Assembly: GCA_018653485.1 (NCBI GenBank)
Contig: JABHZE010000005.1
Coordinates: 1-64,000, forward strand
Length of the DNA: 64,000 nucleotides
Source of the DNA: an archaeon
Lineage (GTDB): Archaea; Nanobdellota; Nanobdellia; Pacearchaeales; GW2011-AR1
Direction of reading: 5' to 3'
Part shown: positions 1 through 64,000 of the stretch, piece by piece
How the letters are laid out: the number at the start of each line of letters is the position of its first letter
Numbering within the stretch: position 1 is the first letter of the stretch
Program-made: the position numbers and the translations under genes
The notes under the pieces: generated by a model
Seen by the model: only the letters and a program-made list of their open reading frames with translations
What the model was told of the DNA's origin: nothing
Databases searched by the model: none

Positions 1-49
1 GCGCCACGCCTTGCAGGCTCTCATCACAATATTCTTTGTTCTTCAGGTC

Positions 50-161
50 TTTGAACAGCGGTTTAACAGAAAATCCTTGCAGAATTTTCCCAAATTAATT
101 TTCAGCTCTCTTCCTTTCAGTCAGGAGGAAAATAAACTTCGTTAACCCGCAAACGTTATGT
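50..161 (+). mobile_element. integron attC-like site 1 (imperfect palindrome)
   Basis: GCGGTTTAAC (58-67) pairs with GTTAACCCGC (141-150) with one mismatch; flanked by TTTGAAC (50-56) and GTTATGT (155-161) in the 1L/1R positions. Confidence 0.5.
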
Positions 162-218
162 GCAATATTACTTGGTTGTTCCCAAAAGATTTATATGTTA
201 ATAGGCCTATAACCAATT

Positions 219-620
219 ATGATTGTTGAATTTGAAGAAAGATATAAAGCCCAAGTTTGGCCGAATTTGGATAATGAAAATAGGAAATTATTTAAAAATT
301 CATTATTTAAAAAATTTTTATTTGTTGAAAAAAATATAGTAAAGGGTTGGATTTTATTACAGCCATCAAAAGATCGTTTGCTTCTTGATTGGATTTTCGT
401 TTTGGAGGAATTCCAAAAACAAAAGATCGGAACCAAACTTTTAGATCATGTAAAAAAATTTGCAAAAAATAAAAATTTTCGTGGAATAAGTGTTAATACT
501 GGAAGCCAAACTAATTGGGCAAGAATTTTTTATGAGAAAAATGGATTTAAACAAGTTGGGAGTGTTAAAAAATTCTTCAAATTCGATAAAGAGCATATAT
601 TCTATTGGTTTGAAGTATAG
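219..620 (+). CDS. GNAT family N-acetyltransferase
   Basis: 133-aa ORF; LLLDWIFVLEEFQKQKIGTKLLDHVKKFAKNKNFRGISVNTGSQTNWARIFYEKNGFKQVG is a typical GNAT core. Confidence 0.85.
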   Translation: MIVEFEERYKAQVWPNLDNENRKLFKNSLFKKFLFVEKNIVKGWILLQPSKDRLLLDWIFVLEEFQKQKIGTKLLDHVKKFAKNKNFRGISVNTGSQTNWARIFYEKNGFKQVGSVKKFFKFDKEHIFYWFEV

Positions 621-639
621 GAACAACCTGTGTCATACT

Positions 640-659
640 ATCGACTTCGTCGATTTTTT
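640..659 (+). terminator. intrinsic-type terminator hairpin
   Basis: ATCGAC-TTC-GTCGAT followed by a T run (654-659), 20 bp after the GNAT stop. Confidence 0.5.
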
Positions 660-673
660 CTTGCATAAAAAAC

Positions 674-754
674 ACATAACAGCGGTTTAATCATTCAGTC
701 TTGCAGCCTTCACCCTAATTCTTACAGAACTAGATTAACCCGCGAACGTTAGTT
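674..754 (+). mobile_element. integron attC-like site 2
   Basis: ACATAAC (674-680)-A-GCGGTTTAAT (682-691) ... ATTAACCCGC (734-743)-GAAC-GTTAGTT (748-754); arms covary with site 1. Confidence 0.55.
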
Positions 755-808
755 TCAATTTCCTACGATTTTTTTCCACCCCAGATAGTCTGGGTGAGCA
801 CTAATACT

Positions 809-1162
809 TTATTCAGTTTCAACCGCGATACCAATTAAATGGACGGGATTTTCTGTATATCTTAATACTTCTTTTCCATCTGGATCAATTAATCTATAGC
901 TATAACTCCATGATCTGTCTATCCTGGGGTGTTTTATAGTCTGTATATCTTCCCTTTTAAATCCTTGTTTTCTATCGACTAAATAGGACTCGATGGATTC
1001 CCCATCAACTCTTGGATTTGGTTTTCCATCATAAGCTACAACTTTTAATCCTGCTTTCTGAATCAATGGAAGAGTTTCTTTTATGCTTCCATCTAACCCA
1101 AGCATGTCTACAGGAATTCTCCAGCATCTTCTTTCAGTAGTTCTTGTTTTAATCATTAACAT
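809..1162 (-). CDS. hypothetical protein
   Basis: 117-aa ORF between two attC-like sites; no family recognised. Confidence 0.6.
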   Translation of the reverse strand: MLMIKTRTTERRCWRIPVDMLGLDGSIKETLPLIQKAGLKVVAYDGKPNPRVDGESIESYLVDRKQGFKREDIQTIKHPRIDRSWSYSYRLIDPDGKEVLRYTENPVHLIGIAVETE

Positions 1163-1281
1163 TTTCTTGCCTCCATATTATTTACTTATTAGTAGTAATA
1201 TATTTAGCATATATAAAAATTGTTATAGAAATTTAAATAAATTAGCAAGATTTATAAAGATAGTTAACTAATATATAAAAT

Positions 1282-2250
1282 ATGGTATTAGATATTAAAG
1301 ATAAGAAATTACTATACGAAATAGATCTTAATGCAAGATTAGGAACTTCATCACTTGGAAAAAGAATTGGTTTAAGCCAGGAAGGTGTTTTTTATAGGCT
1401 TAAAAGATTTGAGAGAAATAATATAATTTCAGGATATATAACCTTACTTAATTTTGGGAAACTAGGTTATACTGGTTATGGAGTTTATGCAAGATTTCAA
1501 AATGTAAATCCAGAAAAAAAAGCAAAAATAATCAGGGAATTAAAGAAGAATAAACATATCTATTGGATTGCCGAATATGGAGGAAAATATGATTTAGCTT
1601 TTGCAATTATGGCAAAAAATATCATTCAGTTTAATGAAATTTTCACAAAAATATCATCAAAATATCATCATTATCTAATAGATTTTAATATTTCTATTCG
1701 TGTGGAACTTGTTCAATACCCTAGAGACTACCTCTTAGACAAAAAAAATGTGATGGATAAAAGTCCCTATTTTGGGAAATATATTGAAGAAGAAAATATA
1801 GAAGACATTGATACAAATATTCTTAAAAAAATTTCTGAATTTGCAAGACTTTCGGTATTGGAAATTTCAAATAAGATTAAGAATTCTCCTCAAACAGTCA
1901 CCTTACATTTAAAAAAACTTGAAAAAAAAGGGATTATTCAGGGATATAGTTCTAAAATTCATTGTCAAGAATTTGGATACGAGAGTTACCAATTATTTGT
2001 TTGTGCAAATAACATAACTGAAAAAAGGAAAAAAGAATTATTTTCCTATTGCCAAAATAATCCAAATATTATATTTTGTATAGAAACTGTTGGTAAATGG
2101 AACTTTGAAATAATTTATGAAATCGAAGACCAAAAAAAGCTTCAAGATTTAATTATTGAATTTCGATCAAAATTTTCAGATATAATAACAGATATTGAAA
2201 GTATAGTTTTATTTAATCATTATCTAAAATATAATCAATTTCCTTTTTAA
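1282..2250 (+). CDS. Lrp/AsnC-like transcriptional regulator with two HTH modules
   Basis: LDIKDKKLLYEIDLNARLGTSSLGKRIGLSQEGVFYRLKRFERNNIISGY and a second HTH plus RAM-like domain in the C-terminal half. Confidence 0.85.
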   Translation: MVLDIKDKKLLYEIDLNARLGTSSLGKRIGLSQEGVFYRLKRFERNNIISGYITLLNFGKLGYTGYGVYARFQNVNPEKKAKIIRELKKNKHIYWIAEYGGKYDLAFAIMAKNIIQFNEIFTKISSKYHHYLIDFNISIRVELVQYPRDYLLDKKNVMDKSPYFGKYIEEENIEDIDTNILKKISEFARLSVLEISNKIKNSPQTVTLHLKKLEKKGIIQGYSSKIHCQEFGYESYQLFVCANNITEKRKKELFSYCQNNPNIIFCIETVGKWNFEIIYEIEDQKKLQDLIIEFRSKFSDIITDIESIVLFNHYLKYNQFPF

Positions 2251-2308
2251 TATGCTCACCCAGTTATTTTATGGATGGCCAAGTGTCCATCCCACCACTG
2301 AAGATTTT

Positions 2309-2485
2309 AACTAACTACTAACTAAAGAATTTTCTTCCCGCAGATTTAAACTCACTTCGCTTTGCTTGTGCCTTCGGTCTTTGAACAGCGGTTTAATCAC
2401 TCCATTACATTCCATCCTAATTCTTCACACTTATTCAATATCCCAATTTATGTTTCAGAACTAAATTAAACCACAAACGTTAAAT
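2309..2485 (+). mobile_element. integron attC-like site 3 (composite)
   Basis: AACTAAC at 2309-2315; GCGGTTTAAT (2388-2397) pairs with ATTAAACCAC (2465-2474); GTTAAAT at 2479-2485 fits GTTRRRY. Confidence 0.4.
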
Positions 2486-2501
2486 TCAATAAAAAAAATC
2501 A

Positions 2502-2837
2502 TTAACCATAAATTAAAGCGCCAACGATTATTATAACATATAAAATTTCCCACAAAATATAGATTATAATCAAAGGTTTTTCTTTGTGAACAATACCATA
2601 AGCAATAAATACTGCACCAATAATAAAATATGAAGCCCAAGTAATTATAGAAATTCCTGATGCATTTTGTCCTATCCAAATTATAAGAATTTGAGGTATT
2701 GTCATAGCCAATCCAAAAAAACCAGCTATGTAAACTAATTTATCTATAATCCTCTTCATTTTATCTGACTGAAAATTTTTTTTATATTTTCTTTTTCTAA
2801 TATGTTGATGATGTTTTACATGCAAATCTTGAACCAT
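2502..2837 (-). CDS. SemiSWEET/PQ-loop-like membrane protein
   Basis: Three predicted TM helices with PQ motif (GLAMTIPQILIIWIGQNASGISIITWASYFIIGAVFIAYG). Confidence 0.65.
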   Translation of the reverse strand: MVQDLHVKHHQHIRKRKYKKNFQSDKMKRIIDKLVYIAGFFGLAMTIPQILIIWIGQNASGISIITWASYFIIGAVFIAYGIVHKEKPLIIIYILWEILYVIIIVGALIYG

Positions 2838-2950
2838 AAATTCATAATAGCAATCTAATTATATAAGTGTGCCGGGCTTCTCTAAATCTCTAAATTTACC
2901 CCTCCAACCAATCATCTTAAAAACAATCTCCACATTACATAACCAATAAA

Positions 2951-3208
2951 ATGGTTTGGCAAGATATTGTTATTGCGATTGCAAATGTCCTTTTTGGATA
3001 TTCTTTAATCTATCAAGTTTATTTAGGATTTAAAAAAAGAAAGGGATTCTTAGCAATTCAAACATCATTCTTAACAACAATAGGACTTTATGCTATAGCT
3101 TTCGCATTTCTTACAATGAATCTTTATATTTCTGCATTAGTCTCAGTGTTCAACGGAACACTTTGGCTTATTTTATTTATTCAAAGATTAATATATAAGA
3201 AAGCATAA
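2951..3208 (+). CDS. small 3-TM membrane protein, possibly PQ-loop-like
   Basis: 85-aa hydrophobic ORF, similar layout to the divergent 2502-2837 gene. Confidence 0.6.
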   Translation: MVWQDIVIAIANVLFGYSLIYQVYLGFKKRKGFLAIQTSFLTTIGLYAIAFAFLTMNLYISALVSVFNGTLWLILFIQRLIYKKA

Positions 3209-3244
3209 TAAAATTTATTTTCTAACTTCTCCAAACCTCTCCCC

Positions 3245-3760
3245 CTAGTCTTTAACAACCTTAACATAACCCATCACTCTTTTTTTATTCTTTTTTTCTA
3301 CTACTTTATCATCCTCCTCTCCATTCCCTTCAATACCTTCATAATCCTCACTCTTTCCATTCCCATTCCCAATTCCTTCACCATTAACCACACTCCCAAC
3401 AACATCTCCCAAACCTCCAGAACCATTAACACTTTCATCATTCACCTCAACTTCTTCAATAGGATAAAACCCTGCCTGATATTCTACACCACCATAAGTT
3501 CCCCAAAACAAAAAATAATCATTCCCTATCTGATATCTAAATTCTTCAATAGCAATACCCTCTAATCTTTCTAAACCCTCTCCATCACCTTCTATAATTA
3601 ATTCTCTCTTAACCTCAACACTCTCCCTAGCAGATAAATAACTCCTAATATTTTCAAGATAAGGCCTTCCAAAATAGCCTCCAACCAAACCCAAACCTAA
3701 TACTCCAAAACTAAATATACCTCCAACAACACAACCCATAGCATCTTTTCCATTTAACAT
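3245..3760 (-). CDS. membrane-anchored hypothetical protein with acidic/Gly-Asn linker
   Basis: N-terminal TM segment, low-complexity GNGNGKSEDYEGIEGNGEEDD tail. Confidence 0.6.
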   Translation of the reverse strand: MLNGKDAMGCVVGGIFSFGVLGLGLVGGYFGRPYLENIRSYLSARESVEVKRELIIEGDGEGLERLEGIAIEEFRYQIGNDYFLFWGTYGGVEYQAGFYPIEEVEVNDESVNGSGGLGDVVGSVVNGEGIGNGNGKSEDYEGIEGNGEEDDKVVEKKNKKRVMGYVKVVKD

Positions 3761-3924
3761 AAATAAACAAAATTATTTTTATTTATAATCCTTTATGTAA
3801 TAGATTATCTAAATTAAAATTCTCATAAATACATTTCTTCAACCCCTCATAAACTTCTCTTGCTTAATCATCATAATATTAATTAAATTCCATCATAAAC
3901 ATCTCTTGCTTAATCATTAACATT

Positions 3925-3997
3925 ATCTAAAATTTACACAATTATCAAATCTTAATTAAAAATTAGGTTATCAAAGATTCCTAATTTTTCATAGAAT
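3925..3997. repeat. hairpin repeat family copy H1
   Basis: TCTAAAATTTACACAATTATCAA..AAAAATTAGG-loop-CCTAATTTTTCATAGAAT; same layout as H2-H4. Confidence 0.55.
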
Positions 3998-3998
3998 C

Positions 3999-5804
3999 CT
4001 ACAAACTTATTTCAAACTCACCTAATTCTTCTTCTAACAACTTCAACATCTTAGCATCCATTCTAACTTTATATCCCTTATACTCACTTAAAACTTTATT
4101 TAATTCATTCATCTCACTAGCTTCAATCTTATCCTTAATAATCTTAACATCATCACCAAAAACCAAAAAAGCAGGTTTTGTTAAAAACAACTCTCCATGC
4201 TTACCTTTTGAACTTATTCCAACTTTTGTTTTTTCTAATAATCCTAAATCTTTTCTCTGAGCATATTCTGTTAAACTTTCAACCAAATAAACACTATCTT
4301 TTCTCATACTTTCAAAAGCATATTTAGTAGGAATCTTTTTATCTTTAAACTTTTTCTTCATATCTACTAACTCATTCAAAACCCTCAAAAACTTAGGATT
4401 TCCTTTTGCCTTATTAACAATTTCTAATTCATATTCCTTAATTAAAGCTTTCTCTGCCTTTTTACCAAACAAAGATTTCATAATCTCAAACACATTTGCA
4501 TAAATATCCTCAAAAGTCTTCTCTTGCATTCTCTTTTCAACTTCTATTCTTAATTCTTTTAATCTCTTTAAATAAGATTCAGAATCTTTAGCTAATCTAT
4601 CAATTTCTTTACCACTTATCTCTGTAATTTTCTTATGCTCATATCCTTTGTAATATTTAATAGCAATTTCATCCAAAATCTTCCAATATTTTTCTTCCAA
4701 TATTTTCTCCTTATCAACAAAAACTCTTTTCATTTCACTTACAGTCTCATAAACATTTGTAGGTGGAAGTCCATATAACATTAATAATGCCTGAGTTGGA
4801 GTTATAACCCCCCAATAAATATCCATCATAAGGATATCTAACAGCCGTCTCTTAACCATTTCTTTAGTTTTATCACCAGAACTCATAAACATATCAATTG
4901 ACTCAGGAGAAGGCTTAATTTTACCCATCTTTAATAATAATTTCCAAGGCAAGAATCCTCCTCTATCATAAAGTGGAACACCATCTCTCAAAAAAGTATA
5001 AAAAATAGGATTAGCATCTTTTACACCTTCCCAAAATTCAGTTAATAAATAAACCTGAACATTTAATTGATTTTTTACACCAGCTAGCTCACTAGCTTGC
5101 ATTATATAAGAATAAACAATATTCCTTAACTTTTCTTTCAATTCTAAACGAGGCATTCTTTTAACATCAGTATCATCAATAATCACATAAGTATCTACAT
5201 CACTTGTTTTAGTTGCTTCTCCTCTAACTAAACTTCCCCCAATAATATAAGAATAAACATATTTCTCAAACTTTTTCAAAACTAATGACTTATGAATTTG
5301 TGCAACCCTTAAAGAAGCTAAAATTCCTTTATCATATAATGGAAAACTCATACCAATTCCTTCAATAGTACTATATTTACTATCCATGCAAATATCCCAC
5401 ATATCTTTAGCCAAAAACAAATTCAACCAAATATTTTGCTTATCTTCTTGGATTTTTTTAACAATTTCTCCACGAACAGCATTAAATTCTTTTTCTTTAT
5501 CATCATTTAAAATAACTAACAAATGCATCGGCTTCTTTTCTCTCTCTTCTTTTGTTAATTCATTTTCATCATCAAAAACTTCTCCAGCTTGCGGAGGGAT
5601 AATTCCAATACCTTCAATAAATTTATACTTATTAAGCATCCATTTTTTTAATTTATCAATTTTTTCACGAGATTTTTTCATTTCTTTTTCTTGCTCAGGA
5701 GTTATTCCTTGTGGAACATTACCTTTAATCTCAGGACTTTGATATTTTCTATCATCTAATGTCATTCCAGAAATTTCTTTTGCAGGCTTATTTTCTTCAA
5801 CCAT
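3999..5804 (-). CDS. nucleotidyltransferase-domain protein
   Basis: GGSLVRGEATKTSDVDTYVIID matches the GS..RG..D.DxD nucleotidyltransferase signature; 601 aa. Confidence 0.75.
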   Translation of the reverse strand: MVEENKPAKEISGMTLDDRKYQSPEIKGNVPQGITPEQEKEMKKSREKIDKLKKWMLNKYKFIEGIGIIPPQAGEVFDDENELTKEEREKKPMHLLVILNDDKEKEFNAVRGEIVKKIQEDKQNIWLNLFLAKDMWDICMDSKYSTIEGIGMSFPLYDKGILASLRVAQIHKSLVLKKFEKYVYSYIIGGSLVRGEATKTSDVDTYVIIDDTDVKRMPRLELKEKLRNIVYSYIMQASELAGVKNQLNVQVYLLTEFWEGVKDANPIFYTFLRDGVPLYDRGGFLPWKLLLKMGKIKPSPESIDMFMSSGDKTKEMVKRRLLDILMMDIYWGVITPTQALLMLYGLPPTNVYETVSEMKRVFVDKEKILEEKYWKILDEIAIKYYKGYEHKKITEISGKEIDRLAKDSESYLKRLKELRIEVEKRMQEKTFEDIYANVFEIMKSLFGKKAEKALIKEYELEIVNKAKGNPKFLRVLNELVDMKKKFKDKKIPTKYAFESMRKDSVYLVESLTEYAQRKDLGLLEKTKVGISSKGKHGELFLTKPAFLVFGDDVKIIKDKIEASEMNELNKVLSEYKGYKVRMDAKMLKLLEEELGEFEISL

Positions 5805-6009
5805 AATAAAATCACAGAACTACCCTATTTAAATCTTATCCTTAGTGCTACTTGAAATAAGTGAAAGAAATTAAAACAAAAGGTCCTATAGATTTATAGA
5901 AGATTAAATTTTTTAAAGACTAATTATTAAATAATTACAATTAATAACTTTCTAGTAACAACAAACCATCAAATTTATAAACCCATTTTTCTACATAAAT
6001 TTACAGAAA

Positions 6010-7080
6010 ATGACAACTACAACAAACCCTATAACAATAGAACCACTAGAAGGAATCCCTCCATATCAAATAACAGACCTAGGAACAAAAGAAAAAGTTT
6101 TAAGATATTTATTAGACACAGGACTAAAAAAAGAAGAAAAAGACCTTAGGTTCTATGACGAACTAGTTTCTAAATCAAAACCTTTCACATATGAACCACT
6201 TCCTAAAAAAAAGAAGCCATTTCCTGAACCAAAAACTTCAACAAAAAAATCTCCAGTTAAAACTCAACTTAACCATTACATAGTCGCATTAGAAAAAAGT
6301 GAATTAGTAGAAAAAATTGAATTAATAAACAATACATCTCCTGAATATTTACCAAAATATAGATTCTCTCTTGAAGGAATTCTTTCAAATCAAAGATCAG
6401 AAATTACTACTCCAATATGTTCAGAAGATCCTGAAAAACAAGCAAAATTAGAAGAAGCATTAAAAAGATTTGGAGATAAAAGTAGATTTGATTTAGACAC
6501 TCCAGCACTTTTAGAAGAATTTAGAAAAAATCCTCATATAAGAGATTTAAAAAAACAATACCCAAGCAGATCTAAACAAGATTATGAAAATATGATTAGA
6601 GAAATAAAAAAAGCTGATTTTTCAAATTATTGGGTGAGATTAAATCACGGGATTGGATATCCAAATAGTCAAGGATTTAGTAGAAATAGGCCTTATAGAG
6701 ATGCTCCTTTTCAATTTTTCTTAATGAGAGATCAAAGCATTGTAGCAAATATTGGATTTGAAGCTCATGAAAAAGGAATACATGTCTCTCAAATCCAAGG
6801 TGTTCCAGGAGAAAAAGCACATTTAAAGGCATTTAAATGGCCTAGAGCATTATTAAGACTAGCAACAGATTGGGCAAGTCAATATGATTTTGAAGAATTA
6901 CAAGTTCTCCCAAGTCATAGAAATAAATGGATACATCAAAGAAAAGATATCAGAGGACTACCTCACCAACTTAAATTAATTTATGATGTCTCTGCAAAAC
7001 GTGAAGGTTTTGAATATGATTCAGAAAGAGAACTTTGGATTAAACCCAATAGAGTTTTAGTTCCAGAATTAGTTTGTTAA
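6010..7080 (+). CDS. hypothetical protein
   Basis: 356-aa ORF with consistent coding character; TTTATAAA TATA-like box upstream. Confidence 0.7.
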   Translation: MTTTTNPITIEPLEGIPPYQITDLGTKEKVLRYLLDTGLKKEEKDLRFYDELVSKSKPFTYEPLPKKKKPFPEPKTSTKKSPVKTQLNHYIVALEKSELVEKIELINNTSPEYLPKYRFSLEGILSNQRSEITTPICSEDPEKQAKLEEALKRFGDKSRFDLDTPALLEEFRKNPHIRDLKKQYPSRSKQDYENMIREIKKADFSNYWVRLNHGIGYPNSQGFSRNRPYRDAPFQFFLMRDQSIVANIGFEAHEKGIHVSQIQGVPGEKAHLKAFKWPRALLRLATDWASQYDFEELQVLPSHRNKWIHQRKDIRGLPHQLKLIYDVSAKREGFEYDSERELWIKPNRVLVPELVC

Positions 7081-7082
7081 CC

Positions 7083-8867
7083 TCACTTAATATATCCACC
7101 CTTCTGCAAATTCCACAACTTCCTATATTCTCCCTGAGTCTTGATCAGATTCTTATGTTTACCCATTTGAATTATTTTACCTTTCTTTAAAACAACAATT
7201 CTATCTGCATTCATAATTGTACTAAGCCTATGAGCAATTATAATCGATGTTCTACCTTGAAGTAATTTCTGTAAATCTCTTTGAATTTCATGTTCTGTTT
7301 CAGAATCTAATGCAGAAGTTGCTTCATCTAATAATAAAATCTTCTTATTAGCTAAAATTGCTCTAGCAATTGAAACTCTTTGCTTTTCACCACCAGATAA
7401 TTTAACTCCTCTCTCACCAACAATAGTTTTTTCCTTATCAGGAAAATTATTAATTATTTCATCTAATTGAGCAAATTTTATTGCATCAATTACTTCTTTA
7501 CGATTTGCATTAGGATTTGAAAATTTTATATTATTAAAAATTGTATCATCAAACAAAACACATTCTTGAGGAACAATTCCAGTTTCACCTCTAACAGATT
7601 TTTGTTTAAAATCACGAATATCTTTTCCATCAATTAAAATTTGTCCTGATTTAACATCATAAAATCTATTCAATAACTTAACTAAGGTAGTCTTACCACA
7701 ACCAGAATGTCCAACAAATGCAACTTTTTCATTTGCTTTAATCTTTAAATTAAAATTTTCAAGAAGTTTTCTTTTACCATAACTAAAATCAACATTCTTA
7801 AATTCTAAAGTTCCCTCTTTTATCTTCAAATTTTGAGCTCCCTTAATATCCTTAATATCATTACTTAATTTTCCATAATAAAACAAATCTTGGAAATCAG
7901 CCATTGAACGATAAAATCCCCTTAAACCATGAACAAATCCAAACACATAAATTACTAATCCGGTATAAGTAACATAAATAAAAGTCAATGTTCCCATACT
8001 AATATTTCCATTCAAAAATCCATTTAATGAAAAATAAAGTAAAAAGAAAGTTCCAATACTCAGAATTATATTTTGTCCCAAACTCATCCATCTAAAATAA
8101 TCCCAATTTTTAAGATGAAAATATCTAGTTTTATCACTTAATTTCACATACTTATCTTGAATAACATTTTCCTTACCATAATATTTAATTGAATCAATAT
8201 TTGTAAAAATATCAGCTACATTTCCTTTTTCAATATCATCAGAACGATTTGCCTCAATATTTGATTTTTCTTGCATTCTTTGGATAATAAAACTATAACT
8301 AATAAAAATTACAACAGTAAATGAAATAATTAATGCAGAAGTTATATCTAAATAAATCAAAGAAAAAGAAACAATAGCTAATTGAAAAATCAAACTTACA
8401 AAATTAAAAGTAATAATATCTGTCATTCTTTCCATAGCTCCAGCCCCTCTACCAACCCTAGAAATCATACTCCCTGTTTTATGAGTTGTATGAAAATTAT
8501 GATCCAAACCTAAAATATGATTAAAGAATTTTCTTTTCAAATCCGTAATAATATTATTTTCTAAACGATTCAAAAAATGAAGCCTTAACCAACTATTAAC
8601 ACTTCCAATAATAGTAGTTGCAATAAAAACTCCCGCAATAATTAATAAAATACTAATAAAAGCCTCTCTACTAAGAGTTCCAGCACTAAACAAAGTCCCC
8701 TTATCAATTATAATTTTAAACAAAAACTTTTCTAAAACACTTCTTGCTTCTTTAATAAGAATAAAAAATACAACTAAGAATAAAATTAATTTATATTTTT
8801 TCAAAAATCCCCAGTAAACTCCAAAATTATACTTAAAGTCAATTTCTTTTGATGATTTAGCTCTCAT
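7083..8867 (-). CDS. ABC exporter, fused permease/ATPase
   Basis: TM domain plus Walker A GHSGCGKTT, signature LSGGEKQR, Walker B KILLLDEATSALD. Confidence 0.93.
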   Translation of the reverse strand: MRAKSSKEIDFKYNFGVYWGFLKKYKLILFLVVFFILIKEARSVLEKFLFKIIIDKGTLFSAGTLSREAFISILLIIAGVFIATTIIGSVNSWLRLHFLNRLENNIITDLKRKFFNHILGLDHNFHTTHKTGSMISRVGRGAGAMERMTDIITFNFVSLIFQLAIVSFSLIYLDITSALIISFTVVIFISYSFIIQRMQEKSNIEANRSDDIEKGNVADIFTNIDSIKYYGKENVIQDKYVKLSDKTRYFHLKNWDYFRWMSLGQNIILSIGTFFLLYFSLNGFLNGNISMGTLTFIYVTYTGLVIYVFGFVHGLRGFYRSMADFQDLFYYGKLSNDIKDIKGAQNLKIKEGTLEFKNVDFSYGKRKLLENFNLKIKANEKVAFVGHSGCGKTTLVKLLNRFYDVKSGQILIDGKDIRDFKQKSVRGETGIVPQECVLFDDTIFNNIKFSNPNANRKEVIDAIKFAQLDEIINNFPDKEKTIVGERGVKLSGGEKQRVSIARAILANKKILLLDEATSALDSETEHEIQRDLQKLLQGRTSIIIAHRLSTIMNADRIVVLKKGKIIQMGKHKNLIKTQGEYRKLWNLQKGGYIK

Positions 8868-8997
8868 TTTATTTTAATCTCATATTTTTTAAATTTTATT
8901 ACTCTCATTGAAAACAACAAATAAGCCAAGCAAAGCTATTTGGTAATATTCTATAATAAAATTAAGTAAGAATTTAAAGTTTTTGGTTTCAAACAAT

Positions 8998-9432
8998 TCA
9001 AACCCCTGTACTCCCAAATCTACCTTCACCTCGATTTGTATTCTCTAAATCATCAACAACCTCAAATTTAGGTTGATAATAATCTTGAATAACTCCCTGA
9101 ACAATCCTATCACCCTTTTTTATTTCAAATCTATAATCATTACTATTATGTAAAACAATCTTAAATTCTCCACGATAATCAGAATCAATTAAACCTGCAA
9201 ATCTATGAACTCCTTTAAATCCCATTCCACTTCTATCCCAAATAAAACAAGCCTTACCTTCAGGAATTTGAATTGCAATTCCAGTTGAAACAGCTTTAGT
9301 CTCTCCAGGATATAAGATTACATCTTCAACAGAATAAAAATCAAATCCAGCAGCATGCTCACTTCCAACTAGTGGAACTTTTGCATCAGGATGCAATTTC
9401 TTAATCTTAACATTTATTTTTTCAACAACCAT
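8998..9432 (-). CDS. dut: dUTP diphosphatase
   Basis: HAAGFDFYS, DRSGMGFKGVHRFAGLIDSDYRGE, GDRIVQGVI, NRGEGRFGSTG motifs. Confidence 0.93.
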   Translation of the reverse strand: MVVEKINVKIKKLHPDAKVPLVGSEHAAGFDFYSVEDVILYPGETKAVSTGIAIQIPEGKACFIWDRSGMGFKGVHRFAGLIDSDYRGEFKIVLHNSNDYRFEIKKGDRIVQGVIQDYYQPKFEVVDDLENTNRGEGRFGSTGV

Positions 9433-9502
9433 TTTACAATTTTCAAATCTTTTTATTAATTAAAAAAATTCCATTACTTTTAAAGATTTATCTACACAAA
9501 AA

Positions 9503-9534
9503 CTTATAAACTATAGTATCTATAGTAACTATAG
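9503..9534 (+). promoter_or_regulatory. TATA box plus triple CTATAG operator
   Basis: CTTATAAA at 9503-9510; CTATAG palindromes at 9511, 9520 and 9529, exact 9-bp spacing, 6 bp before the antitoxin ATG. Confidence 0.6.
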
Positions 9535-9540
9535 AATAAA

Positions 9541-9750
9541 ATGGCTGATATAACTACTATACAACTAAACAAAGAAACCAAAGATAAAATTGCATCTTTT
9601 GGTATGAAAGGAGAAAGTTATGATGATATTCTTAAAAGAGTTTATGCTTTAGCAATAAAAGAGCAGTTAAAAGAATTAATAATGTCTGAAGAAGGATTTA
9701 TTCCCATTGAAGAAGCTATTAAAGAGGCAGATAAACAATGGCCAAAGTAG
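9541..9750 (+). CDS. putative antitoxin
   Basis: 69-aa ORF overlapping the downstream toxin-like ORF by 13 nt. Confidence 0.7.
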   Translation: MADITTIQLNKETKDKIASFGMKGESYDDILKRVYALAIKEQLKELIMSEEGFIPIEEAIKEADKQWPK

Positions 9751-10076
9751 TCATAGCAGAATCATTAAAAAACGAAATTTTCAAAAAATTCAAATCAGAA
9801 TCCAAAATAATTTTTAAACAAATGTATTCTTTAAAAGACAATCCAAAAAAAGGAAAACCATTAGGAAATATTGGAGGAATAGTAATTAAGGAATTAAAAT
9901 ACAAAAATTTTAGATTTTATTTTATAACTGATGGATACAAATTAAAAATAATGGATGAATCAAAATTAACAGAATTACTAATAAAATTTGTAAGAATGTC
10001 AGATAAAAAATATCAAAAACAAACAATCCAAGAAATTAAAAAAATATTAATTAATTTAGGTTCTCAAGGATTCTAA
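9738..10076 (+). CDS. RelE/ParE-superfamily-like toxin
   Basis: DNPKKGKPLGNIGGIVIKELKYKNFRFYFITDGYKLKI resembles RelE-fold core; overlaps antitoxin. Confidence 0.65.
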   Translation: MAKVVIAESLKNEIFKKFKSESKIIFKQMYSLKDNPKKGKPLGNIGGIVIKELKYKNFRFYFITDGYKLKIMDESKLTELLIKFVRMSDKKYQKQTIQEIKKILINLGSQGF

Positions 10077-10083
10077 ACTTATT

Positions 10084-10647
10084 TTAAACCTGCCTTTCAC
10101 TCCTACCTTTAGTTGAAACTCTTCCACCTTGCCATTGCCCTCTATATTGAGAAACATTATCACTTGTTTCTTCAAAAATAGCACTACAAATTCTTGCACC
10201 CATTTCTAATTTAAATTGAACATTTCCAAGATTATACATACCAAAAGTTAATCCTCCCGAATATCCAGGAGAAGCATTTGAAGTAATTAACAAAATTCCA
10301 TTTCTCTGAAGCGTAGTCCTTGGAGTAAATCTTAAAGAAATCTTCTCAGGAAGATTTACTTTTTCAATAGTTTCTACTAATACATATTCTCTTGGATTTA
10401 ATGAAACAACTTGCTGTTTATCCAAATCAAAATCATATTTAGCAATAAATTCAACATCAGGAGTATCTCTTTTTTCAATACCTAAAAAACCTTTTGGACT
10501 AGTATCTGCATAATCATACATTGCTCCAACCCTAAAATCAAAACACTCTCCCTCAGGATTAGTTAATTCTCTCTCACATAACCCTTCAACAAGGTTAACA
10601 GTAGGATCATTAACAAGTTCCAACAACCTCTTTGTTCCAATTATCAT
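10084..10647 (-). CDS. dcd: dCTP deaminase (dUTPase superfamily)
   Basis: TPRTTLQRNGILLITSNASPGYSGGLTFGMYN motif; 187 aa. Confidence 0.88.
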   Translation of the reverse strand: MIIGTKRLLELVNDPTVNLVEGLCERELTNPEGECFDFRVGAMYDYADTSPKGFLGIEKRDTPDVEFIAKYDFDLDKQQVVSLNPREYVLVETIEKVNLPEKISLRFTPRTTLQRNGILLITSNASPGYSGGLTFGMYNLGNVQFKLEMGARICSAIFEETSDNVSQYRGQWQGGRVSTKGRSERQV

Positions 10648-10667
10648 AAAAATAAATTTATATTTTA

Positions 10668-10841
10668 TTATTTAAATATAATTGTTCTCAACAAAACAAC
10701 AACCAACACTACAAAAAATAAACCAGTTAAAACATATAAGAAAAAATTATTTTCAGGATTTGGAAAAAGCAATAAACTAAAAATACCCAAAATTATAATT
10801 ATTGGAATCAAAATACTTAATTTAATTTTAAAATTCTTCAT
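10668..10841 (-). CDS. small membrane protein (57 aa)
   Basis: Hand-translated MKNFKIKLSILIPIIIILGIFSLLLFPNPENNFFLYVLTGLFFVVLVVVLLRTIIFK; below ORF-track length cutoff. Confidence 0.5.
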   Translation of the reverse strand: MKNFKIKLSILIPIIIILGIFSLLLFPNPENNFFLYVLTGLFFVVLVVVLLRTIIFK

Positions 10842-10874
10842 TTTCTCAATGCATTTATCAAATCACATTCCAAA

Positions 10875-11600
10875 TCATGATAAAAATGTTTTAATTTGTA
10901 CTTGATTTGCAAATAATCCGCTTCTAGTCATATCTTCTCTATGAGTCATTACACCAAATATTCTTCCACGAGTATAAATTTCTCCTTCTCCTGCAATTCC
11001 TGAAAATATTCCACCACCACTCCTTCCACCCCTTGGAGGAAAATTAATTTGAGAAAATCCAAGACTCATACCCAAAGCATTTTCAGAACGAAGTTTCGCA
11101 CCAACAATACTAATTTTTTCTCCTCCTGGATGTCCAACATGATAGATATTATCTCCTTTCTTAACACTAAAACTACTAGAAAAATCTGTCTTTCCAGGAA
11201 GATCATTTTTATCAACTGGAACAGACATCAATCCAATATCATGACTATTGCCATTTAAATTATGCCCAAGATAAGTTGCTGAAACCATTGGTGTTCCCGG
11301 ACCATAATCTACAAAATATTGTCCTCCTGCACCATCTTTTAAACAATGCCCTGCAGTTAATATTTTTGCAATTCCCTGTTCCTCATTAATCTCAATAATT
11401 GTTCCAGAACAAAAACCCATACTCATTCCAGATTTCATTATAATTCTTACACTTGCTTTTAATGGATTATTTTCAGAACTTTCTCCAAGATTATCAACTG
11501 TCTGAGCTAACAAACCATCAACCATAAAAATTATCAATGTTAAACTAATTAAAATTAATACACTCTTACAATAATTATTTTCAAAAGATTTACCTTTCAT
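10875..11600 (-). CDS. secreted trypsin-like serine protease
   Basis: Signal peptide; TAGHC, SHDIGLM, GRSGGGIF catalytic triad motifs. Start trimmed to MKGKSFENN from the ORF-track start at 11654. Confidence 0.85.
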   Translation of the reverse strand: MKGKSFENNYCKSVLILISLTLIIFMVDGLLAQTVDNLGESSENNPLKASVRIIMKSGMSMGFCSGTIIEINEEQGIAKILTAGHCLKDGAGGQYFVDYGPGTPMVSATYLGHNLNGNSHDIGLMSVPVDKNDLPGKTDFSSSFSVKKGDNIYHVGHPGGEKISIVGAKLRSENALGMSLGFSQINFPPRGGRSGGGIFSGIAGEGEIYTRGRIFGVMTHREDMTRSGLFANQVQIKTFLS

Positions 11601-13542
11601 TTTTTTCACCCATATTATAAACAACCCTAGGTCTTGGATTCTCCTTATCTTCATTTAGATTAGCAATTATAAATTCCTTTTCATTCCAAACCATTACTTC
11701 ATCATCTTTAAGAACAGATTCTCCACCCTCATCTAAAAATGCCATAACTAAATTTGGAGAATTATAATCATCAGACCTAACAGGATCTCTAACTAAATAA
11801 ATATCATCATCTTTTTTAGTAATTATTTTATCTCCAAGAACAGCACTATAAGATTCACCCATTCCAATAATTGTATTTTCTGCAACACTTATTGAAGAAT
11901 CTTCATTAGCATATACACTCACATGTTCATCAAACTCTGTTCGCAAAATACTCCAAGGACCAAAACTAGCAGAATGTACAGACTCTCCTACAGAACCTAT
12001 AACAAAAAATTCATCACCTATTGTCGCATATCCACCCTTATTACCTGGAACAATTGGTTCAGCACCTAAAGAACTCACATATAAATTACCTTGATTATTA
12101 ATTTTATCTTCTTCAATTTCAGGTTTTACACCTCTTTGTTCTTCAACATTACTAATCCAAATTCCATTACTATACAAAAATTCATCTTTTTTAACATAAC
12201 TTGTAAGTTGATTACCTCTCATTTCATAATTCATTGAACCAGAAAATTCACTAGCATCAGGAGCAATTAAACCATCTCCAAAATATTTAACACCCAATAA
12301 ACCCCCAGTTAATAAAGAAGGAAGATATTGTATTTGTTTTCCTTGTGGAACAAATATTTCTAAAGAAGATAAACGCTCTCCTGAAATTAATGATGCAGAT
12401 TCTTCCTGAGTAAATGCACATACTCCTCCATTACATTGCTTATCTCCAGAAGTAGGATAATTAATATCTGAAAAATAAGAAGGAGTTAATTCAAACTGAC
12501 TTTGTCTAGGGCAATTACCATTCGGACACCCTCCCCCAAATGGTGCAGGATTTCCAAATCCTCCTTGATTATCAAAACCTTGAAATCCAGGTAATCCAGG
12601 CATAGGACAAACACCTCCAGGACAATCTCCCTTAGGTTTTGGAAAATTAAATTGATATGGACTAGGTTGAGTTGGTAAACTTGGTTGAGAAGGAAGCCCC
12701 TTAGGAGTAAGTTTAGGAGCAGGCAATGGAGATGATTTGTCAGGTTCAGGAGTAGGATCTGGAGTTGGATCAGGAACAGCAAATTTCCAAGAATCATCAT
12801 CAGGTTCAGGCAAATTATATCTCGGACTAGAATCTGGTTCTAGTAAATCAGGACTCGGAGAAGTATAAGGTGCATAAGGATTTGAAGGTTGAATTGGAAA
12901 TCCTTGATAAGGGTTTTGATCAGGAAACGGTTTATTTGGACAAACTCCCTCAGGACAACTTCCACCACCAGGCAAATTTCCTTGAGGAGGTAATTGTTGA
13001 TAAGGATTTTGAGGCAAAGGCATTAATCTCCCATTATGCATATAATACCATCCTTGCTTAAATTCATATTGATCATAAGGAATATAATAAAGTCCCTCAC
13101 TATCAGGAGCACTTGGTGGAAGAGGGATTTGAGGTTCTTGTCGTTCATAGGGATTAGGTTGTTGATTATAAGGTTCTGGTGGAGATTGGTAATAAGGTCC
13201 AGGATTAGGTTGTTGTGGTTCTCCAGGAGCTTGAGGTCCTCCAGGTTGTTGTTGAAAAGGATTAGGAACCTTTCCTTGAGGTCCACCAGGTTGTTGAAGA
13301 TCATATCCAGTAAAATCTGAATTATCAAAATTATAAATTTTAGGAGGCTCATCAGGTTGATTAGAACCCTTTAATGCTAAAGCAGTAGCTCCAGCAGATG
13401 GACGATAATTTTCATAACCATAAACCAAAGCACTATCTGGAATAAAAACCTCATTTTCTACAATTTGCCCTACAACAATTCCAAGATTACAAATTAATAT
13501 TATCCCAAGAATCATTCCTAAAAAAGATTTACAAAACTTCAT
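11590..13542 (-). CDS. secreted Pro/Gln-rich protein with CxxGxC motifs
   Basis: Signal peptide, long Pro-rich region, four motifs CPEGVC, CPGGVC, CPNGNC, CNGGVC. Confidence 0.8.
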   Translation of the reverse strand: MKFCKSFLGMILGIILICNLGIVVGQIVENEVFIPDSALVYGYENYRPSAGATALALKGSNQPDEPPKIYNFDNSDFTGYDLQQPGGPQGKVPNPFQQQPGGPQAPGEPQQPNPGPYYQSPPEPYNQQPNPYERQEPQIPLPPSAPDSEGLYYIPYDQYEFKQGWYYMHNGRLMPLPQNPYQQLPPQGNLPGGGSCPEGVCPNKPFPDQNPYQGFPIQPSNPYAPYTSPSPDLLEPDSSPRYNLPEPDDDSWKFAVPDPTPDPTPEPDKSSPLPAPKLTPKGLPSQPSLPTQPSPYQFNFPKPKGDCPGGVCPMPGLPGFQGFDNQGGFGNPAPFGGGCPNGNCPRQSQFELTPSYFSDINYPTSGDKQCNGGVCAFTQEESASLISGERLSSLEIFVPQGKQIQYLPSLLTGGLLGVKYFGDGLIAPDASEFSGSMNYEMRGNQLTSYVKKDEFLYSNGIWISNVEEQRGVKPEIEEDKINNQGNLYVSSLGAEPIVPGNKGGYATIGDEFFVIGSVGESVHSASFGPWSILRTEFDEHVSVYANEDSSISVAENTIIGMGESYSAVLGDKIITKKDDDIYLVRDPVRSDDYNSPNLVMAFLDEGGESVLKDDEVMVWNEKEFIIANLNEDKENPRPRVVYNMGEKNER

Positions 13543-14275
13543 TTTTTCTCACCTCATAATTATTAGCAAATTCAAACATATAATCTTCATCTAAAATTGT
13601 TGAATTTTCATCATAAATTGTAAACAATATTGCTGTTTCATCATAATCATTTAATTCAACATATAAATCATTATCAATAGAAAGAGAATGAAGACAACTT
13701 ACACAAACTTCTTTTGGATTCTCTTCTTGATTTTCCATATAATTTTTAATTAAATCTAAAATAATTCCTAATCTTACATTAACAGTCCCCTTAAATTTCA
13801 CACTCTCTTTATGCTCTCCTTTTGAAATAATAATAGGACGATTGATTTCAAAAACAGTTTGAATATCCTTAATAGTAGTTGTTACAGTATGTTTATCATA
13901 ACTTACCTCAAAATCAGGAAAATTAGAAAAATCGTCAAAACATTTATCAAGATTAGCCTGAACATATAATGACAATTCCCTTTCAACAGCCCCATAAGAA
14001 GGCATTTTATTCTGACCATTAACAAAATAATAAGGATGAAGATTATCTTCTGTCGAAGACTCAGGAACATTTACATAACCACCATTTTTACCAATAACAG
14101 AAATACCCTCCTCACCTGTTTCTTTAATACAATCTACAATATAATTATGCACAGGGGCTATAAGAGGATTAACTTCACTAGACCCACCCCTCATAAAAAC
14201 AAATAAAAGCGCAACAACTAAAACTATGACAATTGCAATTATAATAAAAATTGAAACCTGTGCTTTTTTCACCAT
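13529..14275 (-). CDS. membrane-anchored secreted protein, KAQVSIFIIIAIVIV N-terminus
   Basis: N-terminal KKAQVSIFIIIAIVIVLVVALLFVFMRG segment; start trimmed to MVKKAQ. Confidence 0.75.
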   Translation of the reverse strand: MVKKAQVSIFIIIAIVIVLVVALLFVFMRGGSSEVNPLIAPVHNYIVDCIKETGEEGISVIGKNGGYVNVPESSTEDNLHPYYFVNGQNKMPSYGAVERELSLYVQANLDKCFDDFSNFPDFEVSYDKHTVTTTIKDIQTVFEINRPIIISKGEHKESVKFKGTVNVRLGIILDLIKNYMENQEENPKEVCVSCLHSLSIDNDLYVELNDYDETAILFTIYDENSTILDEDYMFEFANNYEVRKNEVL

Positions 14276-14350
14276 CTTTTTAACATAACACCTATAATTT
14301 TTATAAAGATAATTCGGTATAAAAGTCTTTTGCAATATCCAATAAATATT

Positions 14351-14698
14351 CTATCTAAACCTCTTATAATTGTCTTCCAACCCTACAGCACTAGCTAAAT
14401 CATTAACATGCATTTTTACAATCCAATTTCCAGCACCATAAAAATGATCCATACAACAAACAATTGCATCTCTTTTATTAGGTTCACTTTCCCAAACATC
14501 CTTCAAAGCCATCAAACCTAAAGTATCATAAAGATAATCAGAATCATCAGTAAATGTAGTCCAATAAGTTTGAATAGCACACTCTCTAAAAAATTCACCT
14601 AATTCACTTTCCTTAACAACAAGTTCATCTAACAAACTTCCTAAAAACTTCTCTCCATGTCTTCTTGACACTCTTTCAGTATAATCATCTTCAACCAT
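14351..14698 (-). CDS. hypothetical protein
   Basis: 115-aa ORF. Confidence 0.6.
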   Translation of the reverse strand: MVEDDYTERVSRRHGEKFLGSLLDELVVKESELGEFFRECAIQTYWTTFTDDSDYLYDTLGLMALKDVWESEPNKRDAIVCCMDHFYGAGNWIVKMHVNDLASAVGLEDNYKRFR

Positions 14699-14792
14699 CT
14701 AAACAATAAGAAACAACTTATTTTATATCTAATCAATAAGGAAAATATTTTAAATATTTTTAACAAAAAAAATAAAAAAATAAAAAAATAAA

Positions 14793-15032
14793 TTACATTC
14801 CTAGAAATTTCATTATTTCAAACACTACAAATGCAGGCCATACAAGTGCTTTTAATACTCCTAAAACTCCTACCCAAAAACCAGTAGCAGTAGAAATATA
14901 ATATATTGCAGCACCCAAAAATCCCATAAAATATCCAAATCCACTACATCCACCACAACCACTCATATTACAACTCATACTTTTTACATTAACTTCATTT
15001 CCTTTTTCTTTCTTAACTTTTTTCTTCACCAT
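14793..15032 (-). CDS. small Cys-containing membrane protein
   Basis: KSMSCNMSGCGGCSGFGYFMGFLGAAIYYISTATGFW. Confidence 0.65.
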   Translation of the reverse strand: MVKKKVKKEKGNEVNVKSMSCNMSGCGGCSGFGYFMGFLGAAIYYISTATGFWVGVLGVLKALVWPAFVVFEIMKFLGM

Positions 15033-15057
15033 CTTTTTTACCTCCTTTTTATCAATA

Positions 15058-15128
15058 TGGGCCTACCAGGGATCGAACCTGGGAATACTCGGTGTAAACG
15101 AGTCAGTTTGCCACTAGCTTATAGGCCC
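15058..15128 (-). tRNA. tRNA-Val (UAC)
   Basis: Minus strand GGGCCTA...ACTCG TTTACAC CGAGT...CCAGGTTCGATCCCTGG TAGGCCC; anticodon TAC. Confidence 0.88.
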
Positions 15129-15210
15129 TTTCAGATTATATTTAACAATCTATAAATTATTAATAAATACTTGCCTTTTAAAACTTACTAATCTTAAAAA
15201 ATTTAAATAA

Positions 15211-15699
15211 TTAAACATTATCAAAAAGACTAACTTCTTCATCCTCAAAATAAGTTTCATCAATATCTCCCTCTAAAAACTTACCAGAATATTTTAAAAT
15301 ATTAGGAACAGCATCTAAATACTGATCCCCTTTTATTTCAAAATAACTTTCTTCAACATAAATTCTACCATCATTAGTAATCAAAGATCTTTGAAAATCA
15401 AATAATGATTCAAAGCCTTGAAACATTCTTTCTAACGGAAAACCTCTTGCACTAATTTTTCTTGTTCTTCTTCGCATCCAATCAATTTCTTTCTTATCAC
15501 TAATAGCAGAACCATTCCTATTAAAAAATTCTTCAACATGCCCATAAAGTAAATATCTTCTAAAATGATCTCCAAAACCCTGACTTAATACAGTAATATT
15601 ATCAAAAACTTCAAAATTTAATCCCACTAATAACAATGAACTAGGATTATGAGCATAACATCCCTCCACCAAAACACTAATCTCTCTTTCTTCATCCAT
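15211..15699 (-). CDS. hypothetical protein
   Basis: 162-aa ORF. Confidence 0.6.
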   Translation of the reverse strand: MDEEREISVLVEGCYAHNPSSLLLVGLNFEVFDNITVLSQGFGDHFRRYLLYGHVEEFFNRNGSAISDKKEIDWMRRRTRKISARGFPLERMFQGFESLFDFQRSLITNDGRIYVEESYFEIKGDQYLDAVPNILKYSGKFLEGDIDETYFEDEEVSLFDNV

Positions 15700-15751
15700 T
15701 TAATAATATCATATTCAAGAATTAATAAAGATTATTATAGTAAAAAAATTA

Positions 15752-15818
15752 ACAAAAATTTGTTTGTTATTTTTGTAAGAGTGAGATTCTAGTTTAAATG
15801 CGCCTACCGAGAATCGAA
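15752..15818. repeat. 67-bp direct repeat, copy 1, ending in a tRNA-Gly 3' fragment
   Basis: Read as identical to 15883-15949; contains the terminal 19 nt of the tRNA-Gly gene. Confidence 0.9.
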
Positions 15819-15882
15819 GATTTCAATTCGATATCAAAAAGAGAATTGAAAGATCAGAGAATTATTCAAATTCTCTGAGTCT

Positions 15883-15949
15883 ACAAAAATTTGTTTGTTA
15901 TTTTTGTAAGAGTGAGATTCTAGTTTAAATGCGCCTACCGAGAATCGAA
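15883..15949. repeat. 67-bp direct repeat, copy 2, running into the intact tRNA-Gly
   Basis: Offset 131 bp from copy 1. Confidence 0.9.
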
Positions 15950-16000
15950 CTCGGGTCTCCTCGTTGGCAACGAGATATTCTACCACTAAACCATAAGCGC
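15930..16000 (-). tRNA. tRNA-Gly (GCC)
   Basis: GCGCTTA...TCTCG TTGCCAA CGAGG...CCGAGTTCGATTCTCGG TAGGCGC; anticodon GCC. Confidence 0.92.
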
Positions 16001-16069
16001 ATACATCTTATAATTTAATACTAATATCATAACTTATAAATTTAATTACACCATCAAAATTCAGCAAAA

Positions 16070-16228
16070 CTAACACTCTTCACATTCATCTGCAGTGATT
16101 TCATGAATATTCTCATAATCTTTCTTTCTTTGTTCACTACATTCCTTGCAATACTTTCTTCTATACCTAGCATTAGTATTTATAACAACTTCTTTCCCAC
16201 AATCTCCGCATTTTATTGTTTTTTCCAT
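16070..16228 (-). CDS. small zinc-ribbon-like protein (52 aa)
   Basis: MEKTIKCGDCGKEVVINTNARYRRKYCKECSEQRKKDYENIHEITADECEEC with CxxC..CxxC; below ORF-track cutoff. Confidence 0.7.
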   Translation of the reverse strand: MEKTIKCGDCGKEVVINTNARYRRKYCKECSEQRKKDYENIHEITADECEEC

Positions 16229-16342
16229 AAATAATTTAATAAATCAGAGATTTTAAATCTTTTTATGCCTCAAAAAGCATTTTAACCACTCTAAAAAGAT
16301 AAAGAGAAATTATAAACCCTTAATTCCTAAGAAATCCATAAA

Positions 16343-17452
16343 ATGAGGCTTACAGAACTAATCCAAAACAATTCTGAAAAAGCAAGAGTTTCTTTATCTG
16401 CTTTAATCAAAATCATATTAATAATTTCAATTATTTATGCAATCTATTTACATTTTTGGAGATTATTATTTATAGATGTTTTATTATTACTAGTTCTTTT
16501 CTTACCTTATTTTTTTAACAAAAAATACAAAATAAAAATCCCCTCAGAATTTGAATTTATACTTTTAGGATTCGCAATAATAACTTTTTTCTTAGGCTCA
16601 ATAAGAGGAATAATCATACAAACATTTTTCGGATTAGCAATGGGTTTTGTTGGATTTGCAACAATGCTTATACTATATAAAAATAGCAAAATAAAACCAA
16701 GTTACCTATTAATAATGCTTTTTGCATTTAGTCTTTCAGTATCCTTAGGACTTATTTCAGAAATGCTTAAATTTTATCTAAAAATATTCCTTGGAACAGA
16801 ATTAAGAATAGTAGATTATCAATATTCTATGATGAGCTTAACATTAGTAGCATTTGGTGCATTAATTGCCTTAATCATTGGATACACCTACATGAGGTTC
16901 TATAAACTAGAATTAATGGATGATTTTATTCAAAGATTTAAGAAAAAGAATCCAAATCTATTTATTGAAAAAACAGATTCTCCAGAAGAATTATTAGAAT
17001 TAATTAAAAAAGGAGAATCAGATAAAATAGAATTTAAATCAACCTTAAGAACAAATCTTTATACTTATGAAAAAGATAAAAAAATAGAATATGCTGTCCT
17101 TAAAACAATCACAGGTTTTCTAAATACAGAAGGAGGAACACTTCTTATAGGAATTTCAGACTCAGGAGAAATATTAGGAATAGAAAAAGATAAATTTGAA
17201 AACACAGATAGATTTTTACTTCATTTTAACAACTTAATAAAAGATAAAGTAGGAAGAGAGTTCTTACCTAATTTAAACTTTGAATTAATATTATTAGAAA
17301 ATAGAAATATCATGAAAATAGAATGCAAAAAATCAGATAAACCAATTTTCTTAAAAACAGAGAAAGGTGAAGAATTTTATACAAGATTAGGCCCTGCAAG
17401 TATTCAATTAACAGGAAGCAAGCTAATCAAATATATCCAGAATAGCTTTTGA
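16343..17452 (+). CDS. membrane protein with C-terminal Schlafen AlbA_2-like domain
   Basis: N-terminal TM helices; C-terminal ESDKIEFKSTLR...GFLNTEGGTLLIGISDSGEILGI. Confidence 0.8.
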   Translation: MRLTELIQNNSEKARVSLSALIKIILIISIIYAIYLHFWRLLFIDVLLLLVLFLPYFFNKKYKIKIPSEFEFILLGFAIITFFLGSIRGIIIQTFFGLAMGFVGFATMLILYKNSKIKPSYLLIMLFAFSLSVSLGLISEMLKFYLKIFLGTELRIVDYQYSMMSLTLVAFGALIALIIGYTYMRFYKLELMDDFIQRFKKKNPNLFIEKTDSPEELLELIKKGESDKIEFKSTLRTNLYTYEKDKKIEYAVLKTITGFLNTEGGTLLIGISDSGEILGIEKDKFENTDRFLLHFNNLIKDKVGREFLPNLNFELILLENRNIMKIECKKSDKPIFLKTEKGEEFYTRLGPASIQLTGSKLIKYIQNSF

Positions 17453-17543
17453 GTTTCAACAACTTCTAAAAATTTCTGCAATTTCAATAACTCTGCACAT
17501 AAATAACTTAATCTCCAAAAAATCAAAATATCAAAAAAACAAT

Positions 17544-17705
17544 GGGGCACCACACCCTAAGGGAGTGGTTTGTGTCAGCCCCTTGTTTTTAGGATGCTCA
17601 AGGATAGAAAGTAAGTAATCTGCTACACCCTAAAGGGTGTAGTTTTCTATCCTTGATATCAATAAATAGAAAAAAATTAAGGTTAAACTTGTTTTCCTTA
17701 ATTTT
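17544..17705. ncRNA. candidate structured RNA, three consecutive stem-loops
   Basis: Hairpins at 17544-17582, 17598-17656 (13-bp outer stem and 8-bp inner stem) and 17673-17705. Confidence 0.5.
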
Positions 17706-17787
17706 AACAGTGTCTATAGGGATTTATTCATCACCAAACAACAATCAAGCTTAAAAACCACTTTTTCTATAAATTCCTATAAAAAAG

Positions 17788-19662
17788 ATGGAAGAAGTAA
17801 TACCAGTTTATGAAAAAGACAATAAAAGAGAATATCTTAATATTTTAAAAGCATTAAATGAAATTCCCTTCTCAGTTGGAAAAAATCTATTAATAGATTT
17901 TTTAATAGGAAGTGAAAAAAATAAATCTATAATAAAAAATAGATTATATGAACTAAGGCATTTTGATTCATTAAATAAAAATAAATCAGAAATACTTGAA
18001 ATAATTGATAATTTAATTACAAACAAATTAATTGAAATAACAAACGCCGAAGCAAATAGATTCTTTAAACTTTTAAAATTAACTTCTAAAGGAAGACAAG
18101 AAATTCTTAACCCTCAATTATATAAGAAAAAAATAAATCATAAATTCAATCATAAAGAAACAGAAATCACAGAGCAGGATAAGATAATCTTCAAAGAATT
18201 AAATCCTTTTCTTGAAAAATATAATGATAATCAAAAAAAAGCAATCATATCTAATAACCCTAATATTCTATGCATTGCAGGAGCAGGTTCTGGAAAAACA
18301 ACTGTCTTAACAAAAAGAATTGAATTTTTAGTAAAATATAGAAATATAGACCCTAAAAAAATATTAGCAATAACTTTTACAAGGAAAGCAAGAGAAGAAA
18401 TGCAAGAAAGATTATTTAGATTAGACGTAAATACAACAATTGAAACATTTAATTCATTTTCAGAAAAAATATTACAAAAACATGGAAACAAAATTTATTC
18501 AACACCTACAAGGGTTATGAATTATGGAAACAAAATAATGGCAATGATGTCTGCATTAAGTTCAATTAATTTATCTCTAACTCAGGCATTAGATATTTAT
18601 TTTTCACCTTCACAAAAAAATTCAAAAACACAAGAACAATTATCAAATATTTTCATGAATGATTGTTTCTTTATATTAGATTATTTTAAAGAAAAAGATA
18701 TTGAACTTTACGATTTTTCACAAGATACTGAAAAAAATAAAGAAACAGCAAGGATGATTTACAGAATATGCAAAGATTTGCAAAAACAAATGTTTAATCA
18801 AGGATTAAGAAGTTATACAGATCAAATTTTAGATACAATAAAGCTACTAACCAATAACCCAGAATTAACACCTGAATACGATTATATATTAGTTGATGAA
18901 TATCAAGATGTTAATTCCTCTCAAATAAATCTTATTGAGTTATTAAAAACAAAAAATCTTTTTGCAGTAGGAGATCCAAGACAATCTATTTTTGGATGGA
19001 GAGGATCAGATATAAGTTATATCCTTAATTTCCAAGAAAAATATCCTAATTCTGAAATAATTTCCTTAAACAAAAATTACAGAAGTAATAGTCATATTGT
19101 GAATTTAATGAATTCATCAATTAAATCAATGCAATTACCAGATTTAACAAGCTCATTCAACAATCAAAAACAAATTCAATTACTAGATTTTAATTCAGAA
19201 GGGGAAGAATATAATTTTGTAATAAACAAAATACTCTCATCCCCAATAAAAAGAAAAGAAATGTTTGTATTAGCAAGAACAAATAGGCAATTAAATGAAT
19301 TAGCTAATTTAATGAAACAAAAACAAATAAAATACATTCTTAAAACAGATGAATTTAATGGTTCTTTAACTGCAAAGGATGAACAAGTTACATTAGCAAC
19401 AATACATTCTATCAAAGGATTAGAAGCAAAAAAAGTTTTTGTTATAGGATGTAAAGAATCAAATTTTCCTTGCAAAAGTTCAGATCACCCAATAATAGAA
19501 TTAATTAAAATAGAAGAGTATGATAAAGAAGAAGAAGAAAAAAGATTATTTTATGTAGCAATTAGTAGGGCAAAAGAAATCCTTTATCTTTCATATACAG
19601 GTAAAAAACCAACTTATTTTATTAATTCAGATATGATAAAAATAATTGAAGAAGATGAATAA
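17788..19662 (+). CDS. UvrD/Rep-like superfamily 1 helicase
   Basis: Walker A CIAGAGSGKTTVLTKR, DYILVDEYQDVNSSQ, GDPRQSIFGWRGSD, RLFYVAISRAKEILYLSYTG. Confidence 0.93.
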   Translation: MEEVIPVYEKDNKREYLNILKALNEIPFSVGKNLLIDFLIGSEKNKSIIKNRLYELRHFDSLNKNKSEILEIIDNLITNKLIEITNAEANRFFKLLKLTSKGRQEILNPQLYKKKINHKFNHKETEITEQDKIIFKELNPFLEKYNDNQKKAIISNNPNILCIAGAGSGKTTVLTKRIEFLVKYRNIDPKKILAITFTRKAREEMQERLFRLDVNTTIETFNSFSEKILQKHGNKIYSTPTRVMNYGNKIMAMMSALSSINLSLTQALDIYFSPSQKNSKTQEQLSNIFMNDCFFILDYFKEKDIELYDFSQDTEKNKETARMIYRICKDLQKQMFNQGLRSYTDQILDTIKLLTNNPELTPEYDYILVDEYQDVNSSQINLIELLKTKNLFAVGDPRQSIFGWRGSDISYILNFQEKYPNSEIISLNKNYRSNSHIVNLMNSSIKSMQLPDLTSSFNNQKQIQLLDFNSEGEEYNFVINKILSSPIKRKEMFVLARTNRQLNELANLMKQKQIKYILKTDEFNGSLTAKDEQVTLATIHSIKGLEAKKVFVIGCKESNFPCKSSDHPIIELIKIEEYDKEEEEKRLFYVAISRAKEILYLSYTGKKPTYFINSDMIKIIEEDE

Positions 19663-19670
19663 TAACAAAT

Positions 19671-20024
19671 TTATTTCTTAAGAGTTTTTCTCTTAACTTG
19701 CTTTACAACTTTCTTTTTATCTTGCTTCCCATTCAAGAAATTATGAAAAAACCCAAATTTGTCTAATAAATTAGGTATAGTCCATAATAATGCAATAAAC
19801 CCGATAATAAAGATATAAACATTATAAGTCTCCTCTGAATCACCTAAAAATGGCTTTCCAGTCATAGAAAAATAAATCAAAGATATTCCTGCATACATTA
19901 AAGTTACAGATAAAAACTTTTCAATTATCTCTGTAGGTTCTTGAATTATATTTCTTTCAATAATTAAGACTGCAAAATAATACACTAAAAATATTGTTAT
20001 TATAATTAAAAATCCAAAGTCCAT
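19671..20024 (-). CDS. membrane protein
   Basis: 117-aa hydrophobic ORF with basic C-terminus. Confidence 0.6.
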   Translation of the reverse strand: MDFGFLIIITIFLVYYFAVLIIERNIIQEPTEIIEKFLSVTLMYAGISLIYFSMTGKPFLGDSEETYNVYIFIIGFIALLWTIPNLLDKFGFFHNFLNGKQDKKKVVKQVKRKTLKK

Positions 20025-20117
20025 TTTTATACCTTACAAAATAAAATATCTTTTTATTTTTAAATCTTTCTTAAAATAATACCAAATATTTTTAAACTAA
20101 AAAATAAACTTAATATC

Positions 20118-20624
20118 ATGAAAAAAAGAGAAAATTTACTATTACCTATAATAATTACATTTTTTATTATAATTATTACTTTAATCCCAACAATTTCAGC
20201 AACAGATTGTCCATTTGAAGAAGAAAATTGCGTATATCCAGGAGATTGTGGAAGATATATAGACTCAGATAACAATCAATTATGTGATTATTCAGAAATA
20301 CCTCAAAAAACAGAAAGAAGATATTATCTTATAACATTAACAATCATCACTCTAGCACTTTATTTCATAACTTCCTTACTTTCAAAATATAAAAAAATAA
20401 AATTTATAACTCATAGAAGAATTTGGAACACATTATTATTAATTTCATTTTTAATAATGGCTATTTTAGGAATAATATTAACAATTAATGTTCAATATCC
20501 CTTAGCTCTTTTCTCAGATATCAACAGATTATTTTGGCATGTAGAAGCCGGAATAATTTTCTCAATAATATCTATATTTCATATTTTTTGGCACATAAGA
20601 TATTATAAAAATATTTTTAAGTAA
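20118..20624 (+). CDS. membrane protein with Cys-rich extracytoplasmic segment and DUF4405-like helices
   Basis: Signal anchor, [26 protein letters not shown], four TM helices with His residues ([21 protein letters not shown]). Confidence 0.65.
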
Positions 20625-20628
20625 ATTT

Positions 20629-21018
20629 TTATTTTCCTAAAAATTTATATCTCATATCATCACCTACTCGATAAGTTTCTTTAGTAAGTTCTTCTCTAGG
20701 CCGTTCCCTACCTGTAGGAATATCTCTATGTACTAATAAACATAAATCATCCCCTTTAATTGTTCCTTCCATCACATATGTTGTTGAATCATAAGCAGTT
20801 GAATCTCGATCAAAAGAAAAAAGATTTACTAAGTCTCCCCCATTCCAATAAACCAATAACCCTCTTGTTTCTGTAGCTGTAACTTGAGTGGGTTTCTCAA
20901 GGTCATTATCTTCAACAAATCTATCTAAAACTTTTTGTAATGAGGGGAATTTTGCCCTCTCCCTAGGAGGTACATATTTTACAATTAAATGTTTTCTCTT
21001 TTGCTTAATTTTACCCAT
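20629..21018 (-). CDS. hypothetical protein
   Basis: 129-aa ORF. Confidence 0.6.
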   Translation of the reverse strand: MGKIKQKRKHLIVKYVPPRERAKFPSLQKVLDRFVEDNDLEKPTQVTATETRGLLVYWNGGDLVNLFSFDRDSTAYDSTTYVMEGTIKGDDLCLLVHRDIPTGRERPREELTKETYRVGDDMRYKFLGK

Positions 21019-21117
21019 ATTATATTTAGAATAATTTGTTATTTAAAATTAATTGTAATAAAGAATTCACTTCTTAACATTAACAAAATTTGGTTTTGAT
21101 AAGCTAAAATAAAAAAT

Positions 21118-22164
21118 TTATTTTTTATTCAGATTAACATCCATTTGCGGAAATGGTATCTCAATCTTATTTTTATTCAAAATATTGTATATCCTAGTAT
21201 TAGCTTCATCAATTGCTTCAGCCCTATTCTCAAAACTATCTACATAAAAATAAGCACTAAAATTCAATGAAGAATCAGCCATTTCATTAAATCTAATAAC
21301 AGGTTCTGGGTCATCTAAAACATTCTTAACCTTCTTAATTTCTCCCATTACAAGTTTCTTAACATTATCAATCTCACTCCCATATGCAACTCCAAATGGA
21401 ACCACAGCCCTTGTTTTAGGTTCTGGAAGTGCAACATTTTGAATAGTACTCTCAGCTAATTGAGTATTTGGAATAATAATTAATTCATTGTCAAATGTTT
21501 TTAGTTTTGTACTTCTTAATCCAACCTTCACAATTTTACCCTTAATACTTTGATTATCTAAATAAACTAAATCTCCTACTCCAATACTCCTATCAAAAAT
21601 CATTGAAGCTCCTGAAAAAATATTTGCTAAAACAGGTTGTAATGCTAATGCAATTGCTAATCCTGCAATACCTAAACCAGCTAATAAAGGCCCAATCTCA
21701 AAACCCCAAATAGTCATAATATAAAGAATAGAAATTGCAATCAATGAAACCTTAACAACACTATCAAATAAAGAAATTATACTTTCATCAACCCTTGTCT
21801 TTGTTTTACTAGCAATCCTACTTAAAATTCTAATAAGCATTAAATCTAAAATAATATATGCTAAATGCGCAATTACTAACATTAACCCAGAATAAATTAA
21901 ATTTATCAAAATCATATTAGTTTGTTCACTCAAATTCAATTCTCCAAGAGTTATACGAAGAACAATTAAAAACGCTGCAATTGTTAACGGACTTGAACTT
22001 TTCTGAACTAATTTATCATCCAAATCTGTTTTAGTTTTACTTGTTAATTTCAAAACTATTTTTTGAACAAAAAATAAACCAACACGAATAATAAAAAATC
22101 CTACAACTAAAATTACAAATGCTCTTAAATATTCATTCGCAATATAATTTTCTAGTCCAAACAT
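21118..22164 (-). CDS. MscS family mechanosensitive channel
   Basis: GLGIAGLAIALALQPVLANIFSGASMIFDRSIGVGDLVYLDNQSIKGKIVKVGLRSTKLKTFDNELIIIPNTQLAESTIQN. Confidence 0.93.
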   Translation of the reverse strand: MFGLENYIANEYLRAFVILVVGFFIIRVGLFFVQKIVLKLTSKTKTDLDDKLVQKSSSPLTIAAFLIVLRITLGELNLSEQTNMILINLIYSGLMLVIAHLAYIILDLMLIRILSRIASKTKTRVDESIISLFDSVVKVSLIAISILYIMTIWGFEIGPLLAGLGIAGLAIALALQPVLANIFSGASMIFDRSIGVGDLVYLDNQSIKGKIVKVGLRSTKLKTFDNELIIIPNTQLAESTIQNVALPEPKTRAVVPFGVAYGSEIDNVKKLVMGEIKKVKNVLDDPEPVIRFNEMADSSLNFSAYFYVDSFENRAEAIDEANTRIYNILNKNKIEIPFPQMDVNLNKK

Positions 22165-22248
22165 ATTTTATTGAAGAGAAAGTGGTTTTTAAAACTTACT
22201 TAAATAACCAAAATCCTTAAATATTTAAAACCTCTAATAACTAATAAG

Positions 22249-22500
22249 ATGGATGAACATAGAATTACTCTAACTCCTGATTTAATTAAAAGATTAGACG
22301 ATTTCTCTCAAAAAAGAAGAAATTGTGCAAAAAGAAATCATTTTCCACATAAACAAAGAGCCCAATTATATGACTTAACTCAAAATGTTGTTTTTGTAGA
22401 ATGTTCAAATTGCAGAACAATTTATGAAAGACTACCAACTTCTAAAGAAAGAGCATATTCTCAAAGATGTATGACAGAACCAACAATGAGTTCTTGTTAA
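22249..22500 (+). CDS. small hypothetical protein with possible zinc-binding Cys
   Basis: 83-aa ORF with FVECSNCRTIYERLP. Confidence 0.6.
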   Translation: MDEHRITLTPDLIKRLDDFSQKRRNCAKRNHFPHKQRAQLYDLTQNVVFVECSNCRTIYERLPTSKERAYSQRCMTEPTMSSC

Positions 22501-22534
22501 ATTTATATCAATTTTCTCTATAAAAATAAAATAA

Positions 22535-23086
22535 CTAAGAAGTAAGAGATTTATTTTCATACTCAATCTCAATAGGCTCCCCATCTTGTAAAAGTTCAAC
22601 AATTCTCGCACCACCAAAATTACTTAATTTTACTTTAACTTCCATCCCTCTTGTTGGAAATTTTGCCCCTCTTTCAAAGAAATATTGTTCAATCCCGTAT
22701 TCAATTCGCATACTTTCACTAGAAACTGATTTTATTTCTCCTTTAATAAACACATCATCCTTAGAAGGCTTATTTAATGATGCACTCTTATATCTTGAAG
22801 TTCCATTAACATCTTCTTCCAAAGTTACATAAACAGTGTCTCCTACTTCTGCACTATCAATTAAAGGAATTCTCCCTATCTCATATCCAATAGTGATATA
22901 TTGCCCTCGAATTAAATCAAAAGGATCTACTGGAAAAGTAGCTAAAACAACTGTTTTCGTACCTAACAAAGGATATGAAACATATAATAAAAATACTCCA
23001 AGAATACCAAATAAAACAAGAAGAATTATAACCAATTTAATGTATTCTTTATTTTTAGACTTTTGTTCCATCTTAATAAACCGCAT
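22535..23086 (-). CDS. GDYXXLXY-like domain protein
   Basis: LATFPVDPFDLIRGQYITIGYEIGRIP resembles the GDYxxLxY family; overlaps a DUF2157-like gene as in known pairs. Confidence 0.7.
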   Translation of the reverse strand: MRFIKMEQKSKNKEYIKLVIILLVLFGILGVFLLYVSYPLLGTKTVVLATFPVDPFDLIRGQYITIGYEIGRIPLIDSAEVGDTVYVTLEEDVNGTSRYKSASLNKPSKDDVFIKGEIKSVSSESMRIEYGIEQYFFERGAKFPTRGMEVKVKLSNFGGARIVELLQDGEPIEIEYENKSLTS

Positions 23087-24245
23087 AATTTTGTTGAGCT
23101 TTTTTATTAGTTTTTTCTACAAGATGCCTTCTCCATTTCTCAATACCCCAACCACCTGCAATTAGAATTATTCCACCAAGTATCGACATAACTGCAAATC
23201 CAATCTGCCCTCCAAAGTCCATAACAAATCCAATATAACGAGTAACAATATCTAATGCAAAAAAGATAATAGCTAGATTAACAATTTTAGCAGATTTATA
23301 TCTTGTTCCATAACCTATTACCGCTAATATTACTAAAATAAATAAGAAATTATCAAACAACCACATAAACCAAAGCCCCATGCTTAAAGAACCACTAAAA
23401 ACGCTTTCCCCAGAAACAAAACTAGCTAAAGTAATCAATAAAATATAAACCAAAACTAAAATAACAAAACTTAAAACTTCTTTTCCAGAAAGTTTATTTT
23501 TACTAACTGCCCTATAAATTCCAATAATCGCTAGAACTATTGCTACAACTGAGATAATAATTAAGAAAATTAAAACTTCTGCACTTAATACAAATCCCTC
23601 AGGCCATAATGCAGGTAAAAGTATCTGAAAACTTAAAACATAAGTTAAGGCAAGAATATAAAACGCAGTCCAATATCTATAAATCCCTGAAAATTCATGG
23701 TTCATAGATTTATGCAATTGAGTTAAACCATATAATCCCACAGCAACAATTAAATAAATTATTACTAAAATACCTACAGAAAAATCTCCCCTAAATAATT
23801 CAACAAAAGAAAAATATTGTAAGCTTATCCAAATTAAAAACTCTACTAAGGCAACAATCAAACTAGGAGAAGAATCAAAAATATAAGCTGCAAAAAGTAT
23901 TCCACCCCAACTTAACAATAATAAAAATGCATTTAATTGTAAAGAAGTAGATAAATTAAAAATTTGTGCAATCAAAAATATACTTAAAGTATATGATAAA
24001 GCCCCCAACACCAAAAGCGAACCCCCTATCTTGTCATAATCTTTTATCCTAAACAAAACACCTGCAGTATAAGCTCCGGCAGTTATAATAACTAAAATTA
24101 AAATTTTTAAAGCAGAAGGAATAACATTCCAATTCAAACCAATTAACCAAGCAATACCCAATGCAATCAATATCGAACCAATAGTAGCAACAACTCCGCC
24201 TAATGAAATATGTTCTTTTAATTCAACCTCTTCTTTTGCAACCAT
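23073..24245 (-). CDS. DUF2157-like polytopic membrane protein
   Basis: GGVVATIGSILIALGIAWLIGLNWNVIPSALKILILVIITAGAYTAGVLFR. Confidence 0.7.
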   Translation of the reverse strand: MVAKEEVELKEHISLGGVVATIGSILIALGIAWLIGLNWNVIPSALKILILVIITAGAYTAGVLFRIKDYDKIGGSLLVLGALSYTLSIFLIAQIFNLSTSLQLNAFLLLLSWGGILFAAYIFDSSPSLIVALVEFLIWISLQYFSFVELFRGDFSVGILVIIYLIVAVGLYGLTQLHKSMNHEFSGIYRYWTAFYILALTYVLSFQILLPALWPEGFVLSAEVLIFLIIISVVAIVLAIIGIYRAVSKNKLSGKEVLSFVILVLVYILLITLASFVSGESVFSGSLSMGLWFMWLFDNFLFILVILAVIGYGTRYKSAKIVNLAIIFFALDIVTRYIGFVMDFGGQIGFAVMSILGGIILIAGGWGIEKWRRHLVEKTNKKAQQNYAVY

Positions 24246-24288
24246 AAAGAGAATAACAATTTAATATTTAAAAACCTATCTAAAAAAA

Positions 24289-25902
24289 TCAATCCATCCC
24301 AGGCATTCCAATCCCTTGCCCAGTCCCACTAGGACTTGAACTACCTTTTGAAGCCAATACATCATCTATTCTCAAAATCATTGTTGAAACTTCTGTTGCA
24401 GATGAAATAGCTTGACTCTTTATCTTTGCAGGTTCAATAATACCTTCTCTCAAAACATCTTCAACATTATTTGTAAAAATATTTATTCCAAATAACTTCT
24501 CACCATTATCATGTTTTGATTTTAATTCTGTTAAAACATCAATAGGATCTAACCCAGCATTTTCAGCTAATGTTGAAGGAATAAATTCTAAAGCACTTGC
24601 AAATTCATTAACAGCTAACTGTTCTCTACCAGATAAACTATTTGCAAACTCTCTTAATTTTCTACTTAATTCAATTTCAATAGCACCTGCACCAGGAACT
24701 ATTTTCTTATCTTTAATCACAGTAGCAATATCCCCTAGTCCATCTTTCAAAGCTCTTTCCATTTCATCAGAAACATGCTCACTTCCTGCATAAACCATAA
24801 TTGTCAAAGCCTTAGGATTTTCACAACCCCTAACATAAGTCATACCTTCATCACTTTTTCGAATCTCTTCAACAACTTCTGCTTTTCCTAATTCTTCAGA
24901 AGTTAACTCATTTAAATTACTAACAATCCTCCCACCACAAGCACGAGCCAAACTTTCTATATCTGATTTAGGAACCCTTCTACAAGCATAAATTCCCTTT
25001 TTAGCTAAGTAATATTGAACAACATCATCAATTCCTTTTTGACAAAAAATAACATTAGCACCAGAACTTTCAACCTTTTCAACAATATCTTTTAAAATTC
25101 TCTCCTCCATCATACTAAATTCTTCAAATTGCTGAGGACTTGTAATAGAAATTTTACTCTCACCACCCAAACTCTTCATCTCCAAAGCATCTGAAATCAA
25201 ACCAATTTTAGCACCTTCAACTTTTTTAGGCATATCAATTAAAGCTCTTTCTTTATCAATAATAATCCCCTTAATTAACTCAGTGTTCTCAACACTATTA
25301 CTTTTATTTTTCAAAATCTTTATATTACCTAAATCTACTTCACCATTATCTTGAATCTGCGAAATAGCATCTACAATAATATCTGCAAATTTTTCTTTAA
25401 CAACTTCTGCACCCTTCCCAGTCATAGCTGTTTTAACAACATATTTCAAAATATCTTTTCTCTCTAAACTTGCTTCAATACTTAATTCATTTAAGAATTC
25501 TTTAGCTTTTTCAGCAGCTAAAGAATAACCCTTAGTAATAATAGTTGGATGAATCTTTAAATCTAATAATTTCTCTGCATTTTCTAATAATTTCCCGGCT
25601 AACATAACTGCAGTAGTAGTTCCATCACCAACCTCAGATTCCTGAGTTTTAGCAATCTCCACCATCATTTTAGCAGCAGGATGTTCAATCTCCATTTTTT
25701 CAAGAATACTCACACCATCATTTGTAACAGTAATTTCACCTATAGCATCAACAAGCATCTTATCCATTCCCTTAGGTCCTAAAGTAGTTTTAACAGCATC
25801 TGCAACAAGCTTAGCAGCCAAAATATTATTCCTCTGAGCATCCTTCCCCATAGTTCTTTCAGTACTTTCAGGCAATATATAAATAGGTTGTTTTTCTGTC
25901 AT
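24289..25902 (-). CDS. thermosome subunit (group II chaperonin)
   Basis: [80 protein letters not shown] tail. Confidence 0.97.
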
Positions 25903-26020
25903 CTTAACACCCTAAAATATAAGATTTTCCTTTTAAACATTAACAATCAATAATATATATTCTGCAAAATATATATTTCCTTTTCACTAACTATAAATAC
26001 CAAAAAGAGTAGTTACTCTA

Positions 26021-26575
26021 ATGAAGAAATGGAACCCATTTTCAGCTAAAATCGGAATAAAAGTGGGTGATGTTATGGTGAGAAACTTTATTTCTACTAA
26101 ACTTGATACTTTTGTTTTAGACGCTGTTAAATTAATGGTTAAGAAAAGAATTGGAAGTTTAATTATTGTTGACAAAGGACATTTAAAAGGAATTTTAACT
26201 GAAAAAGATATTATGTGGGCATTAAGTAAGAAAAAAGATTTATCAGAAGTAAAAGTAGAAGATATTTGCACAAGAAAAATAACAACAATCAAACCCTCTG
26301 CAGATGTTTCTAATGCAGTAAGATTAATGAAAAAATCTAAACTTAGAAGATTACCTGTAACACTTCATAAAAAAGTTATTGGATACTTAACATTAAAAGA
26401 CATTCTTAAAGTTCAACCAGCATTATTTGACATTGCTAAACAAGATTATAGATTCACAGGAAGAATTGTCGAAGAAACAACTCAAGAAGGAATCTGCGAA
26501 GGATGTGAAAACTTTGATTTAGTTTACAAAGTAGAAGGAAAACTAGTCTGTGAAAATTGTAAAGATATGAGTTAA
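26021..26575 (+). CDS. CBS-domain pair protein with C-terminal zinc ribbon
   Basis: Two CBS repeats; CEGCENF...CENCKDM. Confidence 0.88.
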   Translation: MKKWNPFSAKIGIKVGDVMVRNFISTKLDTFVLDAVKLMVKKRIGSLIIVDKGHLKGILTEKDIMWALSKKKDLSEVKVEDICTRKITTIKPSADVSNAVRLMKKSKLRRLPVTLHKKVIGYLTLKDILKVQPALFDIAKQDYRFTGRIVEETTQEGICEGCENFDLVYKVEGKLVCENCKDMS

Positions 26576-26714
26576 GAATTTTTCTTTATATCAAAAACTC
26601 CACAAAAACAAATTTTTTATTAAAATATAGATTGCATCTAAAGCGCCTTAGTTCTCCTGACAAAATATTTAAATAGCAATCATTACATATATTATAAAGA
26701 GAGGAGTAAATAAC

Positions 26715-27221
26715 ATGGCAGAAAAAGATACAATAATAGCTTCAAAAATAAAACAAGGCGGAATTTTCAATTTCAAAGATTTCTATGAATTTGCTTACAA
26801 ATGGATTACTGACGAAGATTATGATTTAACTGAAAAAAAATACTCTGAAAAAGTTGCAGGAGATTCAAAAGATTTAGAAATAAATTGGACTGCAGAGAAA
26901 AAAATATCAGATTACTTTAAAATTATAATTGATATGAATTGGATTATTTTAGGCATGGGCAAAACTAAAGTAAAAAAAGAAGGAAAAGAAGTAAGTATGA
27001 ATGCAGGAACAATGGAAATAAGATTTAAAGGAAGTCTTGTAAAAGATTATGAAAATAGATGGGAAAACAAACCTGTTTGGAAGTTTTTAAGAGGTATTTA
27101 TGACAGATACATAATAAGAAGCAGAATTGAAGATTATGAAAACAAATGCTTTGAAGAAACAACAGAACTAATCAATCAATTAAAAGCATTCTTAGAAATA
27201 GAAGGAAAACAACAGATATAA
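26715..27221 (+). CDS. hypothetical protein
   Basis: 168-aa ORF with BRE/TATA-like and GAGGAG upstream. Confidence 0.65.
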   Translation: MAEKDTIIASKIKQGGIFNFKDFYEFAYKWITDEDYDLTEKKYSEKVAGDSKDLEINWTAEKKISDYFKIIIDMNWIILGMGKTKVKKEGKEVSMNAGTMEIRFKGSLVKDYENRWENKPVWKFLRGIYDRYIIRSRIEDYENKCFEETTELINQLKAFLEIEGKQQI

Positions 27222-27299
27222 TCTCATCCTAACATATATATTAAATAAGACTAATCTATTCTTACAAATATTTATATATAATTTTTAAATCAATTCTAT

Positions 27300-28718
27300 A
27301 TGGAAAAAAAAGCAAATTCAACATTACTACTATATTTATCAGTTTTAATAATCATTATATTATCAACTATTTCTATCACAATACTCTTGATACCATTAAC
27401 CACAGCAATAAACCTAAACATAGAAACAGAAAAAGTATCAGAGACTGTAATTTTAGACTTAGAAAAACCAGCAATTCTTGATTTAACTATAAAAAATAAT
27501 GGTGAAACAGGTGAATTTGAAATATATACTATTGTAGGAATAGATATTACTCCAGATAAATTTGAATTAGAAAGAGATGAAATTAAAAAAATTACTCTAA
27601 ACCTATTTCCAAGAGAAGCATTAAACTCAAGGGCAGAAAATCTCAAATTTGAATATCGGATAAGGGATTCATCAGGAGATATCCAAAAACAAGAAGCAAT
27701 TATAGACATTTTAAATTTAGAAGATGCAATTTTAATAGAAACTGAAAACCTAAATCCAAAATCAGAACAATTAAAATTAATTATAAAAAACACTATTAAT
27801 AATGAATTTAATAATTTAAAACTTATCTCTACCTCTGCATTTTTTGATTATGAAAAAACAATTTCATTAAATGCCTATGAAAGAAAAGAACTAATAATTC
27901 CAATTAACAAAGATAAAACTAAAACATTAAATGCAGGACAATATCTAGTTAATAATAAAATAGAGATTAATGGGAAAACAACTTACAAAGAATCTTTAAT
28001 AAAATTTTTAGAACAAGAAGACATAGAAACAACTGAAACTAAAGAAGGATTAATTATTAAAAGAACAGAAATAAGTAAAATTAATTTAGGAAACATTGAA
28101 AAAACAGTTACAATCAAGATTAAAAAATCTTTAATTTCTTATTTATTTACAACAACAAATATTGCTTCAACTAAAACAGAATTCAATGGACTTTCAGTTA
28201 TTCATACTTGGGAAAAAGAAATAATCCCCAATGAAGAATTAAATGTAATTGTTAAAACAAATTGGTTTTTCCCATTAATAATTTTAATTTTAATTATCAC
28301 TGCAATTTATTATGCAAAAAAATCCGTTGAAATGGATTTAGCATTAAAAAAACACGTATCTTTTGTTAAAACAAAAGGAGGACAATTTGCACTTAAAGTA
28401 ACATTAAGAGTTAAATCAAAAAAATATTTAGAAAAAATAAGAATAATTGATAAAATCCCTCATTTAGTGAAATTATATGATAAATTTGGTGCAATTTACC
28501 CAGATAATATAGATTTAAAAAATAGAAGAATTGAATGGAACATAGAATCATTAAATGAAAGTGAAGAAAGAATCTTTTCATACATAATTTATTCTAAAAT
28601 CGGCGTAGTCGGAAGATTCGAACTTCCTTCAGCAAGAGCAATATATGAAAAAGAAGGTAAAGTAAAAGAAACCACTTCTAACCGAAGTTTTTTCATTAAT
28701 GAACCTAGAAGGGTTTAA
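27300..28718 (+). CDS. membrane-anchored extracytoplasmic protein
   Basis: N- and C-terminal TM segments with beta-rich intervening region; 472 aa. Confidence 0.65.
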   Translation: MEKKANSTLLLYLSVLIIIILSTISITILLIPLTTAINLNIETEKVSETVILDLEKPAILDLTIKNNGETGEFEIYTIVGIDITPDKFELERDEIKKITLNLFPREALNSRAENLKFEYRIRDSSGDIQKQEAIIDILNLEDAILIETENLNPKSEQLKLIIKNTINNEFNNLKLISTSAFFDYEKTISLNAYERKELIIPINKDKTKTLNAGQYLVNNKIEINGKTTYKESLIKFLEQEDIETTETKEGLIIKRTEISKINLGNIEKTVTIKIKKSLISYLFTTTNIASTKTEFNGLSVIHTWEKEIIPNEELNVIVKTNWFFPLIILILIITAIYYAKKSVEMDLALKKHVSFVKTKGGQFALKVTLRVKSKKYLEKIRIIDKIPHLVKLYDKFGAIYPDNIDLKNRRIEWNIESLNESEERIFSYIIYSKIGVVGRFELPSARAIYEKEGKVKETTSNRSFFINEPRRV

Positions 28719-29308
28719 TTATTCCCCATCTCACCAAACAAGTTAGAGATTCTATAAAGTGCCCATCCTCCAACTCCGCTCATTAAAAATACAACACTAA
28801 AAATAACCATAAGAGTAATCATTTCTCCCACAGGTTCTCCAAACTTAAATATTGAAAACAATAAGGCTATATTAATAAAAATAACAGAACTTAAACTAAA
28901 AATTATAAAGAATTTTTTAATTATCTTTATTTTAATCTTACTAAAATCTTTCATAAACATTTTTTCAATAGTAATAAGTATTAATGGAAAAATAATTGCA
29001 ATCCAACCAGCAAGAAATTTAATACTCTCATTCCAATTCTCAAGATAAGGATAAATTAATTTATAGGCAGACAAACCAGTAAAATATTCAGAAACATTTT
29101 CATAAAAACCATTAGCAAATAAATCAATTAATTGTAATAAATTCCATCCAACAAATACAACTGAAATAAATATTAAAAACAAACCAGCAGTAATAGAGGC
29201 AGACAATAAAATATGTTGAAGATATCCAATAAAAAACTTCTTTATAAAATTTCTTGGGGATGTAGTAGTTGATTGAACCCCTTTTCCTTTAATTACCATG
29301 ATTAACAA
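28715..29308 (-). CDS. membrane protein
   Basis: 197-aa polytopic ORF. Confidence 0.6.
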   Translation of the reverse strand: MLIMVIKGKGVQSTTTSPRNFIKKFFIGYLQHILLSASITAGLFLIFISVVFVGWNLLQLIDLFANGFYENVSEYFTGLSAYKLIYPYLENWNESIKFLAGWIAIIFPLILITIEKMFMKDFSKIKIKIIKKFFIIFSLSSVIFINIALLFSIFKFGEPVGEMITLMVIFSVVFLMSGVGGWALYRISNLFGEMGNN

Positions 29309-29339
29309 AATAATCTATTATTTTTAAAAGTATAGAAAA

Positions 29340-29412
29340 TCCCCCGAGCAAGAATCGAACTTGCATTAAGCGGTCTACAGCCGCCTGTAATAAACCATTA
29401 TACGATCGAGGG
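29340..29412 (-). tRNA. tRNA-Tyr (GUA)
   Basis: CCCTCGA...GGCGG CTGTAGA CCGCT...GCAAGTTCGATTCTTGC TCGGGGG; anticodon GTA. Confidence 0.9.
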
Positions 29413-29537
29413 TTTATGATTTTCTATTTTCCTATCCTCCCTAAAGATTATAAGCCCGAAGATTAGAGGGAAATTACAACCCTAAGGTTAAACTAAGTAA
29501 AAATCAAGCGTATATAAATCTTATCACACCAAATTAT

Positions 29538-29882
29538 CTAACGAAAATCCCTAACATTAACACTCTTAACATCAATATCAAGATTAATTTCAACCTCATT
29601 TTCTTCTGCTAATCTTTGAAGACCGCCTTTTGTTTTCCAATAACTACCTAATATAACAGAAATCCCTCCAACAAATAAACTTTTACTTAAAAAAGTAGAA
29701 TAATCCATTTCAGAAAGTCTTTCAATAGCCGGGCGATGGTTTTCAAGAGTTTCAGGTTCATAAGATTTATGAGGGACAAGATAAGATAAACCTCCTAACA
29801 ACAATCCTGCAAAAAATATCTTCTTTCCGTTATCAAAAATACCTTGCGCAGTTCTATTAACCTCAGAATAATCTCTTTCCAT
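29538..29882 (-). CDS. hypothetical membrane-associated protein
   Basis: 114-aa ORF. Confidence 0.6.
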   Translation of the reverse strand: MERDYSEVNRTAQGIFDNGKKIFFAGLLLGGLSYLVPHKSYEPETLENHRPAIERLSEMDYSTFLSKSLFVGGISVILGSYWKTKGGLQRLAEENEVEINLDIDVKSVNVRDFR

Positions 29883-30038
29883 AATCTAAATCATTCACCC
29901 TCTCTTATTTAAACTTAATTATACTAAAAACAATAAGAAAAAAAATTTGTTACTCTATAAAAAGATAAAAGAATATCGCAAAGATTTAAAAACAAAAAAC
30001 TCTATTTGATTTTAATTAAATTATTGTGTTTAAAAAAG

Positions 30039-30311
30039 ATGGAAGAAGAAACAAATCAAGAAACAGAAGCTCCTCAAGAGGAAACTACTGAAGAAACTAC
30101 TGAAGAACCTGCTGCTGAAGCAGAAGAAACAGAAGAGGCTACAGAAGAACCTGCTGAAGAACCTGCTGAAGAACCTGCTGCTGAAGCAGAAGAACCTGCA
30201 GAAGAACCAGCTGAAGAGCCTGCTGAAGAACCTGCAGAAGAACCTGCTGCTGAAGCTGAAGAACCAGCTGAAGAAGCTGAAAAACCTGCAGAAGAACCAG
30301 CTGAAGAATAA
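30039..30311 (+). CDS. acidic EEPAEEPA repeat protein
   Basis: Near-perfect (E)EPA(E/A) repeat; start set to MEEETNQE. Confidence 0.65.
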   Translation: MEEETNQETEAPQEETTEETTEEPAAEAEETEEATEEPAEEPAEEPAAEAEEPAEEPAEEPAEEPAEEPAAEAEEPAEEAEKPAEEPAEE

Positions 30312-30434
30312 AATTTTATTTATTTTTATTTTTTTAACTTTATTTTTCAAATTTTATAAAAACCAAGAAATAAGAGATTTCTAAATAAACATAAGCTTAG
30401 ATATTTTAATAAAACCTTAACCATCAATAACCTA

Positions 30435-30510
30435 ATTCTAAAATTTATTCTATTATCAATAAAAATTAAAAAATTGGATTGACAAAGTCATTCAATTTTC
30501 CATAAAATAT
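30435..30510. repeat. hairpin repeat family copy H2
   Basis: TTCTAAAATTTATTCTATTATCAA...AAAATTGGATTGACAAAGTCATTCAATTTTCCATAAAAT. Confidence 0.55.
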
Positions 30511-30545
30511 GTGAGCAAAGCGAACAAATATATTCCAATAAACCT

Positions 30546-31676
30546 CTAAAACTCAACCTCTACAACATTATTCTCTTTATCATACTCTTCAACTAAACCT
30601 TCCTGATCAATAACAAAACTAATCTTTTTAGGATTTCTTTTATTCATTTTAAAATTCTCTATATTTAATGTAATTCCTCCGCCATACCTTATTATATTAC
30701 TCAATTCTCTACTTTCAATCAATTTATCATCAGTTAAAATACTAATATTAACATTATTTGCATCCTTGACACCAGAATTTAAAACAGTAACATTAAAATC
30801 AAGATATATTCCTTTCTTAACAGCTTGAACATCCTTAAAATATAAATCTGCAAGATTTTCCTGAGAATAGAGCCTATCTAATTCTAAGATAATAGAATTG
30901 TCTAATCTTTGATTACAACTTTCAATTGTAGGATACATTAAACTATCAGTATTTATTGAATGATTAAAACCAAAAACATGCATTAATTCATGCAACTCAA
31001 CATTTGCCCAATCACATTCTACAGAATCTTCAAAATTCCCATAAAGAAGAATAATCCCCTTATTAATAACATTAAATCTTCCAGCCTTAATTATTTCTTT
31101 AGCCCCTCCTTCACCAGCCACAAAAAAATTATCATCCCCATTAAGAGATTCTTTCACACTCAAAGAACAAGTAACTTCAATATCTGGAACACCTGAAACA
31201 GAATGAAATTTAATAGTATCAATCTCCTCAGATAATAATCCAAAAGCCTCTATCATCCTATTTATACGATTCTGTTCACAACTATTATCAATCCTATATG
31301 AAATATCATTATGATTAAATTTCATATTTGGAATAAATTGCCCAATCTCTGAAAGAGTTCCAGTTTCATTTTCATAAGAAACTGGACTAAATACTAAATT
31401 CTCTGGATCTCCTGGAAGATTATTATATAATAAGTAACCAATAATGAAAATAAATAAACCTAAAACTAAAAAAATAATCACTCCCATTAAAATCATTCTC
31501 AAACCCCTATTACTATCATTATTATTAGCCTTTAATCTATTTTGATCAATTTTTAATGCAGATTTTGGTGCAACAGTCCCACCCATATTTTTACTCTTAA
31601 AATTAGGTTTCTTAATTTTAGGATTTCTAACAGAATTACCTTTTCCAACCTTCACAACTTTTTTTCTAATCACCAT
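30546..31676 (-). CDS. membrane-anchored matrixin-like metalloprotease with CARDB-like domain
   Basis: HELMHVFGFNHS (HExxHxxGxxH) with SLMYP Met-turn; N-terminal TM. Confidence 0.85.
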   Translation of the reverse strand: MVIRKKVVKVGKGNSVRNPKIKKPNFKSKNMGGTVAPKSALKIDQNRLKANNNDSNRGLRMILMGVIIFLVLGLFIFIIGYLLYNNLPGDPENLVFSPVSYENETGTLSEIGQFIPNMKFNHNDISYRIDNSCEQNRINRMIEAFGLLSEEIDTIKFHSVSGVPDIEVTCSLSVKESLNGDDNFFVAGEGGAKEIIKAGRFNVINKGIILLYGNFEDSVECDWANVELHELMHVFGFNHSINTDSLMYPTIESCNQRLDNSIILELDRLYSQENLADLYFKDVQAVKKGIYLDFNVTVLNSGVKDANNVNISILTDDKLIESRELSNIIRYGGGITLNIENFKMNKRNPKKISFVIDQEGLVEEYDKENNVVEVEF

Positions 31677-31770
31677 CTTTTAAAAAAGAAGAGAGAGGAT
31701 TATTTAAAGATTGGGGAATAATAATTCCAACCACCAACAACTTTAAATACCCCTCAACCCACAAAAAAAT

Positions 31771-32466
31771 ATGCCAGTTGAAAAAAACAACAAAGTAACA
31801 ATTGAATATAAGGGAAAATTAGAAAATGGTGAAGTCTTTGACGCTAGTGCTAAACACGGAAAACCACTAGAATTTGTTACAGGACTTAAAATGATGATTC
31901 CAGGATTTGAAAATGCTGTTATAGGCATGGAAAAAGACGAAGAAAAAGAAATATCATTAGAACCTAAAGATGCTTATGGTGAATATAATGAAGAATTAAA
32001 AAAAGAAATTCCTAGAAATGTTTTACCTCCAGATCAAGAACCTAAAGAAGGTATGATTATTGGTATGCAAACACCACAAGGACAAATCCCATTAAAAATA
32101 ATTAAAGTTACACCTGAAAACATTACAGTTGATATGAATCATCCAATGGCAGGTAAAAAACTAAACTTTAAAATTAAAGTTCTAAGTTATGAGAAAGTTG
32201 ATGTTGAAAAAATGATGAAAGACATGCAAGAACAAATGCAAGTTCAAGCTCAAGCAAATCATGAACATAACGATAATCCTAATCATGAATGTTGCAAAGA
32301 TGAAAACTGCACAGCAGAAAAATGTGGTGAAGAAGGTTGTGAATGTATAGAATCCAATAAAACTGACTCATCAGCAAGTAATCAATCTTCAGCAAATGTT
32401 GAATCTTTAGACTCTTCTGAGTCTAAAACACCTGATTCTATTGAAGATTTAGCAGAAGGTAAATAA
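31771..32466 (+). CDS. FKBP-type peptidyl-prolyl isomerase with Cys/His-rich tail
   Basis: NNKVTIEYKGKLENGEVFDAS...NHPMAGKKLNFKIKVL; tail HECCKDENCTAEKCGEEGCEC. Confidence 0.93.
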   Translation: MPVEKNNKVTIEYKGKLENGEVFDASAKHGKPLEFVTGLKMMIPGFENAVIGMEKDEEKEISLEPKDAYGEYNEELKKEIPRNVLPPDQEPKEGMIIGMQTPQGQIPLKIIKVTPENITVDMNHPMAGKKLNFKIKVLSYEKVDVEKMMKDMQEQMQVQAQANHEHNDNPNHECCKDENCTAEKCGEEGCECIESNKTDSSASNQSSANVESLDSSESKTPDSIEDLAEGK

Positions 32467-32473
32467 ATTTAAA

Positions 32474-32902
32474 ATGCCAACACCTAATTATAGAGCAAGA
32501 GTTTATGAAATCCAAGGGGAACCTAAATTTCCAGATAAAGATTGTCCATTCAATAAAAATGGCCCAGGAACAGCCCAAGGAAATCATTTATTATTTTTAT
32601 CAAATCCAAGGAGTGAAACAATATTAAAAGATGCTATTGAAAGAATTGGTGACCCTGCAGTGTATGGAATACTTGTTTATGATAGAGCAATAGCAAGAAC
32701 AGCAAGTTTACATCACAATTATGACGGACTCATAGAAACAAAGGATCTTTCAGAATTATTAAAAATGATAGAAAGAAATCCTTGTGTTAAAGGTAAAACT
32801 ACCGAAGAGTCTGGTCACTGGAATGCATTTTTATTAGATAGAGAATCAGAACCAAATAGTTTTAATCAATTAATTGATGACTTAAACTTAGAAGCTTGGT
32901 AA
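32474..32902 (+). CDS. hypothetical protein
   Basis: 142-aa ORF immediately downstream of FKBP gene. Confidence 0.6.
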   Translation: MPTPNYRARVYEIQGEPKFPDKDCPFNKNGPGTAQGNHLLFLSNPRSETILKDAIERIGDPAVYGILVYDRAIARTASLHHNYDGLIETKDLSELLKMIERNPCVKGKTTEESGHWNAFLLDRESEPNSFNQLIDDLNLEAW

Positions 32903-32908
32903 ATAAAA

Positions 32909-34486
32909 CTAATATCTTCTACCAGAACTTCTATTATTAGAATTACTTCTTCGATTATCTCTTCCGCCAAAACTTCTATTACCACCAGAACTTCCTCTGC
33001 TATCTCTACTACCCGAACTTCTACTCCTTCCACCATCTCTACTACGACTATTATCTCTACCACCAAAACTTCTTCTACCATCTCCACCCCTACTTCCCCT
33101 ATCATCATTTCTACCTCTACTAAATCCACCAGAACTTCTTCCACTATCTCTTCTGTCTCCACCAGATCTTCCTTGACCTCTATTATCATTATCCCTTCTA
33201 CCACGATTATCATCCCTTCTATCATTATCACGATTACCACTATCCCTACTCCTACTATCCCCAAATCTTCTACTATTATCATGACTATTTCTATGATTCC
33301 TCACTCCATGATGATCCATACTTCTTCTTCTAGCAAATCTTTCATCTTTCCTTTCAGGCATCCATCTAATTCTAACTCTTTGAACATAAGGTGTTTCTTC
33401 CAAAACAATATTAAAATCTCCTTGTCTTAAATTACTAAAATTATCATAATCTCTACTTGCAAGAATATTAATTACCTTACCTTCTTTACCTGCACGAGCA
33501 GTTCTTCCAATTCTATGAATATACTCTTCTTTTGATGGAGGAATATCATAATTATATACATGGCTTACTCCCTTAATATCTAAACCACGAGCAGCAACAT
33601 CAGTACAAACTAAAACATGAGCTTTATTTGAATTAAAATTTTCTAAAATCCTAGTTCTTTTTTCTTGTGAAAATCCACCATGAATAGGTAATGCATCAAC
33701 ACCCATAAACTTTAAATTATTTGCAACAAAATCAACATTTCTACGAGTATTACAAAATATCATTACTAATTTAGATTTCTCATTTTCAATTAAATGCATT
33801 AATAAAGAATATTTCAAATTATCTCCAACATCATAATAAACTTGTTCCAACTTAGAAGGATCTACATGAGGTTCTGCAGAAATTTCCAAAGGATCTTTCA
33901 TATGATGTTTAGCTAACAAAGCAATATCTTGTGAAATTGTAGCTGAAAAAAGTAAAGTTTGTCTTTTACCAGGGCAATATGAAATTATCATTTCAACATC
34001 ATCTCTAAACCCCATATCAAGCATTCTATCTGCTTCATCTAAAACCAAAGTATTAACTCTTGACAAATCAATTGAGTTTCTTTGAATATGATCTAAAATT
34101 CTTCCAGGAGTTCCTACAACAATATCTGCATCAGAAAGTCTTCTCATCTGAGGATTTATTGGAACTCCGCCATAAATTGCAACAACATCTAAATCTTTAT
34201 GTCTTGAAAAATCTAAAAGTTCAGTTGAGATTTGTTCTGCTAATTCTCTTGTAGGAGTTAAAACTAATGTTTGAACACCAAAATCTTTCTTAGTATTCTT
34301 AATCAAACCAGCTGCAAAAGCTAATGTTTTACCAGAACCTGTTGAAGCTCCTGCTATTACATCTCTTCCTTTCAATATTTCAGGTATTGATTTCAATTGT
34401 ATTTCGGAAGGAACTGTAAATCCTCGTTCAGTTACTGATTTTAAGAGAGGATTCTCTTTTCCTAACAATATTTCAAATTGTTCCAT
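32909..34486 (-). CDS. DEAD-box RNA helicase with RG/SR-rich tail
   Basis: ASTGSGKT, PTRELAEQ, VLDEADRMLD, SAT, HRIGRTARAG; RGG/SR low-complexity C-terminus. Confidence 0.95.
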   Translation of the reverse strand: MEQFEILLGKENPLLKSVTERGFTVPSEIQLKSIPEILKGRDVIAGASTGSGKTLAFAAGLIKNTKKDFGVQTLVLTPTRELAEQISTELLDFSRHKDLDVVAIYGGVPINPQMRRLSDADIVVGTPGRILDHIQRNSIDLSRVNTLVLDEADRMLDMGFRDDVEMIISYCPGKRQTLLFSATISQDIALLAKHHMKDPLEISAEPHVDPSKLEQVYYDVGDNLKYSLLMHLIENEKSKLVMIFCNTRRNVDFVANNLKFMGVDALPIHGGFSQEKRTRILENFNSNKAHVLVCTDVAARGLDIKGVSHVYNYDIPPSKEEYIHRIGRTARAGKEGKVINILASRDYDNFSNLRQGDFNIVLEETPYVQRVRIRWMPERKDERFARRRSMDHHGVRNHRNSHDNSRRFGDSRSRDSGNRDNDRRDDNRGRRDNDNRGQGRSGGDRRDSGRSSGGFSRGRNDDRGSRGGDGRRSFGGRDNSRSRDGGRSRSSGSRDSRGSSGGNRSFGGRDNRRSNSNNRSSGRRY

Positions 34487-34691
34487 TTTCTTATTTGAGA
34501 ATTTTAAAATTCTCTTTAGTTAATTTATTTTAATTAACATTCAATTAATAAATTTCGAGAAATAGCTTTTGTATTTCTCTAACCAATCATATAATCTTTT
34601 GTTTTATGATAATCTGTCATTTATCTATTGTTATAATTGGACTAAAAATATATGGTTTATAAAACTATTGGTTAAAACACTAAAAATTATT

Positions 34692-35306
34692 CTAAGTAGT
34701 CTCTTCCAATGTTTCAATAGCTTTTGTAACAATAGCATGAATTTTATCATGCATTTCTTTTCCACTTACATCCCATTCAAAAAAACTCCTATGGAAATCA
34801 TCTAAAAGAGATACATATCCCCCTCCAGACCAACATTCATTTTCAATATAATAACAATAACTACCCTTAAGTGGAGGGACTGCAGCATTATGTTTAAAAA
34901 TTAGCCCCCTATTTCTTCCATCCCAAATTTCATCTTCCTCTTGAGGCCCACACTGATTATAACCCTCACTCTCTTTATTATACCCCTGAAAAGAACCCTG
35001 ATTACAAAATGGAAACTCTCCTCCAACAGATAATTCAAGAAGAGATGGAAGTGCATTAGAATTTTCTGAAGCACCTAATTTTCTTATAGCTTCAATCTGA
35101 GTTTGTAAATCTTTTTCAAAATCTCTTTGAGGCAATTTTGTTGGATAAAAAAATAAAAATATTTTCTGCATAAAAGTTAAATTAGGTTTTACCTCTGCTT
35201 CTACAACTTCAGGCTCTAACCTTAATTCATGAGAAACAACATGTTGAACTTGAGCATCATCTAAAACCCCATATTCCCTCGAAGGATTTAATGAATAATC
35301 AGCCAT
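34692..35306 (-). CDS. hypothetical protein
   Basis: 204-aa ORF. Confidence 0.6.
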   Translation of the reverse strand: MADYSLNPSREYGVLDDAQVQHVVSHELRLEPEVVEAEVKPNLTFMQKIFLFFYPTKLPQRDFEKDLQTQIEAIRKLGASENSNALPSLLELSVGGEFPFCNQGSFQGYNKESEGYNQCGPQEEDEIWDGRNRGLIFKHNAAVPPLKGSYCYYIENECWSGGGYVSLLDDFHRSFFEWDVSGKEMHDKIHAIVTKAIETLEETT

Positions 35307-35367
35307 AAATTTAACCTATAAATAAACTATTTAAATTTTTATATAACCTAGAATAAATATCAAAACA

Positions 35368-35943
35368 CTAAACCAATTCAGCTAAAATTCCTTCCTCAAA
35401 AAAACAAGCATTTGCATCATCAAAATCAATATGAAATGCTAACTTATAATCAGAACTAACTCTTACCATCACATTATTAAAAATTATTTCTTTTATTGAT
35501 GGAACTCTTAAATTAACTAAATCTCCATGTTTCAAACCCAATCTTCCAGCCTCATCCTCTGAAGCATGTAAGTGCCTATGAGAAATTATAACTCCTCTAT
35601 CCAATTTAACCCTTCCCTTAGGGCCTACTAATGTTATTCCAGGACTTCCTTCTAAATCTCCTGAGTGTTTTAATGGAACATTTAACTTTAAATTAAAAGC
35701 ATCTGTCCTTGAAATCTCAACTTGAGATTCATCACGAAAAGGCCCTAAAACTCGGACATTTTCAATTTTCCTATCTTCACATACCAACGTAATTCTATCC
35801 TGTGCAGAAAACTGCCCAGGTTGAGAAAGTTCCTTATGAACACCAAATTCATAACCCTCTCCAAACAAAACATCAGCATCATGCCTAGAAAGATGAACAT
35901 GCCTATTTGAGGCTTCTACTTTAACTTGAATTTTTTCTCCCAT
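35368..35943 (-). CDS. pduL: PduL-type phosphate acyltransferase
   Basis: VKVEASNRHVHLSRHDADVLFG...GPFRDESQVEISRTDAF...SHRHLHASEDEA; start trimmed to MGEKIQ. Confidence 0.9.
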   Translation of the reverse strand: MGEKIQVKVEASNRHVHLSRHDADVLFGEGYEFGVHKELSQPGQFSAQDRITLVCEDRKIENVRVLGPFRDESQVEISRTDAFNLKLNVPLKHSGDLEGSPGITLVGPKGRVKLDRGVIISHRHLHASEDEAGRLGLKHGDLVNLRVPSIKEIIFNNVMVRVSSDYKLAFHIDFDDANACFFEEGILAELV

Positions 35944-36062
35944 ATTAAATACCTTAGTTATAATGATAACCAATACCTTATAAAATTATTGTAGAAATAA
36001 TATAATCACCAAGCAGTAGTTACACCCCAAGCCTTTATATACCCCACTTTCTCTCTTTTAAT

Positions 36063-37643
36063 ATGGAATTTCAATCATTACAGATTATAGACCCTATACT
36101 AAGGGCATTAGAAAAAAAAGGATATGTAGAGCCAACTCCAATTCAAGCAAAAACAATCCCATTACTATTAGATAATAAAGATGTAATCGGAATAGCCCAA
36201 ACAGGAACAGGAAAAACAGCTGCATTTGTTGTACCAATATTACAAAAATTACATGAAAAAACAAGCAGAGCAACAACTCCTAAGGCATTAATTTTAGCAC
36301 CAACAAGAGAATTAGCAGTACAAATATCAGAAAGCTTCAAAGCCTATGGTACTTTTCTTAGACTTAAACAATCAACAGTTTATGGCGGAGTAGGATTATT
36401 CCCTCAAATAAGAGAATTAGAAAGAGGAGTAGACATACTTATCGCAACACCAGGAAGATTATTAGATTTAATGAACCAAGGGAAAGTAGATTTAAATAAA
36501 GTAGAATTTTTTGTCTTAGATGAGGCAGATAGAATGCTTGATATGGGATTCTCAAGAGATATAAACAAAATAGCATCAAAATTACCAAGAGAAAAACAAT
36601 CATTATTTTTTTCAGCAACAATGTCTCAAGAAATTACAGGGTTAACAAAAAAATTCTTAAAAGACCCAGTAAGAATGGAAATAACACCTCAAGCAACACC
36701 TGTAGAAAAAATAGATCAATCAGTATTCTTCATAGATCCTGAAAACAAAATTGAATTATTATTAGATTTAATAAAAGATCAAAGAATTAATTGCGCATTA
36801 GTTTTTGTAAAAACAAAACACAAAGCAGATAAAATCGCAAGAATCTTAAATCAAAATTATATAACTACAGACACTATGCACGGGAACAAATCACAATCTC
36901 AAAGAATAAAGGCATTAAATAATTTTAAGACAGGAAAAGTATGTGTATTAGTTGCAACAGATATTGCTTCAAGAGGAATAGATGTAAACAACATTAGCCA
37001 CGTAATAAATTTTGATTTACCTAATGAACCTGAAAATTATGTCCATAGAATTGGAAGAACAGCAAGAGCAGGAACAAGTGGAACAGCATACTCATTTTGT
37101 TCAGCAGAAGAAAGAAATTATCTTAGTCAAATAGAAAGAATAACAAAAACAAAAACAGATCAAGCAGAACACAAATACCATTCAAAAAAAGCTAAAGAAG
37201 CAACAGGAAATCAAGCAAAACCTAGACCAAGAGGACAATTTAATAATAGAAATAGAAATAATAATTTTAATCCTCGTTCTAATAACAATAGTAACTATAG
37301 AGGAAATAGAAATAGTTCAAGAGATAGAAACAGCAACAGTTCAAGAACAAGAGATAGTTCAAGAGATAGAAACAGCAACAGTTCAAGAACAAGAGACAAT
37401 TCAAGAGATAGAAATAGTTCAAGAGATGGAGATAATAGAAGTAATACAAGCTCTAGATTTAGTTCAAGAAATAATGATAGACCTAGAAGTAATAATTCAA
37501 GAAACAATACAAGTTCTAGATTTACTTCAAAGAAATTTGGATCAAAGAAATTTACTTCAAGAAGATTTGGTTCAAGAAGACCTAGTTCAAGCACATCAGG
37601 TTCAAGTAGAGTAAGAATGGGAAGAACAAATAGTCGAAGATAA
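36063..37643 (+). CDS. DEAD-box RNA helicase with Arg/Asn/Ser-rich tail
   Basis: AQTGTGKTAAF, PTRELAVQ, VLDEADRMLDMGF, SAT, HRIGRTARAG; RNSNSSRTRDSSRD repeats. Confidence 0.95.
   Translation: MEFQSLQIIDPILRALEKKGYVEPTPIQAKTIPLLLDNKDVIGIAQTGTGKTAAFVVPILQKLHEKTSRATTPKALILAPTRELAVQISESFKAYGTFLRLKQSTVYGGVGLFPQIRELERGVDILIATPGRLLDLMNQGKVDLNKVEFFVLDEADRMLDMGFSRDINKIASKLPREKQSLFFSATMSQEITGLTKKFLKDPVRMEITPQATPVEKIDQSVFFIDPENKIELLLDLIKDQRINCALVFVKTKHKADKIARILNQNYITTDTMHGNKSQSQRIKALNNFKTGKVCVLVATDIASRGIDVNNISHVINFDLPNEPENYVHRIGRTARAGTSGTAYSFCSAEERNYLSQIERITKTKTDQAEHKYHSKKAKEATGNQAKPRPRGQFNNRNRNNNFNPRSNNNSNYRGNRNSSRDRNSNSSRTRDSSRDRNSNSSRTRDNSRDRNSSRDGDNRSNTSSRFSSRNNDRPRSNNSRNNTSSRFTSKKFGSKKFTSRRFGSRRPSSSTSGSSRVRMGRTNSRR
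37316..37399 (+). repeat. 42-bp tandem repeat (2 copies) within helicase tail
   Basis: TTCAAGAGATAGAAACAGCAACAGTTCAAGAACAAGAGA(TAG/CAA) at 37316-37357 and 37358-37399. Confidence 0.9.
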
Positions 37644-37669
37644 AATTAATTATAATTAAAACCTTCAAA

Positions 37670-38053
37670 TTATCTCTTACCCCAATCCCTATTAACACTA
37701 GAACAAGTATCTAATGTCAAACTATCATCTTCAAGTTCATTAATAAATTCTTTCCTAGATTCAGTATCTTTTTTAGAAGATATCTCTCTTTCAATTTTTC
37801 TTCCACTAATCTGAGTATCAATTTCCTTTTCTTTTCCTCCAAATTCAAAAGAAGAAACACTAATAGACACATTTTCAACAATTGTTTTAACCTTAACAGG
37901 CACTTTTCTATCAATCTTAGAATCATCAATAAAATATTTATCTAAAGAACTATAATCACGTTCCTCACTTTCATCCTCATCACTTTCTTCTTTCATTTCA
38001 TCCCCTTTTTCTTCTATCATAAACATAAAAAATATTTTAGAATTTATAAACAT
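37670..38053 (-). CDS. hypothetical acidic protein
   Basis: 127-aa ORF. Confidence 0.5.
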   Translation of the reverse strand: MFINSKIFFMFMIEEKGDEMKEESDEDESEERDYSSLDKYFIDDSKIDRKVPVKVKTIVENVSISVSSFEFGGKEKEIDTQISGRKIEREISSKKDTESRKEFINELEDDSLTLDTCSSVNRDWGKR

Positions 38054-38080
38054 GATTATAATAAAAAAATTCTTGTAAAT

Positions 38081-38512
38081 TTATCCTAATGCTTGCCAAA
38101 TATATGCAGCACACTCATCATCAGATAAATCCCTACGATAACGTACAGCATGAATTGTTGTTTCTTTCAAACCATTAGGCATTTCAGATTCTCTTAAAAT
38201 AAGTGCTCGCCTATTAGACATACATTCTCCTTGATAAAAATCCGAATCATAATCTAATTCTCTACCATGCAAATCACTAATTAATTTTAAAGCTGCATCA
38301 GGAGTTTCTTTTGCACCAATTTCAACAAGTAATTTAGCTAAATCAGTATTATTCATTGTTGTGCTTGTACCACAAAATCCTAGTGTTCTTCGTTTTAATA
38401 AATGAAAACCTTTAGTAGCCCATTCTTCATCACATCTTTCTTTTGATGTCTGTGAAGCTTTTTTCCCAATTTGTGCAAAAATTTCTTTATAATCTTCCAT
38501 ATTAATTATCAA
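38081..38512 (-). CDS. hypothetical protein
   Basis: 143-aa ORF. Confidence 0.6.
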   Translation of the reverse strand: MIINMEDYKEIFAQIGKKASQTSKERCDEEWATKGFHLLKRRTLGFCGTSTTMNNTDLAKLLVEIGAKETPDAALKLISDLHGRELDYDSDFYQGECMSNRRALILRESEMPNGLKETTIHAVRYRRDLSDDECAAYIWQALG

Positions 38513-38750
38513 GAAGTATAGTTTATAAATCTTTGCGTTGTTACTACTATAGAATTATACACATTCCTTAATATTTCACCTCATCAAAAAACAATACCTT
38601 AAGCACTTATTCTTAGCATCATCAAGAATCTTTGATTCTTGAAATAATGTAACTTTCCTTGCACATTAACAACTTTTCTTGCAATTAAAGGTTTTTTCAT
38701 TTCAGAGATTATCACCTCTGAACATTTATTATAAAATATCTTAATAAAAA

Positions 38751-39101
38751 TTATACTTCAATCATCATTTCTTTTTTAATAGGAACTTGAATTAACATAC
38801 CTTCTTTTGTACTTTCAGGGGTTGAAGAGATAAATCCAATTTTAACAAATATAGAATTTAAACCATATTTTACTTTCATATATGCTTCATTTATTGAATT
38901 TAATGATTGTTTTACTTTTTCAATTTCTTCTTCATCAACTCCAAATTTATCTGAAGCATTCATAATTTCTATTCCAACAATTTTATTCCCTGAAACATCT
39001 AATATAGTATCATCATAATCTATACTATAATCTACATTTTTTTCATTTGGATAAAAATATAAAATATCTTCTTCCTTATCATAATCAATATTAACTTTCA
39101 T
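38751..39101 (-). CDS. DUF2283-like protein, putative antitoxin
   Basis: VNIDYDKEEDILYFYPNEKNVDYSIDYDDTILDVSGNKIVGIEIMNAS. Confidence 0.75.
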   Translation of the reverse strand: MKVNIDYDKEEDILYFYPNEKNVDYSIDYDDTILDVSGNKIVGIEIMNASDKFGVDEEEIEKVKQSLNSINEAYMKVKYGLNSIFVKIGFISSTPESTKEGMLIQVPIKKEMMIEV

Positions 39102-39438
39102 TTTTATTTATCTTCTCCTGTATTTTTCTCTTAACCTTATGAGCAGAAATAATCTTTAAACTATTTAAATCTTTTTTCTCAATAATTACTACAACATAAA
39201 TATTCATATCATAAATATAGTTTAATTTAAACCATAACTTAAATTTTTGTTCATTTGAATTTTTTGCACTTTGTTCTTCAAATTTATATAATCCATTTTG
39301 AGATACAATTAAATTAACTATTTTATTATAATTTATTTTTCTTCTTTTATCTTGGATTCTTTTAGAAGCATGTCTTGTTACTCTTATGTTTGATAAATCT
39401 ATTTTCTTTAGCTTTTCTTTTAATTCTTCTAAATTCAT
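39091..39438 (-). CDS. DUF4258-like protein, putative toxin
   Basis: IRVTRHASKRIQDKRRKINYNKIVNLI...; overlaps the DUF2283-like ORF by 11 nt. Confidence 0.65.
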   Translation of the reverse strand: MNLEELKEKLKKIDLSNIRVTRHASKRIQDKRRKINYNKIVNLIVSQNGLYKFEEQSAKNSNEQKFKLWFKLNYIYDMNIYVVVIIEKKDLNSLKIISAHKVKRKIQEKINKNES

Positions 39439-39505
39439 AAATCAATTAAGAAACAATCATTTTTAATTTTTTGCGTCCCATACAATCGGACATTTCATTC
39501 AGACG

Positions 39506-39638
39506 CCCCCGCCTCCTCCTAATTCCATTTTTACAAACAAATGTATATGAATTAAAAATGAAATTACTCCACTCAAACTCTCCTCGTTCTCATCTCCCCT
39601 TAAGAACCAACCTAGAATATTAAAAAACGCCCCCGCCG
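39506..39638. repeat. ~131-bp direct repeat copy A with tRNA-Asp 3' tail
   Basis: CCCCCGCCTCCTCCTAATTCCATTTTTACAAACAAATGTAT...CCTAGAATATT...AACGCCCCCGCCG, near-identical to 40537-40667. Confidence 0.92.
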
Positions 39639-39786
39639 TCCACTAACCCATTGAAGCATCTTTAAGTGATGTGGTTTTATTTTTTTGAAAGCTCATCGAT
39701 TATGCGTTTAGTGGGTTACGCCCCCGCCGAAAGTTTGAACAAATGTTCCAGTTAGAAATATTATAGAGAATCATTATAATAATAGT

Positions 39787-40491
39787 TTAATAAGGTTCGG
39801 TTATAGAAAAAATATGTATTTGATTATCACAAGGATAGTTTATAATTCTTTTTTTATCATTTGAGATAGTATATTCAAAAGAGATTCCACTACAATTTGA
39901 TGAATTAAGCTTTCCCTTAACCTCTTTTTTTCTTTCTACATTAATAATCTCTATTTCTTCATCAACAAGATTTTTACCTACCCTAAAATTTAATCCTTTA
40001 AAATCATGAGGGGTGCTAACAATCTTATAACTGCAATCATTAGAACAAATAATATAAATAATTGAGTCATTTTTGTTAATTGACCCTTCAAAATCTTTTA
40101 AAAGATTTGTACAAAGGTCTTTATTTCTTTCTTCTAGATTAGTTTGGCACAATATTATTTCACTTTTTTGAATATTAATATCTCTTTTACAACTTTTCTT
40201 AATGACATAGTCTTCAATCTTATTACATAATGAGGAATCTTTAAGAAATCTATTAATAGAATAAATACAATATTCTTTCTCAGATTGATTTTGAAGAGAA
40301 TAACAATCCTTTGATTCCATATATAATCTCTGATTTTCTATGATAAAGCTATTATTAAATCTTATTTCATATTCTGAATCATATGCAGAATAATTTTTAA
40401 ATTCAATAATAAAAATAAAATTTTTAAAAATTAAAATAATTATCACAATAAATAATAACATTATTATCCCAATAATCAACTTCTTTTTCAT
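39787..40491 (-). CDS. hypothetical signal-anchored protein with several Cys
   Basis: MKKKLIIGIIMLLFIVIIILIF signal anchor; 234 aa; lies between direct repeat copies. Confidence 0.65.
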   Translation of the reverse strand: MKKKLIIGIIMLLFIVIIILIFKNFIFIIEFKNYSAYDSEYEIRFNNSFIIENQRLYMESKDCYSLQNQSEKEYCIYSINRFLKDSSLCNKIEDYVIKKSCKRDINIQKSEIILCQTNLEERNKDLCTNLLKDFEGSINKNDSIIYIICSNDCSYKIVSTPHDFKGLNFRVGKNLVDEEIEIINVERKKEVKGKLNSSNCSGISFEYTISNDKKRIINYPCDNQIHIFSITEPY

Positions 40492-40536
40492 AGGTTCTAA
40501 TAAATATCTAACTATATAAATATTCTTTAAACTAAA

Positions 40537-40667
40537 CCCCCGCCTCCTCCTAATTCCATTTTTACAAACAAATGTATCTGAATTAAAAATAAAATTACTC
40601 CACTCAAACTCTCCTCGTTCTCATCTCCCTTTGAAACCCACCTAGAATATTATAAACGCCCCCGCCG
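40537..40667. repeat. ~131-bp direct repeat copy B, running into tRNA-Asp
   Basis: See copy A; shares the terminal 10 nt of the tRNA gene. Confidence 0.92.
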
Positions 40668-40728
40668 AGACTCGAACTCGGGATGCTACCGTGACAGGGT
40701 AGAGTACTAACCACTATACTACGAGGGC
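40657..40728 (-). tRNA. tRNA-Asp (GUC)
   Basis: GCCCTCG...CTACC CTGTCAC GGTAG...CCGAGTTCGAGTCTCGG CGGGGGC; anticodon GTC. Confidence 0.92.
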
Positions 40729-40906
40729 ATTTCAAGGAAAACACGTTTTCCTGAATAGATTATCCTATCTTCTTGCATTTTTAAACTTTTTCCTTACACC
40801 TTATTTTTTACTCCAAGTAAGTGTAGAAATTATAAAGTAGTTACAAATAGTAAGGTTTAAATACACCGATAACACCCAAATATTATCTAAATATATTAAT
40901 TTTACA

Positions 40907-41101
40907 ATGAGTCAAATAGAAACAAACTTAACAAAGTCTTTTGATAAGGTTAAAAAAGATATAATTGCTCTGCAAAATCAAATCATTGAACTTGCTCAAA
41001 AACAAGATGATATGATGAGAGTAATGCTTGAGACAAGAGAAAGAAAGACAACTGTTAAGAAAAAAACAAAGAAAAAGAAGACAAGTAAGAAAAAGAAATA
41101 A
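40907..41101 (+). CDS. small coiled-coil protein with Lys-rich tail
   Basis: 64 aa; TVKKKTKKKKTSKKKK. Confidence 0.6.
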   Translation: MSQIETNLTKSFDKVKKDIIALQNQIIELAQKQDDMMRVMLETRERKTTVKKKTKKKKTSKKKK

Positions 41102-41173
41102 ATCTTTTAACAGATTCTTTAATTACTAGCCTTAAAACTTAAAGTTTAAATACTACTTATTTCTAAATCTATT

Positions 41174-41839
41174 ATGGAAATAAATAATTCAATAGATCCT
41201 GAAGATAAATCTAATCCTATTTTAAAAAATTCTAAAGCAACTTATATAACAACATTTATAATCTTCGCATTAGTTTTCATTGTAATAGGTTATCAATTTA
41301 CAGGGCATGTAATAAATAACAATATAAATATAACCAACAATATTGGATCAGATAATAATCCTACAAACAACATGGACGGATCAAAAATACTATTAAAAAC
41401 AACTGAAGGAGATATCACAATTCAATTATATGATGATATGCCAACTACAACAAATAATTTTAAAAAATTAACAAAAGATGGAACCTATAATGGAGTTATT
41501 TTCCACAGAATTATAGATAAATTTATGATTCAAGGAGGAGACCCTACTGGAACAGGATTCGGAGACCCTGCAATTCCAAATATTAAAGATGAATTTACAC
41601 ATGCAGGCGGAAATAAAAACAATAGAGGAACAATATCAATGGCTAATGCAGGCCCGAATACAGGAAGCAGTCAATTTTTTATAAATCTTGTAGATAATAA
41701 TTTTCTTGATTCAAAACATCCTGCATTTGGAGAAGTAATTGAAGGTATGGACATAGTTGATAAAATTGCAAAAGCTCCAAAAGATGCTAGAGATAAACCA
41801 ATAACAGAAATTAAGATTATCTCAGCAGAAGTTATTTAG
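41174..41839 (+). CDS. membrane-anchored cyclophilin-type PPIase
   Basis: VIFHRIIDKFMIQGGDPTGTGFGDP...GTISMANAGPNTGSSQFFINL. Confidence 0.95.
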   Translation: MEINNSIDPEDKSNPILKNSKATYITTFIIFALVFIVIGYQFTGHVINNNINITNNIGSDNNPTNNMDGSKILLKTTEGDITIQLYDDMPTTTNNFKKLTKDGTYNGVIFHRIIDKFMIQGGDPTGTGFGDPAIPNIKDEFTHAGGNKNNRGTISMANAGPNTGSSQFFINLVDNNFLDSKHPAFGEVIEGMDIVDKIAKAPKDARDKPITEIKIISAEVI

Positions 41840-41900
41840 TTATTCTTTTATTTTCAGAATTAATAGCTCCATCAATAAACTAAACTTCTCCCTCCCAGAC

Positions 41901-41978
41901 TTCTAAAATAATTTACCTATTATCAATATTAATTAGAAAATTAGGTTGGATTTATCCTCCTAATTTTCCATAAAATTA
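41901..41978. repeat. hairpin repeat family copy H3
   Basis: TTCTAAAATAATTTACCTATTATCAATATTAATTAGAAAATTAGGTTGGATTTATCCTCCTAATTTTCCATAAAAT. Confidence 0.6.
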
Positions 41979-42464
41979 TTTTTTATCTAACAAACCATTA
42001 TTTTTAGGTTTACTTATTTTCAATAAATTTTTATTCTTAACAATTTTCTTATTAACAGACTTAACAATTCTTTTCTTCTTCACAACATTTCCCTTAACCT
42101 TTTTAACAACCCCACTATCATCATCCAACAAACTATTATTCTTTGGTTTATTTTTACTCAATAGATGAGAGTTCTTAACAGGAGCATCAACTCTTTTCCT
42201 ATTACTAATTCTTTTCTGCATTACCTTTTCTCTAGATTTTCTTAAATAATGTGCAACTTCTCCAAAAAATAATAATCCTAATAAAACTAAAACCCAAACA
42301 TACTCCTTCCTATAAACCAAAACACCTAAAAAAACAAACACAATCCCTACTGCAATTATAAAAATAATTTTAATTAACCATTTTAAAAAAATCAAATTTA
42401 TTCCATCAATAAATTTAAAGATTTTACTAAAAACTTCTTCAATTAAAAATTGCATTTTAAACAC
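41976..42464 (-). CDS. membrane protein with Lys-rich tail
   Basis: Two TM segments then basic tail. Confidence 0.6.
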   Translation of the reverse strand: MFKMQFLIEEVFSKIFKFIDGINLIFLKWLIKIIFIIAVGIVFVFLGVLVYRKEYVWVLVLLGLLFFGEVAHYLRKSREKVMQKRISNRKRVDAPVKNSHLLSKNKPKNNSLLDDDSGVVKKVKGNVVKKKRIVKSVNKKIVKNKNLLKISKPKNNGLLDKK

Positions 42465-43134
42465 TAACTCCTAATTTTTTTAAATCTTTAACAAATTGTT
42501 TATTATCTTTAAACAAAATAGTTTTCATTCTCAACTTTCTTGCAGGTTTTAAATTCCATTCCTGATTATCAATAAATAAAACTTCTTTATTCTTCATATC
42601 TTTATCTTTCTTTTTTATCCTTTTCATTAACAATTTATAAATTTCAATGTCTGGCTTTCTTAATCCTACATCACAAGAAACTACCTGTATTTCAAAAGGT
42701 TTCATATTTCTTTTTGAAAGTATTGCTTCCTTTGATAAATGCCATTGATCAGATAAAATACCAATCATATAATTTTGTTTTTTCAATTTTTTAATTATTT
42801 TATACAATTCTTTATTTTTCTTAAAATGAATATTGTATGCTTTTTTCATTATACTTACAAATTTTCTTTGAGATACCTTTAAATTTTTAGAAATTATTTC
42901 AACAACCTTGTCCCTCTTAATTTTTCCTTCAATTGATTTAACATAAGCAGTATCAATTGCATCAAACCATTGATCTAAATCAACTTTTAATTTATTAGCC
43001 ATATATTCATGAATCCCAATAGAATGATGTCCCCTAACTGCCTTGCTATATGTTCCCCCTCTAGCTAAAAACAAAACCCCATTTGAATCAAATACAATCA
43101 CTTTAATTTCATCTCTTTTTTTCATATTAATCAC
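42457..43134 (-). CDS. HAD-superfamily hydrolase
   Basis: VIVFDSNGVLF, GILSDQWHLSKEA, LRKPDIEIYKLLM, LFIDNQEWNLKPA. Confidence 0.85.
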   Translation of the reverse strand: MINMKKRDEIKVIVFDSNGVLFLARGGTYSKAVRGHHSIGIHEYMANKLKVDLDQWFDAIDTAYVKSIEGKIKRDKVVEIISKNLKVSQRKFVSIMKKAYNIHFKKNKELYKIIKKLKKQNYMIGILSDQWHLSKEAILSKRNMKPFEIQVVSCDVGLRKPDIEIYKLLMKRIKKKDKDMKNKEVLFIDNQEWNLKPARKLRMKTILFKDNKQFVKDLKKLGVSV

Positions 43135-43229
43135 CCAATAATCAAACTAAAACATTAGAGTTTAAAAAAGTTAAGTTATTGTTAAAATCATAAAAAATAA
43201 ATTAATCTATTTATTAATTTGTCTCAAAA

Positions 43230-44075
43230 CTACAACCTCAACTTTCCACCCTGCCAATCACGAACCAACAAACTAATAACTCTATTTTCATCTAACTTTC
43301 CACCCTTTAATAAAAAACTCTTTTTTTCAGCAAGTTGATTAATAATCTCATAAGTATCTTCATCTTTAATTTCAATTCCATAAAATTTTTCAAAACTCTT
43401 TTTATTATCTTTTAAAAATAATTTAATAATTGCATGAGCAACCATTTCAGGATTTTTTAATCTCTCATTATCTTTAGCACCAATCAAACCATATCTTATT
43501 TCATCCTCCATTCCCAAAGGAATAACACCCGGACTATCTAATAATTTAATTTCATCAGAAACACGAATCCAATGAATCCCATGAGTTGTTCCAGCCTTTT
43601 TACTAACCTTAGCTTTTTTCTTATGAGCAAGAATATTAATTAAAGAAGATTTACCAACATTAGGATAACCTAAAACACCTACAACAATCTCTCCCCTCGC
43701 CTCCCTATACTCTGGTTTAGGATCAAAAGGCCCTCTCTCATAAATTTCTCTTTTACCATGTTTCTTAAAAACACGCTTAATCGCTCCTAACAAAATCTTA
43801 GAACTTCCCTTTTCTTTAGCAGAAATAAAAACCACCTCACCTTTTTTCTTTAATTTCTTAATATCCTCTTCAATATCTTCTTTATTAACCAAATCCACCT
43901 TATTTATCACAAATATAATTGGCCTTCCATTTTCTTTAATCAACTCCTCAACCTTTTCATTTCTTGAAAGCTCAACTAATCTTGCATCCAATATTTCCAA
44001 AACCAAATCAGATTCTTCAATTATTCGGTTAATTACATCCCAATAAGGTTCATGATGTGTTGATTTCTTTACCAT
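43230..44075 (-). CDS. circularly permuted YlqF/YawG-like GTPase
   Basis: NKVDL before GYPNVGKSSLIN, then LLDSPGVIP. Confidence 0.93.
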   Translation of the reverse strand: MVKKSTHHEPYWDVINRIIEESDLVLEILDARLVELSRNEKVEELIKENGRPIIFVINKVDLVNKEDIEEDIKKLKKKGEVVFISAKEKGSSKILLGAIKRVFKKHGKREIYERGPFDPKPEYREARGEIVVGVLGYPNVGKSSLINILAHKKKAKVSKKAGTTHGIHWIRVSDEIKLLDSPGVIPLGMEDEIRYGLIGAKDNERLKNPEMVAHAIIKLFLKDNKKSFEKFYGIEIKDEDTYEIINQLAEKKSFLLKGGKLDENRVISLLVRDWQGGKLRL

Positions 44076-44167
44076 TTTTAATTAAATCAAAGAGAGTTTT
44101 TATAGTTATTTGAAGATAATTTAATAAAATTCTTAGCAATTTCAAAAAAAGCTCATCACTCCCAGAC

Positions 44168-44241
44168 TTCTAAAATCTACACATTTTCAAAATAAACTAG
44201 AAATTTAAGTTAGCGAGAGCTTCTTAAATTTCCATAAAATC
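44168..44241. repeat. hairpin repeat family copy H4
   Basis: TTCTAAAATCTACACATTTTCAAAATAAACTAGAAATTTAAGTTAGCGAGAGCTTCTTAAATTTCCATAAAAT. Confidence 0.55.
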
Positions 44242-44346
44242 TTTGCTTGACTACCTAAGGGCGGGTGGGAGGGTTAAAAAATAACAAGCAAACTATTTCC
44301 TCAAAACAAATTAAAGCTTTATAAACCATAAAAAACACCTAATACA

Positions 44347-45993
44347 ATGGGAAATAAACAAAAGAAAAACTTTCCAAAAAGAAGTAATAAACAAAAGAAA
44401 TTTGACAAAGGTAGCTTTGCAAAAAGGGAAAAACCAGAACCTGCAAAAGAAATGATTATCGCAGAAATTACATCAGAATTATCAAAACAATCAGTACAAG
44501 TAACAGGCCTTGTAGAAAGAATTGCTCAGACTGGTGGTCCAACTATTTTTGTAATATCTGATGGAACTGGGACACTTGCTTTAAAGGGATTTGAAGGCCC
44601 TGGAGAAAGAGCACACCCTGAAATAGAGGAAGGAGATGTAATTAAATCAATAATTATTGTAGAAGAATTTAAAGGAGAATTAGAAGGAGATATTAAAAAA
44701 ATATCAAAACTTAGTGATAAGGAACATGAAACTTATCTTCAAAAAATATTAGATACTCAAAGGGATAGGGCAAAAATAGAACCTGTTCCATTCTTAGTAA
44801 AAAGTCCTATTTTAGATAAATTAAAAGATTTATTTGAAAAAGCAGCTACTGAAATTAGATTAGCGATTTTTCAAAATAGGCCAATAATTGTGAGGCATCA
44901 TAATGATACTGATGGTTATAGTGCGGGATTTGCACTTGAGAGGGCAATTTTACCTTTAATTAATAAGGAACATAGTTCTGAAAAAGCTGGATGGGAATTT
45001 TTCTTAAGAGCTCCTTGTGCAGCACCATTTTATGAAATTGATGATTCAATTAGGGATGCAGCACAATCATTAAGAAATGTTGCAAAATTTTCAAATAAAA
45101 TGCCTTTAGTAATAATTGCAGATAATGGTTCAAGCCCAGAAGATTTATTAGGAATAAAACACGGGAAAGTTCATGGAATGGAATTTATTGTAGTTGACCA
45201 CCATTATTCTGATGAAGATGTAATTAGTAAGGAAGTTTTAGTTCATATTAATCCATTTTTAGTTGGAGAAGATGGTGCGAGAATATCTGCAGGGATGCTT
45301 TGTACAGAACTTGCAAGATTTATTAATCCTACTGAAAATATTGACCAGATTCCAGCAATGGCAGGATTAGCAGATAGAATTGATATAATGAATCCTGAGA
45401 TAGTGGAAGACTATATTAAGATTGCAAAAAAACAAGGATATTCAAAAGAATTATTACATGATATTTCTACTGTTATTGATTTTGTTTCAGCTAAAGTTAG
45501 ATTTATGGAAGTAAGAGAATATATGGAGGCTGTATTTGGAGAACCTAGAGAAAAACAAAAAGAATTAGTAGGACTTCTTGCACCACATATTAAGAAATTA
45601 GGAGCAAAGGGTTTAGCAATTTCTAAGGCTAATGCAGAAACAGAAGAAATTGGAAAAACAACATTGCAAACAATTGATATTGATCATACTTTCCCTGGAT
45701 TTGGTTTTTACCCTAAACCTGGAATGTGTGTAGGAATGATTCATGATAATTTACAAGAAGAAAAAGGAGTTACAAATTTAGTTTCTGTTGGAATAATGAA
45801 TACTGCAATGACAATAAGAGCAACAGACGAAGCAAACTTTTCTGTTCATGAATTAATAAATACATTGAACAAAAAATTACCTAATGCATTTGTAGAAGGT
45901 GGCGGACATAAGAATGCAGGTTCAATTAATTTTATTCCTAGTAAACAAAAAGAAGTTTTTAGTGTTTTAAAGGATTTTATTAAAGGTAGATAA
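44347..45993 (+). CDS. DHH-family phosphoesterase / RecJ-like nuclease with OB fold
   Basis: RHHNDTDGYSAGFAL, VVDHHYSD, EGGGHKNAGSINF (DHHA1). Confidence 0.9.
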   Translation: MGNKQKKNFPKRSNKQKKFDKGSFAKREKPEPAKEMIIAEITSELSKQSVQVTGLVERIAQTGGPTIFVISDGTGTLALKGFEGPGERAHPEIEEGDVIKSIIIVEEFKGELEGDIKKISKLSDKEHETYLQKILDTQRDRAKIEPVPFLVKSPILDKLKDLFEKAATEIRLAIFQNRPIIVRHHNDTDGYSAGFALERAILPLINKEHSSEKAGWEFFLRAPCAAPFYEIDDSIRDAAQSLRNVAKFSNKMPLVIIADNGSSPEDLLGIKHGKVHGMEFIVVDHHYSDEDVISKEVLVHINPFLVGEDGARISAGMLCTELARFINPTENIDQIPAMAGLADRIDIMNPEIVEDYIKIAKKQGYSKELLHDISTVIDFVSAKVRFMEVREYMEAVFGEPREKQKELVGLLAPHIKKLGAKGLAISKANAETEEIGKTTLQTIDIDHTFPGFGFYPKPGMCVGMIHDNLQEEKGVTNLVSVGIMNTAMTIRATDEANFSVHELINTLNKKLPNAFVEGGGHKNAGSINFIPSKQKEVFSVLKDFIKGR

Positions 45994-45999
45994 GATTAT

Positions 46000-46755
46000 T
46001 TATTTTCTAAAATTCTTAATTAATTTTATTGCATCTGCTTCCCAATTATCAAATACATATGAATAACCTTGTTTTCTAAATGTTTTTTCTATTATTCTAA
46101 ATAATTTTTGTTGAATTTTAATATCAGCATCTTTAAGAATTCTTAAAATTATTTTTATTAATTCATTTGATTTCATTGGAAAATTTTTTAAAGGATATTC
46201 TTTTAATTCCCATTCAAGATATTTATAATAAGGAGTTATTCTTCCATCTAATCCAAAAATTATATCAAGACAAATATGAATTGAACGAGAAGCCTCTAAT
46301 CTTGCTCCAATAGGATTTCCATCCCTAAAACATTTTAAAGAACGATATAAATAATTAATATATCCATCTAAATGTCCTGAAACAAAATCTTTTATTTTTT
46401 CTTTTGGAATTTTCCCTTTTTCATTAATTAATTTTTGAATTTCTCCTGTTTTATCTATAATAGCCTTAACATGGGTAAAACTTGCCCTATCCCATTCAAA
46501 TGAACTTCCAATCTCGGCATATTTTCTAAAGTCAGAAATTGAAAATATTGCAAAATAATAAAGAGGAGTTATTTTATTTTTATATTTAGCCTTATATTCA
46601 GAGGCAACTTTGTCCTTAACAATAACCTGAATATCATAATCAGAAAATTTTGTTTCTCTACTTTTCCCTCTAGAACCTCCTAGGAAAAATCCAATTACAT
46701 TCGAGTCATTTTCTGCTTCTTCAATAAATTCATTAAAAATTTTATCTTGTTTCAT
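46000..46755 (-). CDS. nucleotidyltransferase-domain protein
   Basis: GFFLGGSRGKSRETKFSDYDIQVIV. Confidence 0.75.
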   Translation of the reverse strand: MKQDKIFNEFIEEAENDSNVIGFFLGGSRGKSRETKFSDYDIQVIVKDKVASEYKAKYKNKITPLYYFAIFSISDFRKYAEIGSSFEWDRASFTHVKAIIDKTGEIQKLINEKGKIPKEKIKDFVSGHLDGYINYLYRSLKCFRDGNPIGARLEASRSIHICLDIIFGLDGRITPYYKYLEWELKEYPLKNFPMKSNELIKIILRILKDADIKIQQKLFRIIEKTFRKQGYSYVFDNWEADAIKLIKNFRK

Positions 46756-47264
46756 TTTACCCTCGCATATAAAAATTCATCAAAATATTTTCTATATTTA
46801 AATCCATTTTTCTTTTGAATTCCTTCAAGTTTAAATCCTGCTTTTTCTAAAACTCTTGCAGAAGCTTTATTTTCAAACTTAACATTCCCATAAATTCTTC
46901 TTAATTTATATTTTTTAAAACCATATTTTACTATCTCCTTAATTGCCTCTGTTGTAATCCCCTTCCCACGATAATCTTTTCCAATAAAATATCCTATTTT
47001 TGCCTTTAATTGAGGAATTATTTCCCATAATCCAATCATACCTGTAGCTTCTCCATCTATATCAATAACAAAAATATCAGTATTTTCTTTTTTATTATCA
47101 AGAATTAATTTATTTAAATCCTTTTTTGCCTGATTTAAGGTTAAAGGATATTTTGGACCAAACATATTTTTAGCAATAGTTTTATCATTTTTATTCTTAT
47201 GAAATGATTTTAAATCACTTTTTGTTGGTCTTCGTAATTTATATTTTATTTTCATTTTATTCAT
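46752..47264 (-). CDS. GNAT N-acetyltransferase (RimJ/RimL-like)
   Basis: IGYFIGKDYRGKGITTEAIKEIVKYGFKKYKLRRIYGNVKFENKASARVLEKAGFKLEG. Confidence 0.9.
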   Translation of the reverse strand: MNKMKIKYKLRRPTKSDLKSFHKNKNDKTIAKNMFGPKYPLTLNQAKKDLNKLILDNKKENTDIFVIDIDGEATGMIGLWEIIPQLKAKIGYFIGKDYRGKGITTEAIKEIVKYGFKKYKLRRIYGNVKFENKASARVLEKAGFKLEGIQKKNGFKYRKYFDEFLYARVK

Positions 47265-47306
47265 TTATTCATTAAACCTTTTATCATTTATATAATTAAT
47301 TAAAAA

Positions 47307-47708
47307 TTAAATTAATCCCCATTCTTTACTTACTATCTGAGTTGAAATTCTTTCTTTCATTGTATCAATCATATTAGCTCTTTGATAGCATTCCCTTCTT
47401 CTAAAGGAATTTTTTGCCCTATCTAATTCATGATTTAAGTCCATACTGATAAAAGTATCTAAACAATCCTTTAATTGATAAATTTCTTCTTTCTTAGAAT
47501 AATCTTCTGATTTAAGAACTTCTTGCGATTTTTTATAACTTTTAATTAATTGTCTTAATTTAGCATTATCAGGATAAATCACTCTTTGAGATGGAGCCAT
47601 AGAAAGATCATCTTCCCAATCATATTCATCATCTGCAGACAAAGCTACAACTGGAATTTCTTCTGGTTCCCTCATACTTTCATATATTTTTCTTGTTCTT
47701 TCTTCCAT
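47307..47708 (-). CDS. hypothetical protein
   Basis: 133-aa ORF. Confidence 0.55.
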   Translation of the reverse strand: MEERTRKIYESMREPEEIPVVALSADDEYDWEDDLSMAPSQRVIYPDNAKLRQLIKSYKKSQEVLKSEDYSKKEEIYQLKDCLDTFISMDLNHELDRAKNSFRRRECYQRANMIDTMKERISTQIVSKEWGLI

Positions 47709-47826
47709 TTTATTTTCCTTTGTTTTACTGTATAGTAGTAATACCCAAAAAGAGATAATTAAAACCTTTTATACTATTTTTTGACAAAACCAAAAGATAT
47801 ATAAATAATATTAAGCTAAGTTAAAT

Positions 47827-48801
47827 ATGGAGAATGAAATACTTGATTTAGACCTAAAAGACAAAAAGATACTTTTTGAATTAGATAAGAACTCAAGAAT
47901 AAGTATTACAGAACTTGCAAGAAAAGTTGGAGTAAGTAAACAAGTTTGTCAATATAGGTTAAGCAATTTAGAAAATAATAAAATTATTTTAAATTACCAT
48001 ACTGTTCCTGCAACATATAGATTTGGCAAGATTGCATATAAGGTATATTTGAAATTACATGATATTAATGAAAAAAAACATCAAGAAATTATTAATTTTC
48101 TACTAAAAAATAAAGATGTTTTTTGGATAGGGGAATGTCATGGAAAATGGGATTTAATTTTTGGGATTTGGGCTAAAGATATGGAAGAATTCTTTAATGC
48201 ACATGATAAAATTCTTGATAAATTTAGTAAATTTATTCAAGAAAAAGAACTATCTGTTTCAAGAGAAAATATCCAATATAATAGAAAATGGTTATTTTCT
48301 AATCCAAACGAAGAGAGAAAAATGTTTAATTTTGGAGAAAAAGAAGAACCTATTAAGCTAAATGATATAGATTTAAAAATAATTGAGATACTTGTTAGTA
48401 ATTCAAGAACTAGAATTATTGATATTGCAGAAAAATTAAATATTACTGCAGAGGTTGCAAGCTATAGAATTAAACAATTAGAAAAAAAATATTTAATCAA
48501 AGGTTACAAGTGTTTATTTAATACAAAAAAACTAGGTTATTCAACAAACAAAGCTTTTGTTTATTTTAAAAATATAACAGAACAAAGAAGAAAAGAGTTT
48601 TTAGATTATTGTAAAAATCATAAAAACATAATCAATATTGTAATAACTTTTGCACCATGGGATTTAGAAATTATGTTTGAAACTAAAAATTATGAAGAAT
48701 ATTTTAAAATAATGGAAGAAATAAAAAACAAATTCTCAGATATAATCAAATTTTATGAAAGTATTTTAATAAATAAGGAACCTAAACAGATTTTTGCTTG
48801 A
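47827..48801 (+). CDS. Lrp/AsnC-like regulator with two HTH modules (paralogue of 1282-2250)
   Basis: LDLDLKDKKILFELDKNSRISITELARKVGVSKQVCQYRLSNLENNKII; same architecture as 1282-2250. Confidence 0.87.
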   Translation: MENEILDLDLKDKKILFELDKNSRISITELARKVGVSKQVCQYRLSNLENNKIILNYHTVPATYRFGKIAYKVYLKLHDINEKKHQEIINFLLKNKDVFWIGECHGKWDLIFGIWAKDMEEFFNAHDKILDKFSKFIQEKELSVSRENIQYNRKWLFSNPNEERKMFNFGEKEEPIKLNDIDLKIIEILVSNSRTRIIDIAEKLNITAEVASYRIKQLEKKYLIKGYKCLFNTKKLGYSTNKAFVYFKNITEQRRKEFLDYCKNHKNIINIVITFAPWDLEIMFETKNYEEYFKIMEEIKNKFSDIIKFYESILINKEPKQIFA

Positions 48802-48883
48802 TACTATACCTACACTTCTCTTGAATTTTGTTTGCTCATTAAATTCTTGTCTCAAAAATCAAAGATTTTCTCAATCACCTAAC

Positions 48884-48945
48884 AGCGGTTCAAAGGAGTT
48901 CCGTTTCACTCCACTCCAAATTTAAATCTGAGCCGCCACCCAAAA
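48884..48945 (+). mobile_element. degenerate attC-like site 4
   Basis: ACCTAAC-A-GCGGTTCA pairs with TGAGCCGC (one G-T wobble); no 1R core recognised. Confidence 0.3.
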
Positions 48946-49002
48946 AGAAAATTCTCTAAATCTCCTAGGAAGATATATAAATAAAAAATAACTATCAATT
49001 TT

Positions 49003-49767
49003 ATGTTTATCACTAATACTATTCTAAATCTACTTGTACTTATTTGGTCAGTAATTGGAGTAATAATATTCTTCACCCTATTAAAAATAAAAGCACCTTA
49101 TGGAAGATTTTCAAAAAAGGGATGGGGAAAACTATTTGAATCAAGAATTGGATTTTTGCTCATGGAATTTATGGGTTCTGTTTTCTTTCTAGTATTATTT
49201 GTAATTTATTCAATAAAACTGAATAAGATTAACCTTATTTTAGTTATTATTTTTATTCTCTGGCAATTTGCATATGTTTACAGGGGTTTTATTTACCCTT
49301 TCTTTCGAAAAAAAGGTAAAAAAATCCCTTTATCAATCATTTTTATGGCAATGATATTTAATTCCATAAACTCTTTCTTAATTGTTACATCAATATTTCT
49401 ATCAATTAATCAATACACCCAAGGTTGGTTATTTGATATTAGATTTATCTCAGGATTAAGCCTTTTCATAATCGGTTACTATGCTAATGTTAAATCAGAT
49501 ATTATCCTTAGAAAACTTAGAGAAAACAAAAAAGATGAAATCCCCAGAGGATTTTTGTTTAATTACGTTTCATCACCTCATTATTTTAGTGAGATAATCA
49601 AATGGATAGGATTTGCATTATTAATCTGGACTTGGGCAGGATTATCTTTTGTTATTTGGACATGTGCAAATTTAATACCCAGAGCAATTGCTCACCATAA
49701 ATGGTATCATAAAAATTTAAAAAATTATCCCAAGAATAGAACTATATTAATTCCTAAAATATTTTAA
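49003..49767 (+). CDS. steroid 5-alpha-reductase (SRD5A)-like membrane enzyme
   Basis: APYGRFS near N-terminus and C-terminal GFLFNYVSSPHYFSEIIKWIGFALLIWTWAGLSFVIWTCANLIPRAIAHHKWYHKNLKNYPKNRTILIPKIF. Confidence 0.82.
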   Translation: MFITNTILNLLVLIWSVIGVIIFFTLLKIKAPYGRFSKKGWGKLFESRIGFLLMEFMGSVFFLVLFVIYSIKLNKINLILVIIFILWQFAYVYRGFIYPFFRKKGKKIPLSIIFMAMIFNSINSFLIVTSIFLSINQYTQGWLFDIRFISGLSLFIIGYYANVKSDIILRKLRENKKDEIPRGFLFNYVSSPHYFSEIIKWIGFALLIWTWAGLSFVIWTCANLIPRAIAHHKWYHKNLKNYPKNRTILIPKIF

Positions 49768-49774
49768 TTAATAA

Positions 49775-49905
49775 CTAACTAACGAATTTTCTCCCACCTT
49801 CAGATTTAAACTCGCGAGGTCATTTCATTCCACTCGCGCCACGCCTTGCAGGCTCTCATCACAATATCCTTTGTTCTTCAGGTCTTTGAACAGCGGTTAA
49901 ACTCA
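49775..49905 (+). mobile_element. degenerate attC-like element 5, includes copy of window-start repeat
   Basis: AACTAACGAATTTTCTCCC...CAGATTTAAACTCGCGAGG...TCTTTGAACAGCGGTTAAAC; 49836-49898 matches 1-63 with one mismatch. Confidence 0.4.
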
Positions 49906-49946
49906 ATTAAAATTGCTTTTTACTGCCCAAGATAAGAAAGGAATTC

Positions 49947-50459
49947 CTAAGAATTAGATTTCACGTTTTTATGTTCAAGCGAGCCATCATAATCTTTAAA
50001 TTTGAATTTTATTGTTTTAATTTTTCTGTTCTTATAATTTTTTTTAAATACAGCAAAATCCAAATGAGGTGCAGAAGACCATCCAGTATTACCTGATAAT
50101 CCAATTACTTGTCCTTGCTTCACTTTATCCCTAATCTTCACAAAAGATCCTTTATTTTTTAAGTGAGCATAAGAAGCATAAGTTCCATCACTATGTTTAA
50201 TTTCAATTTCATTCATATGGTTTTTGTATGCTTCTTCTCCTTTTTCAGAGTCTTTTCCAGCATAATTTTTCTTACCTATATCTTTAATTTTTGTTATTTC
50301 CCCTCCACGTGAAGCAAGTAATTCTGTTCCTTCTGGTAATAAAAAATCTATAGAATAAGTCATATCTTCTTGGTCTTCTGGCCAATCACGATGGCTTATT
50401 CCATGAAATCCTTGTCCAATTTTTATTGGTCTCTTTTTGAATGGAATTATATAAGTCAT
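49947..50459 (-). CDS. M23-family-like peptidase domain, no signal peptide
   Basis: SIDFLLPEGTELLASRGGEITKI...YASYAHLKNKGSFVKIRDKVKQGQVIGLSGNTGWSSAPHLDFAVF. Confidence 0.85.
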   Translation of the reverse strand: MTYIIPFKKRPIKIGQGFHGISHRDWPEDQEDMTYSIDFLLPEGTELLASRGGEITKIKDIGKKNYAGKDSEKGEEAYKNHMNEIEIKHSDGTYASYAHLKNKGSFVKIRDKVKQGQVIGLSGNTGWSSAPHLDFAVFKKNYKNRKIKTIKFKFKDYDGSLEHKNVKSNS

Positions 50460-50549
50460 TATGTTACAATAAAAATCTCTATGTTTATTAAATTATCGTG
50501 CACCTTAAAAACATTAATTTAAAGGATTTTATTAAGGGTCGGTAGAGTT

Positions 50550-50669
50550 TTATATTTGATTAACCCATTCCCAAAAAGGAGGATAAGTAAATAATATAAG
50601 TAAAAATATTAATAAAGCCATTAGAAAATAAGGCCAACTTTCCTGTATAAATCTTTTAATTTTCCCCAT
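50550..50669 (-). CDS. small membrane protein (39 aa)
   Basis: Hand-translated MGKIKRFIQESWPYFLMALLIFLLILFTYPPFWEWVNQI. Confidence 0.4.
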   Translation of the reverse strand: MGKIKRFIQESWPYFLMALLIFLLILFTYPPFWEWVNQI

Positions 50670-50670
50670 T

Positions 50671-50862
50671 TTAATAATCCCTCTTTATTAAATATAAAAA
50701 TATAAGAATTATATCTATATAAATTATTCCTGTTAAAATTATTTGGAGAAAGCGCATTTCTATCATTATAAATAAGTAATAAATTATAGCAAATAATACT
50801 CCTATTGAAGTTATAAATGTTAAGAGCGCTGTTGAGATTGCAGAGAGTTTTAGATAATCCAT
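50671..50862 (-). CDS. small membrane protein
   Basis: 63-aa hydrophobic ORF. Confidence 0.5.
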   Translation of the reverse strand: MDYLKLSAISTALLTFITSIGVLFAIIYYLFIMIEMRFLQIILTGIIYIDIILIFLYLIKRDY

Positions 50863-50952
50863 AACATCACCAACAAATCAATATTTTAATAACTTACCAA
50901 CCCCTCCCCCAATATTGATAAAACTTAAAAACCAATTATTCTAAACAATTTC

Positions 50953-51213
50953 ATGAAATTCACTATTTACAATCCCAAAACAAGAACTAATGAAGATTAC
51001 ACTCCAAAACCCAATGATGTAGTAGAAATAAAAACAAGATGCCCCCTCTACCCATCCCCTATTTTAGGATATGTTCAATCAAACACAGACAATCAACTAA
51101 CCCTCGCAGACCAAAGCTCAATACATCCTTCATCAAGAACCCCGAAAACTCAAACATTCAAACAAGAAGATATTTTTATGATAACAAAGTTTGAACAAGT
51201 TTTTAGGAGTTGA
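50953..51213 (+). CDS. hypothetical protein
   Basis: 86-aa ORF. Confidence 0.55.
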   Translation: MKFTIYNPKTRTNEDYTPKPNDVVEIKTRCPLYPSPILGYVQSNTDNQLTLADQSSIHPSSRTPKTQTFKQEDIFMITKFEQVFRS

Positions 51214-51281
51214 ATATAGATTTTTAAATTATATCAAATAAATATAATAATCCTTATAAACAGAAAATTGCATTCAAAATT

Positions 51282-51692
51282 ATGTATACATATTCTTATA
51301 GACATATTCAACAAGGAAATAGTATTGATGGTGAAAATTGTATAAATAAAACGATTCTTGAAGCAGAATTTTTATTTGGGAATGAGACTGCTCCTATGAA
51401 TATTGAAATGGTTCATGCAAGATGTGGTAGATGTTCTTCAGATATCCTTCCTTGTAGTATGACTCAATATTTACATAATCCAGAAAACCTGAATCCTGTT
51501 ACTAGTTTTAGTTCAAAGGTAAAAGAATATCATGGGAAAAAGACGCAAGTTCAAATAACGCCATTAAAATCTCAACTAGGATTTAAATTTGCACAAACTG
51601 GGGAAGGTCATTTTCCTCTTGAAAAAATGGTTGATTTAGAAGCATTAAATCGTTTTGTTTTAACTGGAGAATATACTCTTAAAGATTTGTAA
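51282..51692 (+). CDS. hypothetical protein
   Basis: 136-aa ORF with ARCGRCSSDILPC. Confidence 0.6.
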   Translation: MYTYSYRHIQQGNSIDGENCINKTILEAEFLFGNETAPMNIEMVHARCGRCSSDILPCSMTQYLHNPENLNPVTSFSSKVKEYHGKKTQVQITPLKSQLGFKFAQTGEGHFPLEKMVDLEALNRFVLTGEYTLKDL

Positions 51693-51842
51693 AATTACAA
51701 GCTCAAAAATTACTTCTTTAATCAACATCACTCCTCAACTCCTAAAATAATTTAACAATTATTAATTTTCAGCAGTCAACCCACTTCTCCAAAATATACA
51801 TTCAACCAACACCTTTAAAACTAGACCCTTATTCATCCCATC

Positions 51843-53030
51843 ATGAAACACCCAACAAAACCAGAACTATTAGCACCTGCTGGAAACATCATTTCCCTTA
51901 GAGCAGCAATATCAGCTGGAGCTGATGCAGTTTATTTAGGATTACAATCATTCAACATGAGAGCAAGAGCTAAAAACTTTACAACAAAAGATTTACCTAA
52001 AATAAAAGAATTATGCAAACCAAGAAACATTAAGATATATCTAACATTAAACACAATAGCTTATGATGATGAATTAAAACAAATAGAAAAAATAATCAAA
52101 ACATCTAAACCTTATGTTAATGCAATTATATGTTCTGATTTAGCAGTAATGCAACTTGCAAAAAAACATAAAATTCCTTTTCATGTTTCAACTCAATGTT
52201 CTGTTTCAAATTCAAAATCAGCAGAATTCTACAAAAAACTAGGAGCAGAAAGAATTGTTTTAGCTAGGGAATTAAATATTAAACAAATTAAAAAAATATC
52301 TAAAATAATTCCGACAGAAGTTTTCATTCATGGAGCAATGTGCATCTCTATATCCGGAAGATGCCTATTATCTCAATTTTGTTTTGGTAAATCAGCCAAT
52401 AGAGGCGAATGTATTCAACCTTGTAGACGTCCTTATGTAAATGTTGAAGATGCTCAAGGAAATAAATTAAGAATTGAAAATAAATACATTCTTTCTCCTA
52501 AGGACCTTTGCACATTACCATTTATTGAAGAATTAAAAAAAGCAGGAATTACTTCATTTAAAATTGAAGGCAGAAACAAAGAACCTGAATATGTTGATAC
52601 AGTCATAAATGTTTATAGAGAAGCAATAGATAATAAACTAACAAAAGAACAAATAAAAAATTCAATCCAAGAACTTAACAAAGTCTACAATAAAGGATTT
52701 TCATCTGGATTTTACTTCAAAGAACCAGGTAAAGAAAGTTTTTCCAAAAACGAACATAGTTCTGCTACTCAATCAAAACAATTTATAGGAAAAATATCTC
52801 ATTATTATCCTAAAATAAATGTAGCCCTTTTAACATTAAATAATGGGCCCCTGAGAATAGGAGATGAAATTATTATTCTAGGAAAAACAACAGGAATAGT
52901 AAAATCAAAAATAAAAGATATGGAAATAGAACATAAACCAATAAAAATAGCAAGAAAGAAAGAAACAATTGCAATCAAACTACCTAAATGTAGAAAAAAT
53001 GATATGTTGTATAAAGTCATTAAAAAGTAA
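51843..53030 (+). CDS. U32 family peptidase
   Basis: PELLAPAGNIISLRAAISAGADAVYLGLQSFNMRARAKNF; EVFIHGAMCISISGRCLLSQF..ANRGECIQPCRRPY. Confidence 0.95.
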   Translation: MKHPTKPELLAPAGNIISLRAAISAGADAVYLGLQSFNMRARAKNFTTKDLPKIKELCKPRNIKIYLTLNTIAYDDELKQIEKIIKTSKPYVNAIICSDLAVMQLAKKHKIPFHVSTQCSVSNSKSAEFYKKLGAERIVLARELNIKQIKKISKIIPTEVFIHGAMCISISGRCLLSQFCFGKSANRGECIQPCRRPYVNVEDAQGNKLRIENKYILSPKDLCTLPFIEELKKAGITSFKIEGRNKEPEYVDTVINVYREAIDNKLTKEQIKNSIQELNKVYNKGFSSGFYFKEPGKESFSKNEHSSATQSKQFIGKISHYYPKINVALLTLNNGPLRIGDEIIILGKTTGIVKSKIKDMEIEHKPIKIARKKETIAIKLPKCRKNDMLYKVIKK

Positions 53031-53084
53031 AAACAATAGTTCATATACAACAATCCTTAAAAAGTATTTATTATAATAATTAAC

Positions 53085-53471
53085 ATGACGCAATTATATA
53101 GATTACGAATTGATGAATCTTGTTTAGAACAAGGAGTAAGATTTGTTGGATTTACAGAAAAAAAGATTATTGAAGATACTCAAATTACTCAAATAGGTGA
53201 AGAATTATCTAGTTTTTTTAATGAAAGAGATTCTAATTATGATCCTCAGAGTCATCTTGCACTTGATTTTGCAGGAGTTGATTTTCTTTCTAATGTAACA
53301 TTAGGGAAATTGATAACAGCAGATAGAGCACATTTTGAATTATATAAAAATAGATTAGGAATGGTGAATATAAAACCAGCGATTTATGAAGTTTTTGTAT
53401 TCACAAAATTAACTAGTTTATTCAATATAGCAGAAACTCGAGAGGCTTATCTTGCAGAATTTTGTGCTTAG
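53085..53471 (+). CDS. STAS-domain-like protein
   Basis: HLALDFAGVDFLSNVTLGKLITADRAHFELYKNRLGMVNIKPAIYEVFVFTKLTSLFNIAETREAYL. Confidence 0.75.
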   Translation: MTQLYRLRIDESCLEQGVRFVGFTEKKIIEDTQITQIGEELSSFFNERDSNYDPQSHLALDFAGVDFLSNVTLGKLITADRAHFELYKNRLGMVNIKPAIYEVFVFTKLTSLFNIAETREAYLAEFCA

Positions 53472-53584
53472 TTTACTTTTGTTTATTCTTCTTTACTTTT
53501 GCTTACCTTTAATCTGTTCTTAACCATTCAACCCTCCTTTTCCACCCTCACAATTTTTTTAAACCTAATTATCCTTAGAAAAGC

Positions 53585-54037
53585 ATGAATATTAAGCGTG
53601 TAAAGCAAGGTGCAAGAATTACTTATTATAATGGAGTTTACATGATTGCATTAGGATTTTTCTATATTTTCTTTATAAAATATAATATGGAGAAAAACTT
53701 TAGTGTTACTTCAGAATTATGGGGATTTTTTACAAGATTTAATCCAGAATTATCCTTCTTATTTTATTTATTTAATGTATTAATTGGACTTTTCTTAATC
53801 TCAACAGGAATAAATACAATGTATCTTTCTGATTTTATAATTAAAAGAAAAGAAAAAATGACTTGGGTAATTTTATTTCTTTCAGGATTAATAAGTTGGG
53901 TAGGATTATTAACAATATCAATTCTTTTCAAAAACCTAATTTTAATCTTATTTGCATTTGCAGGATGGCTAAGCTTTGTAATTGGAATGCTCCTTCCAAT
54001 CCAATATTATTTACAAAAGAATTATAGAGAGTATTAA
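53585..54037 (+). CDS. membrane protein
   Basis: 150-aa polytopic ORF. Confidence 0.65.
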   Translation: MNIKRVKQGARITYYNGVYMIALGFFYIFFIKYNMEKNFSVTSELWGFFTRFNPELSFLFYLFNVLIGLFLISTGINTMYLSDFIIKRKEKMTWVILFLSGLISWVGLLTISILFKNLILILFAFAGWLSFVIGMLLPIQYYLQKNYREY

Positions 54038-54046
54038 CTAAAACCC

Positions 54047-54823
54047 TCAATACTCCCAATAAACAACCAACCCTCCTTCACCATCTCTCATAAAAAATCT
54101 ATCCCCATCATTATTCCAAATTTTACTCTTAGATTCAAATCTCTTAACCTCTTCCACCCCCAAAACACCCTCCCCCAATTTAATAAAATGATTAGCATCA
54201 TCTTTAACATACCACCCACTTAAATCACAATCAAATTCACAAATATTTCCAATAACAAAATATTCATCAACAGCATTTAATTCAACTAATTCTACGCACA
54301 CTCCACAAACATCTTCGCTCCCACCCCACAAACCAACCCCTCCATTTTTAGCATCATTCTCAGCCCTCAAAAACTTATCCTCAAACATCAACCCTCCCAA
54401 CATAAAACTTGTCCCCCATCCATCCTCCAAAATCTTAGCATTAATCAAATCATCTTCATAAAAAACATATCTCAACATTCTTCCATATCTATCAATATCC
54501 TCTAAATCACTCAACAATAAAACACTTCTATTCTCCAATCCCCTCAAAAACCAAGTAGCCTCATCATAATAATCCTTCCCTTTTTCAGGAGTATTCACGC
54601 CTAATAATCTAACCTCTCCAATATCACAAACAATAGTATCTCCATCAATTACCCTTAAAACAAAACATTTTTCTGCAGCACTTTTCATACCTCCAGAATT
54701 AATAACTAATGATTTATCATTAGCAAATTTTGAATCTTTTGAACTTAGTTCAAAAATACTTCCCAAAACCAAAACAATCAATATCAGAACAAAAACAAAT
54801 GAAAATCCTATTTTCATAATCAA
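54047..54823 (-). CDS. secreted thermonuclease-family (SNase) protein with lamin-tail-like domain
   Basis: VIDGDTIVCDIGEVRLLGVNTPEKGKD...DRYGRMLRYVF; C-terminal NICEFDCDLSGWYVKDDANHFIKLGEGVL. Confidence 0.88.
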   Translation of the reverse strand: MIMKIGFSFVFVLILIVLVLGSIFELSSKDSKFANDKSLVINSGGMKSAAEKCFVLRVIDGDTIVCDIGEVRLLGVNTPEKGKDYYDEATWFLRGLENRSVLLLSDLEDIDRYGRMLRYVFYEDDLINAKILEDGWGTSFMLGGLMFEDKFLRAENDAKNGGVGLWGGSEDVCGVCVELVELNAVDEYFVIGNICEFDCDLSGWYVKDDANHFIKLGEGVLGVEEVKRFESKSKIWNNDGDRFFMRDGEGGLVVYWEY

Positions 54824-54859
54824 TTCAACAAATCAAACTATATAAAATATCTTAAATAA

Positions 54860-55801
54860 TCAAGAACTTGGAGGACTATCACAACTACCTGTTGAAGGCA
54901 TTGCTTCCCCTATAACCTTTTTAAGAGCCTCAAGATCTATACCTGCCTCCTTAAAAGCAATAATAGATGCCCACTCAATAAAATCATCTTCCCCAATAGG
55001 TACTGTTTCAGTAGGACTACATTCCTTCTTACCTGATGGAGTTTTAACACATTTAGGAATAGTAAAAGCACTACCAAGATGACCCTCAAAAAGCTTAATT
55101 AATTCATCATAATTTAAAAGAATAGAACCAACCAAATGATCTTGATCTATTCCCCCAATATTAACATCACTAAAACTCTTAATACAATCAAAATGTGAAA
55201 GACATCCCTCATCACATTCAACACACCAACCATAACCATCACAAATTTTAGGTCCTAAACAACGCTTTGAAGGATCATTATCCTGGTCATTTTTTGGAAT
55301 ATCATTCTCGCCCGCATTCCTTAAAACACAGATAGCCTTAGGTCTTTCAGCAATAGGAGTATTCCAATAAATTTCATTAATTAATTCAGTATCCTTAACA
55401 CATTTCTGACATTTTTGACAATCATCAACTTGAAGACCGCATCTATCTGAAGAAATGGTACAAGAAGCAAAAGCAAGATCTCCTGAAGGACCTGTATCCC
55501 CCTGAACTCCAGTATCACCTTCAGCACCATAAACCCCATCATCACCATAAACCTCATTACCATAAATATCATAAATAACATCATCAATAACTCCAGATAC
55601 TTCAAAAACATTAGCAACCCATCTCAAAGGATTATAACTTCCCAAACCATCTTCCTTAATCTCTTTAATAGAAAACACATCCAAAATTAAAATTACTCCT
55701 AACACTACTATCACAAAAAATAAAACTACCTTCCATAATGCTATACCCCTCCTAATCTCATTAGATTCCCTTACCCTCTTTTTCATACTAAGAACAATCA
55801 A
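54860..55801 (-). CDS. secreted Cys-rich protein with short collagen-like segment
   Basis: N-terminal TM; GAEGDTGVQGDTGPSGD; CQKCQKCV; CDGYGWCVECDEGC. Confidence 0.7.
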   Translation of the reverse strand: MIVLSMKKRVRESNEIRRGIALWKVVLFFVIVVLGVILILDVFSIKEIKEDGLGSYNPLRWVANVFEVSGVIDDVIYDIYGNEVYGDDGVYGAEGDTGVQGDTGPSGDLAFASCTISSDRCGLQVDDCQKCQKCVKDTELINEIYWNTPIAERPKAICVLRNAGENDIPKNDQDNDPSKRCLGPKICDGYGWCVECDEGCLSHFDCIKSFSDVNIGGIDQDHLVGSILLNYDELIKLFEGHLGSAFTIPKCVKTPSGKKECSPTETVPIGEDDFIEWASIIAFKEAGIDLEALKKVIGEAMPSTGSCDSPPSS

Positions 55802-55892
55802 CTTTTACTTATAAACTTTTACACATAATTTATAACTCCTAACCAGTTACAACAATAGTAAAGTTTATAAAGTGTAGATACTCATTAGTATT

Positions 55893-56117
55893 ATGAAAAA
55901 CCAAAAACTATTAGATAGAATAATGAGCTCTAAGTTAGGATGTCTAGCAACAATAGCTCTAGGCTCTGCTCCAATAATTATAAGTCCATTAATTTATCAG
56001 GATCATCCAATAGAAAGTGTTTTAGCAGGAATTACAACTTCTGCAGTTTTAACAACAGGATTATCAAAATATTCTGGAAAAGTTAATGCCAGAAGAATAA
56101 ATCAAAATTATAATTAA
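55893..56117 (+). CDS. hypothetical protein
   Basis: 74-aa ORF. Confidence 0.5.
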   Translation: MKNQKLLDRIMSSKLGCLATIALGSAPIIISPLIYQDHPIESVLAGITTSAVLTTGLSKYSGKVNARRINQNYN

Positions 56118-56138
56118 AGATATTTCCTTTAACTAATT

Positions 56139-57464
56139 TCAATAATTTCGCCGCACAAAAGGATGAAGATCTTCTGAATGAAATAACCCACCGCAATAAG
56201 ATCGACTAGGCTGAGTTCTTCGTACATGCTCTGCCCATTCTTCTTTATCTCTCTTTATTCTTAACATCTCTGCCTCAGCATCTTCAATTCTAACGATTTC
56301 ATCTAATTCTTCATCTGTAGGTCCTAATAAATTCCTCAATTCCTCACCCGTAATTAACGGAAAATTAAAACACTCACCATTAGAAAGACGACACGAAGAC
56401 GGAGTAATATCTCTAGGCACTATATCGGGATTATAATCATCAATCAAACCAATAATTGTCTCTGCACAAGATTCAATATCAACAGGACATTCAATATTAC
56501 AAGCCCCATAACCATCACAAAAATTTGGACTCTCGCAACCCATCACGTCATTACTTCCAAAATCAATATCTTCCACACCATAGGCAACAAGTTCACCACA
56601 ACAATTACCCTGATTACAAGAATATTCTATACATAAAGAATCAAACATATCACAATCTTCATTCTCAATACATCTTATTTCTCCACAAACACCTTCAGAA
56701 CACTGCCCGAATTCAATAGATTCTTGCCCATAAATAAGTTGATTATAAATATCTCTCCCATATGGATAAGGTTCTCCATACGCTCCCCTTTCATCATAAC
56801 CATAACCACAAAAAAAACCATTTTGCTCACTATCTGCTTCACATTTTCTAGGAACAATTCTTGCAGTAAAAACTAAAGTTCTAGAAACACTAACCCTATC
56901 ATCAGAACCACTACTAAGCACAGAAACATAACTAACAACCACTATTACTTCAAATCTCTCAAGTCTTTCACTAACACTACCTGAAACAACAACAGGCCCT
57001 CCATTAGGCATAGTTATCTCAACATCGGTAGCACCAATAGGAAGATTAAGAAATCTTTCAGAAATTACAGGACTAAATGAAAAATCACAACCCAACCCTA
57101 CATTAAACATATAGAGTATCCTACCCGCACGATTAGGCCCTGGTTGCCAAATTACCGGTCTAAGATCATAATCATCAGGACAACCACATTTTTCACATTG
57201 ATAACAATCTTCATTACTCTCACAACTGCCAGTCCTATCAACATAAATTTGCCCAATTAAAAAATCCACCCAATTAAAAATATTTAAACTACTAGCAAGA
57301 TTAGCTAAAACCCCCTTATCTTCAGAAACCTCATCAACAGAAAAATTAATCAAACCCATTAATAATATCAACAAAACAACAACTACAATAATCAAACTAA
57401 CAACCTTCTTTTTCATAAAAAACAAAATCAAAAGAACTATATAAAGATTATTAACCACAACCAA
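56139..57464 (-). CDS. secreted Cys-rich protein
   Basis: N-terminal TM; CESNEDCYQCEKCGC; CDGYGACNIEC. Confidence 0.7.
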   Translation of the reverse strand: MVVVNNLYIVLLILFFMKKKVVSLIIVVVVLLILLMGLINFSVDEVSEDKGVLANLASSLNIFNWVDFLIGQIYVDRTGSCESNEDCYQCEKCGCPDDYDLRPVIWQPGPNRAGRILYMFNVGLGCDFSFSPVISERFLNLPIGATDVEITMPNGGPVVVSGSVSERLERFEVIVVVSYVSVLSSGSDDRVSVSRTLVFTARIVPRKCEADSEQNGFFCGYGYDERGAYGEPYPYGRDIYNQLIYGQESIEFGQCSEGVCGEIRCIENEDCDMFDSLCIEYSCNQGNCCGELVAYGVEDIDFGSNDVMGCESPNFCDGYGACNIECPVDIESCAETIIGLIDDYNPDIVPRDITPSSCRLSNGECFNFPLITGEELRNLLGPTDEELDEIVRIEDAEAEMLRIKRDKEEWAEHVRRTQPSRSYCGGLFHSEDLHPFVRRNY

Positions 57465-57502
57465 ACAACAATCTTTAAATTCTCAAAGATTTTTACCTAG
57501 CT

Positions 57503-58945
57503 ATGAACACTTTCCAAAAAAGAGCAATAATCCTCATAATAACCTGCATATTCATATTCTTAATAATCTATCTTCCACATTACATAAACCCATTTCCAAT
57601 ACATATAGATGAATGGCATCATTTAGACCAAGCATTAAAATTAAAAAATGGAGAATATCATCTTGGAGACAATTCAGTTGAACTAGGATTTCATATATTT
57701 CTCTATATTGTCTCATTCGTTATGAATCTTACTCTTAATTATCAATTTCTTCCAGCAATCTGGGCAGTATTTACAGCATTAATTCTTTTTTTCATAACCT
57801 ACAAAAAAACAAATAGTTTTCAAACAGGAATTTTTGCAATGATTTTCTTTGCATCAATAAAAACAAATGTAAATATTCTAGGACTCTGGTTTTTTACACC
57901 TCTAACTTTTGCAATACCATTTATTTTCCTCTTCATTTATTTCTACACAGAAGGAATTCAAAAACAAAATAAAAAATCAATCATGATTAGCCTAGCAATA
58001 ATTTTATTGTTAATTCCCACACATTCAATATCATTCTTATTTGCACTACCTTTCTTAACATTTTACACATTAATAAATTATAAATACCTAATAAAAGAAT
58101 ACAAATTCTTTTCAATATTCCTCCTAATCCCCATAGCAGGAATTTTCTTCTACTCTCAAATATTTAATCTAACTCTTCTACAATCCTTTCAAACTTTAAT
58201 CAACCAACTACAATTTAAATACGGTTGGGGAATTTTAGAATTAAATAATTCCCCCTTTGAAATTTATAGTCTAATCGGATACATCCTAGCAATAATAAGT
58301 CTTTTTGTTTTAATCAAACCTAAAAATCTAAAAAAATCACTACCATATATTCTTTGGCCAATATTTCTTATAATACAAATAGCAATCTACAGAGTAACAG
58401 ATATTTCCTACCTCTCACCATACCAAAGAAATTTATATTATTTTGCAATTTCATTACCTTTTTTATCAGCAATAGGATTACAATATATAATAACTAAAAC
58501 TCAGAGCATAACAGATAGTAAAAAACTAAAAAAAATATTCATGATATTGATAATAATTATAACACTTATTTTCACAATCTACAGTTATATAGACATACCA
58601 AAAAACACAAAACTCTATACCCCCATTGACAAATCAGATTATTTTGCAATAAAAAATCTTTCTGACCTCCAAAAATCTAAAATACTTGCAACACCTGCAG
58701 TTTCAATAGCCATTTATCCAATAACTGAAAAACATGAAATTGTTGCAGGAGTTTTTTTCAACTCACATTACAAACAAGAAACTAAAAACTTTTTCAAAAC
58801 AGATACAAATTGTTCAGAAAAACAAAAAATAATTGATAAACATAATGTAGATTACATAATTTATTCCAACCCTATCAATTGTTCATATGAATTAATATAT
58901 AATAAAACCTATGAAAGTTCAACTAATTATATATATAAAATTTAA
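57503..58945 (+). CDS. polytopic membrane glycosyltransferase-like protein (GT-C type)
   Basis: Many TM helices; INPFPIHIDEWHHLDQALKLKNGEYHL acidic first-loop motif. Confidence 0.7.
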   Translation: MNTFQKRAIILIITCIFIFLIIYLPHYINPFPIHIDEWHHLDQALKLKNGEYHLGDNSVELGFHIFLYIVSFVMNLTLNYQFLPAIWAVFTALILFFITYKKTNSFQTGIFAMIFFASIKTNVNILGLWFFTPLTFAIPFIFLFIYFYTEGIQKQNKKSIMISLAIILLLIPTHSISFLFALPFLTFYTLINYKYLIKEYKFFSIFLLIPIAGIFFYSQIFNLTLLQSFQTLINQLQFKYGWGILELNNSPFEIYSLIGYILAIISLFVLIKPKNLKKSLPYILWPIFLIIQIAIYRVTDISYLSPYQRNLYYFAISLPFLSAIGLQYIITKTQSITDSKKLKKIFMILIIIITLIFTIYSYIDIPKNTKLYTPIDKSDYFAIKNLSDLQKSKILATPAVSIAIYPITEKHEIVAGVFFNSHYKQETKNFFKTDTNCSEKQKIIDKHNVDYIIYSNPINCSYELIYNKTYESSTNYIYKI

Positions 58946-59012
58946 GTATTAGTACCTTACCTATATATTAAATACGCATTATTCTTAAAAACTAACATTC
59001 ATAAACAAAAAG

Positions 59013-60194
59013 ATGGACTATCATTTTGAACTTAACCAAGCAATTAAATCACAAAAGTTAGCTAAAGAACCAGAGATTTCTATAATCCTTCCTTGCAGAA
59101 ATGAAGAAAAAGCACTCCCACTTTGTTTAAAAAAAATAAATCAAATCATTAAGGAAAATAATTTAAATGCAGAAATAATTGTTTCAGATTCTTCCTGGGA
59201 TAATAGTCCAAACATTGCAAAATCTTTTGAAAATACTCGATTAATAAAACATGATAAAAAAGGATATGGTATTGCCTATATTGAAGGATTTAATGCTGCA
59301 AAAGGAAAGTATATTTTTATGGCAGATGCAGATTGCACTTATGATTTTAATGAAATTCCTAAATTTATATCTTATTTAAAACAAGGGTATGATTTTGTAA
59401 TGGGAGACAGATTTGCATATCCTTTTGAAAAAGGTGTAATGTCATTTTCTCATAGATATATTGGTAATCCCATATTGTCTACTATGCTTAGAATCTTATT
59501 TGGAACTACTGTTAAAGATTCTCATTGCGGGATGAGAGCCATAACTAAATCCGCATATAATCAACTTAAACTAAAAACCCCTGGGATGGAATATGCTTCT
59601 GAAATGGTTATAAAAGCTGTAAAAAACAAATTAAAAATAAAAGAACTTCCAATTCACTATCATAAAAGAGAAGGAGATTCAAAACTTGAAACAATGAAAG
59701 ATGGATGGAGGCATTTAAGATTCATGCTATTATATTCCCCTTTATTTTTATTTTTTATTCCAGGAATAATCGCATTTATTCTTGGAATCTCTCTAGGTTC
59801 ATGGATGTATTTTGGAACAGCAAAAATATTTGGATTAACACTAATACATCATCCAATGTTTATTGCATCTCTATTAACAATAATGGGATATCAATTAATA
59901 TTTTTCGGGATATTTATTAAAACCTATGCAATAATACATTTAGAGGAAAGATCAAGAGTCTTAAAAACTCTACAAAGGAAAATCAACTTAGAATCAGGAT
60001 TAATATTCGGTTCATTTTTAATTTTATCGGGGATTATAATCTATTTATTAATCTTAATCAAATGGATAAATGCAGATTTTGGAACTTTAAATCAATTTAA
60101 TAACGCAATAATTGCATTAACATTATTATCCTTAGGGATTCAGACAATATTTTCATCATTTATGCTCAGTATTATAGGAATTGAAGAAAAATGA
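59013..60194 (+). CDS. family 2 glycosyltransferase with C-terminal TM helices (dolichyl-phosphate-sugar synthase-like)
   Basis: ISIILPCRNEEKALPLCLKKI, KYIFMADADCTYDFNEIPKFI. Confidence 0.9.
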   Translation: MDYHFELNQAIKSQKLAKEPEISIILPCRNEEKALPLCLKKINQIIKENNLNAEIIVSDSSWDNSPNIAKSFENTRLIKHDKKGYGIAYIEGFNAAKGKYIFMADADCTYDFNEIPKFISYLKQGYDFVMGDRFAYPFEKGVMSFSHRYIGNPILSTMLRILFGTTVKDSHCGMRAITKSAYNQLKLKTPGMEYASEMVIKAVKNKLKIKELPIHYHKREGDSKLETMKDGWRHLRFMLLYSPLFLFFIPGIIAFILGISLGSWMYFGTAKIFGLTLIHHPMFIASLLTIMGYQLIFFGIFIKTYAIIHLEERSRVLKTLQRKINLESGLIFGSFLILSGIIIYLLILIKWINADFGTLNQFNNAIIALTLLSLGIQTIFSSFMLSIIGIEEK

Positions 60195-61363
60195 AAATAG
60201 CAATAACTACCGATGCGATTTATCCTTTCACAATGGGAGGCTCAGAAATAAGAAATCATGAAATAGCAAAAAGATTAATAAAAAAAGGTCATGAGGTTCA
60301 TATCTATGGAGCAAAATTCTGGAAAGGAAAAAATAAAATAAGAATCGAGGGGATTAATATTCATGGAGCTCACAAATATAAATCACTTTATAATAAATCA
60401 GGAAAAAGATCTAAATTTCAAACCTTAATCTTAGCAATCAAATTATTTAATGAAATTAATAAAGAAAAATTTGATATAATCGACAATGCTGCGTTTACAT
60501 TTTTTAATAATTTTACATTTAAACTCTCTTCAATAATCACAAAAACCCCCCTAGTTCTTACCTGGCATCAATATTTTGGAGACTATTTACTAAATTATTT
60601 TGGGAGAATAATCGGGAACATAACATTAATCCTTGAATATTCATCTACAAAACTTACAAAATATAATTTAGCGGTTTCAAATAAGATAAAAAATGACTTA
60701 ATTAAAAAAGGAGTCCCAGAAAAAAATATTAGAGTATTTTATAATGGGGCAGATATCAATAAAATTAACACCTTAAAAATCAAAAAAAAAGAGTTTGATT
60801 TGATATATGTTGGAAGATTTAATTATCAAAAAAATTTAAAATTGCTTATTAAATCATTAAATATATTAAAAGATGAATTTCCCAATATTAGAGTATGTTT
60901 AATTGGAGATGGTGAAGAAAAAGAAAAAATATTAAACCTAATAAAAAAATATAATTTAGAAAAAAATATAAAACTAACTGGAAATATTTTAGATAAAGAT
61001 AAGGTTTTTACCTACTTAAAATCTTCAAAAATATTTGTCCTTCCATCACTTTTAGAAGGATTTCCATTAACAATTATTGAAGCAAATGCTAGCGGATTAC
61101 CTGTAATCACAACTAAAACCGAACACAATAATACTAATGAGTATATTAAAAACAATGTAAATGGATTATTAACCACATTAGAGCCCGAAGATTTCGCAAA
61201 TAAAATAAAATATCTCCTAAAAAATAAAGATAAATTAAATCAAATGTCAAAAAATTCAATTAATAAATCCAAAGATTTTGATTGGAATATAATAGCCAAT
61301 CAACAAATAAATTATTATAATGAAGTGATTAATAACTTTAAAAAGAATAATAATAAAAAATGA
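60191..61363 (+). CDS. family 4 glycosyltransferase
   Basis: MGGSEIRNHEIAKRLIKKGHEVHIYG; LPSLLEGFPLTIIEANASGLPVITTK. Confidence 0.92.
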   Translation: MKIAITTDAIYPFTMGGSEIRNHEIAKRLIKKGHEVHIYGAKFWKGKNKIRIEGINIHGAHKYKSLYNKSGKRSKFQTLILAIKLFNEINKEKFDIIDNAAFTFFNNFTFKLSSIITKTPLVLTWHQYFGDYLLNYFGRIIGNITLILEYSSTKLTKYNLAVSNKIKNDLIKKGVPEKNIRVFYNGADINKINTLKIKKKEFDLIYVGRFNYQKNLKLLIKSLNILKDEFPNIRVCLIGDGEEKEKILNLIKKYNLEKNIKLTGNILDKDKVFTYLKSSKIFVLPSLLEGFPLTIIEANASGLPVITTKTEHNNTNEYIKNNVNGLLTTLEPEDFANKIKYLLKNKDKLNQMSKNSINKSKDFDWNIIANQQINYYNEVINNFKKNNNKK

Positions 61364-63159
61364 TATTGAATATAATCTTAGATTTTTTAGGAATTTTATT
61401 ATTTATCCTACCTGGGTTGTTATTATGCTTTTTTTTATTTCCTAAAATAAACATTATTCAAAGAATTGCATTCACAATTATTTTTTCTCTATCAATGATA
61501 AAAATTTTAAAAGTTCTATTATATTTTTTAAATATAAATTATTTTATTTCAACATTATTATCCTATAGTGCATTAATATTCCTCCTAATATTTTTATTAA
61601 TTAGATCTAAAAATAAAAAATTTAAAACGAATTTTTCAAAAGATATTTTTTATATCCTCATTATGAGTATCCTTGGAGGCCTATGGAAATTATATTATCT
61701 AAAAAGTATTCAAAATCCCGGAAGTGGATATGAATATGCAGGTAAATTTGCTAGAGATGAAATCCCTAATATTGGGTATTATAAAGGGATGGCCATCACC
61801 CATGCAAATTATATGTTTGAGATGCCTAATAAATTATTAAACTTTATTACTCTCAGTAATCCTCAAATACAACTATTTTTAAACACATTTTTAATCCTAA
61901 TATTTGTCTATCTAATTGCAATTCAATTTAGAAATAAAAAAATAGCCTATTTAAGTGTAGCTTTAATGTCTTTAGGACCCATAGAACTATTCTATTTAAC
62001 AACCAATTTAAACCATGGGATGGCTTATGTAGGATTATTCATTTTGTTTTTATTTTTTAAATCTAAAGAAAAAAATATTTTTTGGTTAGCATTATTATTT
62101 AGCGCATATCTAATGACTACCTATTACACTTCAACTATAATTCAAATATTAGCTAGTGGAGGATTTATAATTGCAATAATATTAAAAGAATTTTTAGATA
62201 ATAAAAATCTTAATCAAACATTAATAAATATAATAAAAAATAAAAAAATAAAAGGGTTTCTTATAATTATTTTAATTTTATCTTCCTATTTATTTTTATA
62301 CACTAGTATGGGTAAAACTACTATTAATGTGTCTACAGACGCTTCAATTTTAAAATCAAGTATAAACCTAAAAATTATTAATATAACTGAAAATACTACA
62401 CAAAAAAATTATGAATTTAATCTTTATCCCGGATTAAACCCCTATAAAGATCCAAAATTTTTAGGATTGTCCGCAATTAGATGGCAATCAGTATTCTTCA
62501 TTTTATGTGGAGTCTCATTTATCGGTTATTTGATAATAAAAAAAGATTTTTCTAAAGAAAATTTATTCTTATTATATTGCATTATTCCTATATCCCTGAT
62601 CTCATTTGGATTTCTTTATGCAGGATATCCTTCAAGAATTTTTAATTATTTTGCATTTTTTGGGATATTAGTCCTAAAAATTCCAAAAAAATTCTTCAAA
62701 AAGTTTTTTGTGATATCATTAATATTTATTATAATCACTACAATGTTTATAGCTCACGATAAAAAAATATTTTTTGAAAATTCAGAGGGGGAAATTGAAA
62801 CTGCAAAATGGATTAAAAATAACCTAAATGGAAAGATTTTTTCAGATCAAAAATTTATAAATCTCATAATTCAAGAAGATTATTATAATGTTACAGGAGA
62901 TAGTGATAAATCAATAATAATAAAAAAACTTTTTTATATAAATAATAAAACTAGTTTTCAAAACACAATCTCATGGTTAAATAACTCAAATGTTAAATAT
63001 ATCGCAATAACCAAAAGAATGGAAAAGAAATATATCTTAATGGTGGATTTTCCACAAAAACCCCTGACAAATATCCAATTTTATGAAAAAAATCTTAATA
63101 AAATCTATGATAATGGAGATGTAAGAATTTATACAACTAATCTTGCAATTAAAAAATGA
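61360..63159 (+). CDS. polytopic membrane glycosyltransferase-like protein
   Basis: 599-aa, many TM helices, translationally coupled to flanking glycosyltransferases. Confidence 0.65.
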   Translation: MILNIILDFLGILLFILPGLLLCFFLFPKINIIQRIAFTIIFSLSMIKILKVLLYFLNINYFISTLLSYSALIFLLIFLLIRSKNKKFKTNFSKDIFYILIMSILGGLWKLYYLKSIQNPGSGYEYAGKFARDEIPNIGYYKGMAITHANYMFEMPNKLLNFITLSNPQIQLFLNTFLILIFVYLIAIQFRNKKIAYLSVALMSLGPIELFYLTTNLNHGMAYVGLFILFLFFKSKEKNIFWLALLFSAYLMTTYYTSTIIQILASGGFIIAIILKEFLDNKNLNQTLINIIKNKKIKGFLIIILILSSYLFLYTSMGKTTINVSTDASILKSSINLKIINITENTTQKNYEFNLYPGLNPYKDPKFLGLSAIRWQSVFFILCGVSFIGYLIIKKDFSKENLFLLYCIIPISLISFGFLYAGYPSRIFNYFAFFGILVLKIPKKFFKKFFVISLIFIIITTMFIAHDKKIFFENSEGEIETAKWIKNNLNGKIFSDQKFINLIIQEDYYNVTGDSDKSIIIKKLFYINNKTSFQNTISWLNNSNVKYIAITKRMEKKYILMVDFPQKPLTNIQFYEKNLNKIYDNGDVRIYTTNLAIKK

Positions 63160-64000
63160 AAATACTTTTTATTCAAGATAGATATATCAAGGGAGGGGGA
63201 ACTGAAAAATTTATTGAAATTAGAAGAAGAAAACTAGAAGAAAAAGGACATCAAACATTTTTATTTACAATCTCTCCAGACAAATTAAATTTTAAAAACT
63301 CAATAATAATAAATATAAATGAAATAAATCCTTTAAACTATTATTTTAAACTACCTGAAGTGTATTTAAAATTAAGAAAATATATTAAAAAAATAAACCC
63401 TGATGAAGTTCATATACAAAATCATTTTATTTACCTTACTCCATTTTTATCATTAACAAAAAATTATAAAAGAAAAATTTACATTCATCATCTTAAATTA
63501 ATTTGTCCAAGTGCTTGGGGGATTTACAGAGATACAAAAAAGATTTGTGATTGTAATTCCGGAATAAAATGCCTAAAACACAAATGTGTCTCCAAAAAGG
63601 GTTTTTTAGACTTCATAATAAAAAAATTATTCATCACAAAATACAAAAAAACTGAAGAATTCATTGCAAATTCTAAATCCTGCAGAGATTTATTCAAAAA
63701 ACAAAATTTTAAAAATATTAAATATAAAAAACTTCCATTTGAACCAGAATATAGGGATAAAAAAATAAAAAGACAAAAAAATCTTTTTATTTATTATGGT
63801 GGATTTCATTCCCATAAAGGAATTTATTTACTAATCAATGCCTTTAAAATAGCAATTAAAGAAAATCCAAATATAAAATTAGAAATTTTAGGAGAAGGAC
63901 GTGAAAAAGATAATGTTAAAAAATTAATCAAAAAATATAGATTAAAAAATAATATTTCTTTAATCGGAAATATTAATAGAAAAGAATTGTATAAATATTA
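63156..64000 (+). CDS. family 4 glycosyltransferase, truncated by window end
   Basis: Hand-translated MKILFIQDRYIKGGGTEKFIEIRRRKLEEKGHQTFLFTIS...LFIYYGGFHSHKGIYLLINAFKIAIKENPNIKLEILGEG; ATGA overlap with upstream stop. Confidence 0.88.
   Translation, partial: MKILFIQDRYIKGGGTEKFIEIRRRKLEEKGHQTFLFTISPDKLNFKNSIIININEINPLNYYFKLPEVYLKLRKYIKKINPDEVHIQNHFIYLTPFLSLTKNYKRKIYIHHLKLICPSAWGIYRDTKKICDCNSGIKCLKHKCVSKKGFLDFIIKKLFITKYKKTEEFIANSKSCRDLFKKQNFKNIKYKKLPFEPEYRDKKIKRQKNLFIYYGGFHSHKGIYLLINAFKIAIKENPNIKLEILGEGREKDNVKKLIKKYRLKNNISLIGNINRKELYKY

Follow-up and report, generated by a model that had tools for sequence, protein, structure and literature searches.

A probable archaeal integron-like cassette array served by a Xer-like recombinase without the IntI insert

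The analysis of a 64,000-nucleotide stretch of archaeal DNA, here called the window, confirms three attC-like sites at its left end (54-158, 678-751 and 2384-2482). They belong to an integron-like array of cassettes that is interrupted where contigs end, with more pieces on two other contigs of the same genome (C4 and C6). This left end is very probably one piece of an archaeal integron-like array run by a Xer-like recombinase that does not carry the insert specific to the integron integrase IntI. The reading draws on the observed structure of the sites, the boundaries of the cassettes, the matching between attI-like sites and cassettes, a recombinase encoded divergently from the array, and the absence of both the IntI insert and IntI genes. 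The window piece and the C4 recombinase lie on different contigs of the assembly and presumably belong to one array.

Across the whole window, AACAGCGGTTTAA occurs exactly at 54, 678 and 2384, and the 3' arms TTAACCCGC-RAACGTTA are present at all positions given in the first-pass annotation, which had described three palindromes with this shared motif. Allowing up to two mismatches yields five matches against 1.19 expected, a number reached in none of 100 shuffles. Site 1 (50-163, + strand) has R'' TTTGAAC at 50-56, L'' from 58, L' to 150 and R' GTTATGTG from 155; it scores 94 bits with R1, a covariance model of five sites from the window and C4 of which it is itself a member, and 89.8 bits with the improved model R2. 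Site 2 (674-757, +) combines R'' ACATAAC at 674-680 with a stem of GCGGTTTAAT/ATTAACCCGC and R' GTTAGTTT from 748, and site 3 (2380-2488, +; 51 bits with R2) has R'' TTTGAAC at 2380-2386 and R' GTTAAATTC from 2479. The covariation of the arms that had been read from the letters was borne out, as 4 of 13 stem pairs are changed on both sides over five sites and only 3-4 of 500 shuffles are as high. Folding of the bottom strand, proposed earlier as a check, gave its best value at site 2 (z -2.07), the folding energies of the whole sites being unremarkable, and no Rfam family matches the window sites.

The units between these sites carry one or two genes, including a GNAT acetyltransferase, just as previously described. 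The GNAT cassette (156-748, +) starts with TTATGTG (GTTATGTG) and ends in R'' ACATAAC, which is complementary to its own start (8 of 11 positions including the core; 5 of 6 arm bases), and its acetyltransferase gene (219-620, +; Pfam PF13508, E 1.4e-13) has a TATA-like element, recognized by eye, about 25-30 bp upstream. The second cassette (749-2479, +) has two genes, an ORF in the opposite orientation (809-1162, -; no Pfam match) and a double Lrp/AsnC-type regulator (1282-2250, +; PF13412, E 1.5e-17; PF13404, E 4e-11). None of the 6 arm bases of its R'' at site 3 agrees with its own start; judging by the sequence, AACTAAC near 2310 would fit that start, and the second cassette may represent two fused cassettes that have lost one site.

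Two half or degenerate site copies that the first-pass annotation did not list are found at 48781-49902 of the window, beside another Lrp/AsnC-like gene. The degenerate site (48873-48940, +; TAACAGCGGTTCA ... TGAGCCGC) has its motif match at 48881, is without a GTT box and is not detected by the covariance models, and the half-site (49758-49902, +; motif match at 49889) ends in the 5' arm and is without a 3' arm. Since 49836-49902 is 97% identical to window positions 1-67 and 49758-49813 is similar to 2304-2353, the repeat extends to a leader of some 130 bp that precedes the 5' arm. These copies are likely remnants of old cassettes.

In the rest of the genome, a draft assembly of 85.55% completeness, the only exact match to AACAGCGGTTTAA lies at C4:1342, near a second site type (AACTAACAGGGCTTAA...TTAAGCCCGATGTTCATC). 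A search with R1 added one site at the right end of C6. All six sites (window, C4 and C6) lie close to where contigs end, which is what a repetitive array that interrupts assembly would produce, and the genome has four array-bearing contig ends (C2 left, C4 left, C4 right and C6 right). The scatter of the palindrome over unrelated intergenic regions that the first-pass annotation had named as a refutation was not seen, high-scoring sites occurring nowhere else in the genome. The C4 cassette starts with GTTCATCGC, and the reverse complement of its R'' is GTTCAACGC. In C6 the core is changed on both sides with pairing kept, from AAC/GTT to AGC/GCT, within a tandem of two near-identical short cassettes without genes (L061:12589-12840).

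In integrons, the R'' that ends a cassette must pair with the R' that starts the same cassette, because both arms form one site in the free circle. Relatives of the genome follow this logic. Of 200 genomes from the same order, 63 gave sites with R1 and 89 with R2, and the R''/R' arms of 82 consecutive site pairs from the order agree at 3.85 of 6 positions versus 2.39 when permuted (maximum 2.94 in 10,000). A further 72 pairs, taken at 40 loci in genomes from other families within the class and independent of model building, reach 5.18 of 6 versus 2.92 permuted (maximum 3.46) with 45 exact matches, and non-adjacent pairs in this set match at only 2.74 of 6. Stem covariation in the relatives amounts to 174 compensatory cells versus 49.7 in shuffled and at most 27 in slid controls, in an alignment fitted to the structure, which favours a compensatory signal. 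Stems were best without a single bulge in 214 of 233 cases, wobble pairs blurring the count of extrahelical bases, and the commonest predicted feature is a 2-nt bulge between R and L. The spacers are conserved in their asymmetry (1 nt versus 3 nt), and all site alignments show (C/A)AAT at a fixed distance after R' and GGKC before R'', for which we know of no bacterial attC counterpart. The exact site pattern was absent from a genome contig collection, viral contigs and 55 relatives, the site family being too diverse for one pattern.

The first-pass annotation saw no integrase gene in the window, and none was found within its 64 kb; the genome does carry tyrosine recombinases on C3, C4 and C5. 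The candidate integrase is a Xer-like tyrosine recombinase of 281 aa (C4:140234-141079, -), whose 5' side faces the contig end. About 90 bp upstream of it, an 11-6-11 inverted repeat is followed by GTTCATCGCAAT at about C4:141162, and the C4 cassettes begin with TTCATCGCAAT, the same as the start of this attI-like GTTCATCGCAAT. The recombinase is divergent from the attI-like site, and the first attC lies beyond the contig end. The search for further sites and an intI gene that had been advised yielded sites on C4 and C6, together with a Xer-like recombinase in place of IntI. Most attI-like sites among the relatives (for example, L055:3230-3276) likewise have a dif-like inverted repeat (11-6-11) that abuts the GTT insertion point, and its right arm resembles an archaeal dif arm.

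Close relatives of the C4 recombinase (56-65% identity) group in a clade of their own, well separated from the others (clade A, support 100/100), separate from the host XerA clade (99/99), and a wider tree likewise places all array recombinases outside XerA, with IntI1 on a long branch. NCBIfam names the C4 recombinase archaeal XerA (NF040815), the same name that it gives to host XerA; a second copy on C5 is of XerA type, and the separate clade speaks against orthology of the C4-type array recombinase to chromosomal XerA. With two exceptions, the array loci studied in the order have their sites upstream of the recombinase on the divergent strand, a count biased by the inclusion of loci chosen for having both. 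The 40 loci picked by attC matches alone are free of this bias; a divergent recombinase lies within 6 kb in 16 of them and at 6.7-6.9 kb in two more, with zero recombinases pointing the other way, and contigs end on the 5' side of the recombinase in 32 of 41 cases. Of 45 loci, 26 have an attI arm identical to the R'' of the first cassette, where 20,000 permutations give a mean of 1.1 and at most 6, which indicates that enzyme, attI and array are one unit. Sites are present in 35 of 42 clade A genomes versus 54 of 158 others (Fisher p 1.4e-8, relatedness ignored); seven clade A genomes gave no site match, and in G095 and G101 no site was found within several kb upstream of the recombinase. Bacterial Xer-like neighbours had no such sites, viral contigs held no close relative of the C4 recombinase (best 35%), and a recombinase scan of the genome contig collection was dominated by bacterial XerC/D and Bacteroidota recombinases.

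The C4 recombinase is without the IntI-specific insert of about 43 residues (I2 domain). Its match to TIGR02249 falls below the cut-off with a gap over the insert, its K-to-H spacing is 63 versus 106 in IntI1, and alignment to PDB 2a3v leaves about 17 residues versus 59 at the insert region; array recombinases with a locatable motif have a Xer-like K-to-H spacing of 60-67 residues. The I2 helix of IntI recognises folded attC, and its acquisition is regarded as the source of the single-strand activity of IntI, Xer enzymes being without I2 and intermediates lacking (PMC7790495). Folded single-stranded DNA can nevertheless be a substrate for a Xer enzyme that has no such helix, as in IMEX elements that use host XerCD, for example phages that integrate in this form (PMC7790495).

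Each cassette is a short unit ending in a palindromic attC-like site, and in the mechanism that we propose its excised form would be a circle. The site of this circle would fold to a hairpin with an L stem of 10-11 bp, a 2-nt bulge and an R stem, the last made of R'' paired with the R' at the cassette's own start. We infer that the C4 recombinase performs the cassette reaction, probably acting on the folded single strand; it would join the cassette at G^TT to the attI-like site that immediately precedes its gene, a target formed by a dif-like inverted repeat followed by GTTNNNNNN(C/A)AAT. New cassettes would then enter beside the recombinase, with older ones pushed outward. Alternatively, the palindromes could be double-stranded dif-like sites for a Xer-like enzyme with no single-stranded step, a reading consistent with a recombinase without the helix by which IntI recognises folded attC (PMC7790495) and with the dif-like 11-6-11 inverted repeat held by the attI-like site. 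However, only a site that folds would require the cassette-wide R''/R' complementarity and the covariation of the stem, and the conserved asymmetry of the 1-nt and 3-nt spacers fits the choice of a hairpin strand, which makes the purely double-stranded reading unlikely.

The first-pass annotation had labelled the sites CALIN-like and pointed to integrons reported in archaea, and the literature agrees on the latter, as archaeal CALINs and rare archaeal IntI have been published (PMC9668308). These reports and the incompleteness of the genome would allow for an ordinary CALIN, its cassettes made and moved by a standard IntI either absent from the assembly or supplied in trans by other cells. Yet IntI (TIGR02249) was above the cut-off in none of the 200 order genomes and in none of 343 from the phylum, of which 237 are at least 90% complete, though sites are carried by 119 of the 343 and by 87 of the 237; the phylum result rests on TIGR02249 working as NCBI uses it, since the controls gave no match. 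The arrays are moreover headed by a dedicated recombinase with a matching attI, and the likeness of the sites to class 1 attC is slight (one match, 7.9 bits), so that an ordinary CALIN appears very unlikely. The CALIN label itself is made doubtful by the recombinase that, in the same genome, sits with an attI-like site at the C4 right end. The window contig does have at least two attC-like sites within 4 kb and no integrase nearby, but contig ends cut the arrays and interrupt the link between the window piece and this recombinase, and in relatives a recombinase stands at the array head. The implied membership among IntI integrons did not hold either, with IntI absent from all group genomes searched. 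The array is laid out exactly as a bacterial integron is, but it is not classed with the IntI integrons, since a test for their defining domain showed it to be absent. Surveys detect integrons and IntI by requiring the IntI-specific domain (PMC9668308), and Xer-type arrays would thus be missed or filed as CALINs. No paper on Xer-type integron integrases in archaea was found, preprints and subscription papers being outside the scope of the search.

That the palindromes are dispersed intergenic repeats, such as terminators or MITE-like elements, with no cassette function might be suggested by the half-copies at 48.8-49.9 kb, but the confinement of high-scoring sites to contig ends in this genome and the relatives' sites, which are spaced as cassettes on one strand with a divergent recombinase at the head, render this extremely improbable; it also gives no reason for the R''/R' and attI matching, and the boundary tests contradict it. 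Bacterial contamination of the bin has a negligible probability, even for a draft genome, as the C4 recombinase lies 1-2.3 kb from genes for L35ae and archaeal-type L16 (L16/L10e), the same system is present in 119 of 343 phylum genomes, and GC is 0.287-0.297 across all contigs. The boundary logic, the attI-like site, the divergent recombinase and the adjoining archaeal ribosomal-protein genes together strongly support the original proposal of an attC-type cassette array on an archaeal chromosome.

The 74 cassettes examined in relatives have a median length of 1.1 kb and mostly one ORF, with 55 ORFs oriented with the attC direction and 51 against it. Cargo families seen include GNAT, methyltransferases, TrmB and Lrp regulators, nitroreductase, uracil-DNA glycosylase, NYN, GmrSD, retron-type reverse transcriptase and candidate defence proteins. 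One cassette-borne reverse transcriptase (L359:864-2336) falls near defence-associated and retron reverse transcriptases (PADLOC RT_III-A, 3.2e-81). The same candidate defence family (PADLOC PDC-S18) is found in cassettes at L341:11497-12405 and L343:7778-8689, in genomes of different families, which suggests cassette exchange between them.

Compared with IntI integrons (class 1, sedentary chromosomal and the archaeal ones of PMC9668308), the array shares cassettes that end in palindromic AAC...GTT sites, R''/R' complementarity within the cassette, an attI at the head, a divergent tyrosine recombinase, and short, varied cargo such as GNAT. It differs in its recombinase, which has no insert; in its L stem, which appears mostly uninterrupted, with a predicted 2-nt bulge between R and L, whereas classic attC has a spacer and extrahelical bases; in the CAAT/AAAT conserved after R'; and, relative to class 1 integrons, in cassette genes of both orientations. 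With CALINs it has in common an attC array with no IntI nearby, and tools that need an IntI-specific profile would call it one (PMC9668308), but here a non-IntI recombinase and an attI-like site head the arrays. Archaeal XerA/dif (PDB 4a8e and 5hxy) offers the closest fold and sequence family (E 8.5e-48; NF040815) and a counterpart to the dif-like repeat in attI, although the recombinase clade is separate from the host XerA of the same genomes and is linked to cassette arrays. IMEX with host XerCD provides a precedent for a Xer enzyme without the I2 helix that is usable on a folded single strand (PMC7790495); unlike in IMEX, the recombinase here is dedicated, array-linked and presumably moves gene cassettes.

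The array may therefore represent a hitherto undescribed kind of natural integron. We consider the chances even that it stands for an archaeal integron type found across the class, with folded attC handled by Xer-type recombinases that have no I2, either of independent origin or as the surviving relative of a Xer-like ancestor that gave rise to bacterial IntI through the gain of I2. If true, a simple Xer-like integron in about one-third of the sampled phylum genomes would make the origin of integrons testable, would reveal a new route of gene capture in archaea with small genomes, and would explain many attC arrays that have no IntI.
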